Source: Actinomadura nitritigenes (GTDB lineage: Bacteria > Actinomycetota > Actinomycetes > Streptosporangiales > Streptosporangiaceae). From it: a stretch of DNA of 64,000 bases. This document shows, in pieces, positions 1 to 64,000 of the stretch. A program made the translations under genes and the position numbers. A model generated the notes under the pieces. That model worked only from the letters and a program-made list of their open reading frames with translations. It did not search any database and had not been told where the DNA came from. Numbering within the stretch: the stretch's first letter is position 1; every line of letters starts with the position of its first letter. The stretch lies in the NCBI RefSeq assembly GCF_017573545.1, contig NZ_JAGEOK010000026.1, positions 1 to 64,000 on the forward strand. Reading direction: 5' to 3'.

Positions 1-13
1 ACTCTCCATCAAG
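1..13 (-). rRNA. rrs: 16S rRNA, extreme 5' end (partial)
   Basis: Read on the minus strand the window ends in TTGATGGAGAGT, which matches the first bases of actinobacterial 16S rRNA, whose next bases would be TTGATCCTGGCTCAG just outside the window. The typical actinobacterial rrn leader and promoters lie directly upstream. Only about a dozen bases of the gene are inside, and the exact mature 5' end is uncertain by a few bases. Confidence 0.7.
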
Positions 14-180
14 GTCCAAACGACCACCCCAGGGGGCGAACCCCGAAGCAGCCAAACCTCAGAAGAAAATCCCAGCAAACAATCCCCGAAAGGACTGCAT
101 TGCCTCAAAGAAATCCCCACCACCCCCCGAAGGAGATGGCACGGGGCGACCCGGCCTAACCGGCCAGGTCGATAAAGGCA

Positions 181-222
181 CTGGCTTTTAACACGCTGTT
201 GAGTTCTCAAGAAACGGACACC
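181..222 (-). promoter_or_regulatory. rrn leader conserved box (processing/antitermination region)
   Basis: On the minus strand this stretch reads TTGAGAACTCAACAGCGTG followed by a purine-rich run and AGCCAGTGCC. This is the conserved box seen in the 16S leaders of Streptomyces, Mycobacterium and relatives, where it is connected with antitermination and RNase processing of the precursor. It lies about 190 bases upstream of the 16S start. Identification rests on remembered similarity to known leaders; the functional role is known from the family, not shown here. Confidence 0.7.
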
Positions 223-271
223 CACCGCGCACGACCCGCTCTCGCGAGCCCCGCTCCGGGGCAACCCTTCA

Positions 272-299
272 AGCCTACCCGATCCGCCCGCTTTGTCAA
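272..299 (-). promoter_or_regulatory. rrn promoter, proximal
   Basis: On the minus strand TTGACA (294-299) and TAGGCT (272-277) are separated by 16 bases. This is a strong primary-sigma promoter placed to transcribe the leader box and the 16S gene leaving the window on the left. Transcription should start near 265. Confidence 0.75.
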
Positions 300-425
300 A
301 GTCTGGGCGGTTCGGCCTCCAACGTCCCATTTGGGCGCGGACAAGTCCGTCCCAGATGATCTTTTGGAGGTTCCCCCGGGGCCGGCCGCCTTGTCGGCGT
401 CCCGCTCCCCCGTGGGGCGTGTAGA

Positions 426-454
426 ACATTAGGTCCCCGCGAGGGGACCGTCAA
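426..454 (-). promoter_or_regulatory. rrn promoter, distal, with palindromic spacer
   Basis: On the minus strand TTGACG (449-454) and TAATGT (426-431) are separated by 17 bases. The spacer carries the inverted repeat GGTCCCC-N4-GGGGACC, so most of the space between the two hexamers could fold or be read by a dimeric protein. It lies about 150 bases upstream of the proximal promoter. Tandem promoters are normal for actinobacterial rrn operons; the spacer palindrome is unusual. Confidence 0.6.
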
Positions 455-574
455 ATCGATCGTCCAAGCCACGTTTAAGCAGGTCAGTAGGGGTTTTGTG
501 GCCTCAGAACGGCCCCGTTGAGGCCGCTCGTGACCTCACTGTGACGTGGATCTACCGAAGTTTTCCCCGGGTAC
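455..574. other. Intergenic stretch between rrn promoters and tyrS terminator
   Basis: No coding region is supported. It contains a hairpin at 500-525 (GGCCTCA ... TGAGGCC around the complementary core AACGG ... CCGTT). It may be the upstream activating region of the rrn promoters or a second terminator after tyrS. Nothing else stands out. Confidence 0.4.
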
Positions 575-614
575 GGCGAGCGCCCGCCCGGAGAGGTCCG
601 GACGGGCGCTCGCC
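575..614 (-). terminator. tyrS terminator hairpin
   Basis: Inverted repeat with arms GGCGAGCGCCCG and CGGGCGCTCGCC around a short loop, starting 10 bases after the tyrS stop codon. There is no long T-run, as is common for terminators in GC-rich actinomycetes. Confidence 0.65.
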
Positions 615-623
615 GCGCGCGGT

Positions 624-1901
624 TCAGGACGCGGTCACCTCGACGCCGCCGACGTTGCGCTTGCCCCGCCGCAGGACGAGGAAGCGGCCGTGCAGCAGGT
701 CACCGGACGCCGGCGCGGCGTCCTCCGACTCGACCTTGGCGTTGTTCAGGTAGACGCCGCCCTGGGTGATCGTCCGCCGGGCCTCCGACTTGCTCTTGCA
801 CAGCCCTGAGGCCGTCAGGAGATCCACGACGGGCGGGAGCTCGCCCGGCGGGATCTCCGTGCGGGGCACCTCGGCGAGCGCGGACCTGAGGGTCCGCTCG
901 TCCAGTTCCTCCAGCGCGCCCTGGCCGAACAGGGCCTTGGACGCGGCGATGACCGCGGCCGTCTCGTCCGCGCCGTGGACGAGGGTGGTCATCTCCTCGG
1001 CGAGGGCGCGCTGCGGCAGGCGGGCGGCGGGCCGCTCGGCGCCCTGCTTGACCAGGTCCTCGATCTCCTCCCGGGAGCGGAAGCTGAAGACCTTCAGGAA
1101 CTTCTCCACGTCGCGGTCGTCGGCGTTGATCCAGAACTGGTAGAACGCGTACGGCGAGGTCAGGTCGGGGTCGAGCCAGTACGTCTCGCCCCCGGCGGTC
1201 TTGCCGAACTTCGTGCCGTCCGCCTTGGTGAGCAGCGGCGTCGTCAGCGCGTGGGCGCTTCCGCCCTCGACGCGGCGGATGAGGTCGACACCGGCGGTGA
1301 GGTTGCCCCACTGGTCGCTGCCGCCCGTCTGAAGGACGCACCCGTGGCGCCGGTACAGCTCGAGGAAGTCCATGGACTGCAGGAGCACGTAGCTGAACTC
1401 GGTGTAGCTCATCCCGGTGGTGTCGAGGCGGGCCTTGACGGTCTCCCGGGCGAGCATCCGGTTGACCGGGAAGTGCTTGCCGATGTCGCGCAGGAACTCG
1501 ATGGCCGACATGGGGCCGGTCCAGTCGAGGTTGCTGACCATGGTGGCGCCGGTGGGACCCTCGTCGAAGTCCAGGAACCGCGACACCTGGCCGTGGATCC
1601 GCTCGACCCAGCCGGCGACGGTCTCCTCGGAGTTCAGGACCCGTTCGGCGCTCTTGCCGCTGGGGTCGCCGATCAGGCCGGTGGCGCCGCCGACGAGACC
1701 GAGCGGCCGGTGGCCCGCCTTCTGGAAGCGCCGCAGGACGAGGATCTGGATGAGGTTGCCGAGGTGCAGTGAGGGCGCCGTCGGGTCGAACCCGCAATAC
1801 AGCGTGACCGGCCCCGCGGCGAGCAGCGCCCGCATCTCGTCCAGATCGGTGGACTGCGCGATCAGGCCGCGCCACGCGAGGTCATCCAGGATGTCGGTCA
1901 C
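624..1901 (-). CDS. tyrS: Tyrosyl-tRNA synthetase
   Basis: Charges tRNA-Tyr with tyrosine in the cytoplasm. The 425-residue product has the class I fold: a HIGH-type signature HLGNL near residue 47, the substrate-binding stretch GGSDQWGN in the middle, a KMSKS-type loop reading KFGKT near residue 233, and a C-terminal S4-like RNA-binding domain from about residue 350. I chose the GTG start at 1901 because GAGGGAG lies five bases upstream and the encoded [13 protein letters not shown] matches family N-termini; a longer open frame upstream would add 22 unlikely residues. It is monocistronic, ends in a hairpin, and is transcribed toward the rRNA operon. Confidence 0.96.
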
Positions 1902-1985
1902 GTTCTCCCTCGTCTCAGCCTTGCCGTCCGGCTCTTTCACCAGACTGCCCGATGGGCCGGAGCCCACGCCAACGATATTCGGAGG

Positions 1986-2621
1986 TCAGGCCCGCCCGGC
2001 GGCCTTCCCGCGGACGCGCGGGACGTGCGCCCGGTACGGCGACACGGTCGGGTCGCCGTCGACGTAGAACCGCCACGGCACCTCCTTGGCGCTGTTGACG
2101 CCGGTCCGCGGTCCGCTGCGGACCAGCGCGGGGTCGGCGGGCTCGCCGCGCAGCATCGTCATCTCGCCGCCGGGCGTGCACACGTCCAGGCCGTTCTGGT
2201 CCCGGACGACGCCGAGGGCCTGGCACAGCCGGGCCGGGCCGCGGGCCAGGTCGCGGACGGTGGACTTCGGGCGGCGGGCCCGCGCGAGGTCCTCCCCCGC
2301 GACGATCTCGCCCGCGCGCAGCAGCACCGCCGACGACGTCCCCTCGGGCCCGCAGACCAGGTTCATGCAGAAGTGCATGCCGTAGGTGAAGTACACGTAG
2401 ACGTGCCCGGGCGGCCCGAACATGACGGCGTTGCGCTCCGTCCTGCCGCGGTAGGCGTGGGACGCGGGATCCAGCGGACCGGCGTACGCCTCGACCTCGG
2501 TGAGCCGCGCGGCGACCTCGCCCTCGGGCGTGCGATGCGTGATCACGTGCCCGAGCAGCGAGGGCGCCACCTCGTCCACCGGCCGGTCGAAGAAGTCCCG
2601 TGGCAGCAACGCTCCGTCCAT
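1986..2621 (-). CDS. 3-methyladenine DNA glycosylase, AAG/MPG family
   Basis: Excises alkylated purines (3-methyladenine, hypoxanthine in homologues) from DNA as the first step of base excision repair. The 211-residue protein is the usual length of the bacterial AAG family. Family stretches visible are [20 protein letters not shown] with the catalytic-region Glu, the [16 protein letters not shown] core, [14 protein letters not shown] and a C-terminal PWRFYV. The gene starts at ATG with GGTGAGG close upstream. It lies between argH and tyrS on the same strand; an equivalent gene is near tyrS in mycobacteria. No Cys-rich or helix-hairpin-helix motif is present, so it is not an AlkA-type enzyme. 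Confidence 0.92.
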
Positions 2622-2770
2622 CGCCTCACCGTGGTCTAGGGGGTGGTCCGCCGGTCGACCAGCCTAGGGGGCGGCGCGGACCGCCCCGGCCGGGCGGCGG
2701 TCAGTGCCCCTGGGGGACGCCCCCGGCAAGGGCAGCCGGCCGCCGCCTTCCGCTCCGCTCCGGGCGGCGG

Positions 2771-4189
<1,419 letters not shown>

Positions 4190-4311
4190 GGAATTCCTCT
4201 TCTTCTCGGCGCTGTGCGTTCGTGTACTCGCCATCCCACCATGCCCCGGTGCCGGGGCGCGCGTCAGGCGCCCCGCGCGCCCCGCGCGGCGGCGCCGGGG
4301 CCGGGACGGCT

Positions 4312-4815
4312 CTAACCTCGTCGTTCCCGGCCGGCGGTCAGCCTGAGGAGCGCCTCGGCGACCTCGTCGCCGCCGCTCGGGTCGCGGGCGATGACGAGGA
4401 TGGAGTCGTCGCCCGCGACCGTGCCGAGGATCGACGGCCATTCGGCGTGGTCGATCGCCGAGGCCAGGTACTGCGCCGCGCCCGGCGGGGTGCGGACGAT
4501 GACCAGGTTCGCCGACGCCTCCGCCGACACGAGCAGTTCGGCGGCGATCCGGGAGAGCCGTCCGGCGAACGTCTCGGCGGCGCCGGTGCGGGCGCGGCGG
4601 ATCCGCTCGCCGCCCTCGCCGGGGACCGCGTAGATGAGGCTGCCGTCGTCGGCGCGGAGCTTGACGGCGCCGATCTCGACGAGGTCGCGGGAGAGGGTGG
4701 CCTGGGTGACGTCGACACCGTCGTCCTGCAGGAGCTTGGCGAGCTCGCCCTGCGAGTGGACGGGGTGGCGGGTCAGCAGGTCGATCACCCGGGACTGGCG
4801 GGCGGTCTTGGTCAT
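4312..4815 (-). CDS. argR: Arginine repressor ArgR
   Basis: Arginine-responsive hexameric repressor of arginine genes. The 167-residue protein has an N-terminal winged helix with the ArgR signature [18 protein letters not shown] (about residues 35-52) and a C-terminal arginine-binding/oligomerisation domain containing [12 protein letters not shown] with the ligand-contacting Asp pair. The ATG at 4815 begins [14 protein letters not shown], matching family starts, eight bases after the argF stop; the ribosome site is weak, suggesting translational coupling to argF. Its position inside the operon it should control implies autoregulation through the box upstream of argC. Confidence 0.94.
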
Positions 4816-4823
4816 CGGGGTGG

Positions 4824-6978
<2,155 letters not shown>

Positions 6979-6982
<4 letters not shown>

Positions 6983-7916
6983 TTCACGTCCCCCGTCACC
7001 GGTCCGCCGGGGAGGCTCGGCAGCACCATCGTTCCGATCCCTTCGTCGGTGAAGATCTCCAGCAGCAGCGAGTGCGGGACCCGGCCGTCCAGGACGTGCG
7101 CCCGCGGGACGCCGCCGCGCACGGCGGCCAGGCACGCCTCCATCTTCGGCACCATGCCGGCGGACAGGTCCGGCAGCAGCGCCGCCAGCTCGTCGGTGGT
7201 CAGCCGGTCGATCACGTCGTCGCTGTCGGGCCAGTCGGAGTACAGGCCCTCGACGTCGGTGAGCACGACGAGCTTCACCGCGTCCAGCGCGACGGCGAGC
7301 GCCGCGGCGGCCGTGTCGGCGTTGACGTTGTACACCTCGCCGTCGTCGCCGCGCGCGACGCTCGACACGACCGGGACGCGCCCGTCGTCCAACAGCGCGC
7401 GGACGGCGCCGACCTGCACCTCGACGATCTCGCCGACCTGGCCGATGTCGACCCGCTCGCCGTCCACGAGCGCGTGCTTGCGCTCGGCGGTGAACAGGTT
7501 GGCGTCCTCGCCGGACATGCCGACGGCGAACGGCCCGTGGCGGTTGATCAGCCCGACGACGTCCCGCTGCACCTGCCCGGTCAGCACCATCCGGACGACC
7601 TCCATGGCCTCCGGGGTGGTGACGCGCAGCCCGGCGGTGAACGTCGAGTCGATGCCGTTGCGCTCCAGCGCGGCGTTGATCTGCGGGCCGCCGCCGTGCA
7701 CGATGACCGGCTTCAGCCCGGCGTAGCGCAGGAACACGATGTCCTCGGCGAACTGGTGCCGCAGCGCCTCGTCGGTCATCGCGTGCCCGCCGTACTTGAT
7801 CACGACGGTCGTGCCGTGGAAGCGCTCCAGCCACGGCAGCGCCTTGATCAGCGTCTCCGCCTTGCCCATGACCCCGGCGCGGTTCTTGCGCATCTGCGCG
7901 CCGCTCGTGATCGCGC

Positions 7917-7920
<4 letters not shown>
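6979..7920 (-). CDS. argB: Acetylglutamate kinase
   Basis: Phosphorylates N-acetylglutamate with ATP, the usual arginine feedback point of the linear/cyclic pathway. The 313-residue amino-acid-kinase-fold protein shows [10 protein letters not shown] near the N terminus, [11 protein letters not shown], and the late nucleotide-binding segment [12 protein letters not shown] and [10 protein letters not shown]. An N-terminal helix of about 25 residues ahead of the kinase core is of the type that builds the arginine-sensitive hexamer in family members; arginine sensitivity is therefore inferred. Start and stop both overlap neighbours by four bases (ATGA), so it is tightly coupled with argJ and argD. 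Confidence 0.95.
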
Positions 7921-10155
<2,235 letters not shown>

Positions 10156-10228
10156 CGTCGTACCGGCGGCCGGCCGGTTCTGAGACGAGCGACACAGCGG
10201 CGGCGGGGACGCGACCGACGTCCAGAAC

Positions 10229-10294
10229 GTCAACATCGGTTGACACGCCCTCGATGTCAACCTACATTGACATCCATGGCCGGGAGAGTAATTA
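10229..10294 (+). promoter_or_regulatory. marR-ABC operon promoter/operator with GTCAAC/GTTGAC repeats
   Basis: GTCAAC (10229), GTTGAC (10239), GTCAAC (10256) and ATTGACA (10266) alternate in orientation, giving inverted repeats GTCAAC-ATCG-GTTGAC and GGTTGACA-N9-TGTCAACC. Two promoters are embedded: TTGACA (10240-10245)-17-TACATT (10263-10268) and TTGACA (10267-10272)-16-TAATTA (10289-10294). A dimeric repressor such as the MarR protein encoded downstream could cover both. Autoregulation is inferred from layout. Confidence 0.55.
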
Positions 10295-10343
10295 GGCATC
10301 TAAAGATTTGCCCTCGAACCATCAGCGCTCTAACATCGCCGCC

Positions 10344-10838
10344 ATGGAGAACCTCGGCTACGACCTCAAGGTCCTCGGCCCCATGGAGGAGTGGCCCCTC
10401 GGCCGGCTCTTCGCCGCGGCGACGCGGCTGTCGGGTCCCGTCGTCTGGCGGATCGTCGAGCGGCACGGCATCAGCCCCGCGGGGTTCTTCCTGCTCCGCC
10501 TGCTCGTCATCGAGGACGGCCTGCGGCCCGGCGAGTGCGCCAAACGGCTGCTGGTCACCCCCGCCACCGTGACCTCCGTGGTCGACACGCTCGAGCGCAA
10601 CGGCCACGTCGTCCGGGAGCGCTCGCACCGCGACCGGCGCGGGGTGATGCTGCGGATCACCGACTCGGGCCGCCGGCTGGTCGCCGAGAAGTCCGGCCCG
10701 ATCGGCGCGGACCTGCACGAGCTCTACGACGTCGTCGACGAGGGCGACGAGGCGGCCGTCCGCCGGTTCCTGCTCAACCTGATCAAGCAGTTCGAGACCT
10801 ACTCCGAGGGCACGCAAGGGAAGGGAGAAGGCGCGTGA
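10344..10838 (+). CDS. MarR-family transcriptional regulator
   Basis: Winged-helix repressor likely controlling the two ABC-transporter genes that follow. In the 164-residue product the recognition region LLVTPATVTSVVDTLERNG (about residues 65-83) and the wing with SHRDRRGVMLRIT are typical MarR features, with dimerisation helices at both ends. The ATG at 10344 has no Shine-Dalgarno site; an in-frame TTG at 10308 with AAAGA upstream is the alternative and would add 12 residues. The stop overlaps the next start as GTGA, so the three genes form one unit. The ligand is unknown; drug-like compounds are common for this family. Confidence 0.9.
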   Translation: MENLGYDLKVLGPMEEWPLGRLFAAATRLSGPVVWRIVERHGISPAGFFLLRLLVIEDGLRPGECAKRLLVTPATVTSVVDTLERNGHVVRERSHRDRRGVMLRITDSGRRLVAEKSGPIGADLHELYDVVDEGDEAAVRRFLLNLIKQFETYSEGTQGKGEGA

Positions 10839-11803
10839 GCGCACCCCCCGAGCCCGCCGTCCAGACGGTGGAGCTGAAGAAGACCTACCCGGCCGCCGGA
10901 CCGCGGCCCGAGGTGCCCGCCGTCCGGGGCATCGACCTGGACGTGCCCCGCGGCGAGTTCTTCGGGCTGCTCGGCCCGAACGGCGCGGGCAAGTCCACGA
11001 CCATCGGCATGCTCACCACCCTGGTCGTCCCGACCGGCGGCACCGCACGGGTGACCGGGCTGGACGTGGTGAGGGACGCCGTCGAGATCAAGCGCCGCAT
11101 CGGCGTGGTGTCGCAGAACAACACCCTCGACAGCGACCTGACCGCCGCCGAGAACCTGGAGTTCCGCGGCCGGTTCTTCGGGCTCGGCGCGCGCGACGCC
11201 CGGCGCCGCGCCGACGAGCTCATGGAGCTGTTCGGGCTCACCGAGCACCGCAAGGGCAACCCGTTCGAGATGTCGGGCGGGCAGGCCAAGCGGGTGATGA
11301 TCTGCCGGGCCCTGATGCACGGGCCCGAGGTGCTGTTCCTGGACGAGCCGACGGCCGGCCTCGACCCGCAGACCCGCACCAACCTGTGGGAGGTGCTGCG
11401 CGGCCTGCAGGCGGGCGGGCAGACCATCCTGCTCACGACCCACTACATGGAGGAGGCCGAGGCGCTCTGCGACCGCGTCGCGGTCGTCGACCACGGGAAG
11501 ATCCTCGCCGCGGGCACCGTGGACGAGCTGAAGGACGCGGCGGGCGCCGACACCGTCATCACCGTCGCCTACGACGCGCCCGCGCCCGACCAGATCCACA
11601 AGCTGTCCGACCGCGACGGCATCAGCAAGGTCGAGGTCAACGACGGGCAGGTCCGGGTGTTCGCCACCGAGCCCGAGGGGATCCTCGGCGAGCTGGTCGC
11701 GATCGGGTCGGCCGCCGGCGTCGGGGTCACCGACGCCACGCAGCTGCGCCCCAGCCTGGAGACCGTCTTCCTCACCCTCACCGGAAGGGAATACCGCGAA
11801 TGA
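10835..11803 (+). CDS. ABC transporter ATP-binding protein, DrrA-like
   Basis: ATPase of an exporter, probably for a toxic or self-made small molecule. The 322-residue product has Walker A LLGPNGAGKSTT near residue 47, Q-loop SQNN, signature MSGGQAKRVMICRAL, Walker B VLFLDEPTAGLD and switch His in LLTTHYMEE, then a C-terminal extension of about 90 residues like that of daunorubicin-resistance DrrA proteins. The GTG start overlaps the marR stop; GGGAG lies upstream. It pairs with the following permease. The substrate cannot be read from the sequence. Confidence 0.92.
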   Translation: MSAPPEPAVQTVELKKTYPAAGPRPEVPAVRGIDLDVPRGEFFGLLGPNGAGKSTTIGMLTTLVVPTGGTARVTGLDVVRDAVEIKRRIGVVSQNNTLDSDLTAAENLEFRGRFFGLGARDARRRADELMELFGLTEHRKGNPFEMSGGQAKRVMICRALMHGPEVLFLDEPTAGLDPQTRTNLWEVLRGLQAGGQTILLTTHYMEEAEALCDRVAVVDHGKILAAGTVDELKDAAGADTVITVAYDAPAPDQIHKLSDRDGISKVEVNDGQVRVFATEPEGILGELVAIGSAAGVGVTDATQLRPSLETVFLTLTGREYRE

Positions 11804-12648
11804 CCGCCCCGGCCGCGACCGTCCTGACGCCCCCGCCGCCGGCGCGGGCGACGATCCCCCGCACGTTCGCCGCGATGATGGCGCGCGAGGCGCGGGTGAT
11901 GCGCAAGAACTTCCTGTCGACGTTCGTCCGGGTGCTGGTGCAGCCGGTGATGTTCGTGTTCGTGTTCTCGTACGTGCTGCCCAAGCTCGGCGGCGGCGCG
12001 ATGGCGGGCGGGCCCGGGGGGCCGACGTTCTCCACGATCCTGGTGCCCGGGCTGGTCGGCTCGTCCATCATCATGCAGGCGATGATGGCGGTGATCTTCC
12101 CGCTGATGATGGAGCTGAACTGGCAGAAGTCCATCACCGACCGGGCGCTGGCGCCGGTGCCGATCCCGCTGCTGGCGGTCCAGAAGATCGTCGCGGCGGC
12201 CCTGCAGGGGCTGATCGGCGGGCTGCTGGTGTTCCCGGCCGTGCTGCTCATCCACGCCGAGGGCCAGTCCCCCCACGTGCACGTCGGGAACTGGGCCGTG
12301 CTGGTCGTGGTGATGGTGGCCGGGTCGCTGCTGGCCGCGTCCGGCGGGCTGCTGCTCGGCACGCTGCTGAACCCGCAGAAGGTGCAGGTGCTGTTCGCGA
12401 TGGTGCTGCTGCCGATGACGATGCTCGGCTGCGTGTACTACCCGTGGTCGGCGCTGGACCACATCCGGTGGCTGCAGATCCTCAGCCTGTTCAACCCGCT
12501 CGTGTACATCAGCGAGGGGCTGCGCAGCACCCTGACGCCCGCCGTCCCGCACATGCCGGTGTGGGCGTTCCTGCTGGCGATCGTCGGCGGGACGGCCCTG
12601 CTGACGTGGGCCGCCACCCGCACGTTCACGCGCCGCGTCCTGACCTGA
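11800..12648 (+). CDS. ABC-2 type transporter permease, DrrB-like
   Basis: Membrane subunit of the exporter. The 282-residue protein has an N-terminal cytoplasmic segment of about 30 residues and six predicted membrane spans (for example VLVQPVMFVFVFSYVLP and FAMVLLPMTMLGCVYY), with the ABC-2 pattern FNPLVYISEGLR before the last span. The ATG overlaps the ATPase stop as ATGA. A perfect hairpin follows the stop at 12659. A homodimer with two DrrA-like ATPases is the usual architecture. Confidence 0.9.
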   Translation: MTAPAATVLTPPPPARATIPRTFAAMMAREARVMRKNFLSTFVRVLVQPVMFVFVFSYVLPKLGGGAMAGGPGGPTFSTILVPGLVGSSIIMQAMMAVIFPLMMELNWQKSITDRALAPVPIPLLAVQKIVAAALQGLIGGLLVFPAVLLIHAEGQSPHVHVGNWAVLVVVMVAGSLLAASGGLLLGTLLNPQKVQVLFAMVLLPMTMLGCVYYPWSALDHIRWLQILSLFNPLVYISEGLRSTLTPAVPHMPVWAFLLAIVGGTALLTWAATRTFTRRVLT

Positions 12649-12658
12649 CCGGCGCCCC

Positions 12659-12695
12659 GGCAGGCCCCGCGCGGACGTTCCGCGCGGGGCCTGCC
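12659..12695. terminator. Bidirectional terminator hairpin
   Basis: Perfect 16-base inverted repeat (GGCAGGCCCCGCGCGG with its complement) around the loop ACGTT, lying between the convergent permease gene and ABC-F gene. It can serve both strands; no T-run is present. Confidence 0.75.
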
Positions 12696-12698
12696 GCG

Positions 12699-14315
12699 TC
12701 ACACGGGCCCCGCCTCGGCAAGGCCGGTGCGGCGGTCCATGCGCAGCCACCGGGTGAGGCGCAGCGTCCGCAGGAACGGCAGGTCGTGGCTGACCACGAT
12801 CAGCGCGCCCTCGTAGGCGGCGAGGGCCTCGCCGAGCCGCGCGGCGCTGTCCATGTCGAGGTCGTTGGTCGGCTCGTCCAGCAGCAGGAGCCGCGGCGCC
12901 GGGTCGGCGAGCAGCAGCGACGCCAGCACCGCGCGCAGCCGCTCGCCGCCCGACAGGGTCCCGGCGAGCCGGTCCGCGCCCGCGCCGCGGAACAGGAACC
13001 GCGCCAGCCCCTGCCGGATCTCGGCCGGCGTCGCCGACGGCGCGGCCGCGCGCACGTTGTCGACGACGCTGCGGCCCCCGTCGAGGACGTCGAGCCGCTG
13101 CGGCAGGTACCGCACGCCGTCCACGCCGATCCGCACCGACACCCCTTCCGGGACGCGCTCGCCGGTGAGCGCGCGCAGGAGCGTCGTCTTCCCCGAGCCG
13201 TTCGGCCCGGTGAGCGCGATCCGCTCCGGGCCCCGCACGAGCAGCTCGGTCAGCGTGCCCGGCGCCGGCTCGGGCGCGCGGAGCCCGGTGACCGCGGCGA
13301 CCGTCCGCCCGGCCGGGACGCGGGTGGCGGGCAGCTCGATCCGGATCGCGGCGTCCTCGCGCACCGCGTCCTCTGCCTCGGCGAGCCGCGCCCGCGCCCC
13401 GGCGAGGCGTTCCTCGTGCATGATGCGGTGCTTGCCCGCCGAGACCTGCGCCTCGCGTTTCCGCAGCTTCATGACCGCCCTCGGTTCGCGCTTGCTCTCG
13501 TACATCTTGTTCGCGTACCGCTTGCGGCGGGCGAGCTTGACGTGGGCCTCCTCCAGTTCGCGCTTCTGCCGGCGCAGGTCGGTCCCGGCGGCCCGGACCA
13601 TCCGTTCCGCGGCCTCCTTCTCGACGGCGAGCAGCTCCTCGTAGGCGGACAGGTTGCCGCCGAACGACCGGACGGCGCCGTCGCGCAGGTCGGCGATGGC
13701 GTCGACCCGGTCCAGCAGCTCCCGGTCGTGGCTGACGACGACCAGTACGCCCGTCCAGGACTCGACCGCGTCGTACAGGCGGCGCCGCGCGTCGAGGTCG
13801 AGGTTGTTGGTCGGCTCGTCGAGGAGCAGCACGTCGGGGCGGGCGAGGAACAGCGCGGCCAGCCCGGTCATCACCGCCTCGCCGCCCGACAGGGTCGCGA
13901 CGGGCCGGTCCAGGCCGAGGTGGGCGAGGCCGAGCCGGCCGAGCTCGGCCAGGGCGCGCTCCTCGACGTCCCAGCCGTCGCCGACGGCGGCGAAGTTCTC
14001 CTCGGTGGCCTCGCCGCGCTCGATGGCGTGCAGCGCGGTGCGGGCCGCGCCGATGCCGAGCAGGTCCGCGACGGTCGCGGAGCCGTCCAGGGCGAGGTTC
14101 TGCGGCAGGCGGCCGACCTCGCCGTCGACGGCGACGGTCCCGGATCCGGGACGCAGCTCCCCGGCGATCAGCCTGAGCAGGGTGGATTTGCCGGACCCGT
14201 TGACCCCGATCAGGCCGGTCCGGCCGGCGCCGAACGCGGCGTCCAGGCCGTCGAGGACGGCGGTGCCGTCCGGCCACGCGAACGACAGGCCCGAGCAGAC
14301 GATGGCGAATGACAT
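12699..14315 (-). CDS. ABC-F family ATPase (possible ribosome protection protein)
   Basis: Cytoplasmic duplicated ATPase without membrane spans; ABC-F proteins act on the ribosome, some as antibiotic-resistance factors and some as translation factors. The 538-residue protein has Walker A GVNGSGKST (about residue 38) and TGPNGSGKTT (about 350), signatures LSGGE in both halves, Walker B LLLDEPTNNLD and LLLDEPTNDLD, and between them a charged helical linker rich in Lys/Arg/Glu (residues about 210-310) of the type that reaches the peptidyl-transferase centre. GGAGG precedes the ATG by six bases. A long structured leader suggests inducible expression, as for resistance-type members. Confidence 0.88.
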   Translation of the reverse strand: MSFAIVCSGLSFAWPDGTAVLDGLDAAFGAGRTGLIGVNGSGKSTLLRLIAGELRPGSGTVAVDGEVGRLPQNLALDGSATVADLLGIGAARTALHAIERGEATEENFAAVGDGWDVEERALAELGRLGLAHLGLDRPVATLSGGEAVMTGLAALFLARPDVLLLDEPTNNLDLDARRRLYDAVESWTGVLVVVSHDRELLDRVDAIADLRDGAVRSFGGNLSAYEELLAVEKEAAERMVRAAGTDLRRQKRELEEAHVKLARRKRYANKMYESKREPRAVMKLRKREAQVSAGKHRIMHEERLAGARARLAEAEDAVREDAAIRIELPATRVPAGRTVAAVTGLRAPEPAPGTLTELLVRGPERIALTGPNGSGKTTLLRALTGERVPEGVSVRIGVDGVRYLPQRLDVLDGGRSVVDNVRAAAPSATPAEIRQGLARFLFRGAGADRLAGTLSGGERLRAVLASLLLADPAPRLLLLDEPTNDLDMDSAARLGEALAAYEGALIVVSHDLPFLRTLRLTRWLRMDRRTGLAEAGPV

Positions 14316-14543
14316 GAGCGGCCTCCATGGCGGGCGGGCTGACTGCTGACACCTGGAGGCACCGCGAAGGCGCGCGACGCGCGGGCGGGCATGAAGAAGC
14401 CCGGCGGGACGTGGATCCGCTGAGGTCGTGCGCGGGCCGGTGGACGGCCGCTGCGCGGTGCCGGACCTCAGAACTCCAACGGACTCCCCTGCCGGGCGGC
14501 GATGTGACGCGTCCAGACTACCCGGACTCTTATCGCGACACAA
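14316..14543 (-). promoter_or_regulatory. Promoter and long leader of the ABC-F gene
   Basis: On the minus strand TTGTGT (14538-14543) and TAGTCT (14515-14520) are 17 bases apart, implying a 5' leader of about 190 bases. The leader holds an 8-bp inverted repeat CTGAGGTC/GACCTCAG (14464-14471 with 14420-14427) enclosing a smaller hairpin. A small frame opens at ATG 14392 and runs through the ABC-F start codon in another frame to 14210. Leader-mediated induction is known for several ABC-F resistance genes; here it is only inferred. Confidence 0.4.
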
Positions 14544-14586
14544 GTAGCTTTAAGTGCCGGGAGCCTCGGCCGCGCCGGCCGAACAT

Positions 14587-14625
14587 GGACGTGCCCCGGG
14601 CCCGTTGCAGGCCCGGGGCACGTCC
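14587..14625 (-). terminator. pheST terminator hairpin
   Basis: Perfect 16-base inverted repeat (GGACGTGCCCCGGGCC and complement) with a 7-base loop, 20 bases after the pheT stop. Confidence 0.8.
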
Positions 14626-14645
14626 CCGCAGATCAGCGCCGCGTA

Positions 14646-17122
14646 TCAGGCGCCGCGCAGAACGGCGCCGGTACGGTCGGCCGCGACGGCGACCGCGGCG
14701 TCGCGGGCCTGCGACGCCTCCTCGGCGGTGAGGGTGCGGTCCGGGGCGCGGAACCGCAGCGAGTAGGCGAGGGACTTGCGGCCCTCCCCCACCTGCTCGC
14801 CGGTGTAGACGTCGAACAGCCGGATCGCCTCCAGCAGCTCGCCCGCGCCGTCGCGCAGCGCCGCCTCCACCTCGGCGGCGGGCACGCCGGAGTCGACCAC
14901 GAGCGCGACGTCCTGCGTGGCGACCGGGTAGGTCGACACGTGCGGCGCGCGGACCGCCACCGGCTCGCCGAGGCGGCGCAACTCCAGCTCCATCGCGCAG
15001 GTGCGCGCCGGCAGGCCGTACGCCTTGGTGACGCGCGGGTGCAGCTCACCGGCGTGGCCGACGAGCGTGTCGCCCGCGTACAGCGCGGCGCAGCGGCCCG
15101 GGTGCCAGGGCGCGTGCTGGTCGGCCTTCACGGTCAGCTCCACGCCGACCTCGGCCGCCACCATGCGCGCGGCCTGCACCGCGTCCGCCCACAGCGCCGG
15201 GCGCCCGCCGCCCCACCAGCCCGAGGGCTCGCGGTCGCCGGACAGCACGACCGCCACCCGGTACGGCTGGTCGGGCAGCGCCGCCTCCACGGACGCGACC
15301 TCCTCGGCCGTCGGGCCGCGGTCCACCGCGAGCCGCGGCGCCCGCTGCGGCGCGTCCGGGCGGGGCCGGAACACCACGCCCAGCTCGAACAGCGCCGTGT
15401 CGGGGAACCCGCGCCCCACGTTGTGCGCCAGCGTCCGCAGCAGGCCCGGCAGCAGCGTGGTGCGCAGCAGCGGCTCCTCCTCCGACAGCGGGTTCGCCAG
15501 CCGCAGCGCGCGGCGGCGCGCGTCGTCGGCGGGCAGCTGCAGGTCGTCCCAGTCCTTCGCGGAGACGAACGGGAACGCGAGCACCTCGACGTACCCGGCG
15601 CCGGCGAGCGTGCGGCCCACGCGGCGGCGCAGCCGCTGCTGGATCGTCAGGCCGCGCCCGGCGGACGGGCGCGGCGCGCGCGCCGGGATGTCCTCGTAGC
15701 CCTCGAGGCGGATGACCTCCTCGGCGAGGTCGTTCGGGTCGGTCAGGTCCGGCCGCCACGACGGCGGCGTCACCGTGAGGACGTCGTCCCCCTCGACCGC
15801 GCAGCCGACCTCCTCCAGCCGCCGCACGACGGTGTCGCGGCCGTACGTCACGCCCGCGACCTTGTCCGGGTGCCCGGCCGGCATCGTGATCACGACCCGC
15901 GCGACGGGGGCCTCGGCGTGCGTGACGCCCGGCGCGATCTCCGCGCCGCCCAGCTCCGCCAGCATCCGCGCCGCGCGGTACGACGCGTACAGCGGCAGCT
16001 CGCGGTCGACGCCGCGCTCGAACCGGTACGACGCCTCGCTGTGCAGCCTGTGCCGGCGGCTCATCCGGGCGGTGCCGATCGCGTCGAAGTGCGCGGCCTC
16101 GATGACGATGTCGGTCGACCGGTCGTCGATCTCCGTCGCGAGACCGCCCATCGTCCCGGCCATCGAGATGGGGCCCGACTCGTCGGTGATGAGGATGTCC
16201 TCGGCGTCCAGCTTCCGCTCGACGTGGTCGAGGGTCTCCAGGCTCTCGCCCTTCTCGGCGCGCCGCACCACGATCGGGCCGGTGAGCTTCGCGTGGTCGA
16301 ACGTGTGCAGCGGCTGCCCGAGCTCCAGCATCAGGTAGTTCACGACGTCGACCGCCAGCGACACCGGCCGCATCCCCGCGCGGTGCAGGCGGACCTGCAT
16401 CCACATCGGGGTCGGCGCGTCCGGGTCGAAGCCGCGCACCTCCCGCAGGACGAACCGGTCGCACGCGGTCGGGTCGCCGATGCTCGCCGGGTACGCCTCG
16501 CCGTTCTTGGCGGGCAGCTCCACGTCCGCCGGGTCCTTGAACGGGACGCCGTAGGCGATCGCGGCCTCCCGGGCGATGCCGCGGATCGACAGCGCGTAGC
16601 TGCGGTCCGGGGTGACGGCGATGTCGAGGACGTCGTCGCGGATGCCGAGCAGCTCGACGGCGTCGGCGCCGACCGGCGCGTCCGGCGGCAGCACCAGGAT
16701 GCCGCTGTGGTCGTCGCCGATGCCGAGCTCGGTGACCGAGCAGATCATGCCCTCGGACATCTTGCCGTAGGTCTTGCGGGCGCCGATCCGGAACCCGCCG
16801 GGCAGCACGCCGCCGGGCAGGATCACCACGACGCGGTCGCCGACCGCGAAGTTGGTCGCGCCGCAGACGATGTTCTGCGGCTCGCCGGTGCCGTTGGCGT
16901 CGCCGACGTTCACCTGGCAGTACCGGATCGGCTTCTTGAAGCCGGTCAGCTCCTCGATCGCGAGGACCTCGCCGACCACGAGCGGGCCGGAGAGGTCGGC
17001 GCCGGCCTGCTCGACCGTCTCGACCTCCAGGCCCGCCGCGATCAGCCTGGCGGCCAGGTCCCGGCCGGTCACGCCGGCCGGCAGCTCGACGTGCTCGCGC
17101 ACCCAGGAAAGCGGGGCCCGCA

Positions 17123-17123
<1 letters not shown>
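14646..17123 (-). CDS. pheT: Phenylalanyl-tRNA synthetase beta subunit
   Basis: Large subunit of the heterotetrameric phenylalanyl-tRNA synthetase; holds editing and tRNA-binding domains. The 825-residue product has the N-terminal tRNA-binding EMAP-like fold (about residues 40-155, with IVCGATNF), the B3/B4 editing domain (about 215-385, including [16 protein letters not shown]), B5, the catalytic-like core and a C-terminal anticodon-binding FDX-ACB domain (last 95 residues, from [14 protein letters not shown]). The ATG shares one base with the pheS stop (TGATG), so the subunits are translated in step. A strong hairpin ends the operon. Confidence 0.96.
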
Positions 17124-18367
<1,244 letters not shown>

Positions 18368-19459
18368 TCAGCTCGCGTGGTCGGGGGCCCCGGCGGGCAC
18401 GGTAAATCGGAACTCGGCGCCGCCGCCGGGCGCCCGCCGCACGGTGATCGCGCCGCCGTGCGCCTCGACCAGGCCCTTCACGATGTACAGGCCGAGGCCG
18501 GTGCCGCCGCGCCGGTTGCCGCCCGGGCCGCGCCAGAACTGCCGGAAGACGCGCTGGACGGCCTCGGGCGGTATGCCCTCGCCCTCGTCGCGCACCGACA
18601 CGGCCGCCCCCTCCTTGTGCGCGTCCGGCTCCACCACGATGGTGACAGTCCCGGCGCCGTGCCGCACCGCGTTTTCCACCAGGTTGCCCAGGATCTGGTC
18701 CATCTTGTCGGGATCCAGCCACATCTCGGGCAGCTCGCCGCGGACCTCGAACCGGAACCGGTCCTCGGCGTCGCCGGCGGCGACCCGGCCCGCGATGACC
18801 TTGCGGACCTCCTCGGGCAGGTCGACGACCTGGCGGCGCATCTCCAGCCGGCCCGCCTCGATCCGGGACACGTCCAGCAGCTCGGTGATCAGCCGGGTGA
18901 CGCGGTCGGCGTCGGCGTTGACGGTCTCCAGCATGACCCGCTTCTGGTCGTCGTTGAAGCGGTGCCACTTGGCGAGCAGCGTCGCGGTGAAGCCCTTGAC
19001 GCTGGTCAGCGGGGAGCGCAGCTCGTGCGCGACGGTCGACACCAGGTCGGCGCGGTCGCGCTCCTGGCGGGCGCGGTGCTGCGCGTCCCGCAGGCAGACG
19101 GTGAACCGCTCGACGCGGCCGCCCTCGCCGCGCCGGTACCCGGCGGTCACCAGCAGCTCGGTGCCGCCGGCCAGGAACAGCGCCCGCTCGGGGTGCCGAG
19201 TGCGGGTCACCAGGCCGTCGTAGGGCGACAGGCATTTCCACCAGTCGCGGCCTTCGGCGTCGTGCAGCGGCAGGACGTCGCGGAAGTCGCGGCCCAGCGC
19301 GGCCGCGGCGGCGATCCCGGTCATCCGCTCGGCGGCGGCGTTGAACACCACGACGCGGGCGTCGCGGTCGGCGACCAGCAGCCCGTCCGGCAGGTCGTCC
19401 GCCTGCCCGGGCTCGAAGAGAGCGCGCGCGGCCACGCCGGGGGGTTCCTCTCCGCCCAC
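18368..19459 (-). CDS. PAS-domain sensor histidine kinase (orphan)
   Basis: Soluble two-component sensor; senses an unknown cue through a PAS domain and autophosphorylates. In 363 residues: PAS about 20-125, a HisKA dimerisation domain with phosphoacceptor His145 in STVAHELRSPLTSVKGF, and HATPase_c to the C terminus with N-box LGNLVENAVRHG, G1 DEGEGIPPE and G2 GTGLGLYIVKG. There are no membrane spans. The GTG start has GGAGG five bases upstream. No response regulator is encoded nearby, so its partner is elsewhere. The STAS gene 326 bases upstream on the same strand could be functionally related, but this is a guess. Confidence 0.92.
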   Translation of the reverse strand: MGGEEPPGVAARALFEPGQADDLPDGLLVADRDARVVVFNAAAERMTGIAAAAALGRDFRDVLPLHDAEGRDWWKCLSPYDGLVTRTRHPERALFLAGGTELLVTAGYRRGEGGRVERFTVCLRDAQHRARQERDRADLVSTVAHELRSPLTSVKGFTATLLAKWHRFNDDQKRVMLETVNADADRVTRLITELLDVSRIEAGRLEMRRQVVDLPEEVRKVIAGRVAAGDAEDRFRFEVRGELPEMWLDPDKMDQILGNLVENAVRHGAGTVTIVVEPDAHKEGAAVSVRDEGEGIPPEAVQRVFRQFWRGPGGNRRGGTGLGLYIVKGLVEAHGGAITVRRAPGGGAEFRFTVPAGAPDHAS

Positions 19460-19785
19460 AGCGGCCTCCAGAACACCGGTAGAGCGCGGCCTGTCGAGAA
19501 GAGACTCTATCCGCAGTCGGGCCCCTTACGGGACCCGGAGAACGCCTAGCGGCAAGGCATTTGTAGCCACCGGGCAGGTCCTGGCGGGCGTCCCCGGACG
19601 GGCTGCGAGCGGGGCGGCAGGGCCCTCGGGAAGCATGATCGGCACGGACCCGACCCTGACCTGCGCGACCGGGACCGCGAGTCCGTTCGCGGCCGCGGCC
19701 GACCGTGCCCGGCGCCCGGACGTGCCCGGTCCTGCTCCGACCTGCTCGAACGTGCTCGAACGTGTCCGGGCGTCCTCGATCGTGC
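19460..19785. other. Gap between STAS gene and histidine kinase gene
   Basis: No coding frame with family-like sequence is seen. The stretch has a hairpin GGGCCCC-TTAC-GGGACCC near 19520-19537 and a tandem 10-base repeat GCTCGAACGT at 19744-19753 and 19754-19763, the latter just after the STAS stop in the direction of transcription. A TAGAGT -10-like box on the minus strand near 19507-19512 could serve the kinase gene, but no matching -35 is present. Confidence 0.3.
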
Positions 19786-20301
19786 TCAGCGGGAGCCGGT
19801 CGGCGAGCCCTGGCCCGCGAGCGCGTCCGCCACGTCCGCGTGCACCGTGAACAGCCGGTGCAGGCCGGTGATCCGCAGCAGCCGCAGCTGGGCGGGCCGC
19901 ACCCCGGCCAGCACGATCTCGCCGCCGGTGGCGGAGATCTCGTTGTGCGCGCCGACCAGCGCGCCGAGGCCCGCCGCGTCGCAGAACGGGACGGCGGCGA
20001 AGTCCAGCACCAGCCGGCGCGCCCCCGCGGCGTGCGCCTTGACCAGCCGGGCCCGCAGGCCGTCCGCGGTGTGCAGGTCGATCTCGCCGGTCACCGTGAC
20101 GACGGCGGTCCCCGGCCGCCGCTCGGCCACCTCGATCGCCAGGCCGGCCACCGGGCCGGGCGCCCAAGCGCCGGTCCCGTCGAGCGCCGCCGTGCCGGGC
20201 GCCGCGGAGCCGCGGGCGGCGGCCTGGCCGGCGCCGGTCCGGCACCGGATCTCCGGCGCGCGCCGGCCCGGCCGTCTCGCCGGCCTGGTCTCCTCGGTCA
20301 T
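19786..20301 (-). CDS. STAS-domain protein (anti-sigma factor antagonist-like) lacking phospho-Ser
   Basis: Resembles SpoIIAA/RsbV-type anti-anti-sigma factors that bind or release an anti-sigma kinase. The 171-residue protein has a 50-residue disordered N-terminal tail and a STAS domain from about residue 53 (VVTVTGEIDLHTADGLRARL, then LVLDFAAVPFCDAAGLGALV). The usual phosphorylated Ser in the D-S-x-G motif is Ala109, followed by Ala110, so normal kinase control looks impossible. The ATG at 20301 overlaps the stop of a six-residue frame (TGATG). No anti-sigma or sigma gene is adjacent; the orphan kinase downstream is the only regulatory neighbour. Confidence 0.85.
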   Translation of the reverse strand: MTEETRPARRPGRRAPEIRCRTGAGQAAARGSAAPGTAALDGTGAWAPGPVAGLAIEVAERRPGTAVVTVTGEIDLHTADGLRARLVKAHAAGARRLVLDFAAVPFCDAAGLGALVGAHNEISATGGEIVLAGVRPAQLRLLRITGLHRLFTVHADVADALAGQGSPTGSR

Positions 20302-20321
20302 CACGTTCGCCCCCACTTCAT
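20301..20321 (-). CDS. Six-codon upstream frame (MKWGRT), possible leader peptide
   Basis: ATG at 20321 preceded by AAGGGAG four bases upstream, six codons, then TGA that overlaps the STAS ATG (TGATG). The STAS gene itself has a weaker ribosome site. This would couple STAS translation to the mini-frame. It could equally be chance; no homologue can be judged at this length. Confidence 0.3.
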   Translation of the reverse strand: MKWGRT

Positions 20322-20647
20322 GCGGCTCCCTTGCCGCCCTGGTCAACGCCCTGGTCAACACGGTAGGCAGCGGGCCGGAGCGGTGAAATCCACCGCCGGG
20401 CCGGTATCCCGCTCCTACCTGGGAATGAGTTCCGCGCGCCGGCGGGCCCCCTGCCCATCCGTTCGCGGGAAGACCATCTTCGCAGCTCACATGCCGCGAA
20501 ACGGCCTCGAAGGCGACCGCTTGCGGCCAGCCGGCCACGGAACGCATTGAACCTTCGCGGCCCCTCGTACGTGACCGTCGGCTCGCCCGTGCCCTGCAGG
20601 AGTTCCACGGGCCGGCCGGGTGCCGCGCCGCAGGGCGCGCGCCCGTC
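20322..20647. other. Gap upstream of STAS gene with 12-base tandem repeat
   Basis: GCCCTGGTCAAC occurs twice head to tail at 20336-20347 and 20348-20359; on the minus strand this reads GTTGACCAGGGC twice, close to the mini-frame start. The rest holds no supported gene. It should carry the STAS promoter and the end of the methyltransferase transcript; no convincing -35/-10 pair was found. Confidence 0.4.
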
Positions 20648-21463
20648 TCAGGCCCGGCGCTGCGCCCGGGCCGAGGCGTACAGGCAGACGGCCGCGGCCG
20701 TCGCCAGGTTGAGGCTCTCGGCCCGGCCGTAGATCGGCACCCGGACGACCTCGTCCACGTGCCGGAGGATCTCCTCCGGCAGGCCCCACGCCTCGTTGCC
20801 GAACACCCAGGCGGTGGGCCGTGCCAGCAGCCCCTGGTCGATGGCCTCGTCCAGGGTCCGGTCGCCCGCGCCGTCGGCGGCGAGCACCGTCAGCCCCGCC
20901 CGCTTCAGCTCGGGGATCAGGGTGTCGAAGCGCGGGCCGACCACGACCGGCAGATGGAACAGGCTGCCCGCCGAGGCGCGCACGCACTTGCCGTTGTAGG
21001 GGTCGACGGACGCGTCGGTGAAGACCACCGTCTCCGACCCCGCCGCGTCGGCGGTGCGCAGCACCGTCCCGGCGTTGCCGGGGTCGCGGACGTGCGCGAG
21101 GACGGTCACCAGCCGCGGCCCGGCCTCCAGCGCGCCGGCCAGCGGGACGTCCACGAACCCGCAGACCGCCAGCAGCCCCTGCGGGGTGACGGTCTGCGCC
21201 AGCTCGGCCATGATCTCGCCGCTGACCCGCAGCACCGGGACCCCGGCGCGCTCGGCGGCGCCCACCAGATCGGGATGGCGGGACTCGGCCTCGGCCGTGG
21301 TGAACAGCTCGGCCAGCCCGCCGGGGATCTCCAGCGCCTCCCGCACCGCCTGCGGCCCCTCGGCGAGGAACAGCCCCTCACGGCGCCGGAAGGCGCGTTT
21401 GGCGAGCCGGCGAGCGGCCTTCACCCGTGGTGATCGGATAGAGGTCAGCTCGCGGCCCGCCAT
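20648..21463 (-). CDS. TrmH/SpoU-family RNA 2'-O-methyltransferase
   Basis: S-adenosylmethionine-dependent ribose methylation of rRNA or tRNA. The 271-residue product has an N-terminal substrate-binding domain (about residues 1-105, including EGLFLAEGPQAVREAL) and a C-terminal SPOUT knot domain with motif 1 HVRDPGNAGTVLRTADAAG, motif 2 VFGNEAWGLP and motif 3 PIYGRAESLNLATAAAV, the full trefoil-knot set. It follows rplT by 34 bases on the same strand, as tsnR does in mycobacteria, so it is probably in the infC-rpmI-rplT transcript. Which nucleotide it methylates is not deducible; thiostrepton-resistance-type relatives exist but housekeeping rRNA modification is likelier. Confidence 0.9.
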   Translation of the reverse strand: MAGRELTSIRSPRVKAARRLAKRAFRRREGLFLAEGPQAVREALEIPGGLAELFTTAEAESRHPDLVGAAERAGVPVLRVSGEIMAELAQTVTPQGLLAVCGFVDVPLAGALEAGPRLVTVLAHVRDPGNAGTVLRTADAAGSETVVFTDASVDPYNGKCVRASAGSLFHLPVVVGPRFDTLIPELKRAGLTVLAADGAGDRTLDEAIDQGLLARPTAWVFGNEAWGLPEEILRHVDEVVRVPIYGRAESLNLATAAAVCLYASARAQRRA

Positions 21464-21497
21464 GTCGCCGTACTCGCCCGTCGCCAGGTCGCCCGGC

Positions 21498-21866
21498 TCA
21501 GGCGGCCTCCGCCGGGAGCGCGTCCTTGGCCACCTTGACCAGGGCGGCGAACGCGGGGGCGTCGTTCACGGCGAGCTCGGCCAGCATGCGCCGGTCGACC
21601 TCGACCTCGGCGGCCTTCAGGCCCTGGATGAACCGGTTGTAGGTGATGCCGTTGGCGCGGGCCGCGGCGTTGATCCGCTGGATCCACAGGCGGCGGAACT
21701 GGCCCTTGCGGTCCTTGCGGTCCCGGAAGGCGTAGGTCATCGAGTGGAGCTGCTGCTCCTTGGCCTTGCGGTACAGCCGCGAACGCTGGCCGCGGTAGCC
21801 GCTCGACCGCTCCAGAACGACCCGACGCTTCTTGGCGGCGTTGACCGCCCGCTTCACGCGTGCCAC
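21498..21866 (-). CDS. rplT: 50S ribosomal protein L20
   Basis: Primary 23S rRNA-binding protein needed for early 50S assembly. The 122-residue sequence is clear L20 ([41 protein letters not shown]) and of normal length. The GTG start at 21866 is supported by AAGGAG eight bases upstream. It follows rpmI by 69 bases in the conserved infC-rpmI-rplT order. Confidence 0.97.
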
Positions 21867-21935
21867 GTGCTGAACTCCTTCGTGGGGGCCGGAGCCGTCC
21901 TGGCGCCGGCCGGTCGTCGATGTTGCCGGTCGGTG

Positions 21936-22130
21936 CTACTTGCGCAGCAGCTTCTTGATGTTCTTGGCGTCGGCGTCGGCCACCACGGCCGGGCCGGACA
22001 GGCGGCGCGTCCGCTTGGTGGGCTTGTGCTCGAGCAGGTGGTTCTTGTTGGCGCGGCGGCGCATCACCTTGCCGGAGCCGGTCAGCTTGAAGCGCTTCTT
22101 GGCACCGCTGTGGGTCTTGGTCTTCGGCAT
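21936..22130 (-). CDS. rpmI: 50S ribosomal protein L35
   Basis: Small basic 50S protein. The 64-residue product starts [15 protein letters not shown], the family signature, and ends KNIKKLLRK. The ATG at 22130 is fixed by this signature; GGGAG lies about 12 bases upstream. It follows infC after a long structured gap of 374 bases, which suggests its own leader or attenuator. Confidence 0.97.
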
Positions 22131-22504
22131 GGTCGCCGTCGTCTCCCTCGTTCCCGGGCCCCCGTGCGGCGGCACGGGAGCGCACCTGATCGGCGCGTCG
22201 CGTTCGGACGCGTGCGACGCGCCAGGTCAGGCTTCAATGTACGTGCGTAACGACCCCGCGGAAGCCACGAGGCCGCGGACGGGCCCGCCGCCGAGGCGGG
22301 GGCCCGACGGCCCTTGCGGGCCGCGGGCGTTGCGGCCGGACCGGCGTCCCGGCCGGTCCGGCACCTTGGTCGTTCGGGCACCGCCCCCGGTGCGCCCTGC
22401 CATGAAGCGGGCAGCACCGAGCGGGGCGCCGCGGTCGAGCGTTCACGACCGGGCGCCGTGACCGCATGCGCGGCCGGCGTCTCGCTCGCGCGGTCGGCGG
22501 CCGG
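22131..22504 (-). promoter_or_regulatory. infC-rpmI intergenic region with two strong hairpins
   Basis: Hairpin A is at 22185-22231: CCTGA, GGCGCGTCGC, a 12-base loop, then GCGACGCGCC and TCAGG, about 55 bases upstream of rpmI. Hairpin B is at 22335-22362, a perfect 10-base repeat GCCGGACCGG with 8-base loop, nearer infC. TACATT on the minus strand near 22235-22240 could be a -10 box for rpmI. Hairpin B could terminate part of the infC transcription, and hairpin A could be an L20-responsive leader as known in other bacteria; both are inferences. Confidence 0.4.
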
Positions 22505-23080
22505 TCAGGCCGGGCCGGTCGCCGCGTCCTGCTCGCGGCTCGCGGCGCGCTCCGCCTTGGCCTCCGCCTTCTTCTTGTGCGGACCGAGCACCATGATCAT
22601 GTTTCGGCCGTCCTGCTTGGGCCGCGACTCGACGAAGCCGAGCTCCTCGACGTCGTCGGCCAGCCGCTGCAGCAGCCGGAAACCGAGCTCCGGACGGGAC
22701 TGCTCACGACCACGGAACATGATCGTGACCTTCACCTTGTCCCCGGCCTTCAGGAACCGCACCACGTGACCCTTCTTGGTCTCGTAGTCGTGCGGGTCGA
22801 TCTTCGGGCGGAGCTTGATCTCCTTGATGATCGTGTGCGCCTGGTTCTTCCGCGCCTCACGCGCCTTCATCGCGGACTCGTACTTGAACTTGCCGTAGTC
22901 CATGAGCTTGGCGACGGGCGGGCGCGCGGTGGGCGCCACCTCGACCAGGTCGAGGTCCGACTCACGCGCGAGTTCAAGGGCCTTGGCGATGGGCACGATG
23001 CCCACCTGTTCGCCGTTCGGGCCGACGAGCCGGACCTCGGGCACGCGAATGCGGTCGTTGATACGCGGTTCGGCGCTGAT
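22505..23080 (-). CDS. infC: Translation initiation factor IF-3 (ATC start)
   Basis: Keeps ribosomal subunits apart and proofreads initiator tRNA and start codon. The 191-residue product has the N domain ([20 protein letters not shown], then [20 protein letters not shown]) and C domain ([27 protein letters not shown]). No ATG, GTG or TTG exists at the conserved N terminus. An ATC codon at 23078-23080 stands four bases after AAGGAGGT and encodes the expected start. infC uses a rare codon (AUU) in Escherichia coli, where it allows IF3 to repress its own translation, so ATC here is credible. A conventional ATG lies 12 codons inside, beginning MPEVRLV, but lacks a site. Confidence 0.9.
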
Positions 23081-23137
23081 GGGACCTCCTTGGGGCCGTT
23101 CTCAAGTTCTGGGACCGGTCGTACCCCGAGGCTCTCA

Positions 23138-23170
23138 CGCGAAAAGCCCCGCACGACTCACGTGCGGGGC
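23138..23170 (-). terminator. Terminator-like attenuator in the infC leader
   Basis: On the minus strand a 10-base GC-rich stem (arms 23161-23170 and 23146-23155, five-base loop) is followed by TTTTCGCG (23138-23145), the classic intrinsic terminator shape. It lies 58 bases upstream of the infC start codon and in the same direction, so it would stop leader transcripts unless antiterminated. A second small hairpin GGACGGT-TCCA-CCGTCC lies just upstream near 23178-23194 and may compete. Confidence 0.6.
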
Positions 23171-23619
23171 CACCTTCGGTCGCCCTGGACGGTGGAACCG
23201 TCCGGGGACGACGGCGGGACGAGCGCGACGCGCCCGTTCGCCGGACCGATACCCACCGGCCGCACGGCCGGTCAGGTGGGAGGTGGCCTCCGCTTGAGCG
23301 CCCGGCGCGCACGACCTCGTCGGTCGCGTGCACAGGGCCGGTCGGCCACCAACACTACCACCTCAGAGGCGCGTGCGCGCCCCGCGGGATCCGCGTCCAC
23401 CGCGGGGTACGCCATTTGCAACAACCTGGCGGGCCGCCGCCGCATTCCCGGAACCGGAACGCCCTCCGCACGCGGACCGGTCGCCGATCCCCGGCCGGCC
23501 GCCTTTTCCCACGTGGAGGTGAGGGTCATCTGACCCGGCGGGCGCCTCGCCCCGGGCGCCCCCGTTGTTACCGTGGTGCCAGGACGGCCCGGTGGGGCCG
23601 GCGCCAGAGAGGTATTCCC
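23171..23619. promoter_or_regulatory. Divergent region between infC and the Nudix gene
   Basis: No gene is supported in these 449 bases. The left half should hold the infC promoter and the start of its leader; a TAGTGT box lies on the minus strand near 23350-23355. The right half contains the inverted repeat GGGTCA-TC-TGACCC at 23523-23536, a possible operator, and GTTGTTACCGTGG near 23564-23576 about 50 bases before the Nudix start. Promoter positions are uncertain. Confidence 0.3.
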
Positions 23620-24120
23620 GTGATGCCCTCAGTCGAGACCGGTTCCCCAGGCCCCCTCACCGCCTCGCCGCCGGTCCGCCTGCAGTTCGCGCAGAAGGCG
23701 TTCATCACGGCCGGAGGGCGGCTGCTGATGGTGCGCAAGGCGGCATCCGACCCGTTCCAGCCCGGCCGGTGGGAGGTGCCGGGCGGGCGCCTGGACGTCG
23801 GGGCCGACCTGGACCTCGACGACCACATCCGGCGGGAGGTGTGGGAGGAGGTCGGCCTGAGGATCGAGCCGGGCCCGCCGTTCCACCTGTGGCAGTGGTT
23901 CATGGACGACCGGTCCCCGGACGCGGCGGGCGGCAGGGTCCGGGTGGTCGCGGCGGCCCGCCGCTGCCGCCCGCTGACGCTCGACGTCGCGTTCGGCAAC
24001 CAGGACGAGAGCGACCACCTGGACGGATGCGCCTGGGTGCCGCTGGACGAGGTGCGCTCCTACCCGCTGATCCCGAGCCTGCGCCCGGTGGTGCGGGCGT
24101 TCCTGCCGCTCGCCCGCTGA
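23620..24120 (+). CDS. Nudix hydrolase
   Basis: Probably hydrolyses a nucleoside diphosphate linked to another group (X); substrate unknown. The 166-residue protein has a single Nudix domain. The box reads GGRLDVG, then a longer than usual spacer, then RREVWEEVGL, so the metal-binding REVWEEVG part is intact while the first half has about two extra residues and lacks the early Glu. KAFITAGGRLLMVRK and RWEVPGG are typical. GTG 23620 (or ATG 23623) follows GAGAGG. It is seven bases upstream of the PfkB-like gene, so the two are probably co-transcribed, and both sit in an island between infC and aroE. Low-specificity housecleaning is the alternative role. Confidence 0.88.
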   Translation: MMPSVETGSPGPLTASPPVRLQFAQKAFITAGGRLLMVRKAASDPFQPGRWEVPGGRLDVGADLDLDDHIRREVWEEVGLRIEPGPPFHLWQWFMDDRSPDAAGGRVRVVAAARRCRPLTLDVAFGNQDESDHLDGCAWVPLDEVRSYPLIPSLRPVVRAFLPLAR

Positions 24121-24127
24121 CGGCCGG

Positions 24128-25084
24128 ATGGACGCGGACGCGGGGACGGGCGGCGCCGCCCGCTCCCCCGTGCGCCCGCCCCGCCCGGACGGGACGGGCA
24201 GGCGCCGCTTCTCCCTGTTCGTCATCGGCGACGTGCGGATCGAGGTGCGGGCGGCGCTGGACGTCCGCTTCGGGGAGCTGACCGCCGACCGGCTCTGCTA
24301 CGGGCCCGCGCGCGCTCTGGTCGCGGGGACGGCGGTGAACCTGGCCCGGTGCGCGGTGGCCCGCTTCCGCCGGGTGAGCGTGCTGGCGAAGGTCGGCGAC
24401 GACGAGTTCACGCCGGTGATCCGGCGGGAGCTGCGGCGGATCGGCGCCCGGGACCGGCTGCGGGTCGAGCCGGGCGCGCCGAACGGGGTGACGGTGATGG
24501 TGCGCGACCGGCCGGCCGGCGGCGGGCCGGGGGTGCGGCTGCTGGTGGCCGAGCAGGACGCGCCGGGCCGCCGGCTCACCGAGTCGGAGGTCCGCTCGGC
24601 CGCGGGCTCGATCCGCCGGGCGGACGCGCTGTTCCTGGACGGGTACTCGCTGCTGTCGCCGGTGTCGCGGGCGGCGCTGCGCGCGGCGGCGGGGACGGCG
24701 CGCGCGGCGGGCACAGCGGTGGCGTTCGATCTGGTCCCGCATGACATCGACGCGCGGCTTCCGGCGGCGGCCGTGCTGCCGGTCCTGTCGGCGGCGGACG
24801 TGGTGTTCGCGGAGGCTCCGACGCTGGCGCGGCTGCTCGGCCGTGCGGTGCCCGCCGGCGCGGACGAGGTGCGGGCGCTGGCGCGCGCGCTCGACGGCGC
24901 GGTCGCGGGGCGTCCGCTGTGGCTGCTGCGCTTCGGCCCGACACTGCTGGAGCGGGTGCTGGCGTACCAGCGCGAAGGGCTGTCGCTGGAGTACGGGACC
25001 GGGTACCGCGACGGGGACGTGCGCGCGGGGTTCGGCGACCGGCTGGCGGCGTGCGAGCTCTACTGGTGGCTGTCGTCGCGCTGA
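24128..25084 (+). CDS. PfkB/ribokinase-family carbohydrate or nucleoside kinase (divergent)
   Basis: Ribokinase-fold protein expected to phosphorylate a sugar or nucleoside with ATP. In 318 residues, a 27-residue basic, low-complexity N terminus precedes the core (FSLFVIGDVRIEV, then GPARALVAGTAVNLARCAV, the GG-type substrate region, and VSVLAKVGDDEF). Near the C terminus the usual DTTGAGD anion hole and base read RAGFGD (residues 299-304): the catalytic Asp is kept but the GAGD motif is altered. The enzyme may be slow, specialised or non-catalytic. The ATG lacks a clear ribosome site and probably depends on translation of the Nudix gene. Its last 25 bases overlap the convergent HIT-like gene. 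Confidence 0.82.
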   Translation: MDADAGTGGAARSPVRPPRPDGTGRRRFSLFVIGDVRIEVRAALDVRFGELTADRLCYGPARALVAGTAVNLARCAVARFRRVSVLAKVGDDEFTPVIRRELRRIGARDRLRVEPGAPNGVTVMVRDRPAGGGPGVRLLVAEQDAPGRRLTESEVRSAAGSIRRADALFLDGYSLLSPVSRAALRAAAGTARAAGTAVAFDLVPHDIDARLPAAAVLPVLSAADVVFAEAPTLARLLGRAVPAGADEVRALARALDGAVAGRPLWLLRFGPTLLERVLAYQREGLSLEYGTGYRDGDVRAGFGDRLAACELYWWLSSR

Positions 25085-25824
25085 TCGCGCGGGGACGGGC
25101 CGTCGAGGGCGGAGACCGCGCGCCGCAACGCCCGCAGGGTCCGCAGGAAGCGCCGCCGGCTGTCGGGAAGCCCGAACGTCTGCTGCCAGCGCCACGTCCC
25201 GCCCGCCAGGGCCGTCTCGCGCTCGGGCCCGCCGTCCAAGGCCGCGGCGACGGCCCAGCGCAGGAACTGCCCGCGCACTCCGTCGCCCGGATGGACGGTC
25301 GCCGTGCCGCGCTCCTCGATGAGCAGGTAGGAGCGCCCGGTGCGGAAGCGGGCCCGGAGCGCCGCGTGCCCGGCGGGCGCGCCCGGCAGGCCCTGCTCCT
25401 CCACCACGGCGCGGACCCCGGGTGCCCCCGGCAGGAAGTGCCAGTGCGCGTGGTCGATGCACGCGCCGCCGCCCTGTGACAGCGCGGGCCCGTGCTCGAA
25501 GAGCAGGAGTTCGCCGGTCCCGTAGGCGTGCAGGTAGAGGCGGGCGACGCGGTCGCGCCAGCGCAGGGCGCGGTCCCACAGCCGCTCGTCGAAGTCGCCC
25601 GCGCACTGGCGGTGCTCGCGCGTGACGAGGAGGAGGTGCCCGTCGGCGAGCGGCGCGACGTCCGGCATCAGCAGGAAGTCGCGGTCCCGGGCGAGGACGG
25701 ACGCCTCGCCGGGCAGGTGGGCCATGGCGTTGATCCGGAACCGGAGGGGCGGGCACAGCACGCACTCGCGGCCGGGCTGCGCCGATGGCTCGGCCAACGC
25801 CTCCTCCAGCAACACGGGACGCAC
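25060..25824 (-). CDS. HIT-like (GalT/HIT superfamily) protein
   Basis: Histidine-triad fold protein acting on nucleotides, as hydrolase or nucleotidyl transferase. In 254 residues, CVLC near residue 21 and RINAMAHLPGEASVL are followed by LADGHLLLVTREH and the active-site motif DHAHWHFLPG with His125, His127 and His129. The chain then runs about 125 residues beyond the triad, much longer than simple HIT proteins. The GTG start at 25824 has GGAAG upstream; a further upstream start would run across the promoter of the neighbouring gene. It is convergent with the PfkB-like gene (overlap 25 bases) and divergent from the toroid gene. Exact reaction unknown. Confidence 0.75.
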   Translation of the reverse strand: MRPVLLEEALAEPSAQPGRECVLCPPLRFRINAMAHLPGEASVLARDRDFLLMPDVAPLADGHLLLVTREHRQCAGDFDERLWDRALRWRDRVARLYLHAYGTGELLLFEHGPALSQGGGACIDHAHWHFLPGAPGVRAVVEEQGLPGAPAGHAALRARFRTGRSYLLIEERGTATVHPGDGVRGQFLRWAVAAALDGGPERETALAGGTWRWQQTFGLPDSRRRFLRTLRALRRAVSALDGPSPRDQRDDSHQ

Positions 25825-25949
25825 GGGCGGTCGCTTCCAGCGTGCCCGCGGCGCCGCGCCGGCGATCTGTGCGGACGCGGCCACAGACCCGGAACCCGAG
25901 GGGTACAGAACATGGCCGAACGGGCACATATGAAGGAGAAGGCAGCACC
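25825..25949. promoter_or_regulatory. Divergent regulatory region between HIT-like and toroid genes
   Basis: These 125 bases separate two divergent starts. TCTGTG (25866-25871) and CACAGA (25882-25887) form an inverted repeat with a 10-base gap that could be a shared operator. GGGGTACAGAAC near 25901-25912 might include a -10 box for the toroid gene. No confident -35/-10 pair. Confidence 0.3.
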
Positions 25950-27329
25950 GTGAACCAGACCCCACAGCCCCCCGCACCGGCGCCCCGCGGCGCCCCTCCC
26001 GCCACCGCGCCCTCCGGCGCCCCCACCGCTCCCGCGATCGACATGGCGGTGCTCGAAGCCCGCCTGGACGAGTCCCTGGACGTCCTGCGCGACACCTACG
26101 CGCCCGCGCCCGGCAGCGGCGGGGGCTGGTACCACGAGCTGGCCCGGCCGGAGCCCGGGACGACCGCGACGGCGCTCGGCCTGCTGGCGTTCGTGGAGGC
26201 GGGCCGCCCGTTCGAGCACTTCGACGAGGGCCTGGCGTTCCTCGCCGAGCGGCAGACCGCCTCCTCCGACGCGCTGCGCGACGGCGGCTGGGCGACCGGG
26301 ACCAGCCTCGGCATGCCCGTGGTCGAGGCGACCGGGTGGATCGCCCGGTTCCTCGCCCGCGCCCGCTGCGACCTGCGCGAGGACGCCCCGGACCTGCGGC
26401 GCGCCTACCGGTGGCTGCTGCGCAACCAGAACCCCGACGGCGGCTGGGGCTCGCTCTACGGCTGCGCGTCCCGGGTGTGGCAGACGTGCCTGGCGCTGCG
26501 CGCGCTCTGCCAGCTCAACCCGTACGACGCGGCGGTGGACCGGGGCGTGGAGTGGCTGACCGCCGACCGGACCGCGCACCGGCCCGCGTGGGGACCGGTG
26601 CCGGCGGCCGCGCCGACCGTGACGCACACCGCGTTCGTCCTGGTGACGCTGGCGGAGGCGCGGCCGGGCCTGCGGACCGAGCGGCTGCTGGACGCCTACG
26701 ACTGGCTGCTCGCCCACCTCGACCCCGACGACGACCACACCTGGATCGAGACCTACGAGGTGTCCCCGCACGGCCTCGGATCGCGGCCGGTGTGGCGGCT
26801 GGCCCTGTGGCACTACGGCCTGCCGATCGCGCTGACGGCGCTGCTGCGGGACCCGCGCGGCCCGCACGGGCCGACGGTCGCCCGCGCGTTCCGGACGCTG
26901 GCGCGCGGCGAGGTCACCGACCCCCGCCGCAACGGGCCGCCGGGCGGCGGCCGCACCTCGCTGTGGACGCTGTGGTGGCGGCTGGAGACGCTGATCGCGC
27001 TCACCCGCGTCCCGCTCGCCGGAAGCGCGGACGTGCTGCACTGGTTCCCGGACGCGACGGTCGTGCAGCGCGCCCACGCGCGCGAGCTCCCGGTGGCGGC
27101 GCTGCTCCCGCACCGCCGGTTCGCCGACCCGGTGGCGCTGGTGCGGCGGCACTGGTCGGCGCTGGTGCTCGGCTTCGTCTGCGTGTCCAGCGCGTTCGGC
27201 GTCACTCTGGGCGCGTGGGGGTGGCGCGACTTCTGGCTGAGCGTGATCGTGCCGATCGTGCTGGCCAGCGTGGACGAGTCGCTCAAGCGGCGGCGGACGC
27301 CGCGCGGCCCGCCCCCGGCGGCCCCCTGA
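25950..27329 (+). CDS. Prenyltransferase/squalene-cyclase-like alpha-toroid protein with C-terminal membrane anchor
   Basis: Repeat protein resembling the alpha-alpha toroid of terpene cyclases and prenyltransferases. In 459 residues, a Pro/Ala-rich tail (1-30) is followed by repeats including GGWYHELARPEPGTTATALG, a QW-type motif LRNQNPDGGWGSLYGC with VWQTCLALRALCQL (about 157-190), and VTHTAFVLVTLAE. The DxDD acid motif of squalene-hopene cyclases is not seen; DPDDDHTWIETYE near 258-270 is acidic but differs. Two hydrophobic spans near 397-440 suggest a membrane anchor. GTG at 25950 follows AAGGAG. Its neighbours (HIT, PfkB, Nudix) handle nucleotides, so terpene cyclisation is not obvious. 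Function unknown. Confidence 0.7.
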   Translation: MNQTPQPPAPAPRGAPPATAPSGAPTAPAIDMAVLEARLDESLDVLRDTYAPAPGSGGGWYHELARPEPGTTATALGLLAFVEAGRPFEHFDEGLAFLAERQTASSDALRDGGWATGTSLGMPVVEATGWIARFLARARCDLREDAPDLRRAYRWLLRNQNPDGGWGSLYGCASRVWQTCLALRALCQLNPYDAAVDRGVEWLTADRTAHRPAWGPVPAAAPTVTHTAFVLVTLAEARPGLRTERLLDAYDWLLAHLDPDDDHTWIETYEVSPHGLGSRPVWRLALWHYGLPIALTALLRDPRGPHGPTVARAFRTLARGEVTDPRRNGPPGGGRTSLWTLWWRLETLIALTRVPLAGSADVLHWFPDATVVQRAHARELPVAALLPHRRFADPVALVRRHWSALVLGFVCVSSAFGVTLGAWGWRDFWLSVIVPIVLASVDESLKRRRTPRGPPPAAP

Positions 27330-27383
27330 CCGGTCCCCTCATCGGGGCGCCCTGACCTGCGCCTTCGATCGACCGGACGGGCG

Positions 27384-28226
27384 TCAGCCCGTGGAGGCCG
27401 CGGCGCGGCGGACCAGTTCCGCCTCGCCGGCCGCACGCATCGCCGCCACCGGAACGCCGTCGCGTCCGGTCATCAGCTCGACCTGCCGGACGGCCTGGTG
27501 CAGCAGCATCTCGAAGCCGCCGACGACCGTGCCGCCCGCGCGCTCCACGGCCGCGGCGAGCGCCGTGGGCCACGGCGCGTACACCACGTCGAACAGCGCG
27601 GCGCCGGACGCGGCGACCGGCCCGGCGAAAGCGTCGGCGGCCCGCCCCGGCAGGGTCGACACCACCAGCCCGGCGGGCAGGTGGTCGGCGACCCGGTCGA
27701 GGGTGACGACCCGCACCGCCAGCCCGCAGCGCTCGCCGACCTCGGCCGCCTCCGAGGCCCGGCCCGGGTCGCGGACCGCGAGGACGGCCGCGTCCAGGCC
27801 CAGCTCGGCGAGCGCGGCCAGCGCCGACGCGGCGGTCGCGCCGCCGCCCAGCACCAGGGCGGCGCCGGGCGAGCCGAGGCCCGCCTCGCCGAGCGCGGTG
27901 ACGATGCCGTGCACGTCGGTGTTGTCGGCGTGCCGGCGCCCGTCCCGGAGGACGAGCGTGTTGGCGCCGCCGACGCGCTCGGCCAGCTCCGACACCGAGT
28001 CGGCGAGCTTCAGCGCGACCCGCTTGAGCGGCATGGTCAGCGACAGGCCCGCCCACTCCGGTCCGAGGCCGTCCAGGAGCGGGGCGAGGCCGTCCTCGCC
28101 GCACTCGACGGCGTCGTAGCGCCAGCCGTCCAGGCCCATCGCCGCGTACGCCGCCCGGTGCAGCACCGGCGACAGCGAATGCGCGATCGGCGATCCCAGC
28201 ACGGCGGCGCGCCGAACGTCACCCAC
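27384..28226 (-). CDS. aroE: Shikimate dehydrogenase
   Basis: NADPH-dependent reduction of 3-dehydroshikimate in the aromatic pathway. The product of about 280 residues has the substrate motif GSPIAHSLSPVLH near the N terminus, the catalytic Lys in LSLTMPLK, NTLV and NTDVHGI for substrate contact, the nucleotide loop LGGGATAASALAALAELG, and the C-terminal GFEMLLHQAV. I prefer the GTG at 28226 because GGAG is seven bases upstream; a GTG at 28247, almost abutting the mltG stop, would add seven residues. It belongs to the alaS-ruvX-mltG-aroE order common in actinobacteria. Confidence 0.93.
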   Translation of the reverse strand: MGDVRRAAVLGSPIAHSLSPVLHRAAYAAMGLDGWRYDAVECGEDGLAPLLDGLGPEWAGLSLTMPLKRVALKLADSVSELAERVGGANTLVLRDGRRHADNTDVHGIVTALGEAGLGSPGAALVLGGGATAASALAALAELGLDAAVLAVRDPGRASEAAEVGERCGLAVRVVTLDRVADHLPAGLVVSTLPGRAADAFAGPVAASGAALFDVVYAPWPTALAAAVERAGGTVVGGFEMLLHQAVRQVELMTGRDGVPVAAMRAAGEAELVRRAAASTG

Positions 28227-28250
28227 CTGCCCGCTCCGATCCGTCACGCG

Positions 28251-29420
28251 TCAGCCGTTCGGGTGCGTCTTCTGCCACTCGCGGAACTCCTGCTCCAGCT
28301 TCTGGCGCTGCGCGTCGGTGCTGGCGAACTTCGTGACCTTGTGGGTGGGGTCGGTGGCCACGAAGTACAGCCAGTCGCCGGGCGCGGGCGCCAGCGCGGC
28401 CTCGATCGCGTCCGGGCCGGGGTTGCAGATCGGTCCCGGCGGCAGGCCCTTGTGCTTGTAGGTGTTGTACGGCGAATCAACCTGGAGGTCCCGGTTGCGC
28501 ACGTCCAGCGTCCGCTTGTTCAGCGCGTACAGGACGGTGGTGTCGAACTGGAGCGCCATGCCGGTCTTCACCCGGTTGTAGATCACCCGGGAGATCTTCG
28601 GCAGGTCGCTCGGCTTGCCGCCCTCCGCCTGCGCGAGGCTGGCCAGCGTCAGCAGCTTCAGCGGGCTGAGCCCCGCCTCCTTCGCCTTGCCCTCCAGGTC
28701 GGAGCTGCTCGCCTCCTTGTTGAACGCGTCGACCATCTGCTGGACGATCTTCCGCGCCGACCCGTTCGGGTCGAGGTCGTAGCGGCCCGGGTAGAGGAAG
28801 CCCTCCAGGTTCCCGCCGGCGTACGACGGCAGCCCGAGGCCCGCCGTGTTCTTCGCGACCGCCTGGAAGTCCCGGACGGGGATGCCGGTCTTCTTCGACA
28901 GCAGCTGGAAGACCTCGATCGCGCGCTTGCCCTCCGGGACGGAGATCTGGTTCCCGGCCCGCGACTTCGGGTCCAGCAGCAGCGCCATCGCCGCCTTCGA
29001 CGACATCTCGAGGCGCATCTGGTAGAAGCCCGGCTGGATGCTGGAGGCGCGCGCCTCGGCGTTGTAGACCTTCACGAACGCGCGGGTGCTCTTCACCACG
29101 CGGTGCTCCTGCAGCGTCGTGGCGATCAGCGCGCCGCTCGCGCCGTCCTTCACCTGGACCGTGACACTGCCGGTACCGGAACCGGAGTAGTCCGGCGGAT
29201 GCAGCCGGTTGTCCAGGATCGCGACGCCGAACACGCCCGCGGTGCCGAACACCGCGACGATGAAGGCCAGCGCGAACAGGAACGCCGCGCGGCCGCTGCG
29301 GCGGCGCCGCTTCTGCCGCTTGCGGGCGCGCCGCTGGTCCCGCCGGGTCGGCGGCTCCTGCGGCGGTCCCTCCTCGTACGGATCGCCGTACGGATCGGAG
29401 AAAAGGTCCAGATCGTTCAT
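28251..29420 (-). CDS. mltG: Endolytic murein transglycosylase MltG
   Basis: Membrane-anchored lytic transglycosylase thought to end nascent glycan strands. The 389-residue protein has a 40-residue cytoplasmic tail rich in Arg/Lys (RRDQRRARKRQKRRRR), one membrane span at about 45-68, and the YceG domain outside the membrane. The presumed catalytic Glu lies in SLAQAEGGK, with RVIYNRVKTGMALQFDTTVLY following as in the family. ATG has GGGGGAG just upstream and overlaps the ruvX stop (ATGA). The chain is longer than the Escherichia coli enzyme because of the N-terminal tail. Confidence 0.93.
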   Translation of the reverse strand: MNDLDLFSDPYGDPYEEGPPQEPPTRRDQRRARKRQKRRRRSGRAAFLFALAFIVAVFGTAGVFGVAILDNRLHPPDYSGSGTGSVTVQVKDGASGALIATTLQEHRVVKSTRAFVKVYNAEARASSIQPGFYQMRLEMSSKAAMALLLDPKSRAGNQISVPEGKRAIEVFQLLSKKTGIPVRDFQAVAKNTAGLGLPSYAGGNLEGFLYPGRYDLDPNGSARKIVQQMVDAFNKEASSSDLEGKAKEAGLSPLKLLTLASLAQAEGGKPSDLPKISRVIYNRVKTGMALQFDTTVLYALNKRTLDVRNRDLQVDSPYNTYKHKGLPPGPICNPGPDAIEAALAPAPGDWLYFVATDPTHKVTKFASTDAQRQKLEQEFREWQKTHPNG

Positions 29421-29875
29421 GAGCTCCCCCGGACGATCTCGCCTGGGGGGCGTCCGGTCAACCGTTCCCCGTCCAGGGCGGCTTGAAGCAGGACCGTGGC
29501 CGCGGCCTGATCGACGACCTTGCGGCGGGCCTGACCGCGCACTCCCCCCGCCCGCAGCCCGCTCTCGGCCGTGACGGTGGTGAGCCGCTCGTCGTACAGC
29601 CGGACCGCCTCCGGGGGAAGGCGGTCGGCCAGCCGCGCGGCGAACCTGCGCGCCGACTGCGCCGCCGGGCCCTCGCGGCCCGACAGCGACGTCGGCAGCC
29701 CGACGACCACCTCGATCGCCTCGTGCTCGGCGACGAGCTCGACGAGCCGGTCGATGTCGCCCCTGCCGCTCTTCACGGTCTCCAGGGGCGAGGCGAGGAT
29801 CCCGCCGGGATCGCACCGGGCCACGCCGACCCGGACGCTGCCCACGTCCACCCCGAGCCGCACGCCCTGCCTCAT
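29417..29875 (-). CDS. ruvX: YqgF/RuvX-family nuclease
   Basis: RNase H-fold protein; in Escherichia coli it processes pre-16S rRNA, and it was earlier proposed as a Holliday-junction resolvase. The 152-residue protein shows RLGVDVGSVRVGVA with the first catalytic Asp, VVVGLPTSLSG with a conserved Pro, YDERLTTVTAE with the Glu, and VVDQAAATVLLQ with the last Asp. All acidic positions look intact. The stop overlaps mltG; alaS lies 96 bases upstream. Confidence 0.9.
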   Translation of the reverse strand: MRQGVRLGVDVGSVRVGVARCDPGGILASPLETVKSGRGDIDRLVELVAEHEAIEVVVGLPTSLSGREGPAAQSARRFAARLADRLPPEAVRLYDERLTTVTAESGLRAGGVRGQARRKVVDQAAATVLLQAALDGERLTGRPPGEIVRGSS

Positions 29876-29880
29876 CGCCC

Positions 29881-29904
29881 CGCTCCGCTCTGCGGTGCGG
29901 AGCG
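29881..29904 (-). terminator. Small hairpin between alaS and ruvX
   Basis: CGCTCCGC and GCGGAGCG form a perfect 8-base stem around TCTGCGGT. It lies just ahead of ruvX and may act as a weak terminator or RNA-processing site after alaS. The gap is only 96 bases. Confidence 0.35.
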
Positions 29905-29971
29905 CTCCACGGTGGGCGCCGCGTCCCTCACGGACCTCATGACGCGCCGTCCCTTAATCCGCCCGCGGGGC

Positions 29972-32641
29972 TCACGCGGCCCCTACGGCTCGTTCGACCG
30001 CGGCGAGCGCGTCGTCGATCGCGGCGGGATTCGCACCGCCGCCCTGCGCGAGGTCGTCCTTGCCGCCTCCGCCGCCGCCGAGCGCCTTGGCCGCGAGGCC
30101 GACGAGCGCGCCCGCCTTCAGGCCGCGCTCGCGCGCGCCCTCGGTGACGGCGACGACCACGACGGGACGGTCCTTCGGGACGCCCGTGACCATGACGACG
30201 GCGGGCCGGGCCTGCAGCCGGCCGCGGACGTCCACGGCGAGCTTGCGCAGGTCGTCGGCGCCGGTGCCGTCGGGGGCGCGGTGGCCCACGAACGCGGTGC
30301 CGTTCACGTCCTTCGCGCCGTCGGCGAGGGACCCGGCGGCCGCGAGGATCTGCTGCGAGCGCAGCCTCTCCAGCTCCTTCTCCGCCTCGCGGAGGCGGCC
30401 GACGACGCCGGAGATGCGCTCGGGCAGTTCCTCCTTGCGCGCCTTCATCTGCTCGGCGAGCTGCGCGACCAGCACGCTCTCGCGGGCGAGGAACCGGAAC
30501 GCGTCGATGCCGACGAGCGCCTCGACGCGGCGGACGCCCGCGCCGATGGACGACTCGCCCAGCACCTTCACCAGGCCCAGCTGCCCGGACCGGGCGACGT
30601 GCGTGCCGCCGCACAGCTCGCGGGAGTAGTCGCCGACCTCGACGACCCGGACCTCGTCGCCGTACTTCTCGCCGAACAGCGCGAGCGCGCCCATGGCGCG
30701 GGCATCGTCGATCGAGGTGTGGAACGCCCGCACGTCCAGGTCGCCGATCAGGACCTCGTTGACCTCGTCCTCGACGTCGCGCAGCACGCTCGGCGGGACG
30801 GCGCCGGAGGCGGTGAAGTCGAACCGGAACCGGCCGGGCGAGTTCTCCGAGCCGGCCTGCGCGGCGGACTCGCCGAGCGCCCGGCGGAACCCGGCGTGCA
30901 CGAGGTGGGTCGCGGTGTGCGAGCGGGAGATCGCGGCGCGCCGGGTCAGGTCGATCTCCGCGTGCGCGGAGTCGCCGGCCTGCGCCTCGCCGCTGCGGAC
31001 CCGGCCGCGGTGCACGATCAGCCCGGCCAGCGGCGACTGCACGTCGTGCACGTCGATGATCGCGCCGTTGCCGAGCCGGATCACGCCCTGGTCGGCGAGC
31101 TGGCCGCCGCCCTCGGCGTAGAACGGCGTGCGGTCGAGGACGACCTCGACCTCGGCGCCCTCGCCCGCCGCGGGCGCGTTCGCGCCGTTGACCAGCAGCC
31201 CGACGAGCCGGGCGTCGCCGGTGACGTCGTGGTAGCCGATGAAGTCGACCCTGCCGCCCGCGCCGGTCAGCAGCTCGTCGAGCACCGAGACGTCGAGGTT
31301 GCCGGTCTTCTTGTCGCGGGCGTCCTGCTTGGCGCGGTCCCGCTGCTCCTTCATCAGCCGGCGGAAGCCCTCCTCGTCGACCTGGAGACCGGCCTCGGAG
31401 GCCATCTCGAGGGTCAGGTCGATCGGGAAGCCGTAGGTGTCGTGGAGCTTGAACGCCTGGTCGCCGGCCAGGGTCCGGCCGCCCGACCGCCGGGTGTCCT
31501 CCACCGCGGTGTCGAAGATCGCGGTGCCGGTGCGCAGCGTCTGGAGGAAGGACTCCTCCTCCGCGTCGATGACCGTGTGGATGTTGGCGGCGGTGCGGAC
31601 CAGCTCGGGGTACTGCTCGCCCATGGCGCCGATCGCGACGGAGGTCAGCTCGTGCATCAGCCCGGCCTCCTGGCCGCCGAGCAGCCGCAGGTTGCGGATC
31701 GAGCGGCGCAGGATGCGGCGCAGCACGTAGCCGCGGCCCTCGTTGCCGGGGCGGATGCCGTCGGCGACCATCATCGTCCCGCTGCGGACGTGGTCGGCGA
31801 TGACCCGCAGCGACACGTCGGCGCGGTGGTCGCGCCCGTAGGTCGCGTCGGTCAGGTTCGCGGCGCGGTCCAGGACCCGCCACAGGGTGTCGGTCTCGTA
31901 GATGTTGTCGACGCCCTGCAGGATCGCCGCCATGCGCTCCAGGCCCATGCCGGTGTCGATGTTCTTGGCGGGCAGGTCGCCGAGGATCGGGAAGTCGGTC
32001 TTGCTGTCCCCGGGGCCCCGCTCGAACTGCATGAAGACGAGGTTCCACACCTCGAGGTAGCGGTCCTCGTCGGCGACGGGGCCGCCCTCGCGCCCGTACT
32101 CGGGGCCGCGGTCGTAGTAGATCTCCGAGCAGGGGCCGCAGGGGCCGGGGACGCCCATCGACCAGAAGTTGTCCTCCATGCCGCGCTTCTGGATGCGGTC
32201 GAGGGGGACGCCGACCTTGTTGTGCCACAGGTCGCGGGCCTCGTCGTCGTCGTGGAAGACGGTGACCCAGAGCTTCTCCTCGGGGAAGCCGAAGCCGCCG
32301 TCCTCGCGGGAGCGGGTCAGCAGCTCCCAGGCGAACGGGATCGCCTGCTCCTTGAAGTAGTCCCCGATCGAGAAGTTGCCCAGCATCTGGAAGAACGTGG
32401 CGTGCCGGGTGGTCTTGCCGACCTCGTCGATGTCGGGCGTCCGGACGCACTTCTGCGCGCTGGTCATCCGCTGCGACGGCGGGGTGCGCTGGCCGAGGAA
32501 GTACGGCTTGAACGGGACCATGCCGGCGTTCACCAGCAGCAGGGTCGGGTCCTCGGCGACCAGGCTGGCGGAGGGCACCACCGTGTGCCCGCGCTCCTCG
32601 AAGAACTTGAGGAAGCGGCGCGCCACCTCTGCCGACTCCAT
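29972..32641 (-). CDS. alaS: Alanyl-tRNA synthetase
   Basis: Charges tRNA-Ala and edits mischarged Ser/Gly. The 889-residue protein shows the class II core at the N terminus ([20 protein letters not shown] and FFLGQRTP-type segment), the editing domain with the zinc-type motif [11 protein letters not shown] and the late [13 protein letters not shown], and a C-terminal DHHA1-like Gly-rich region [15 protein letters not shown]. It matches the normal 870-890 residue length. The ATG is three bases from the stop of the upstream membrane-protein gene, forming a DUF948-DUF6167-alaS transcript typical of actinobacteria. Confidence 0.97.
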
Positions 32642-32643
32642 GA

Positions 32644-32964
32644 TCAGTGGCCATCCTTCTCGTCGTCGATGATCGTGTAACGCGCCCGCAGCACCCGGCG
32701 GGGCCGCGGCCCCGGGGTCTCGGGCGGAGCCTGGTCCATGCGGACGGCCTCGCGCAGCTCCTCCTCGCGGGCCTGCATCTCGGTACGCACGTCCGCCGCG
32801 AAATGCCTCAGCCGCTCGCCGGCGGACTGCCCGGTCGACACCGCCCGCGCCGCGACCCCCTCGGGGGACCAGCTGCGCGCGAACCGCTCGACCCGGCGCT
32901 TGACGCGGTGCGTCGCGTAGACGCCCGCGCCCGCGCCGACCGACAGCCAGAAGAGCCTCTTCAC
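32644..32964 (-). CDS. Small membrane-associated protein, DUF6167-like
   Basis: Function unknown. The 106-residue product has a short hydrophobic N-terminal segment ([20 protein letters not shown]), then a charged helical region and a Glu/Arg-rich middle ending [17 protein letters not shown]. The position between DUF948 and alaS and the shape match the actinobacterial DUF6167 family; the family name is from memory. The GTG start overlaps the upstream stop (GTGA). It is probably membrane-attached and co-expressed with the DUF948 protein. Confidence 0.75.
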
Positions 32965-33389
32965 CTGCGCCCCTTCCCCGAGGAGCGGGCCGGGAGCTGC
33001 GGGCGGCCGGACGCGCCCGGAGCGCCGGACCGGCCCTCCCCGTCGCGGCTGCTCAGGGCCTTGCGCACCCCGTAGGAGAAGGCGGCCGCCTTCACCAGCG
33101 GCCCGCCCACCACCGAGGTCATCACGGTGGTCACGGCCGAGACGTTCTGCGTGACGCCCGCGACCTGCTTGGTGATGACGTCGGTGCGGCCGAGCTGCTC
33201 GTTGGCGCGCTTCACCGTCGTCGTCATGTCGTCCAGCAGCGGGGCCGCCTGGTCGCCGAGGTCGCGCACGAGCTTGCTGGCCTCGCCGAGCAGCCGGGCG
33301 AGCCGCAGCAGCGTCAGCGCGACGAACGCGACGAGCACAGCCCAGAACACGGCCACGATGAGACCTGCCAGCTGTCCACCAGTGAGCAT
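32961..33389 (-). CDS. DUF948-domain membrane protein
   Basis: Function unknown; DUF948 proteins resemble single-pass membrane proteins with a coiled coil. In 142 residues, the N terminus has one span ([19 protein letters not shown]), followed by a heptad-like region [18 protein letters not shown] and a second hydrophobic patch near 85-110, then a polar, Arg/Gly-rich tail. ATG at 33389 has GGAAG upstream. It starts a short operon with DUF6167 and alaS. Confidence 0.85.
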
Positions 33390-33633
33390 GAGGGCTTCCG
33401 TTCGCTGTCGTTCCTGCCTGGGCCGGGCACGGCCTGACAGACCTTACCGGGCCGGGCGTGGGCCATGGGCGCCGGTCACGGCCGTGCGGCGGCGGACGCC
33501 GGCCGTCCGCCCGGCCCGCCGGGGCCGCGCCCGGGGCCGTTCCCGGCAGAGTAGCGGGCCTTCGCGGCCGATGCCGGGAGCACGGCGCCGGAAAGATCGA
33601 TCTTCGTCGGTCCCGGCGGCCGCGGGCCCCGGC

Positions 33634-35043
33634 TCACCGGCCCGGGTCGCCGCGCAGCACCGAGCGGATCCGCGCGAGGACCTCGGTGAAGCGGGACTCG
33701 GCGCCGTGCCGGGTCGGGCGGTAGTACTCGCGGCCGTCCACCGAGTCGGGCGCGTACTGCTGCCGGACGACCCCGCCGGGATGGTCGTGGGCGTACTTGT
33801 AGCCCTTCCCGTGCCCGATCTTCGCGGCGCCCTTGTAGTGCGCGTCCCGCAGATGGCCCGGGACGGGCCCCGCCAGGCCCTTGCGGACGTCGCCGAGCGC
33901 GCCGTCCACCGCCATGACCACCGCGTTGGACTTGGGTGCGAGGGAGAGGTGGATCACCGCCTGCGCGAGGTTGATGCGGGCCTCGGGCAGCCCGACGAAC
34001 TCCACCGCCTGCGCCGCCGCGACCGCCGTCTGCAGCGCGGTCGGGTCGGCCATGCCGACGTCCTCGCTGGCGTGCACGATGAGGCGGCGCGCGATGAACC
34101 GCGGGTCCTCCCCGGCCTCGATCATCCGGGCGAGGTAGTGCAGCGCCGCGTCGACGTCGCTGCCGCGGATGCTCTTGATGAACGCGCTGATCACGTCGTA
34201 GTGCTGGTCGCCCTCGCGGTCGTAGCGGACGGCGGCCCGGTCGACGGCCTTCTCCAGCACGTCCGCGTCGATCACCGCGCCGTCCTCGACGACGAGGGCG
34301 GCGGCCTCCAGGTAGGTGAGGGTGCGGCGGGCGTCGCCGCCGGCCAGCCGGATCAGGTGGTCCTCGGCGGCGGGGTCGAGGCCGACCGTCCCGGCCAGGC
34401 CGCGCTCGTCGGCGAGGGCGCGGCGGATCACCTCGCGCAGGTCGTCCTCGCCGAGCGGCTCGAGGGTGAGCAGCAGCGACCGCGACAGCAGCGGGCTGAT
34501 CACGGAGAAGAACGGATTCTCGGTGGTGGCGCCGATGAACGACACCCACCGGTTCTCCACGGCCGGGAGCAGCGCGTCCTGCTGGGCCTTGTTGAAGCGG
34601 TGGACCTCGTCGACGAACAGGACGGTCTGCCGCCCGGTCATGCCGAGCTCGCGGCGGGCGAGGTCGATCTCCGCGCGGACCCGCTTCACGCCGTCGCTGA
34701 CCGCGGAGATCTCCACGAACCTGCGGGAGGTGACGTGGCTGACGACCGTCGCGAGGGTGGTCTTGCCGGTTCCGGGCGGGCCCCACAGCACCAGCGACAT
34801 CGGGACGTCGCGGTCGACGAGCTGCCGGATCGGCGTGCCGGGGCCGAGCAGGTGGGCCTGGCCGACGACCTCGTCCAGCGCGCGTGGGCGCATCCGCACC
34901 GCGAGCGGCTGCCGCCCGGCCTCCGCCGCCGTCGCGGGCGCCGCGGCCGCGCCGCGGTCAGGCTCCGTGGAGCGGCCCTCCGCCTCGGCCGCCGGATCGT
35001 CGAAGAGCCCCTCCGGCTGCCCCGGTTCCGCCCTGCTGGTCAC
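33634..35043 (-). CDS. rarA: Replication-associated recombination protein A (RarA/MgsA)
   Basis: AAA+ ATPase acting at stalled replication forks. The 469-residue product has a 45-residue low-complexity N terminus, then [16 protein letters not shown], Walker [12 protein letters not shown], Walker [20 protein letters not shown], sensor 1 GATTENP, and the C-terminal tetramerisation region with [22 protein letters not shown]. All ATPase motifs are intact. The GTG at 35043 overlaps the PAP2 stop (GTGA), so the two are translationally linked. Confidence 0.94.
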
Positions 35044-35843
35044 GCTCCGACACTATCTCGCCGCAGCGACGCTCCCGTCCGCTCGGGCGGCCGGTCCGCC
35101 AGCGCCGGGATCCTGGACGTCGCCCACAGCGTGACGACGACGATCGTGCAGCCGACGATCCCGTCCGTCCAGTAGTGGTTCGCGGTGACGACCACGATGA
35201 GGAACGTGAGGACGGGGTGGAGGGCCAGGATGTAGCGCCAGCGGCCCCCGCCGTAGCGGATGGCGCCCCAGGCGACCAGCAGCGCCCACCCGACGTGCAG
35301 CGACGGCATGGCCGCGAACTGGTTGGCCATCCCCTCCCCCGGCTTGGAGCTGTAGGAGCTGGGGCCGTAAACGTTCATCAGGTCGATGAACCCGTGCCCG
35401 GGCAGCATGCGGGGCGGCGCCAGCGGGAAGGCGAAGTGCAGAGCCAGGGCCGCGGCCGCGGTGATCGCGATCACGGCCCGGACGCGCGGCCAGCCCTCCC
35501 GGTGCCGGAACCACATCCACGCCATGAACAGCAGGATCGCCGGGAAGTGCACGCGGACGTAGTACTCGTTCGCCGCGCGCACCCAGCCGTCCCAGCCGAG
35601 CGCCCATTTCTGGAACGCCGACTCGTCGGGCAGGTGGAGCGTGCGCTCCAGATCCCACAGCCACCGGGCGTGCGCGAACGCGTCGCTCGGGCGGCCGTCG
35701 GCGAAATGGCGGCCCAGCTCGTAGGCCCCGATCACCACGCCCATCACCAGGACCTGCAGGGCGGTCGCCGCCGCGAGGCGGCGACCGGTCAGATCACGTC
35801 GCAGAATGGCCTCCGTACCCCCTGGTCGCCGCATAGGGTTCAT
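35040..35843 (-). CDS. PAP2-superfamily membrane phosphatase/inositol phosphotransferase-like
   Basis: Integral membrane phosphatase-type enzyme, perhaps acting on a lipid phosphate. The 267-residue protein has about six spans. It carries PAP2 motifs: PLAPPRMLP, then [11 protein letters not shown] with the catalytic His, and [11 protein letters not shown] with the second His and Asp. The pattern fits the Aur1/Ipt1-like subfamily often annotated as inositolphosphotransferase. ATG 35843 is preceded by a weak site. It is divergent from the small membrane-protein gene at 35979 and coupled to rarA. Confidence 0.85.
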
Positions 35844-35978
35844 CCAGCCACCCGCTGCGGTTCGCTCTGATATGTCAGGAGGGTATCGGTCTCCGCCCGG
35901 AGGCCGAGACGGGATCGGGAACCCTCCGTCCCGCCGCCGCGTTGTTACCGGCCGGAAGACGGAATCAGGAGCGTGACG

Positions 35979-36479
35979 GTGTCCGGAACGGCCCACCGCC
36001 GGCGCCATGGGCAGGCGGGCCTGCTCGTGGCGCTGTTCGTCGTGGCCGGGCTCGTCTTCAGCTACGGACTCGGGCACGGCCTGCCCGACCGCGTGTGCAT
36101 CGAGAACGGGATGAGCGTGCCCGCCGAGGTCGCCGCCGAGATGCACCACGCCTCCGCCGAGCGCGGCGGCCCTGAGGCGGCGGGCCGCGCCCCCACCGGC
36201 CAGGCGCCCGACGCCCACACCGCTCCCGTTCACGGGGTGCCGGGACATCCCGGACCCTCCGTGACGTCCCTCAGCGCGCCGCTGAGACTGCCCCCGCTGG
36301 CTCCGGCGGACGCGTGCCTATGCCTGGCCGTGCTCTTCGCCCTGATGCTGCTGGGGCTCACCACGGGCCGCCGGGCGCTGCTGCGCCTGCCCGCGCGCAG
36401 CGGCCGGGCGCCCGCGCCGCCGCCCGGCGGCTTCTTCTCCCCCGTTTCCCTGGCGTCCCTTCAGGTTCTCCGGCTGTGA
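35979..36479 (+). CDS. Small membrane protein with His-rich loop (DUF6153-like)
   Basis: Function unknown. The product is 166 residues: one span at about 12-32 (LLVALFVVAGLVFSYGLG), a polar loop with scattered His (EMHHASAERG, DAHTAPVHGVPGHPG), a second span near 110-130 (ACLCLAVLFALMLLGL), and a basic Pro-rich tail. GTG at 35979 lies seven bases after AGGAG and fits better than the GTG at 35973. Similar two-span proteins precede DUF305/DUF3105 genes in other actinomycetes, and I relate it to DUF6153 with low confidence. The His residues suggest metal contact, an inference. Confidence 0.6.
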   Translation: MSGTAHRRRHGQAGLLVALFVVAGLVFSYGLGHGLPDRVCIENGMSVPAEVAAEMHHASAERGGPEAAGRAPTGQAPDAHTAPVHGVPGHPGPSVTSLSAPLRLPPLAPADACLCLAVLFALMLLGLTTGRRALLRLPARSGRAPAPPPGGFFSPVSLASLQVLRL

Positions 36480-36589
36480 CGGACCGGCCGTAAGGCCCAC
36501 CGGCACCGCTCTCCCCGGCGCTCATCGCCCGCGCCGGCGCGATGCCGCCATGTCCGTACGCCCGCAGAGACCCCTGAGAGGACCGCTCC

Positions 36590-37195
36590 GTGTCCAAGAG
36601 CGCCCGGAACAAGAACACCCGCAAGAAGAACGCCCTGACGCAACGCGAGGTGCCGTGGGGCGGCATCGCCTTCTTCACCCTGATCGGCGTGATCGCGGTC
36701 GCCGCCATCGGCTACGCCTTCCTGCAGGCGAGGCCCTCGTCGGCCGACGCGTCGTCCATCAAGGGCGTGGTCGTCAAGGACGGCCTGACCCGCAACCACA
36801 CCAGCGACCCCGTGAAGTACGACTCGAACCCGCCCATGGGCGGCGACCACGACCCCGTGTGGCAGAACTGCGACGGCCGCGTCTACGACCAGCCGCTGCG
36901 CAACGAGAACGCCGTCCACTCCTTGGAGCACGGCGCCGTCTGGATCACCTACCGGCCCGGTCTGGCGGCGGCCCAGCTGGACGCGCTCAAGGCCAAGGTC
37001 GAGCGCACCGACTACACGTTCCTGAGCCCGTACCCGTCGCTGGACGCGCCGGTCGCGCTCACCGCGTGGGGCCACCAGCTGAAGGTCCAGGACGCCGGGG
37101 ACGCGCGCGTCGACCGGTTCCTGAGCGCCTACGTCAAGGGCCCGCAGACCCCGGAGCCCGGCGCGGCCTGCGACGGCGCCAAGGACACCCCGTGA
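36590..37195 (+). CDS. DUF3105 membrane protein
   Basis: Function unknown. The 201-residue protein has a basic N terminus (SKSARNKNTRKKN), a span at about 23-45 (GIAFFTLIGVIAVAAIGYAFL), and an outside domain with the DUF3105 signature NPPMGGDHDPVWQNCD and NAVHSLEHGAVWITY; the conserved His residues are of the sort that bind metal. GTG has GAGAGG upstream. Its stop overlaps the DUF305 start (GTGA), so they act together, most likely at the cell surface. Confidence 0.88.
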   Translation: MSKSARNKNTRKKNALTQREVPWGGIAFFTLIGVIAVAAIGYAFLQARPSSADASSIKGVVVKDGLTRNHTSDPVKYDSNPPMGGDHDPVWQNCDGRVYDQPLRNENAVHSLEHGAVWITYRPGLAAAQLDALKAKVERTDYTFLSPYPSLDAPVALTAWGHQLKVQDAGDARVDRFLSAYVKGPQTPEPGAACDGAKDTP

Positions 37196-37845
37196 CCGGC
37201 ACCGCACACGACGCCCCCCGGTCCCGCGGCCGCCGCGTCACCGTCGCCATCGCCGCCCTGGCGCTGCTCGCCGCCGCGGCGCTGGCCGGGACGACGGCCT
37301 GGAAGTCCGGCGAGCCGGCCGCCGACGGGCCCGAGGCCGGATTCGCCCGCGACATGAGCGCCCACCACGCGCAGGCCGTGGAGATGTCGTTCATCGTCCG
37401 GGACCGGACGTCCGACCCCGCCGTCCGGCTGCTGGCGTACGACATCATCAACACCCAGTCGGCGCAGATCGGCATGATGACGGCCTGGCTCGACCAGTGG
37501 GGGCTGCCCAAGGCCGATCCGGCGGGCCCGATGCGCTGGATGTCCGGCCACGCCGGGATGGCCATGCCGCGGGCCGCCGCGCCCGGCGCCGCCCGCATGC
37601 CGGGGATGGCGACCGACGCCCGGCTCGCCGAGCTGCGCAAGGCGTCCGGGAAGGACGCCGAGGTGCTGTTCCTCCGGCTGATGATCGCGCACCACCGCGG
37701 CGGCGTGGACATGGCCCGCGCCGTGCTCGACCGGACCGGCCGCGACCAGGTGCGGCGGCTGGCCCGGACGATGGTCGCCGGGCAGCTCTCGGAGATCGCG
37801 CAGATGAACGCGATGCTCCGGGAGCGCGGCGCGGCGCCCGCCTGA
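37192..37845 (+). CDS. DUF305 protein (ferritin-like, possible metal handling)
   Basis: Secreted or membrane-anchored four-helix protein. The 217-residue product has an N-terminal span/signal (VTVAIAALALLAAAALAGTTA) and two DUF305 repeats, each with an HH pair: RDMSAHHAQAVEMS and LRLMIAHHRGGVDMA, plus Met-rich segments (MRWMSGHAGMAMP and ARMPGMATD). Met/His-rich DUF305 proteins are often encoded near copper genes, so copper or silver binding is a reasonable inference. It is followed by a strong terminator. Confidence 0.9.
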   Translation: MTGTAHDAPRSRGRRVTVAIAALALLAAAALAGTTAWKSGEPAADGPEAGFARDMSAHHAQAVEMSFIVRDRTSDPAVRLLAYDIINTQSAQIGMMTAWLDQWGLPKADPAGPMRWMSGHAGMAMPRAAAPGAARMPGMATDARLAELRKASGKDAEVLFLRLMIAHHRGGVDMARAVLDRTGRDQVRRLARTMVAGQLSEIAQMNAMLRERGAAPA

Positions 37846-37885
37846 CGGCCCGGCGGGCGGTGCGGCCGCGCCGCCCGCCGGGCCG
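37846..37885 (+). terminator. Terminator of the DUF3105-DUF305 operon
   Basis: Perfect 15-base inverted repeat (CGGCCCGGCGGGCGG and complement) with a 10-base loop, starting at the DUF305 stop codon. Confidence 0.75.
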
Positions 37886-37921
37886 TCCCGCACCGCGTCC
37901 GGACGAGCTTCGCGATAGCGC

Positions 37922-37950
37922 TTGACACCGGGGTCCGATCGCGGGTCACT
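37922..37950 (+). promoter_or_regulatory. Promoter directly before a leaderless gene
   Basis: TTGACA (37922-37927) and GTCACT (37945-37950) are 17 bases apart and the ATG begins eight bases later at 37958. Transcription would start at or next to the start codon. No Shine-Dalgarno site is seen, which fits a leaderless transcript as common in actinomycetes. The -10 is weak. Confidence 0.45.
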
Positions 37951-37957
37951 GACCACC

Positions 37958-38524
37958 ATGGCTCACAACCTCAGCGGCTACCACCGGGCACTGGACCTGT
38001 TCGAAGGTCTGCTGGCCGGCGTCCCCGGGGACGGCTGGGACGCCCCCTCGCCCTGCGACGGCTGGACGGCGCGGGACGTCGCCGGACACGTCACCGGCGG
38101 GCAGTACCTGATCCGGTCGCTGGCGACCGGGGAGCCCGCGCCGGACGTCAGCACCGACCCGGCGCGCTTCGTGCCCGGTGACGTGATGGCGGCGTGGCGG
38201 GAGGCCCGCAAGGAGGCCGCCACCGCCCTGACGCCGGAGGGGCTGAGCCGCCCGGTCCCCGTCGGCGCGCTCGGCCGGCTGCCGCTGGGCGACTACCTGC
38301 AGGGCTACATCCTGGAGCCGCTGGTGCACGCCTGGGACCTGGCGCGCGCCACGGGGCAGCCGTCCCGGCTGGATCCCGACCTGGTGCACCACGCGTTCGC
38401 GACCGCGCACATGATCGCCGCCGACCTGCGCACGGCCGGCCACCTCGCGCCGCAGCTCCCCGCCCCCCAGGGCGCCGACGAGCAGACCCGCCTCCTGGCC
38501 TTCCTCGGCCGCCCGATCACCTGA
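37958..38524 (+). CDS. Mycothiol-dependent maleylpyruvate isomerase-like (DinB-fold, TIGR03086-type)
   Basis: DinB/MDMPI-fold protein; family members use mycothiol or similar thiols and bind a divalent metal. In 188 residues the metal-site His residues are likely those in WTARDVAGHVTGG and ILEPLVHAWDLARATG, the two family hallmarks; LGDYLQGYILEPLVH gives the typical fold. Most members have no known substrate, so the isomerase name is only by family. It begins at ATG 37958, probably as a leaderless transcript, and stands alone. Confidence 0.85.
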   Translation: MAHNLSGYHRALDLFEGLLAGVPGDGWDAPSPCDGWTARDVAGHVTGGQYLIRSLATGEPAPDVSTDPARFVPGDVMAAWREARKEAATALTPEGLSRPVPVGALGRLPLGDYLQGYILEPLVHAWDLARATGQPSRLDPDLVHHAFATAHMIAADLRTAGHLAPQLPAPQGADEQTRLLAFLGRPIT

Positions 38525-38593
38525 AACGGCCGCCCCCCGGAGGAAACCCGGCTGAGCCCCCCAACGAAAGACCCAGACCCTAGCCACGGCCAC

Positions 38594-38638
38594 GGGCAGG
38601 CACGCGGAGCGAGTGCAGCGAGCGCAGCGGGCCTGCCC
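38594..38638. repeat. Hairpin with GC-rich microrepeat loop
   Basis: GGGCAGGC (38594-38601) and GCCTGCCC (38631-38638) flank a loop of GCGGAGCGAGTGCAGCGAGC-type repeats, a composition common in intergenic DNA of GC-rich actinomycetes. It may terminate the preceding gene. Confidence 0.4.
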
Positions 38639-38640
38639 GA

Positions 38641-38698
38641 CGGCTGACAGGCTGTTTCGCGCGGAGCTCTAGTGGAGCGCGAAACAGCCCGTCAGCCG
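38641..38698. repeat. 22-base inverted repeat
   Basis: CGGCTGACAGGCTGTTTCGCGC (38641-38662) pairs with 38677-38698 with one mismatch, around a 14-base loop containing GAGCTC. It lies between convergent genes and may be a bidirectional terminator or a dispersed intergenic repeat. It is AT-richer than its surroundings around TTTCGCG/CGCGAAA. Confidence 0.6.
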
Positions 38699-38709
38699 CA
38701 ACGGGGGTT

Positions 38710-38729
38710 CCAGGGGGGCGCCCCCCTGG
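38710..38729. repeat. 20-base perfect palindrome
   Basis: CCAGGGGGGCGCCCCCCTGG immediately before the DUF349 stop codon. Similar CCAGGGG...CCCCTGG elements recur in actinomycete intergenic regions. Function not known; terminator-like. Confidence 0.5.
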
Positions 38730-38733
38730 GAGA

Positions 38734-39969
38734 TCAAGAGAACTCGGCGAGCGTGCGCTCGGCCTCCTCGAGCCAGGCGCGGCGGGCCCCGAGGGCCTCC
38801 TCGGCGTCCTTGACGTCCTTGTCGCGGCCGGCGGCGCGGGCCTTGTCCAGGCGCTTCTCCAGCTGGTCGATGGAGCTGCGCAGCTGGTTGACGGTGGCCT
38901 CGGCGCGGGCGCGGGCCTCGGGGTTGGTGCGCCGCCACTCCGATTCCTCGGCGGTCCGGACGGCCTCCTCGATCTTGCGGAGCCGGCCTTCGAGGCGGTC
39001 GCGCTGGTCGCGGGGCACCATCCCGGCGGCCTCCCAGCGCTCCTGGATCGCGCGCAGCGCCTGCCGGGCCTGCCGGATGTCCCGGACGGGCAGCAGCCGC
39101 TCGGCCTCGGCGAGGATCTTCTCCTTCTCCTCGGCGTTGCCGCGGAACTCGGCGTCGCGTTCGGCGAACGCGGCGCTGCGGGCCTGGAAGAAGGTGTCCT
39201 GGGCGCCCTTGAAACGGGCCCACAGGTCCTCTTCGGCGTCGCGGGAGGCGCGGCCCGCGAGCTTCCAGCGGCGCATGAGGTCGCGGTAGGCGGCGGCGGT
39301 CTCGCCCCAGTCGGTCGACTCCTGCATCGCCTCCGCCTCGGCGACGAGGCGCTCCTTCTCCCGGCGGGCCTCCTCGCGCTGGTCGTCGAGGGTCGCGAAG
39401 TAGACCTTGCGGCGCTTGGTGAAGGCGTTGCGGGCCGAGGAGAGCCGCTTCCACAGCGCGGTCTCGGTGGGCCGGTCGATGCGGTCGGCGGACTTCCACT
39501 CCTCGACGAGCTGGCGGAGCCGCTCGCCGCCGTTCTTCCAGTGCGTCTCCTCGGCGGCGATCCGCTCGGCCTCGGCGACGATGCGCTCCTTGACCTCGCG
39601 GGCCTCGTTCCGGTGCTGCTCGCGCTGGGCCTTGACCTCCTCGCGGCGCCGGCCGACCTGCTCGGTCAGGCCGTCCAGCCGGCGGGCGAGCGCGTCGAGG
39701 TCGCCGACGGCGTGCGCCTCGTCGACGGCCTCGCGCAGCCGGGCGATGCTGTGCTGCGCCTGCGCGGGCTGCAGGTCGGTGGTGCGGACGCGCTGTTCGA
39801 GCAGGCCGATCTCGGTGGCGAGCGCGTCGTACTTGCGCTTGAAATAGGCCAGGGCCTCTTCGGGCGCGCCGGCCTGCCAGGACCCGACGACGCGTTCGCC
39901 GCCGGACGTCGTGACATAGACGGTGCCGTCCTCGTCCACCCGGCCCCAGGGATCGGTCGCGCTGGACAC
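38734..39969 (-). CDS. DUF349 coiled-coil protein
   Basis: Function unknown. The 411-residue protein has a short N-terminal beta part (WGRVDEDGTVYVTTSGGERVVGSW), then long charged helices made of DUF349 units with the WK/RW...G pattern (for example LVEEWKSADRIDR, LMRRWKLAGRASR, IQERWEAAGMVPR) and a C-terminal coiled coil. Strong Arg/Glu content predicts an elongated cytoplasmic protein. The GTG at 39969 has AGGAGG five bases upstream. It lies between a palindrome-rich gap and the cyclophilin gene, on the same strand as the latter. Confidence 0.9.
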   Translation of the reverse strand: MSSATDPWGRVDEDGTVYVTTSGGERVVGSWQAGAPEEALAYFKRKYDALATEIGLLEQRVRTTDLQPAQAQHSIARLREAVDEAHAVGDLDALARRLDGLTEQVGRRREEVKAQREQHRNEAREVKERIVAEAERIAAEETHWKNGGERLRQLVEEWKSADRIDRPTETALWKRLSSARNAFTKRRKVYFATLDDQREEARREKERLVAEAEAMQESTDWGETAAAYRDLMRRWKLAGRASRDAEEDLWARFKGAQDTFFQARSAAFAERDAEFRGNAEEKEKILAEAERLLPVRDIRQARQALRAIQERWEAAGMVPRDQRDRLEGRLRKIEEAVRTAEESEWRRTNPEARARAEATVNQLRSSIDQLEKRLDKARAAGRDKDVKDAEEALGARRAWLEEAERTLAEFS

Positions 39970-40041
39970 CCTTGCCTCCTGAATCGCAGGTCCGATCGGG
40001 CTCATGGCCTCCGGACCCTCACACCTTAGTATCCCGATCGC

Positions 40042-40794
40042 CTAAACCGGGGCGATCGTGACGTCCTGGATCGTGACCTTCTTCTTGGGCTTGCCGTCGC
40101 CCGCGGGGTCGGAGCCCGCCTTGGCGATCTTCTGCAGGACGTCCAGCCCCTTGGTGATCTTGCCGAACACCGAGTAGTCGGGCTGGAGCTGCGAGTCCTT
40201 GTAGACCAGGAAGAACTGGCTGCCGTTGGTGTCCGGGCCCGAGTTCGCCATGGCCAGCGTCCCGGCCGTGTACTTGGCGTTCGCCGTGTTCTCGTTGGCG
40301 TACTCGTAGCCGGGTCCGCCGGTGCCCTGGCCGGACGGGTCGCCGCACTGCAGGACGTTCAGGCCGCCACTGGTCAGCCGGTGGCACGGGGTGTCGTCGT
40401 AGAAGCCCTTCTGGGCGAGGTGGACGAACGACCCCACCGTGCACGGCGCGGCCTTGGCGTCCAGGGCCATCACGATGTCGCCCTGGTTCGTCTTCACCGT
40501 GGCCTGGACGGTGCCCTTGTAGGCGGGCTTCTTCGGCGGCGTGCCGAGATTCTTGACCTTGCCGGCGGGCTGGCCCGCGGCGTTGTAGGAACAGTGGAGG
40601 CCGTCGGCCTTGGACTTGTCGTCCTTGCCGGTGAACACGACGACCGCCGCGCCGCCCACCACGACGACCGCCACCGCCACCGCGGAGCTGATGATCTTGA
40701 CGCGGCGGGCCTTGGCGGCCGCTTGCGCCAGCGCCTGCTGCTGCCGCTCGTAGCGCTGCCGAGCGAGCTGCTTCTTGCGGTCCTTCCCCGCCAC
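40042..40794 (-). CDS. Membrane-anchored peptidyl-prolyl cis-trans isomerase (cyclophilin type)
   Basis: Cyclophilin-domain foldase outside the membrane. The 250-residue product has a cytoplasmic basic tail (KDRKKQLARQRYERQQQ), a span at about 35-56 (SSAVAVAVVVVGGAAVVVF), and a cyclophilin domain from about residue 90 with the CHRLTSGGLNVLQCGDP segment and NGSQFFLVYKDSQL, ending FGKITKGLDVLQKI. The active Arg lies in CHRL. An extended GGKPKKKVTIQDVTI tail completes the domain. It precedes relA-hisS in the mycobacterial order (ppiB). GTG start with AAGGG upstream. Confidence 0.93.
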   Translation of the reverse strand: MAGKDRKKQLARQRYERQQQALAQAAAKARRVKIISSAVAVAVVVVGGAAVVVFTGKDDKSKADGLHCSYNAAGQPAGKVKNLGTPPKKPAYKGTVQATVKTNQGDIVMALDAKAAPCTVGSFVHLAQKGFYDDTPCHRLTSGGLNVLQCGDPSGQGTGGPGYEYANENTANAKYTAGTLAMANSGPDTNGSQFFLVYKDSQLQPDYSVFGKITKGLDVLQKIAKAGSDPAGDGKPKKKVTIQDVTIAPV

Positions 40795-41045
40795 GTGCCT
40801 GCCCTTCCGCTGTGATCAGGTGAACGTGCAGCGCATAGTAGCGGCACCCGCGCCTCCGGCGGACTCCAGCCTGAACGAACGTGGAGGAAGCCGCGGCGGC
40901 CCGTGCCGCCCCGCCGCTCCCCGCGGCGGACCGTGTCGCGGAAAGCGCCGCGACACGGCGATCGGCCTATCTCGTTCGCGATGGCCGTGGCCGCGCCGGT
41001 ACGCTCGGACGAGCCCACCCGAGATGGTTCCAAGGAAGGACGACC

Positions 41046-41741
41046 GTGCTCGTCGCCGGGTTCCCCGCTGGATCGTTCGCCGCGAACTGCTATGTCGTGG
41101 CGCCCGCCGCGGGCGAGGAGTGCGTCATCGTCGATCCGGGCCAGGACGCCGAGGCCGGGATCGAGGAGATCCTGCGCGAGCACCGGCTGAAGCCGGTCGC
41201 GGTGCTGCTGACGCACGGCCATATCGACCACGTGTGGTCGGTGGCGCCGGTGTGCGGCGCCAAGGACGTCCCGGCCTACATCCATCCGGACGACCGCGAC
41301 CTGCTCACCGATCCGGCCAAGGGGGTGTCCCTCGGCCCCGGGCAGCAGCTGTTCGGGGGCCTGGAGCTGACCGAGCCGGACGACGTGAAGGAGCTGGCGG
41401 ACGGCGCGGTGCTGGAGCTGGCGGGGCTGAACTTCACCGTCGACCACGCGCCCGGCCACACGCCCGGGTCGGTGACCTTCCGGACGCCGAGGACGCAGGA
41501 GCTGCCGGACGTGATGTTCACGGGCGACCTGCTGTTCGCCGGGTCGATCGGCCGCACCGACCTGCCCGGCGGCTCCTACGAGGACATCCTCGCGAGCCTG
41601 TCCCGGGTGTGCCTGTCCATGCCGGACGAGACGGCGGTCCTGCCCGGGCACGGCACCCAGACCACAATCGGCCGTGAACGCGCGACCAACCCGTTCCTGG
41701 CCGAGCTGACTCCGGCCGACGGGCCGAACAAGGGATTCTGA
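41046..41741 (+). CDS. Glyoxalase II-like metallo-beta-lactamase hydrolase
   Basis: Metallo-beta-lactamase-fold hydrolase, probably of thioesters (hydroxyacyl-thiol). The 231-residue product has the dinuclear metal motif LLTHGHIDHVW, the second His in DHAPGHTPGS, the bridging Asp in MFTGDLLFAG and a late LPGHGTQT. The GTG start has AAGGA seven bases upstream. It is next to hisS, as in mycobacteria (Rv2581c/hisS). Substrate inferred from family only; the C-terminal RERATNPFL is typical. Confidence 0.9.
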   Translation: MLVAGFPAGSFAANCYVVAPAAGEECVIVDPGQDAEAGIEEILREHRLKPVAVLLTHGHIDHVWSVAPVCGAKDVPAYIHPDDRDLLTDPAKGVSLGPGQQLFGGLELTEPDDVKELADGAVLELAGLNFTVDHAPGHTPGSVTFRTPRTQELPDVMFTGDLLFAGSIGRTDLPGGSYEDILASLSRVCLSMPDETAVLPGHGTQTTIGRERATNPFLAELTPADGPNKGF

Positions 41742-41753
41742 GCCTAAAAGACC

Positions 41754-43034
41754 ATGAGTTCGAGTTTCCGGGCCCCCAAGGGGGTCAGTGAGTACGTTCC
41801 GCCGCGCGCGGACCTCTTCTACGCCATCCGCGAGGCGTTCGCCGAGCAGGCGCGGCTGGCCGGTTACGGCTACCTGGAGCTGGCCGTCTTCGAGGACACC
41901 AACCTGTTCCGGCGGGGCGTCGGGGAGTCCACCGACGTGGTGTCCAAGGAGATGTACACCTTCGAGGACCGGGGCGGCCGGTCGCTGACGCTGCGGCCGG
42001 AGTTCACCGCGACGGTGCTGCGGGCCGTCCTGGAGAACAACCTGCACAGGGGCGCGCTGCCGGTCAAGGTGTGGACGAGCGGGCCCGCGTTCCGCGCCGA
42101 GCGCCCGCAGCAGGGCCGGTACCGGCAGTTCTACCAGCTCGACCTGGAGGCGATCGGCAGCGAGGACCCGCAGATCGACGCGGAGACCATCGCGATCGCC
42201 GCGAACTGGTACCGCTCGCTCGGCCTCACGCAGGTGCGGCTGCTGCTGAACTCGCTCGGCTGCAAGGAGTGCCGCCCCGCCTACCGGGCCCTGCTGCAGG
42301 ACTTCCTGCGCGGGCTCGACCTGGACGAGGACACCCGCGCCCGCGTCGAGATCAACCCGCTGCGCGTCCTGGACGACAAGCGCCCGCAGGTGACGGCGCA
42401 GCTCGCGGGCGCCCCGCTGATGGCCGACCACCTGTGTCCCGCCTGCAAGGCCTACCACGACCGGGTCCGGGAGCTGTTGGCCGATCTCGGCATCGCCTGG
42501 GAGGACACCCCCACCCTCGTCCGCGGCCTGGACTACTACACCCGCACCACGTACGAGTTCGACCACCCGCTGCTCGGCGCGCAGTCCGGCATCGGCGGCG
42601 GCGGACGCTACGACGGCCTGTCGGAGGACATCGGCGGCCCGCCGCTGCCCGGCATCGGGTTCGGCCTCGGCCTGGACCGCACGATCCTCGCGCTGGAGGC
42701 CGAGTCGGCGGAGGGGGAGGGCGTCGCGTTCGCGGCCAAGCCGCGCTGCGAGGTGTTCGGGGTCGCGCTCGGCGACACCGCCGAGCGCCGGCTGTTCGCC
42801 CTGGTCGCCGAGCTGCGCCGGGCGGGGATCGCCGCCGACATGTCGTTCGGCGGCAAGAAGCTGAAGGGCGCCATGAAGGACGCCGACCGGTCGGGCGCCC
42901 GGTACGCCGTGATCCTCGGTGAGCGAGATATCACCGGCGGCGTCGCCCAGGTCAAGGATCTGGCCGAGGGCGAGCAGAACGCCGTCCCGCTCACCGACCT
43001 CACCACGACGTTGAAGGAAAGGCTTCAGAAATGA
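41754..43034 (+). CDS. hisS: Histidyl-tRNA synthetase
   Basis: Class II synthetase for histidine. The 426-residue protein shows motif 2 region [14 protein letters not shown] and [19 protein letters not shown], the histidine-specific [15 protein letters not shown], the class II motif 3 [13 protein letters not shown] and a C-terminal anticodon-binding fold. The ATG has only AAAAG upstream and follows the hydrolase by 12 bases, so it may depend on coupling. Its stop overlaps aspS (ATGA). Confidence 0.96.
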
Positions 43035-44791
43035 TCCGCACCCACGAGGCGGGCACGCTCCGCAAGGAGCACGCCGGGCAGCAGGTCACGCTGGCCGGCT
43101 GGGTCGGCCGCCGCCGCGACCACGGCGGCGTCACGTTCATCGACCTGCGCGACGCCTCCGGCACCGCGCAGGTCGTCTTCCGCGAGGACGAGGCCGCGCA
43201 CGACCTGCGCTCGGAGTTCTGCGTGAAGGTCGTCGGCGAGGTCCGGGTCCGGCCCCCCGGCAACGAGAACCCCGAGCTGCCGACCGGCGACATCGAGGTC
43301 GCCGCCACCGACATCGAGGTGCTGTCGGAGTCGGCGCCGCTGCCGTTCCCGATCGAGGGCGACGTCAACGTCAACGAGGAGATCCGGCTCAAGTACCGGT
43401 ACCTCGACCTGCGCCGCGACGCCGTCGCGCAGGCGATGCGGATCCGCTCCGAGGCGTCCTTCCTCACCCACGAGGTCATGCGCGAGCACGGCTTCGTCAA
43501 CGTCGAGACGCCGACGCTGACCCGCTCCACCCCCGAGGGCGCCCGCGACTTCCTCGTGCCCGTCCGGCTCAAGCCCGGCCACTGGTACGCGCTGCCGCAG
43601 TCGCCTCAGCTGTTCAAGCAGCTGCTCATGGTCGGCGGCATGGAGCGCTACTACCAGATCGCCCGCTGCTACCGGGACGAGGACTTCCGCGCCGACCGGC
43701 AGCCGGAGTTCACCCAGATCGACATCGAGATGTCGTTCGTCGAGCAGGACGACGTCCTGAGGGTCGGCGAGGACCTCATCGCGCGGCTGTGGAAGGACAT
43801 CGCCGGGTACGAGGTCCCCCGGCCGATCCCCCACATCACCTACGCCGACGCGATGGCCCGCTACGGCTCCGACAAGCCCGACCTGCGGTTCGGCAACGAG
43901 CTGACCGACATGACGGAGTACTTCGCCGACACGTCGTTCCGCGTGTTCCAGGCCCCGTACGTCGGCGCGGTCGTGATGCCGGGCGGCGGGTCCCAGACCC
44001 GCAAGGAGCTGGACGGCTGGCAGGACTGGGCGAAGGCCCGCGGCGCCCGCGGCCTCGCGTACGTCCTCGTCCAGGAGGACGGCACGCTCGGCGGGCCCGT
44101 CGCGAAGAACCTGTCCGACACCGAGAAGGAGGGGCTCGCCGCCAAGACCGGCGCCGCCCCCGGGGACGCGATCTTCTTCGGCGCGGGCAAGCGGCACGCC
44201 ACGCAGGAACTGCTCGGCGCGGCCCGCCTGGAGATCGGCCGCCGCCGCGGCCTGATCGACGAGTCGGCGTGGAACTTCGTCTGGGTCGTCGACGCGCCGA
44301 TCTTCGAGCCGGTCGAGAACGACAGGGGCGAGCAGATCGGCTGGACGTCGGTGCACCACCCGTTCACCGCGCCGAAGCCGGAGTTCGCCGACACCTTCCA
44401 CGAGGACCCGGGCTCCGCGCTCGCCGACGCCTACGACCTCGTCCTGAACGGCAACGAGATCGGCGGCGGCTCCATCCGTATCCACCGCGCCGAGATGCAG
44501 CAGCGCGTGTTCGACGTGCTCGGGCTGTCGAAGGAGGAGGCCGAGTCGCAGTTCGGCTTCCTGCTGGAGGCGTTCAAGTTCGGCCCGCCCCCGCACGGCG
44601 GCATCGCGTTCGGCTGGGACCGCACCGTCATGCTGCTGGCCGGCCAGGCCACCATCCGCGACGTGATCGGCTTCCCGAAGGCCGCGTCCGGCCTCGACCC
44701 GCTGACCGCCGCGCCGACGACGATCACGCCGGCGCAGCGCAAGGAGGCCGGCATCGACGTCATCCCGGAGGACGCTCCCGCCGAAGGCTGA
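43031..44791 (+). CDS. aspS: Aspartyl-tRNA synthetase (bacterial type)
   Basis: Class II synthetase for aspartate. The 586-residue protein has the N-terminal OB fold ([23 protein letters not shown]), motif 2 [18 protein letters not shown], the bacterial GAD insertion (about residues 290-410) and motif 3 [15 protein letters not shown]. Length and insertion match bacterial AspRS. Whether it also charges tRNA-Asn (non-discriminating type, common where asnS is missing) cannot be told here. It ends at a strong two-way terminator. Confidence 0.96.
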
Positions 44792-44797
44792 CCGCGC

Positions 44798-44849
44798 GAA
44801 CGCCGGAGGGCGGCCGCCGCGATCCCGCGGTGGCCGCCCTCCGGCGTTC
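44798..44849. terminator. Bidirectional terminator between aspS and relA
   Basis: Near-perfect inverted repeat whose outer arms GAACGCCGGAGGGCGGCC and complement are perfect over 18 bases, with an inner CCGCG/CGCGG stem. It lies just after the aspS stop and one base from the relA stop on the other strand. Confidence 0.85.
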
Positions 44850-44850
44850 T

Positions 44851-47691
44851 CTAGCGGGTGGCGCCGCTCGTGACGCGGTAGACGTCGTAGACGCCGTCGA
44901 TGGAGCGGACGGCCTTGAGGACGTGGCCGAGGTGCTTCGGGTCGCCCATCTCGAAGGTGAACCGGGAGACGGCGACGCGGTCGCGGGTGGTGGTGACCGA
45001 CGCCGACAGGATGTTGACGTGCTGGTCGGACAGGACGCGCGTCACGTCCGACAGCAGGCGGGGACGGTCGAGGGCCTCGACCTGGATCGCGACGAGGAAG
45101 ACCGAGTCCTCGCCCGGGGACCACTTGACGTCGATCAGCCGGTCGGGCTGGGACTTCAGGCTGGCGACGTTGGCGCAGTCGGCCCGGTGGACGGAGACGC
45201 CGTGGCCGCGGGTGACGAAGCCGACGATGTCGTCGCCGGGGACGGGGGTGCAGCAGCGCGACAGCCGGACCCACACGTCGGGGTCGTCGGCGACGACGAC
45301 GCCGGGGTCGCCCGCGGGACGTCCCCGCTTGCGGCGGGTCGGCAGCGCGATCTCGGCGAGGTCCTCCTCGGCGCTCTCGACGCCGCCGAGGGCGTCGACG
45401 AGGCGCTGGACGACGGTCTGCGCGGACACGTGGCCCTCGCCGACCGCCGCGTACAGCGACGACACGTCGGTGTAGCGCATGTCGCGGGCGAGGGCGAGCA
45501 GGGCCTCCCCCGACATCATCCGCTGCAGCGGCATGTTCTGCTTGCGCATCGCGCGGGCGATGGAGTCCTTGCCGGACTCGATCGCGGTGTCGCGGCGCTC
45601 CTTGGAGAACCAGTGCTTGATCTTGTTGCGGGCGCGGGCGCTCTTGACGAAGCCGAGCCAGTCGCGGCTCGGGCCCGCGTCCGGCGACTTGGAGGTGAAG
45701 ACCTCGACGGTGTCGCCGTTGTCGAGGGTCGATTCGAGGGGGACGAGGCGGCCGTTGACGCGGGCGCCGATACATCGGTGCCCGACCTCGGTGTGGATCG
45801 CGTACGCGAAGTCGACGGGGGTCGCGCCCTGCGGCAGCGCGATGACGTCGCCCTTCGGGGTGAACACGAACACCTCGGAGACCGACAGGTCGAAGCGGAG
45901 CGACTCCAGGAACTCGGCCGGGTCGGCGGTCTCCTTCTGCCAGTCGAGGAGCTGGCGGAGCCACTGCATGTCGCCGGCCTTGCGGCCGCCGACGGTCTCC
46001 TCCTTGTACTTCCAGTGCGCGGCGACGCCGTACTCCGCGCGCCGGTGCATGCCCCAGGTGCGGATCTGCAGCTCCACGGGCTTGCCCTCGGGGCCGATCA
46101 CCGTGGTGTGCAGCGACTGGTACATGTTGAACTTCGGCATCGCGATGTAGTCCTTGAACCGGCCGGGGACCGGGTTCCATCGCGCGTGGATCGAGCCGAG
46201 GGCGGCGTAGCAGTCGCGGACGCTGTCGACGAGGACCCGGATGCCGACCAGGTCGTAGATGTCGTCGAAGCTGACGTCGCGGGCGATCATCTTCTGGTAG
46301 ATCGAGTAGTAGTGCTTCGGCCGGCCGGTCACGGTGGCCTTGATCCGGGCCTCGCGCAGGTCGGTGGAGACGTTCTCGATCACTTCCTGCAGGTAGACGT
46401 CGCGGCGCGGGGCGCGCTCGGACACCAGCCGGGCGATCTCGTCGAACCGCTTGGGGTACATCGTGGCGAACGCGAGGTCCTCCAGCTCCCACTTCAGCGT
46501 GTTCATCCCGAGGCGGTGCGCGAGGGGCGCGAACACCTCGAGGGTCTCGCGGGCCTTCTTCTCCTGCTTGTGCCGCGGCATGTAGCGCAGCGTCCGCATG
46601 TTGTGCAGCCGGTCGCCGAGCTTGATCACCAGGACGCGGATGTCGCGGGACATCGCGACGACCATCTTGCGGACGGTCTCGGCCTCGGCGGCCTCGCCGT
46701 ACTTGACCTTGTCGAGCTTGGTGACGCCGTCGACGAGCGCGGCGATCTCGTCGCCGAAGTCGGTGCGCAGCTCGTCGAGGGTGTACTCGGTGTCCTCGAC
46801 GGTGTCGTGCAGCAGCGCGGCGCACAGCGTCTCGGTGTTCATGCCGAGCTCGGCGAGGATGGTCGCGACGGCGAGCGGGTGGGTGATGTAGGGGTCGCCG
46901 CTCTTGCGCTTCTGGTCGCGGTGGTAGTGCGCGGCGACGTCGTAGGCGCGCTCGATCATCCGCAGGTCCGCTTTGGGGTGGGTGTTGCGGACGGTCTTGA
47001 TGAGCGGTTCGAGTACCGGGTTCATAGCGGGACCCCGCTGGGCGCCCAGCCTGGCGAGCCTGCGGCGGACCCGGGCGGCGGACGGTGGGATCGCGGCCGG
47101 CGTCGGCCTGGACTGGACATCGGAGGGCGTGGCTCCCGGAGCGGCGGGCGCCGGCGGCGTCGCCGGCCCTTGGACGGGACGGGCCGCCGCGGCCGCCGCG
47201 TCGGCGGCTCCGTCGGCGGGGGACGCCGTGGCCCGCGGCTTGCCCGCGGCCGTTCGCGGCGAGGACGGTTTCGCGGCGGACGGTCTCGTCGCCGCCTGTT
47301 TCGGTGCGGACGGTTTCGCCGCGGACGGTCCGGGCGGCGACGCGGCGCCGGGCTCGGCGGCGGGCGCCGGTCCGGCGGCGGAGGTCTGGGCGGCGGAGGT
47401 CTGGGCGGCGGAGGTCTGGGCGGCGGAGGTCTGGGCGGGCGGCGAGCCGGCGTCAGAGGGCTCCTGGGCTGCGGAAGACTCCTGGGCTGCGGAGGGCTCC
47501 TGGGCGGTGGAGGGCTCCTGGCCGTCGGCGGGCGGGCGGGCGGCGGGCTCGTCGGGGGCGCGCCGCAGGCCGGCGGCGGGCGCACCGGTCCGCTCGGCGG
47601 GCTCCGCGGCGTCCCGCTCCCGGCGGGCCTCGTCCGCGGCGTCCGCGGCGGCGTCGGTCACCGCTCCGGTCGATACCACCTCACCGCGCAC
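44851..47691 (-). CDS. relA: Bifunctional (p)ppGpp synthetase/hydrolase with long N-terminal extension
   Basis: Makes and degrades (p)ppGpp in the stringent response. In 946 residues, the first 222 are an Ala/Pro/Ser/Thr-rich low-complexity extension; the conserved protein starts near [10 protein letters not shown]. The hydrolase HD domain is intact ([25 protein letters not shown]), the synthetase has [20 protein letters not shown], then TGS ([16 protein letters not shown]), a Cys-containing zinc-finger-like region ([12 protein letters not shown]) and a C-terminal ACT domain. Both activities are therefore plausible. GTG at 47691 has GAGGAGG four bases upstream; an internal ATG at 47025 would give a normal-length protein. 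Confidence 0.95.
47377..47436 (-). repeat. Four tandem 15-base repeats inside relA extension
   Basis: GGCGGAGGTCTGGGC is repeated exactly four times without gaps, encoding AQTSA-type repeats on the minus strand. The unit is a multiple of three, so copy-number change would keep the frame. A less regular set (CTCCTGGGC(T/G)GCGGA-like) continues to about 47525. Confidence 0.9.
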
Positions 47692-47790
47692 CCAGCCTCC
47701 TCAGCCCTCGCGGGCGCCGTCTCCGCGCCGGCGGCACGCGCCCGTCTCCGGCGGATCCTGGTGGCCAGTGTATCCGCCGGGCATTTCGTC
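47692..47790 (-). other. apt-relA intergenic region
   Basis: About 100 bases between apt stop and relA start; contains the relA ribosome site and presumably little else. No strong promoter was recognised, so apt and relA may be co-transcribed. Confidence 0.3.
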
Positions 47791-48315
47791 CTAGACCGTA
47801 ACCAATGAGTGGACGTCCAGATTCCCCAGCTTGTCGCGTCCGTGCAGGAACGTCAGCTCCAGCAGCACCGACAGGCCGACGACCTCGCCGCCGCCGCGGC
47901 GGACCAGCTCGGCGGCGGCCCGGGCCGTCCCGCCGGTGGCCAGCACGTCGTCGACGATCAGCACCCGGTCGCCGGGCTCGAAGGCGTCGACGTGGATCTC
48001 GATCGTCTCCGTCCCGTACTCGAGATCATAGGTCTCCTCGTGCGTCCGCGACGGCAGCTTCCCCTTTTTGCGCACCGGGACGAAGCCGGCGCCGAAGTGG
48101 TAGGCGACCGGCGCGGCGAGGATGAACCCGCGCGCCTCGATCCCGACGATCTTGTCGACGGTGCCGCGGCCGTGGTGGTTGACGATCGTGTCGACGACCC
48201 CGGCGAACGCGACGTGGTCGGCCAGCAGCGGGGTGATGTCCTTGAACAGCACGCCCGGCTTCGGGTAGTCGTCCACGTCGCGGATCCGCTCCTGGATCAG
48301 CTTGCCGAGGTCCAC
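47791..48315 (-). CDS. apt: Adenine phosphoribosyltransferase
   Basis: Salvages adenine to AMP with PRPP. The 174-residue protein has PKPGVLFKDITPLLAD near the N terminus, GIEARGFILAAPVAY, and the PRPP-binding motif VLIVDDVLATGGTA. I chose GTG 48315 because AGGGAG is seven bases upstream and the length matches the family; a GTG at 48342 would add nine residues. It lies between secF and relA, as in many actinobacteria. Confidence 0.95.
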   Translation of the reverse strand: MDLGKLIQERIRDVDDYPKPGVLFKDITPLLADHVAFAGVVDTIVNHHGRGTVDKIVGIEARGFILAAPVAYHFGAGFVPVRKKGKLPSRTHEETYDLEYGTETIEIHVDAFEPGDRVLIVDDVLATGGTARAAAELVRRGGGEVVGLSVLLELTFLHGRDKLGNLDVHSLVTV

Positions 48316-48360
48316 CGTTTCACTCCCTGTGACGAATCCCACGTGATGCCGCTCATGACC

Positions 48361-48412
48361 GCGCCGTGCCCGCGCCCGTCACCACGATGGGTGACCGGCG
48401 CGGGCACGGCGC
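48361..48412 (-). terminator. secDF terminator hairpin
   Basis: A 23-base inverted repeat with a single mismatch (from GCGCCGTGCCCGCGCC) around ACGATG, starting 9 bases after the secF stop. Strong stem without T-run. Confidence 0.8.
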
Positions 48413-48420
48413 GTCCTGCT

Positions 48421-49593
48421 CTACTTGCCGCCGCGGCGCTGCTGGCGGCTGCCGCGGCGCGGCTGCTGCCGCTGCCCCGTCTGCACGACCTTCCGGACCG
48501 TCACACCGGACGGCAGGTCCTCGGAGGCCGGTTCGTCGTCGTCCGGGTCGCCGCCGTCCGGACCGTCGTCCGGCGGCGCGTCGCCGGACGCCCCGGTCGC
48601 GGCCTTGACCTTCGCGCTCCTGGCCTGCCGCTTGGCGCTCTGCTCGCGGCGGGCGATGTTGGCGCGGATCTGCTTGTACTTCGGCTCGCGCTCCTTGAGC
48701 TGCACCAGCAGAGGCGTCGCCACGCACAGCGAGGAGTACGTACCGATGATCATGCCGACGAACAGCGCGAGCGACAGGTCCTTCAGCGTGCCCGCGCCGA
48801 ACAGCGTGGTGCCGATGAACAGGATCGCGCCGACCGGCAGGATCGCGACCAGCGAGGTGTTCAGCGACCGGACCAGGGTGCTGCTCAGCGCCTGGTTCGC
48901 CGCCTCGCTGTAGGTCGTCCTGGAGGTCGGGCTCAGCGGCTTGGTGACCTCCTTGATCATGTCGAAGACGACCACCGCGTCGTACAGCGAGTACCCGAGG
49001 ATCGTCAGGAACCCCAGCAGCGTCGCGGGCGTGACCTCGAACCCGGACCAGGCGTACACGCCCGCCGTGATGATCAGGTCGTGCACGAGGGCGACCACGG
49101 CGGCGACCGCCATCCGCCACTCGAACGCCACCGACAGGTAGCCGATGATCAGGATCATGAAGACGACGAGCGCCTGCCACGCCTTCTTCTGGATCTCCCC
49201 GCCCCACGAGGCGCCGACCACCTGGGTGCTGACCTTGCTGGCGGGGACGTTCAGCTCCTTGGTGATGGTCGCCTTGACCTGGGTGACCTGGTCCGAGGAC
49301 AGGGTCTGGGTGGTGATCCGCCAGTCCTCGCCGGCCTTCTGCACGATCGGGTCGTGCGCGCCGCCGTCGGTCGCGGCGCCGCGCACCTGCTCGATCGAGG
49401 ATCTCGGCGCCTGGAAGGTGAAGACCGAGCCGCCCTTGAACTCCACGCCGAAGTTGAGGCCCTGGATCAGCAGCCCGGCGATCGACAGGATCAGCAGCGC
49501 CCCGGACAGCGAGTACCAGATCTTCGGCTTGCCGACGATGTCGGCGCTGATCTCACCGCGGTAGATCCGGGAGATGACCGCGCGCAGCCCCAT
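48421..49593 (-). CDS. secF: Protein-export membrane protein SecF
   Basis: Accessory subunit that helps preprotein release on the outer face. The 390-residue protein has the first span (IWYSLSGALLILSIAGLLI), the GVEFKGGSVFTF signature, five further spans with the RND-type AVVALVHDLIITAG and LGYSLYDAVVVFDMIKE, and a long acidic/basic C-terminal tail (about residues 325-390, DDGPDGGDPDDDEP then basic Gln/Arg). The ATG is three bases after the secD stop. Export-machinery homologues rarely carry such a tail. Confidence 0.95.
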   Translation of the reverse strand: MGLRAVISRIYRGEISADIVGKPKIWYSLSGALLILSIAGLLIQGLNFGVEFKGGSVFTFQAPRSSIEQVRGAATDGGAHDPIVQKAGEDWRITTQTLSSDQVTQVKATITKELNVPASKVSTQVVGASWGGEIQKKAWQALVVFMILIIGYLSVAFEWRMAVAAVVALVHDLIITAGVYAWSGFEVTPATLLGFLTILGYSLYDAVVVFDMIKEVTKPLSPTSRTTYSEAANQALSSTLVRSLNTSLVAILPVGAILFIGTTLFGAGTLKDLSLALFVGMIIGTYSSLCVATPLLVQLKEREPKYKQIRANIARREQSAKRQARSAKVKAATGASGDAPPDDGPDGGDPDDDEPASEDLPSGVTVRKVVQTGQRQQPRRGSRQQRRGGK

Positions 49594-49596
49594 GGC

Positions 49597-51402
49597 TCAG
49601 GCCTCCTGGCTCGTCTTGCGGGCGGTGGTGACGCCGCCGGCGTCCTGCGGGTCGCGGCGCAGCCGCTTGGGGTCCAGCCCGGACATCGGATGCCCGCGGC
49701 CGAAGAAGTTCGTCCGCGACAGCAGGGCCACCATCGGCTTGGTGAAGAAGAACACCACCACGATGTCGATCAGCGTGGTCAGGCCCATCGCGAACGCGAA
49801 CCCGGCGACGCCGCCGACCGCGAGGAAGTACAGCACCACGGCGGCCAGGAACGTCACGGCGTCGGCGACGAGGATGGTGCGCCGCGCTCGCTTCCAGGCG
49901 TTCTCCACCGAGGAGCGCAGCCTGCGGCCCGCTCTCAGCTCGTCCCGCAGCCGCTCGAAGTAGACGATGAACGAGTCGGCGGTGATGCCGATCGACACGA
50001 TCAGGCCGATGATGTGCGGCAGCGAGAGCCGGAAGCCCATCCCCTCGCCGAGGATCACCACCGCCTCATAGGTGATCACGGACGCGACGATCAGGCTGGA
50101 CACCGCGACGAGGCCGAGGCCCCGGTAGTACAGCAGGCAGTAGAGGACGACCAGGCCGAGGCCGATCGCGCCGGCGATCAGGCCGCCGGTCAGCTGGTCG
50201 GAGCCCAGCGTGGACGACACCTCGTCGATGGAGCTCTGCTTGAACTCCAGCGGCAGGGCCCCGTACTTCAGCACGTTGGCGAGGTCGGTCGCGTACTGCT
50301 GGGTGAAGCTGTCGGCGGGGCCGTCGATGCTGGCGCTGCCGCCGGTGATCGCGCCCTGGTTGATCTGCGGCGCGGACACGACCTGGCCGTCCAGGACGAT
50401 CGCGACCTGCGCCTGCGGCGAGGACGAGTCGCTCTGGTAGGCCTTGGACGCGTCGGTGGTGACGTCGCCGAACTGGCGGGCGCCCTTGCCGTCGAACTTC
50501 AGCGCCACCGACCAGCTCGCCTGGCCCTGCTGGGAGTTCGGCGGCATCGCGGTCGCGCTCTTGACGTTCTCGCCGAGCACCCGGACCGGGCCGAGGATGT
50601 ACTTGCCGGCCTGGCCGTTCTCGACCTTCTGCGCGCACGCCGCGACGAACTTGCGGTTCGGGTCGTTCGCGCCCGGGGCGTGGCGGTCGCCGTTGTAGCA
50701 GTCCAGCGACTCGAACTGCTGGATGACCGCCTTGTCGGTGACGCCCGGGTAGGTCTGGGCGCCGGTGGACGGCGCCGGCGACACCAGCGGCGACGACGGC
50801 GACGCCGATGCCGACGGGGACGCCGTGGGAGACGGCGAGCCCGAGCCGGACGGGTTCGGCGTCGGCGCCGCCAGCGCGTCCGACACCGCGCGCTTGCGCG
50901 GCGTGGCGGACGCGGACGGCGACGCCGACCCCGACGGCTTCGCGGTCGGCTTGCCGGACGGGTTCGCCGTGCCGGACGGGCTCGCGGACGGGGAGGGCGC
51001 GGCCCCGCCCGCCGTGGGCTTGCCGTCCGCGTAGGCGAACACCTGCCGGAACTGGAGCTTCGCGGTCGTGCCGATCAGCCCCACGACGCGGCCCTGCCCC
51101 TCGCCGGGCACGTTCACCACGATGTTGTTGCTGCCCTGCTTGGCGACCTCGGCGTCGGACACGCCCAGACCGTTGACCCGCTGCGTCATGATCTTGACGG
51201 CCTGGTCCATCAGGTCCGCCGGCGGGTTCTTGCCCTTCTCCGTCTTGGCGGTGAGCGTGACGGTCGTCCCGCCCGCCAGGTCCAGGCCGAGTTTCGGCTT
51301 GGTCTGCCCCTGCAGGAGCGCGACGCCGGCCAGGATCGCGATGACCGCGAAGAGCGCGAAGAGCGTGCGCCCGGGCTTGGGAACGTTGCTAGGCGAGGCC
51401 AC
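49597..51402 (-). CDS. secD: Protein-export membrane protein SecD with Ser/Pro-rich insert
   Basis: Partner of SecF in the Sec translocon accessory complex. The 601-residue protein has the first span (LFALFAVIAILAGVALL), the GLDLAGGTTVTL signature, a large external domain, and C-terminal spans with GIIVSIGITAD-type IVSIGITADSFIVYFERLRDE. A low-complexity Ser/Pro/Ala insert spans residues about 126-216 of the first external domain. Actinobacterial SecD often carries Pro-rich inserts there; role unknown. GTG start with GGAAG upstream. It is 42 bases after yajC. Confidence 0.95.
   Translation of the reverse strand: MASPSNVPKPGRTLFALFAVIAILAGVALLQGQTKPKLGLDLAGGTTVTLTAKTEKGKNPPADLMDQAVKIMTQRVNGLGVSDAEVAKQGSNNIVVNVPGEGQGRVVGLIGTTAKLQFRQVFAYADGKPTAGGAAPSPSASPSGTANPSGKPTAKPSGSASPSASATPRKRAVSDALAAPTPNPSGSGSPSPTASPSASASPSSPLVSPAPSTGAQTYPGVTDKAVIQQFESLDCYNGDRHAPGANDPNRKFVAACAQKVENGQAGKYILGPVRVLGENVKSATAMPPNSQQGQASWSVALKFDGKGARQFGDVTTDASKAYQSDSSSPQAQVAIVLDGQVVSAPQINQGAITGGSASIDGPADSFTQQYATDLANVLKYGALPLEFKQSSIDEVSSTLGSDQLTGGLIAGAIGLGLVVLYCLLYYRGLGLVAVSSLIVASVITYEAVVILGEGMGFRLSLPHIIGLIVSIGITADSFIVYFERLRDELRAGRRLRSSVENAWKRARRTILVADAVTFLAAVVLYFLAVGGVAGFAFAMGLTTLIDIVVVFFFTKPMVALLSRTNFFGRGHPMSGLDPKRLRRDPQDAGGVTTARKTSQEA
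50755..51027 (-). repeat. Ser/Pro/Ala low-complexity insert within secD
   Basis: Encodes about 90 residues of SPSASPSG-type repeats (for example SPSASPSGTANPSG and SPSPTASPSASASPSS) between normal SecD segments. The DNA repeats GACGGCGACGCC-like units, so slippage could change its length. It lies outside the membrane in the predicted topology. Confidence 0.75.
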
Positions 51403-51444
51403 TGGTCGTTTTCTTCCCGTCCTTGAGTCGTTGCCGGAGGCGTG

Positions 51445-51954
51445 TCAGGCCGAGGGCTTCTCCCCGGCCTGAGCCTTCGCCTTGGGCTTGGACTCCTCGG
51501 CCTCGTCCTCGTCGTCGAGGTCAGCCTCCTCGACGCGGGCGGCGTCCTTGGACAGGTCGACCTCGGACGGCTCGTCCTTGGACAGGTCGACGCGCTCGGC
51601 GTCCTCGTCCGCCTCGAGCTCGTCGTCGTCGGCCTCGTCGTCCAGCTCCTCCGGCTCGTCGTCCTTGAGGACCTGCATGACGGCCTGCTTGACGAAGTGG
51701 ACCTCGACGCCCGGCGCGATCTCCAGCAGGAGACCGTCGTCGTCGACGGAGACCACGGTGGCGCGGATGCCGCTGGTCGTCAGCACCCGGGCTCCCGGTT
51801 CCGTGGCGCTCTGCATCTGCATCTGCTCCTTGCGCCGCTTGCTCTGCGGCCGGATGAGCAGGAAGTAGAAGACCACGGGGACGGCGAGGAGCAGCAGCAG
51901 GTTGAAGCCCCCGCTGCCGCCGGACGAAGCCGCCAAAATCATGTCGCTGCCCAT
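51445..51954 (-). CDS. yajC: YajC, preprotein translocase accessory subunit
   Basis: Small single-pass protein that associates with SecDF. The 169-residue product has one N-terminal span (NLLLLLAVPVVFYFLLIRPQ), the family motif SKRRKEQMQMQ, a compact KOW-like part (GARVLTTSGIRATVVS), then an acidic tail (about residues 98-160, rich in Asp/Glu) far longer than in Escherichia coli. Start ATG 51954 lies about ten bases after GGAAGGA. It heads yajC-secD-secF. Confidence 0.93.
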   Translation of the reverse strand: MGSDMILAASSGGSGGFNLLLLLAVPVVFYFLLIRPQSKRRKEQMQMQSATEPGARVLTTSGIRATVVSVDDDGLLLEIAPGVEVHFVKQAVMQVLKDDEPEELDDEADDDELEADEDAERVDLSKDEPSEVDLSKDAARVEEADLDDEDEAEESKPKAKAQAGEKPSA

Positions 51955-52050
51955 TACTGGGGCATCCTTCCGATGTGGTTTGCCCAGCCTGTGACCGGAT
52001 CGGCCACCCCATGGGGAACGAGGGCTGGAGACGGTGGAACCAAGTCCCGG

Positions 52051-52079
52051 AGTCTAGAGAGTACGCGAGACCCCGGCAA
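52051..52079 (-). promoter_or_regulatory. yajC-secDF promoter
   Basis: TTGCCG (52074-52079) and TAGACT (52051-52056) on the minus strand are exactly 17 bases apart, about 95 bases upstream of yajC. Confidence 0.65.
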
Positions 52080-52132
52080 CGACGTGACGATCCGCGACGC
52101 CGGGAAGTTCCCATCCCGTTACAACATGATCA

Positions 52133-53200
52133 CTATTCGGGCCGATCGGCGTCGTCGTCCACCTCGAACAGCGTACCGGCCATCGGCGACGAGGGCGGCT
52201 GCGCGACGCCGAGATGCGCCCACGCGGCGGGCGTCGCGATGCGCCCGCGGGGCGTCCTGGCCAGCAGGCCCTGCCGGACGAGGAACGGCTCGGCGACGAC
52301 CTCGACCGTCTCGGGCTCCTCCCCCACCGACACCGCGAGCGTCGACAGCCCCACCGGCCCCCCACCGAACTTGCGCAACAGGGACCCCAGGACGGCGCGG
52401 TCGAGCCTGTCCAGACCACGCTCGTCCACCTCGTAGAGTCGGAGGGCGGCCTCGGCCAGCTCCCGCGTGATCACGCCGTCCGCGCGGACCTCGGCGTAGT
52501 CGCGGACGCGGCGCAGCAGCCGGTTGGCGATCCGGGGCGTCCCGCGCGACCTCCCGGCGACCTCGGCGGCACCGTCGTCGGTGATCTCCACGTCCAGCAG
52601 CCGCGCCGACCGCCGGACGATCACCTCCAGCTCGGCGGGCTCGTAGAAGTCCATGTGCGCGACGAACCCGAACCGGTCGCGCAGGGGCCCCGGCAGCATC
52701 CCCGCCCGGGTCGTCGCGCCGACCAGCGTGAACGGTGCGATGTCCAGCGGGATCGCGGTCGCGCCCGGCCCCTTGCCCACGACGACGTCGACCCGGAAGT
52801 CCTCCATCGCCATGTAGAGCATCTCCTCGGCGGGCCGCGCCAGCCGGTGGATCTCGTCCAGGAACAGCACCTCGCCCTCGGCGAGGGTGGACAGCACCGC
52901 CGCCAGGTCCCCGGCGCGCTCGATCGCGGGCCCCGAGGAGATCCGCAGCGGCTGCCCCAGCTCCGCCGCGATGATCATGGCGAGGGTCGTCTTGCCGAGC
53001 CCCGGGCCGCCGGACAGCAGCACGTGGTCGGGCGTGCGGCCGCGCCGCAGCGCCCCGTGCAGCACCAGCGACAGCTGCTCGCGGACCCGCTCCTGCCCGA
53101 CGAAGTCGTCGAGCCTCTTCGGCCGCAGCGCCGCCTCGATGACCTGCTCCTCGGCGCCGTCCGCGTCCGCCGAGACCAGCCGGTCCGCCTCGCCGCTCAT
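52133..53200 (-). CDS. ruvB: Holliday junction branch-migration helicase RuvB
   Basis: AAA+ motor of RuvAB branch migration. The 355-residue protein shows [18 protein letters not shown], Walker [15 protein letters not shown], Walker [11 protein letters not shown], sensor 1 LVGATTRAG and the C-terminal winged helix. ATG with GGAGG upstream. It is 115 bases after ruvA on the same strand. Confidence 0.96.
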
Positions 53201-53315
53201 TGCCTCGCCTCCGCTCGGCGGCGAACGGCCCTTCCACGCCGCCGCTTCCCTCGTCGCTCCGGTCGCAAGCTCCCTGCGCTCCTCAGTCCAGCGACGACGC
53301 GGCCGTTCGCGCGCA
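53201..53315 (-). other. ruvA-ruvB gap
   Basis: 115 bases with only the ruvB ribosome site apparent; no gene. In many actinobacteria this gap is similarly small. Confidence 0.3.
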
Positions 53316-53921
53316 TCACTTGGCGAGCTTCTTGAGGGCGGACTTCAGCAGCGCCGCGACCGGGGGCGCCTCGGCGCCGTCGAGGTCGGCGGCGACGGCG
53401 TCGACGGCCGCGTCGGCGTCCTTGGCGGACCAGCCGAGGTTGATCAGGCCCATCTGGACCTGCGTGCGCCACGCCTCGGACGCGGCGGGCGCCCGCACCT
53501 CCGCGGCGCCGTCGCCGACCGGGCCGCCGAGGCGGTCCTTCAGCTCCAGGACGATCCGCTGGGCGCCCTTCTTTCCGATCCCGGGCACCTTGGTCAGCGC
53601 GGTCAGGTCCTCCGCGGCGACGGCGCGCCGCAGCGCGTTCGGGGTGTGCACGGCGAGCATCGCCAGCGCGAGGCGGGGGCCGACGCCGCTGGCGGTCTGC
53701 AGCAGCTCGAAGACCGTCCGCTCGTCGTCGTCGGCGAACCCGAACAGGGTCAGCGAGTCCTCCCGGACGACCAGCGAGGTCGGCACCTTCGCCTGGTCGC
53801 CGACCCGCAGCCCGGCGAGGGTGGCGGGCGTGCACTGCACGGCCAGGCCGACGCCGTGCACGTCGATCACCGCGCCGTCCGGCCCGGCGGCGGCCACCTG
53901 GCCGCTGACGAAGGCGATCAC
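53316..53921 (-). CDS. ruvA: Holliday junction protein RuvA
   Basis: Tetrameric junction-binding partner of RuvB. The 201-residue protein has the OB fold ([13 protein letters not shown]), helix-hairpin-helix repeats with [14 protein letters not shown] and [21 protein letters not shown], and a flexible linker to a C-terminal RuvB-binding domain ([16 protein letters not shown]). GTG 53921 overlaps the ruvC stop (GTGA), and GGAGG lies upstream in ruvC. Confidence 0.95.
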
Positions 53922-54553
53922 TGGGCACTTCCTCCTCTGCTCGGGTCCTTCGGGCGGGAGCCCCGGGGGGCCGGGGGGCCGCCCGAAGGGGCGGTGCCGT
54001 TCCGGGCGGCCAGCCGCTCGCGCTCGGCCCGCGCCAGCTCCTCGATCCGCGAGACGCGCTCGTGCGCGAGCCGCCGCTGCGCGCTCCCGCGCCACACGTG
54101 GCAGATCGCGAGGGCGAGCGCGTCGGCCGCGTCCGCGGGCTTCGGCGCCGTGTCGAGGTGCAGCAGGCGGGTCACCATCGCGGTCACCTGCGCCTTGTCG
54201 GCGCGGCCGTTGCCGGTGACGGCGGCCTTGGCCTCGCTCGGGGTGTGCAGCGCGACCGGCAGGCCGCGGCGGGCGGCGGCCAGCATCGCGATCCCGGCGG
54301 CCTGCGCGGTGCCCATCACGGTGCGGACGTTGTGCTGGGAGAACACCCGCTCGACGGCGACGGCGTCGGGGCGCAGCTCGTCCATCAGCGCCTCGATCCC
54401 CCGCTCGACGCCGAGGAGGCGCAGCGCGTGGTCCTCGTCGGCGCCGGTCCGCACCACCGTCACGTGCACCAGGTGCAGCCGCTTGCCGGGCGCGCCCTCG
54501 ACGACCCCGACCCCGCACCGGGTGAGCCCGGGGTCCACCCCCATCACCCGCAC
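53918..54553 (-). CDS. ruvC: Holliday junction resolvase RuvC
   Basis: Dimeric endonuclease that cuts the junction. The 211-residue protein starts [19 protein letters not shown] with the first catalytic Asp, then [17 protein letters not shown] with Glu, and [13 protein letters not shown] with the late Asp pair. The C-terminal 40 residues are a low-complexity polar tail. GTG 54553 with GAAGGAG five bases upstream is preferred over the longer frame. It leads ruvC-ruvA-ruvB. Confidence 0.95.
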
Positions 54554-54634
54554 GGCCGCTCCTTCGATCATCTGTTCGGCCGAACACGCTACCAAGTCGG
54601 GATGACATCGTTCACCTGCGGCGGGCGTGTCCCG

Positions 54635-55789
54635 TCAGAAGTAGTCGAGGGAGAACGGCGTGGCCGCGAACGCGGCGGAGAGCGCTCCCGCGTCCCCGCC
54701 GCCGAGCAGGCCGGCGCGGCGCAGGGTCGTCACCGGCACGCCGGCGTAGAGGGCGGACAGGCCCCGCACGTCCAGGCGGACGGCGGCGGCGTCCTCGCTG
54801 GAGCGCTCCAGACGCCCCGCGCCGTCCTTGATCTCCAGGCGCCAGTGGCCGGAGTTCCCCGGCCGCTGCGGGTCGTCGATCTCCAGCGGGACCGCGGCGG
54901 CGACGCCCTCCGGGTACCCGCGCGCCTCGATCGCGGCGGGCGCGTCCACCACCCGCAGCATCCACTGGCTGCGCCGGACGGTCTCCTTCTCGCGCTCGCC
55001 CGGCAGCCAGAGGACCGGGTCCATGGGCGAGACGCAGGCCTTCACCGTGGGGGCCGTCGAGGAGCCGGAGCCGACGATGGCCCAGAGCGCGCGCAGCGTC
55101 CGCTCTGAGGCGGCCACGGCCCGGACCACCTCCAGCGCCGCGTTCCCCTCGGCCCAGCGGTAGGCGAGGAACCCGTCCTCGGCCAGGTAGCAGTACTCGT
55201 CGGGGGTGTCGAGGAACGCCGGCCACATGGACTCGTCCCAGCCGATCGGCCCGCAGTCCCCGGCGGACGCGTGGACGCGGCCGATCACCGCCGCGACCTC
55301 GGCCGCGTCGCCGGGCCCGGCGCGGCGCACCGGCACCCGGTCGGCGGCGATGCCGCGCAGCGCCTCCGCCGGGAGCTCGATCGTGTGCTGGGCGCCGGCG
55401 TGCTCCCAGCCGAGCGACCGGTAGATCCGCGTCGTCGCCGGGTAGAGCATCGCCAGGGCGTGCCCGAAACCCGCGCAGCGTTCGAGGATCTCGGTCATCA
55501 GGCGGCGTCCGAGGCCGCGCCCGCGCTCCTCCGGCGCGACCGTGATCCCGCCGATGCCGCCCGTGGAGACGGCCCGGCCGTGCCACCACTGGGTCATGTC
55601 ATGGATGCGGCCCGTCGCCACGATCCGGTCGCCGTCGAAGCCCGCGAACTGCCGCCCCGCCGCCAGCACCGGCGCGGTGCGGCGCAGCGTGGCCTCCCAT
55701 TCGGCGTCCGACAGCCGCCCGAAGGCGCGGGCGCGGATGTCGCGGGTGGCGGCCATCTCCTCGGCGGCGGTGAGCACGCGGATCTCCAT
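54635..55789 (-). CDS. Eis-like GNAT acetyltransferase
   Basis: Acetyl-CoA-dependent acetyltransferase of the Eis type (two GNAT domains plus a sterol-carrier-like C-terminal domain). The 384-residue protein has the acetyl-CoA-binding VAPEERGRGLGRRLM in the first GNAT, a second GNAT-like region in the middle and the C-terminal SCP2-like part, ending in ...SLDYF with a terminal carboxylate that acts in catalysis in Eis. Mycobacterial Eis modifies aminoglycosides and proteins; the substrate here is unknown. No neighbour explains it. Confidence 0.85.
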   Translation of the reverse strand: MEIRVLTAAEEMAATRDIRARAFGRLSDAEWEATLRRTAPVLAAGRQFAGFDGDRIVATGRIHDMTQWWHGRAVSTGGIGGITVAPEERGRGLGRRLMTEILERCAGFGHALAMLYPATTRIYRSLGWEHAGAQHTIELPAEALRGIAADRVPVRRAGPGDAAEVAAVIGRVHASAGDCGPIGWDESMWPAFLDTPDEYCYLAEDGFLAYRWAEGNAALEVVRAVAASERTLRALWAIVGSGSSTAPTVKACVSPMDPVLWLPGEREKETVRRSQWMLRVVDAPAAIEARGYPEGVAAAVPLEIDDPQRPGNSGHWRLEIKDGAGRLERSSEDAAAVRLDVRGLSALYAGVPVTTLRRAGLLGGGDAGALSAAFAATPFSLDYF

Positions 55790-55830
55790 GATCCCCGACC
55801 GTAGACCATCGCGCGGACCGCCCGGGAAGC

Positions 55831-55869
55831 CGAACGCCGCCGCGCCCTTCCGGGCGGCGGCGGCGTTCG
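55831..55869 (-). terminator. yebC/pdxT terminator hairpin
   Basis: CGAACGCCGCCGCGCCC pairs with GGGCGGCGGCGGCGTTCG (one mismatch/bulge) around TTCC, 17 bases after the yebC stop on the minus strand. Confidence 0.75.
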
Positions 55870-55885
55870 CGGCATGCGGCGCGGC

Positions 55886-56641
55886 TCAGGCGTCGATCTT
55901 CTCCATCACTTCGTCCGTGACGTCGAAGTTGGCGTAGACGTCCTGGACGTCGTCGGAGTCCTCCAGGGCGTCCAGCAGCCGGAAGACCTTCCTGGCGTTG
56001 TCCTCGTCCAGCGGGACGGTCACGCTCGGCAGGAACTTGCTCTCGGCCGACTCGTAGTCGATGCCGGCGTCCTGCAGGGCCTTGCGGACCGCGACGAGGT
56101 CGCCGGCCTCGCTCACGACCTCGAAGTTCTCGTCGTCGAGCTCGCCGACCTCCTCGGCACCCGCGTCCAGGACGGCCATCATCAGGTCGTCCTCGCTGGT
56201 GCCCGCCTTCGGGACGATCACGACGCCCTTGCGGTTGAACATGTAGGACACCGAGCCGGGGTCGGCGAGGGAGCCGCCGTTGCGGGTGAGGGCCACCCGG
56301 ACCTCGGAGGCGGCGCGGTTGCGGTTGTCGGTCAGGCACTCGATCAGCACGGCGACACCGCCGGGGGCGTAGCCCTCGTAGGTGATGTTCTGCCAGTCGG
56401 CGCCCCCGGCCTCCTCACCGGCGCCGCGCTTGCGCGCGCGCTCGATGTTGTCGTTGGGGACGGAGTTCTTCTTCGCCTTGTAGATGGCGTCATAGAGGGT
56501 GGGGTTGGCGTCGGGATCGCCGCCGCCCGTGCGGGCCGCCACCTCGATGTTCTTGATCAGCTTGGCGAAGAGCTTGCCCCGCTTGGCGTCGAGGGCCGCC
56601 TTCTTGTGCTTGGTCGTCGCCCATTTGGAATGGCCGGACAT
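55886..56641 (-). CDS. yebC: YebC/PmpR-family protein
   Basis: Probable DNA- or ribosome-associated regulator; recent work links YebC2 proteins to translation of proline-rich stretches. The 251-residue protein is clear YebC ([49 protein letters not shown]). It lies four bases after pdxT and is followed by a hairpin. It keeps full family length. Confidence 0.95.
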
Positions 56642-56645
56642 TCAG

Positions 56646-57269
56646 TCAATCCTCCTTGCGCATCGCCCGGCGCACCAGATCGGCGAAGTAGTGGTGCACG
56701 CGGAAGTCGCCCGTCAGCTCCGGGTGGAAGGAGGTCGCCATGAGACGACCCTGGCGGACGGCGACGATCCTACCGGCGTTCGGCCCGCTCTCGGCGCGTC
56801 CGAGGACCTCGACGGCGTCGCCGACGGACTCCACCCAGGGCGCGCGGATGAAAACGGCGTGGTACGGCGTGTCCCCCATACCGGTCAGCGGGACGTCGGA
56901 CTCGAAGGAGTCGACCTGCCGTCCGAAGGCGTTGCGCCGCACGGTCATGTCGATGCCGCCGACCGTCTCCTGGCCCGCCACGCCGTCCCTGATCCGGTCC
57001 GCCAGCATGATCATGCCGGCGCAGGAGCCGTAGGCGGGCAGGCCCGCCTCGACGCGCTTGCGCAGCGGCTCCAGCAGCTCGAACGCGCGCGCCAGCCGCC
57101 ACATGGTGGTGGACTCCCCGCCGGGCAGGACGAGCCCGTCGATCCGGTCGAGCTCCTCGGCGCGCCGCACGTTCAGGGTGCGGGCGCCGGCCTGCTCGAG
57201 GGCGCGGGCGTGCTCGCGCACGTCGCCCTGGAGGGCGAGGACGCCGATCGTCGGTACGGCAGCAGTCAC
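56646..57269 (-). CDS. pdxT: Pyridoxal 5'-phosphate synthase glutaminase subunit PdxT
   Basis: Glutaminase that supplies ammonia to PdxS for PLP synthesis. The 207-residue protein has [14 protein letters not shown], the oxyanion GGESTTM, the nucleophile Cys in [11 protein letters not shown] and the FHPEL His-Glu pair. GTG 57269 follows GAGAGG nine bases upstream. pdxS is about 1.1 kb upstream on the same strand, with one gene between. Confidence 0.95.
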
Positions 57270-57425
57270 GTGGGTGAACCTCTCAGGGGTCGCGCGGACG
57301 AAGTTATGGGCGAAACCGTAGACATTCCTTACAACGCGGCGGGACGCGGGGGATCTTCCCCAGGGGTCGGCGTGTACCCGCACCCGCCACAAGCGCCTGA
57401 GCCGTCGCGCGAGCGCGTGACCTGA

Positions 57426-57459
57426 CCGGGGAGGCGAAGCCGGAGGCGAGCCTCCCCGG
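57426..57459. repeat. 10-base inverted repeat upstream of pdxT
   Basis: CCGGGGAGGC and GCCTCCCCGG with a 14-base loop, just downstream (minus sense) of the 57545 gene's terminator. Possible second terminator or leader structure of pdxT. Confidence 0.45.
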
Positions 57460-57488
57460 GAAGATCGCGAAGCGATGCCGCGCTCGCC

Positions 57489-57538
57489 CAAGGCCGGTCA
57501 GGGTCCTCGCCTGGCGGCTCGGACCCTGACCGGCCTTG
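57489..57538 (-). terminator. Terminator of the 57545 gene
   Basis: Perfect 18-base inverted repeat (CAAGGCCGGTCAGGGTCC and complement) with a 14-base loop, six bases after the stop codon. Confidence 0.8.
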
Positions 57539-57544
57539 CGACGA

Positions 57545-58159
57545 CTACGCGTGCTTGAAGCGGCGGAGCGGGAGCTCCAGCGGCAGGAAGCCGTCCTTGC
57601 CGCGGTCGGCGATGCCGCGGCCGAACATGTGGGCCGCGGCGAGGGCCAGCCCGAACTCCTCGTGGTCGAACGGGAGCGGGACGTCCGGGGCGCCCGCGTC
57701 GATGGCCCGCCAGAACGGGCGCTCCGCGGGGAGCCGCTCGCCCTGGTCGACGACCACGCCGTCCTCGGCGGTGACGAACACGTCGCGGCGCAGCTCGCCG
57801 GCGGTGTACCAGCGGAACCAGCAGCCGCGGATGACCGTGTGCAGGACCAGCACGCCGCAGGACGCGCCGGGCAGCGCCGCGGCGGCGGTGTCGGCGATCC
57901 GGCGGGCGTCGTCGTCCAGGCAGAACAGCCGCCGGTCGCACAGCAGCAGCGCCCGCTCGAACGCGCCGACGAACAGCTCGTCCTCGTACGGCCAGAGCGC
58001 GAAGTCCAGGACCGTGTCGCCGGTCTCGGTGAGGGTGTCCGCCGGGTAGAGGCCGCGCGCGATCCGCGCGGCCTCGTCGGGGTCGGGTACGAGGCCCGGC
58101 CGGAACACCTCGGTGGGTTCACCCGCGCTCGCGCACGCCAGCGCGACGGACCAAGCCAT
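57545..58159 (-). CDS. Hypothetical protein (DUF6928-like)
   Basis: Function unknown. The 204-residue protein has no signal peptide or span. It contains DPDEAARIARGLYPADTL, DFALWPYEDELFVGAFERALLLCDRRLF and a C-terminal HMFGRGIADRGKDGF; the pattern recalls actinobacterial DUF6928 proteins, a resemblance I rate low. ATG with GGGAGGGG upstream. It lies between pdxT and pdxS and has its own hairpins on both sides. Confidence 0.65.
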   Translation of the reverse strand: MAWSVALACASAGEPTEVFRPGLVPDPDEAARIARGLYPADTLTETGDTVLDFALWPYEDELFVGAFERALLLCDRRLFCLDDDARRIADTAAAALPGASCGVLVLHTVIRGCWFRWYTAGELRRDVFVTAEDGVVVDQGERLPAERPFWRAIDAGAPDVPLPFDHEEFGLALAAAHMFGRGIADRGKDGFLPLELPLRRFKHA

Positions 58160-58198
58160 GCTCTCCCCTCCCGCGGCCGGGCACCGCGCAGGGGCGCC

Positions 58199-58230
58199 CG
58201 GTCTCCGGGGGGCCCGCCCCGGAGACCCGG
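58199..58230 (-). terminator. Hairpin between pdxS and the 57545 gene
   Basis: CGGTCTCCGGGG pairs with CCCCGGAGACCCGG (one bulge) around GGCCCG. It lies between the pdxS terminator and the next start. Confidence 0.5.
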
Positions 58231-58298
58231 TCCCTCACCGGCCGCGCCGCAAGCGTAATCCCTCCGGCGCCGCGGCGGGGAGGGGGCCACCCGGCTGA

Positions 58299-58322
58299 CC
58301 GCCCGGTCATCAGACCGGGCGG
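58299..58322 (-). terminator. pdxS terminator hairpin
   Basis: Perfect 10-base stem CCGCCCGGTC/GACCGGGCGG with ATCA loop, about 33 bases after the pdxS stop. Confidence 0.65.
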
Positions 58323-58354
58323 CCGGACCCGAGGCCGGCGCCCGCCGGGGCGTT

Positions 58355-59269
58355 TCACCAGCCGCGGTGGGCGAACTTCTGGTCCTCGCCGAGGGAGGCG
58401 ACGCTGATGCCGACCATCGCGTCGCCGAGGCCCCGGGACACCTTCGCGATCACGCCGGGGTCGTCGTGGAAGGTGGTGGCCTTGACGATCGCCTCGGCGC
58501 GCTGCGCCGGGTTGCCGGACTTGAAGATCCCGGAGCCGACGAACACGCCCTCGGCGCCGAGCTGCATCATCATCGCGGCGTCGGCGGGCGTGGCGATGCC
58601 GCCGGCGGTGAACAGCACCACGGGCAGCTTTCCGGCCTGCGCGACCTCCTTGACCAGCTCGTACGGGGCCTGGAGCTCCTTGGCGGCGACGTACAGCTCG
58701 TCCTCGGGCAGCGACTGGAGCCGGCGGATCTCCTGCCGGATCTGCCGCATGTGCGTGGTGGCGTTGGAGACGTCGCCGGTGCCGGCCTCACCCTTGGAGC
58801 GGATCATCGCCGCGCCCTCGGTGATGCGGCGCAGCGCCTCGCCGAGGTTGGTGGCGCCGCAGACGAACGGGACGGTGAACGCCCACTTGTCGATGTGGTT
58901 CTCGTAGTCGGCCGGGGTGAGCACCTCGGACTCGTCGACGTAGTCGACGCCGAGGGCCTGCAGCACCTGGGCCTCGACGAAGTGGCCGATGCGGGCCTTG
59001 GCCATCACCGGGATGGACACGGCGGAGATGATGCCGTCGATCATGTCGGGGTCGCTCATCCGGGAGATGCCGCCCTCGGCGCGGATGTCGGCGGGCACCC
59101 GCTCCAGCGCCATCACCGCGACGGCGCCGGCGTCCTCGGCGATCTTCGCCTGCTCGGGGGTGACGACGTCCATGATCACGCCGCCCTTGAGCATCTCCGC
59201 CATGCCGCGCTTGACGCGGGCGGTGCCGGTCTCGGGCGCGTTCTCCGGGGCGGAATTCAAAGTGGACAC
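58355..59269 (-). CDS. pdxS: Pyridoxal 5'-phosphate synthase subunit PdxS
   Basis: Builds PLP from ribose 5-phosphate, glyceraldehyde 3-phosphate and ammonia. The 304-residue TIM-barrel protein has [20 protein letters not shown] with the first active Lys, [29 protein letters not shown] and [16 protein letters not shown] 59269 has GAGGA six bases upstream; an ATG two codons earlier would leave no spacing. It is separated from pdxT by one unrelated gene. Confidence 0.96.
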
Positions 59270-59395
59270 GGGCATTCCTCACGTGCGCGGACGACAGGTC
59301 GCTCTCCATGATATTGCCTGCTAGCGGGGCTTTTCGACGCCCCTCGGGGCCAGGCCAATGGGCGGGAATTGGCCGTTGACCCGCCGCCCGCGGCG

Positions 59396-60427
59396 CTATG
59401 GAATGTGGGGCTTGCCGTCGTTCAGCAGGACGACCCAGACCTGTCCGCGCGCGAAGGTCATCGGCTTGCCGTCGGCGGTCGTGTAGGTCGTCCCGGCGGT
59501 CTCCGAGGGGCGCGACCACTTGGCGTCGTAGGACTTGCCGTCGCGCAGCACGACGGCGCGGCCGGTGCCGGTCGTCTGGATGAGGGGGGTGTAGCTCCCG
59601 AGGAAGTCGTGGAACCGGGAACGGGTCGTCCTGGCGTACTGGACGACGACCGTGGCACCGCCGAGCCGTCCGCCTTCGGCCGCGGTGTCGGGCCTGCCGC
59701 CCCAGCTCGCGAGCCAGCGCTTCTGCTTGGCCGACCACGTGAACCCCATGGTCGCCGCCGGCCATTTCGCGGTGAACGACGCCGTCGGCTTGCCGCCGTC
59801 GGGCGCCGGGCCGAAGCGGAAGCCGATGTCGTGCGGCGCGGACGCCTTGGGCGCCCGCTTGAGCAGGGCCTTGGGGTCGCCGTAGAGGTTGTACGGAATC
59901 CGCCGTGCGCTGGAGCGGGAGTAGGCGGAACCCGCGTTCTCCTGGGAGATGTCGTACACCGGCGCCTTGCGGATGTACTTCTTCATCTTGCTCTGCACGC
60001 CGGAGAACGCGAACGCGGGATGCCCGAACTGCGGAAGGATGTGCAGGTCGGAGATGCGGGCGCTGCGGACCGGCCCGACGCGCTTGGGCAGCCTGGACGA
60101 GTAGACCGCCATCAGCCGGGTCTCGCCGCCCTCCACCTGCTCGACGTAGACGATGTCGGCGGCCGACACCCCGGACTGCGGCAGCGCGGGCTTGGTGTTC
60201 TCGATCTTCACGGCGAGGACGGGGTCGTCCAGCCCCGCGGTGCCGCCGTTGAACGGGTGCGTCGTCGGCGCCGGGGTCCCCGACGCCGTGCCGCCGTGCG
60301 CGCTCGGCGGCGCCGCCGTGCCCGGTCCGTGCGAGTCGGAGCAGGCCGCGAGCGCGGTGCCGAGCACGGCGGCGCCGAGCCCCGCGGCCGCCCGGCCTCG
60401 TGCCGTCCTGTGCCACGCGTGTCGCAT
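59396..60427 (-). CDS. DUF3048 lipoprotein (YerB-like)
   Basis: Probably a surface lipoprotein; function unknown. The 343-residue protein has a signal peptide with lipobox GTALAACS (Cys at about residue 29), a Pro/Thr/Ser-rich linker, then the DUF3048 domains with VLAVKIENTKPALPQSGV, DIVYVEQVEGGETRLMAVY and VGPVRSARISDL, and a C-terminal WVVLLNDGKP. GGGAGG directly precedes the ATG. It lies alone between pdxS and the PIM block. Confidence 0.9.
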   Translation of the reverse strand: MRHAWHRTARGRAAAGLGAAVLGTALAACSDSHGPGTAAPPSAHGGTASGTPAPTTHPFNGGTAGLDDPVLAVKIENTKPALPQSGVSAADIVYVEQVEGGETRLMAVYSSRLPKRVGPVRSARISDLHILPQFGHPAFAFSGVQSKMKKYIRKAPVYDISQENAGSAYSRSSARRIPYNLYGDPKALLKRAPKASAPHDIGFRFGPAPDGGKPTASFTAKWPAATMGFTWSAKQKRWLASWGGRPDTAAEGGRLGGATVVVQYARTTRSRFHDFLGSYTPLIQTTGTGRAVVLRDGKSYDAKWSRPSETAGTTYTTADGKPMTFARGQVWVVLLNDGKPHIP

Positions 60428-60595
60428 AACCCTCCCTTTGCGGCGATCTGCCCGAGGGTAGCGAACGGAAATGATGCGTTCGCCCGGTCCGCTGTACGGG
60501 AGGGCGGCCTCCGGGCGATCAACTCGGCGGCGAGGGCGCGGCCGGCTCCGCGCCGGACTCGCCGCCGGACTACGCGCCGGACTCGGCGCCGGGCG
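60428..60595. other. Gap between the DUF3048 gene and the LemA-like gene
   Basis: Holds the DUF3048 promoter presumably, and near 60541-60594 several GCGCCGGACTCG-type microrepeats. No gene seen. Confidence 0.3.
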
Positions 60596-61135
60596 TCAGA
60601 TCCCCGGCGGGTCGTCGTCGATCTCGAAGAAGTCCGGCAGCGGCGCGCGGCCGGCCAGCGGCAGCACGCGGATCAGCGGCTTGCGGCGCGCGGCCCGCGC
60701 CTGCGCGACGGCGTCGTTGTAGAAGCGGCGGGCGTAGGCGACCTTCACCGCCGCCGAGGACAGCTCCTCCAGGACGTCGCCGCCGTCGCCGCCCTCCCCC
60801 GCGACCGTCCCCGCGAAGTCGGGCTGGTCCGCGACCGCCCGGAGCGCCCGGGACAGATCGCTCTCGGCGAACTCGCGGTTGTCGGCGTCCGCCGTCCGGG
60901 CCTCGTGCGCGGCGGTGGCCAGCACCAGGCTCGAGGCCGGGTCCAGCAGCCGGGACGCGGCGAGCTCCAGCGCGGCCGCGGCGCGCCGGACCAGCGCGGC
61001 GTCCAGCGCGGCGCGGGCCGTCTCGACGCGGACGTGCAGCCGGTCCAGCCGGGTGGCGCGCCACGACACGTACACCCCGACGAGGAACACGACGGCGATC
61101 CAGAACAGCACGTCGACGATCCAGTGGTAGAGCAT
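60596..61135 (-). CDS. LemA-like membrane-anchored protein
   Basis: Function unknown. The 179-residue protein has an N-terminal span (YHWIVDVLFWIAVVFLVGVYV) and a helical outer/cytoplasmic part with DRLHVRVETARAALDAALVRR and the LemA-like ARRFYNDAVAQARAARR. It ends in an acidic FFEIDDDP tail. GAGGA lies eight bases before ATG. It is 11 bases after the pimA-like gene, so it is the last gene of the PIM operon; in mycobacteria the place next to pimA is held by a different gene. Confidence 0.65.
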   Translation of the reverse strand: MLYHWIVDVLFWIAVVFLVGVYVSWRATRLDRLHVRVETARAALDAALVRRAAAALELAASRLLDPASSLVLATAAHEARTADADNREFAESDLSRALRAVADQPDFAGTVAGEGGDGGDVLEELSSAAVKVAYARRFYNDAVAQARAARRKPLIRVLPLAGRAPLPDFFEIDDDPPGI

Positions 61136-61146
61136 CGGACCGTTCC

Positions 61147-62310
61147 TCAGGCGCCGGAGCCGGACTCGACGACGCCCGCGCCCGCGTAGGCGACCGTCTC
61201 GTAGACCCGCAGCACGTCCCGGGCCACCGACGACCAGTCGTAGGCGCGGACGGCGGCGCGGGCCTCCGCGGACAGCTGCTTGCGCCGGGGCGGGTCGGCC
61301 AGCAGGGCGGCGGCAGCGGCGGCGAGGGCCTCGTGGTCGCCGGCGGGGAACAGCACCCCGGCGCGGCCGCCGAGCAGCACCCGGTCGAACGCCTCGATGT
61401 CGCTGGCGAGGATCGGGGCGCCCGCCGACATCGCCTCGGCGAGCACGATGCCGAAGCTCTCGCCGCCGAGGTTGGGCGCGACGAAGGCGTCCACCGAGTG
61501 GTAGGCGCGGATCTTGTCCTCCTCGCTGACCATGCCGAGCACGACCACCCGGTCGCGCAGCTCCGGCGAGACGCGGGCGGCCACGTCGTCGGCGTCGCCG
61601 GGCCCGGCGAGGAGCAGCCGGAGGCCCGGGCGGCGGCGCCCGAGGATCTCGAAGGCGCGCAGCAGCACCGGCAGGCCCTTGCGGGGCTCGTCCATCCGGC
61701 CGAGGAAGCCGAGCGCCTCGCCGCCGTCCCGGCCGCGCCCGTCGCCCTCCCGGCCCCGCCAGCCCGGCAGCGGCTCGGCCATCGCGTACCGCTCGGTGGC
61801 GACCCCGTTCGGGATCAGCACCGCGTCGCCGCCGAGGTGCTCGACCAGGCTGGTGCGGGCCGCCTCGGACACCGCGATCCGGCCGTTGATCTTCTCCAGC
61901 GCGCTGCGCAGGATCGGCGCGGTCACCGACAGCGCGCGGGACCGCTCGTAGGAGGCGTGGAAGGTGCCGACGATCGGCCCGTCCGCCGCCCAGCAGGCCA
62001 GCAGGCCGAGCGACGGCGCGGCGGGCTCGTGGACGTGCAGGACGTCGAAGCGGCCCTCGTTGATCCAGCGGCGCACCCGCGCGGAGGACAGGAACCCGAA
62101 CGACAGCCGCGCCACCGACCCGTTGTAGGGGACGGGGACGGCGCGCCCCGCCGACACGGCGTAGGGCGGCAGGTCGGCGTCGTCGTCGGCCGGCGTCATC
62201 ACCGACACCCGGTGCCCGAGCGCGATCAGCGCCTCGGCGAGGTCGCGGACGTGCTGCTGGACGCCGCCCGGGACGTTCCATGTGTAGGGGCAGACGATGC
62301 CGACGTTCAC
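61147..62310 (-). CDS. pimA: Phosphatidylinositol alpha-mannosyltransferase (PimA-like, GT4)
   Basis: First mannose transfer from GDP-mannose to phosphatidylinositol, making PIM1. The 387-residue GT-B fold protein has the N-terminal YTWNVPGGVQQHVRDLAEAL, HVHEPAAPSLGLLA with a key His, VIGTFHASYERS-type acceptor region, RMDEPRKGLPVLLRAF and the donor-site GGESFGIVLAEAM. A Gly/Arg-rich insertion (about 205-220) joins the domains. GTG 62310 overlaps the acyltransferase stop (GTGA). Neighbours strongly support PIM synthesis. Confidence 0.9.
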   Translation of the reverse strand: MNVGIVCPYTWNVPGGVQQHVRDLAEALIALGHRVSVMTPADDDADLPPYAVSAGRAVPVPYNGSVARLSFGFLSSARVRRWINEGRFDVLHVHEPAAPSLGLLACWAADGPIVGTFHASYERSRALSVTAPILRSALEKINGRIAVSEAARTSLVEHLGGDAVLIPNGVATERYAMAEPLPGWRGREGDGRGRDGGEALGFLGRMDEPRKGLPVLLRAFEILGRRRPGLRLLLAGPGDADDVAARVSPELRDRVVVLGMVSEEDKIRAYHSVDAFVAPNLGGESFGIVLAEAMSAGAPILASDIEAFDRVLLGGRAGVLFPAGDHEALAAAAAALLADPPRRKQLSAEARAAVRAYDWSSVARDVLRVYETVAYAGAGVVESGSGA

Positions 62311-63257
62311 CGGGGCGCCCCTCCCGGCCCGGGCGGGTCCAGGTCGTCCACCCAGACCTTCTGCAGCATGTGCCAGTCCTCCGGGTGGGCGGCGATGCCC
62401 GCCTCGAAGACCCGCGCGATCTCCTGCGTCATGGTCTGGATCTTCTCCCGCCTGGCGCCCTCGTCCGGGACCCGGACCTCCTCGTGGACGCGCGCCGCCC
62501 AGTACTTCCCCTCGTACCAGAGTGTCACGGGAATGAGGGCGGCGCCCGTCTGGAGCGCCAGCGCGGCGGAAACGGAGGGCATCCGCGCGGTGGCGCCGAA
62601 GAACTCCACGTCGACGCCGGTCGCGGTGAGATCGCGGTCGACGACCAGGCAGACGGGCCGCCCGGCGCGCAGCCGCTGCGCCATCCGGCCGAACGCGGAC
62701 GCGCCGGTGTGCGCGAGGACCTCCATGCCGAGGCTCTCGCGGAACTCCACGAACCGGTCGAACAGCGACTCGGGCCGGAGCCGCTCGGCGACCGTGGTGA
62801 ACGGGTGCCCGCAGGCGGCGAGCCAGGCGCCGGCGTGCTCGTAGTTGCCCATGTGCGGCAGCGCGAGGATCACGCCGCGGCCGGCCTCCAGGTTCGCGAA
62901 GATCTTCTTCTCGCCGGTGACCCGCATCCGGCCGACGATCCGCTCCCGCCCGTACTCGGGGAGCCGGAACACCTCCAGCCAGTAGCGGGCGTAGGAGCGC
63001 AGCACGCGCTTGCTGAGGACGCGGACCTCGTCGTCCACGGCGTCCTTGCCGAGGACGCGGCACAGGTTGCGCTCCAGCTGCCGGACGCCGCCCCCGTGCG
63101 CCTGCCAGGCGCGGTCGGCGACCGCGGTGAACACGAGCCGGGCGGCGCCCTCGGGCATCTTGCGGACGACCGTCCAACCCAGCGCGTAGGCGGCGTCCAT
63201 CACCTCGTCGCGGAGCGACGCGGCCGCGGAGCCGCCGGCGGGCGCGGTCACGGGCAC
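62307..63257 (-). CDS. Phosphatidylinositol mannoside acyltransferase (PatA-like)
   Basis: Transfers an acyl chain to the mannose of PIM. The 316-residue protein belongs to the LpxL/PatA fold: VILALPHMGNYEHAGAWLA holds the catalytic His and the following acidic residue, VCLVVDRDL and GAALIPVTLWYEGKYW follow. GTG 63257 lies five bases after GGAGG; a longer frame to 63302 lacks a site. The stop overlaps the pimA start. In mycobacteria the same order (pgsA, acyltransferase, pimA) is found. Confidence 0.88.
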   Translation of the reverse strand: MPVTAPAGGSAAASLRDEVMDAAYALGWTVVRKMPEGAARLVFTAVADRAWQAHGGGVRQLERNLCRVLGKDAVDDEVRVLSKRVLRSYARYWLEVFRLPEYGRERIVGRMRVTGEKKIFANLEAGRGVILALPHMGNYEHAGAWLAACGHPFTTVAERLRPESLFDRFVEFRESLGMEVLAHTGASAFGRMAQRLRAGRPVCLVVDRDLTATGVDVEFFGATARMPSVSAALALQTGAALIPVTLWYEGKYWAARVHEEVRVPDEGARREKIQTMTQEIARVFEAGIAAHPEDWHMLQKVWVDDLDPPGPGGAPR

Positions 63258-63327
63258 GGCTCCCTCCTGGGCGCGGCCTGGTCGGCGGCGCGGCCCGGTC
63301 ACGGGTACGGCGTTCGGCGCGGCGGGA

Positions 63328-64000
63328 TCACCGGCGCGGCTGCGGGCCCGCCTTCGCGTGCGCCCTCTCGCCGTTCTCCTCGTCCTCTTCGTTCCCGGCG
63401 GCGGACGCGCCGGACCCCGGTGCGGGGCCGGAGGCGGCGGGCTTCGGCGCCGGGTCGCCCTTCGCCTGGGCGTAGACCGTCGCGAACCGCTGCCCGACCG
63501 TGACGGTGCTGAGCACCGCCAGCACCCACAGCGCGATCGCCAGGATGAAGGGCACGCCGAGGCCGTCGAACCCGGCCGCCACGAGGGCGACGATCAGGCG
63601 CTCGGCGCGCTCGGCGATGCCCACGTTGCAGGTGTACCCGAGGCCCTCGGCGCGGGCCTTGGCGTACGACACCACGACCCCGGCGACGAGGCAGTACAGG
63701 GCGACGCCGGCGAGGCCGTGCTGCCCGTCCCGGTACAGCCCGATCATCAGCCCGGAGAAGATCGCGGCGTCCGCGACCCGGTCCATGGTGGAGTCCAGGA
63801 ACGCGCCGAACTTGGAGATCTTGCCGGTGACCCGGGCGACCGCGCCGTCGAGCATGTCGAACAGCACGAACGCGGTGATCACCATGGTGCCCCAGAAGAA
63901 CTCCCCGCGCGGGAACAGCACGAGCGCGCCCGCGGCGACGCCGGCGGTGCCGATGACGGTGATGGCGTTGGGCGACACCCCGGTCCGCGCGACCGTCCGT
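63328..64000 (-). CDS. pgsA: Phosphatidylinositol phosphate synthase (CDP-alcohol phosphatidyltransferase), 5' end outside
   Basis: Joins CDP-diacylglycerol with inositol 1-phosphate, feeding PIM synthesis. The visible 223 codons hold the CDP-alcohol motif DGAVARVTGKISKFGAFLD with the later DRVAD, and about six spans. The GTG at 63978 is not the start: the frame continues upstream as RTVARTGVSPNA, matching the family, so the N terminus lies beyond the window. The C-terminal tail (last 45 residues) is Pro/Ala/Glu-rich. Function by family and context. Confidence 0.9.
   Translation of the reverse strand, partial: RTVARTGVSPNAITVIGTAGVAAGALVLFPRGEFFWGTMVITAFVLFDMLDGAVARVTGKISKFGAFLDSTMDRVADAAIFSGLMIGLYRDGQHGLAGVALYCLVAGVVVSYAKARAEGLGYTCNVGIAERAERLIVALVAAGFDGLGVPFILAIALWVLAVLSTVTVGQRFATVYAQAKGDPAPKPAASGPAPGSGASAAGNEEDEENGERAHAKAGPQPRR

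Follow-up and report, generated by a model that had tools for sequence, protein, structure and literature searches.

A four-gene island of Actinomadura nitritigenes as a putative lineage version of nucleotide-processing cassettes around a membrane-anchored toroid

Analysis of a 64,000-nucleotide stretch of the Actinomadura nitritigenes genome (hereafter the window) revealed an island of four genes, encoding a Nudix hydrolase-family protein, a PfkB-family kinase, a long HIT-family protein and an alpha/alpha toroid, which, judging from their families and neighbourhoods, probably build a membrane-linked nucleotide-processing system. With slightly better than even confidence, the island can be regarded as the Actinomadura-lineage version of wider nucleotide-processing cassettes arranged around a membrane-anchored toroid. 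The initial annotation had suggested a nucleotide pathway tied to a membrane protein; comparative evidence is good for both the linkage and the nucleotide theme, while the biochemical step stays conjectural.

All four genes are present in the place and on the strands given to them initially, each with a profile match. The Nudix gene (23623..24120, plus strand, 165 aa) has a GTG at 23620 ahead of its ATG, and the PfkB gene (24128..25084, plus strand, 318 aa) starts 7 bp past the Nudix stop. The HIT gene (25060..25797, minus strand) overlaps the end of PfkB tail to tail at 25060-25084, and the toroid gene (25950..27329, plus strand, 459 aa) diverges from it. The longest HIT frame spans 25060-25977 on the minus strand; when 28 loci are aligned, a conserved TTG at 25797, preceded by GGAGGAGG, fits best as the start and gives a protein of 245 aa. 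Counted from this TTG, the divergent control region claimed for HIT and toroid measures 152 bp (25798..25949) and holds both presumed ribosome-binding sites, with a GGAGGAG-type stretch ahead of the HIT start and GGAGAAG ahead of the toroid GTG, both conserved in the same alignment. Among the four island proteins PADLOC matched only Nudix, to the candidate family PDC-S07 (27.6 bits). A match to the SCO2321-family membrane protein model was also seen, at 29.9 bits against a cut-off of 300.

The Nudix protein matches PF00293 with an E-value of 1.5e-13 and 51.3 bits, above the curated cut-off of 21.1. The consensus of the Nudix box is GX5EX7REUXEEXGU, and the box of the island protein, GGRLDVGADLDLDDHIRREVWEEVGL, is two residues longer and lacks the first Glu, with REVWEEVGL kept and conserved, in agreement with the variant box noticed earlier. 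The PfkB protein scores 33.8 bits against PF00294 (curated cut-off 25.8). Its anion-hole motif, GAGD in this family, is replaced by RAGFGD, as had been read from the sequence, with the Asp retained; a consensus with 48 matching frames, its orthologues, has GfGD at this position. Both families also work on sugars and other substrates, a range that runs against a strictly nucleotide-directed reading.

The HIT protein carries the histidine triad H-x-H-x-H-x-x as HAHWHFL, as the initial annotation had reported, and distant loci have HSHIHVL, HAHLHFV and HCHIHIV. It scores 22.6 bits against the Pfam model CwfJ_C_1 (cut-off 21) and 17.7 bits, below the cut-off of 21.5, against the Pfam HIT model, which a Streptomyces homologue (locus L033) passes with 22.9 bits. 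Among chains of known structure, HIT-type and CWF19-like ones are matched weakly (best E 0.001). An N-terminal CxxC, an FEHG motif and a C-terminal extension are further features of the protein.

The toroid scores 32.4 bits against PF13243 (cut-off 26.1), and its predicted fold is the alpha/alpha toroid of class II terpene cyclases. DxDD is the motif of these cyclases, and the toroid had been described as devoid of it. A literal DPDD does exist at residues 258-261; it is poorly conserved, with D at the first position in 16 of 23 aligned rows and at the third in 14, and therefore the absence of a cyclase motif stands in substance, though not to the letter. Phylogenetic comparison places the window or HIT-linked toroids (type A), a sister type that is mostly viperin-linked (type B) and an archaeal toroid in one clade, separate from squalene-hopene-cyclase-like rows with support of 99/95. 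In types A and B two hydrophobic C-terminal helices are alike in position; in the window they cover residues 402-420 and 425-448 (27153..27293, plus strand, AF2 secondary structure) and may form a membrane hairpin. The N-terminus of type B, with a predicted bbbb-a-bbb-a order, resembles a Nudix fold, but this was a guess only: profile comparison with the window Nudix family gave a probability of 0.3, Pfam on nine members gave no match, and a profile search of solved structures gave none up to E 10; fold searches with the whole type B model barely tested this domain.

On genome comparison the four genes are an evolutionary unit, kept or lost almost always together. Among 64 genomes of the genus, 53 have all four genes, nine have none, one has the toroid alone and one has all but PfkB. 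The nine toroid-less genomes are also without close orthologues of Nudix, PfkB and HIT. Orthologues of Nudix and of HIT occur in 54 genomes each; PfkB matches also number 54, of which 53 are counted as orthologues because that of genome G030 is a 40% relative on a different contig. All four matches lie on a single contig in 52 of the 53 complete cases, the exception (G032) having its toroid on another contig, at the edge. In the genome scan HIT is present in 54 of 56 family loci, the exceptions being L081 and L056, the contig of the latter starting 67 bp ahead of the match, and in none of the 24 other toroid loci, which include a type B locus (L091) and several short contigs. PfkB is missing in one or two genus members (L067, G008). 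The toroid is kept without the other three genes in A. flavalba (L081) and in genome G058, possibly of that species too; as two lineages, they run against strict four-gene linkage. With few exceptions, Actinomadura loci have the island between infC and aroE; because the site is almost always the same, most of the 53 four-gene genomes represent one inheritance.

Co-occurrence beyond this synteny, which the initial annotation had proposed as a check, was found at 13 type A-like loci outside infC/aroE, in Streptomyces, Micromonosporaceae and the archaeon Methanoperedens. In all 13, HIT adjoins the toroid or is separated from it by one methyltransferase gene, in four gene orders other than that of the island. 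A methyltransferase gene occurs in 12 of these loci, and a deoxyribosyltransferase-like, adenosine-deaminase-like or DUF1599 gene in 11. HIT and methyltransferase are fused in a single frame in three loci, each of which has an adenosine-deaminase-like gene (3/3), and all seven unfused Micromonosporaceae loci have a deoxyribosyltransferase-like one. A toroid-HIT fusion considered for L034 (long frame 9982-12162) was rejected, the toroid lying in a different frame. Since the unit is kept in 53 of the 64 genomes and the HIT-toroid pair in all 13 outside loci, relatives, apart from the two lineages with a lone toroid, do not carry the genes scattered or singly, the pattern that would have spoken against the original proposal.

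The shared core of such cassettes would consist of the toroid and one phosphate-bond enzyme, which is an inositol-monophosphatase (IMPase)-family phosphatase in the sister type and the long HIT protein otherwise. The other enzymes would be exchangeable: Nudix and PfkB in Actinomadura, a methyltransferase with a deoxyribosyltransferase-like or adenosine-deaminase-like protein in Micromonosporaceae and Streptomyces, DUF1599 in Methanoperedens and viperin in Thermomonospora. Nudix and PfkB are a version specific to the Actinomadura lineage, outside the shared core. The soluble enzymes would act on a modified nucleoside or nucleotide, either making or trimming it: PfkB would phosphorylate it, Nudix may cut a diphosphate, and HIT may break or make a nucleotidyl bond. 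The toroid would bind the product at the membrane and perform the last step, be it processing, release or sensing. Gene families, linkage, joint loss, the toroid clade and the predicted fold come from comparison; a nucleotide as the substrate, this order of steps, the membrane topology and any part in antiviral or antimetabolite chemistry are what we infer.

Viperin is a known maker of antiviral, chain-terminating or toxic nucleotides; the original pVip papers are reportedly those of Bernheim (2021) and Shomar (2024). The type B toroid gene is placed between a prokaryotic viperin and an IMPase-family gene. Among the 249 genomes sampled from the order, six have a viperin scoring above the NF038283 cut-off, always beside a type B toroid and an IMPase-family gene, and these are six of the seven type B genomes of the sample (Fisher 2e-11, a value that, like the other co-occurrence P values, ignores relatedness). 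A Thiodictyon plasmid also has a type B toroid with viperin; type B loci L142 and L091 have none. All seven viperins, six from the order and one from the plasmid, pass the NCBIfam model; PADLOC matched pVip with the plasmid protein and with the four order viperins submitted. This linkage is not described in the titles and abstract beginnings found on the topic, which does not prove its absence from print; it is not mentioned in the word-matched passages of PMC7159879, PMC8195603 and PMC10732462, and in PMC11291487 no passage was matched by word for it.

This reciprocal linkage speaks for an antiviral or antimetabolite system, in which the cassette would make a chain-terminating or toxic nucleotide like viperin does, the toroid would be a membrane-side sensor, release part or effector, and the island, as a relative devoid of viperin, would produce another nucleotide. 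The patchy distribution beyond the genus is consistent with this: toroids occur in 3 of 295 Streptomyces genomes (one of type B), in 9 of 300 Micromonosporaceae, two copies of which look broken (L145, L148), and in none of 395 other sampled Actinomycetota at E 1e-15 among the matches listed, where weak members may have been missed because four candidates per genome were scored. An archaeal phylum search matched 5 of 148 genomes at E 1e-8, full length only in Methanoperedens. The type B query found one plasmid-borne copy, that of Thiodictyon, and the archaeal toroid query five partial plasmid matches including the same plasmid. However, the window toroid found no plasmid relative, the type A profile none in viral contigs and the type B query none in phage records. 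No viperin was seen at the 13 HIT-type loci or, at E 1e-30 with NF038283, in the window's genome (assembly 96.7% complete); of the type A and B proteins submitted, PADLOC matched the viperins and, apart from them, only the Nudix of the window; and most Actinomadura species keep the island stably at a single chromosomal position, unlike usual defence genes. An antiviral or antimetabolite function of the island is considered unlikely, and the conflict module suggested initially retains an indirect link, through the sister clade joined to viperin, its antiviral role being conjecture. A broader proposal, only a shade less unlikely, is that a membrane toroid forms the core of a new class of immune or antimetabolite systems that work through nucleotides. 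The class would span actinobacteria, a gammaproteobacterial plasmid and a methane-oxidising archaeon; viperin would be one exchangeable nucleotide-making enzyme of it, the island a viperin-free member making another nucleotide, and the toroid the common sensor, carrier or release part.

A role in making a small natural product is rather improbable. The toroid, with the fold of class II terpene cyclases or a sugar-epimerase-like one, would then be catalytically active and attach a prenyl or sugar group to a nucleoside or remodel it there. The Mycobacterium terpene nucleoside route (Rv3377c) is comparable in idea, but DxDD is not conserved and many toroids are binders rather than catalysts. A polyprenyl synthetase gene at locus L150 adjoins an encapsulin gene, and reading the other cassettes by eye brought no further one to notice.

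Nucleotide sanitation or salvage, with Nudix, HIT and PfkB as an ordinary clean-up set near translation genes and the toroid unrelated or loosely linked, is very improbable. Clean-up is a common role of the Nudix and HIT families, and the fixed infC-aroE site would fit, but the HIT-toroid neighbourhood recurs elsewhere in four other arrangements, none was found in the 395 other Actinomycetota, and an Actinocorallia locus of 21 kb (L086) has retained both the island and aroE while containing no match to infC. Pure synteny, by which the infC-aroE region where most loci fall would alone hold the genes together, can practically be dismissed, being contradicted by the joint absence in the nine toroid-less genomes and by the HIT-toroid pair elsewhere in bacteria and an archaeon.

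The preferred reading, a nucleotide-processing cassette around a membrane-anchored toroid, offers a testable lead towards new modified nucleotides. Should the toroid be a last step common to these cassettes, it would reveal what else viperin-type systems do once the nucleotide is made and how their products meet the membrane, a question made directly testable by the exact viperin-toroid pairing in one sampled order. Even without an antiviral role, a recurrent cassette, seen in bacteria and one archaeon, to which no product has been assigned marks a gap in nucleotide metabolism.

Among known systems, squalene-hopene cyclases associate with the membrane, and the island toroid resembles these and other class II terpene cyclases in its predicted fold and QW-type repeats; it differs in its separate clade, in having one toroid with two C-terminal helices, and in the unconserved DxDD. 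The HIT protein shares the triad and weak structural matches with the HIT superfamily (HINT, CwfJ-like), but is longer, with the terminal features described above and weak Pfam scores. The same long HIT subfamily occurs on plasmids in nucleotide-modification clusters, with DUF1599, MazG-like, dCTP-deaminase-like, thymidylate synthase and cysteine-desulfurase-type neighbourhoods: of six plasmids found with the archaeal HIT, five have it near nucleotide enzymes and a Lactococcus plasmid (L156) has none nearby. All six lack a family toroid within about 5 kb, which runs against the preferred reading, and inspection of toroid cassettes brought up no cysteine-desulfurase-type gene; the archaeal HIT-toroid pair, followed by DUF1599, resembles these clusters. 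Compared with pVip systems (NF038283, PADLOC pVip), the window cassette is without viperin, and the toroid and IMPase-family protein of L150 match no PADLOC model; in the type B loci inspected, however, the toroid gene overlaps the ends of the viperin and IMPase-family genes between which it lies, and a nucleotide focus is common to both.

The four genes that the initial annotation placed between infC and aroE, and read as a nucleotide-processing set tied to a membrane protein, were found as described when the window sequence was checked together with Pfam. The Nudix stop codon and the PfkB start are 7 bp apart, the PfkB and HIT genes overlap tail-to-tail by 25 bp, and the HIT and toroid genes are divergently oriented. 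According to an alignment of 28 loci, the HIT gene most likely starts at the TTG at 25797, behind GGAGGAGG, which would give a protein of 245 aa and a control region of 152 bp. The Nudix, PfkB and toroid proteins each score above Pfam cut-offs; the HIT protein matches the Pfam HIT model weakly (17.7 against a cut-off of 21.5) and is barely above the CwfJ_C_1 cut-off, and its triad, HAHWHFL, is conserved. Judged from the sequences, the variant motifs pointed out in the initial annotation are conserved family features rather than decay, since GfGD is kept in PfkB and REVWEEVGL in Nudix. A second copy of the island Nudix, 61% identical to that of the window, lies in one genome of the genus (G018:C42:3317-3730) on a contig other than that of its island.

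Co-occurrence within the genus was analysed by searching 64 genomes (G000-G063) with each of the four proteins. The toroid was found in 55 (match E below 1e-100), Nudix and HIT in 54 each, and PfkB matches in 54, with orthologues in 53, the match in G030 being a 40% relative on another contig that was left out of the orthologue count. All four genes occur in 53 genomes, in 52 of which a single contig holds the four matches, while nine genomes have none (G002, G005, G010, G016, G021, G022, G030, G036, whose assembly is 88% complete, and G057), G058 has the toroid only and G008 all except PfkB; the Fisher P values for co-occurrence, which ignore the relatedness of the genomes, are 4e-10 to 2e-9. 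The genome scan showed that the order infC-Nudix-PfkB-HIT-toroid-aroE is kept in most Actinomadura loci and also in a Streptosporangiaceae MAG (L035); an Actinocorallia locus (L086) has the same gene order with no infC match in the locus, and in four loci (L041, L042, L071, L076) the infC and Nudix matches begin 2.5-4.3 kb apart. PfkB is absent from L067, and L081 retains the toroid alone, the other three island genes being absent.

Toroids of the same family (type A, as in the window, and relatives) were also found away from infC/aroE, in Streptomyces (L033, L034, L141), in 9 of 300 Micromonosporaceae genomes (L043, L077, L079, L143-L148) and in the archaeon Methanoperedens (L088). All 13 of these loci carry a long HIT gene, which adjoins the toroid or is separated from it by a methyltransferase gene, and a class I methyltransferase is present in 12. 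The order is toroid-HIT-methyltransferase in L033 and L034. All seven unfused Micromonosporaceae loci have HIT-methyltransferase-toroid, the opposite strand carrying a deoxyribosyltransferase-like gene, and in all three fused loci the toroid precedes a HIT-methyltransferase fusion and an adenosine-deaminase-like gene. At 22.3 and 20.3 bits (cut-off 28.8) the deoxyribosyltransferase assignment is weak. The adenosine deaminase scores below the NCBIfam cut-off (145.7 versus 216.55) but, in L141, above that of Pfam. In the archaeal locus HIT-toroid is followed by a small frame (11228-11455, about 76 aa, no Pfam match) and a DUF1599 ('nucleotide modification associated domain 1') gene. Two Micromonosporaceae toroid copies look broken: that of L145 (G1062) is divided over two frames, and in L148 (G987), where an unrelated minus-strand frame separates methyltransferase and toroid, the match covers only the second half.

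With a HIT profile derived from these same loci, three rows of which were added by eye, HIT was found in 54 of the 56 family loci of the scan (L033-L088), the exceptions being L056, which is truncated by its contig, and L081, and in none of its 24 other toroid loci (L089-L112), which include one of the sister type B (L091) and several on 3-8 kb contigs. Independently of the profile, L043, L077 and L088 had come up in a tblastn search with the HIT of the window.

The archaeal HIT as query matched six plasmid records, and none of the six stretches with long HIT contains a family toroid. Nucleotide enzymes lie near the long HIT on five: dCTP-deaminase-like and annotated NTP pyrophosphohydrolase genes in L159 and L160, PRA-PH/MazG-like domains in L157 and L158, the former also with annotated thymidylate synthase and dihydrofolate reductase, and a larger set in L161. 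A cysteine desulfurase-type class V aminotransferase adjoins or is near HIT in four (L156, L159, L160, L161), and PfkB and methyltransferase recur. These neighbours speak for a role of the HIT protein in nucleotide chemistry that would not depend on the toroid.

The L161 stretch (Rhizobium leguminosarum pRL1, 197-7511) comprises nine genes, for thymidylate kinase, PRPP-synthetase-like, SDR, RidA-like, PfkB, cysteine-desulfurase-type aminotransferase, long HIT, Glycos_transf_3 phosphoribosyltransferase-like and methyltransferase proteins, and may be a nucleoside biosynthesis cluster. On the Streptomyces circular plasmids L159 and L160, dCTP-deaminase-like, long HIT, unknown protein and cysteine-desulfurase-type genes are consecutive, with the pyrophosphohydrolase and an annotated methyltransferase gene nearby; L160 additionally carries a gene for a phage portal protein. 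In L156 (Lactococcus pUC06C, 3781-6488) class V aminotransferase, long HIT and EamA-like transporter genes are consecutive and flanked by insertion sequences, the only other named neighbours being transposases and a pentapeptide-repeat gene.

A maximum-likelihood tree of 51 rows (midpoint root, long branches) unites types A and B with the archaeal toroid in a single clade (99/95), which is separate from the squalene-hopene-cyclase-like rows. Since the HIT-linked archaeal toroid groups with type B (95/92), HIT linkage would occur on either side of the division between A and B, a reading rather than a proof, and in type B HIT may have been replaced by viperin and an inositol-monophosphatase (IMPase) family gene. 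Among 249 genomes sampled from the order, 7 contain type B, and six of these have the arrangement viperin-toroid-IMPase; no viperin was seen in the seventh, G030. With 294-303 bits, the six viperins all score above the NCBIfam cut-off of 180, and the four of them that were submitted to PADLOC, together with a plasmid viperin, all matched the pVip model. When the viperin model was used as the query at the same settings, it hit six of the 249 genomes, at the same six places (Fisher 2e-11), and none of the others, the genome of the window included. Five of the six belong to the genus holding Thermomonospora, so the pairing perhaps represents only two or three independent lineages, plasmid counted.

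That plasmid, pTs485 of Thiodictyon syntrophicum, carries toroid, IMPase-family and viperin genes in this order; an IS630 transposase splits the toroid gene (L114, 7101-9963), leaving an extra N-terminal domain in the upstream part and hydrophobic C-terminal helices in the downstream part. The toroid is followed by an IMPase-family gene in L091, a second Actinomadura violacea locus with no viperin match, and in the Streptomyces type B locus L142, where viperin is absent. Type B toroids carry an unassigned N-terminal domain, residues 20-120 in P0137 (model me9142b3a2378), whose predicted strand/helix order is Nudix-like, lacking sequence support.

The firmest of our inferences is that the toroid handles, at the membrane, small molecules derived from nucleotides, and the weakest is what it does with them. 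A role of the toroid in prenyl chemistry may be an alternative, in view of a polyprenyl synthetase gene two genes from the type B cassette in L150, a locus of the Thermomonospora genus (G1271). Beside that gene, near the viperin-toroid-IMPase cassette, L150 also encodes a type 2A encapsulin shell protein (PF19307) with a cyclic-nucleotide-binding domain, the two genes lying within 2953-5520. In full-text searches of literature other than the main viperin papers, no listing described the cassette of the window. Because the window has no viperin, its cassette is classed here not as a pVip system, but as a nucleotide-centred accessory cassette with a viperin-bearing sister.
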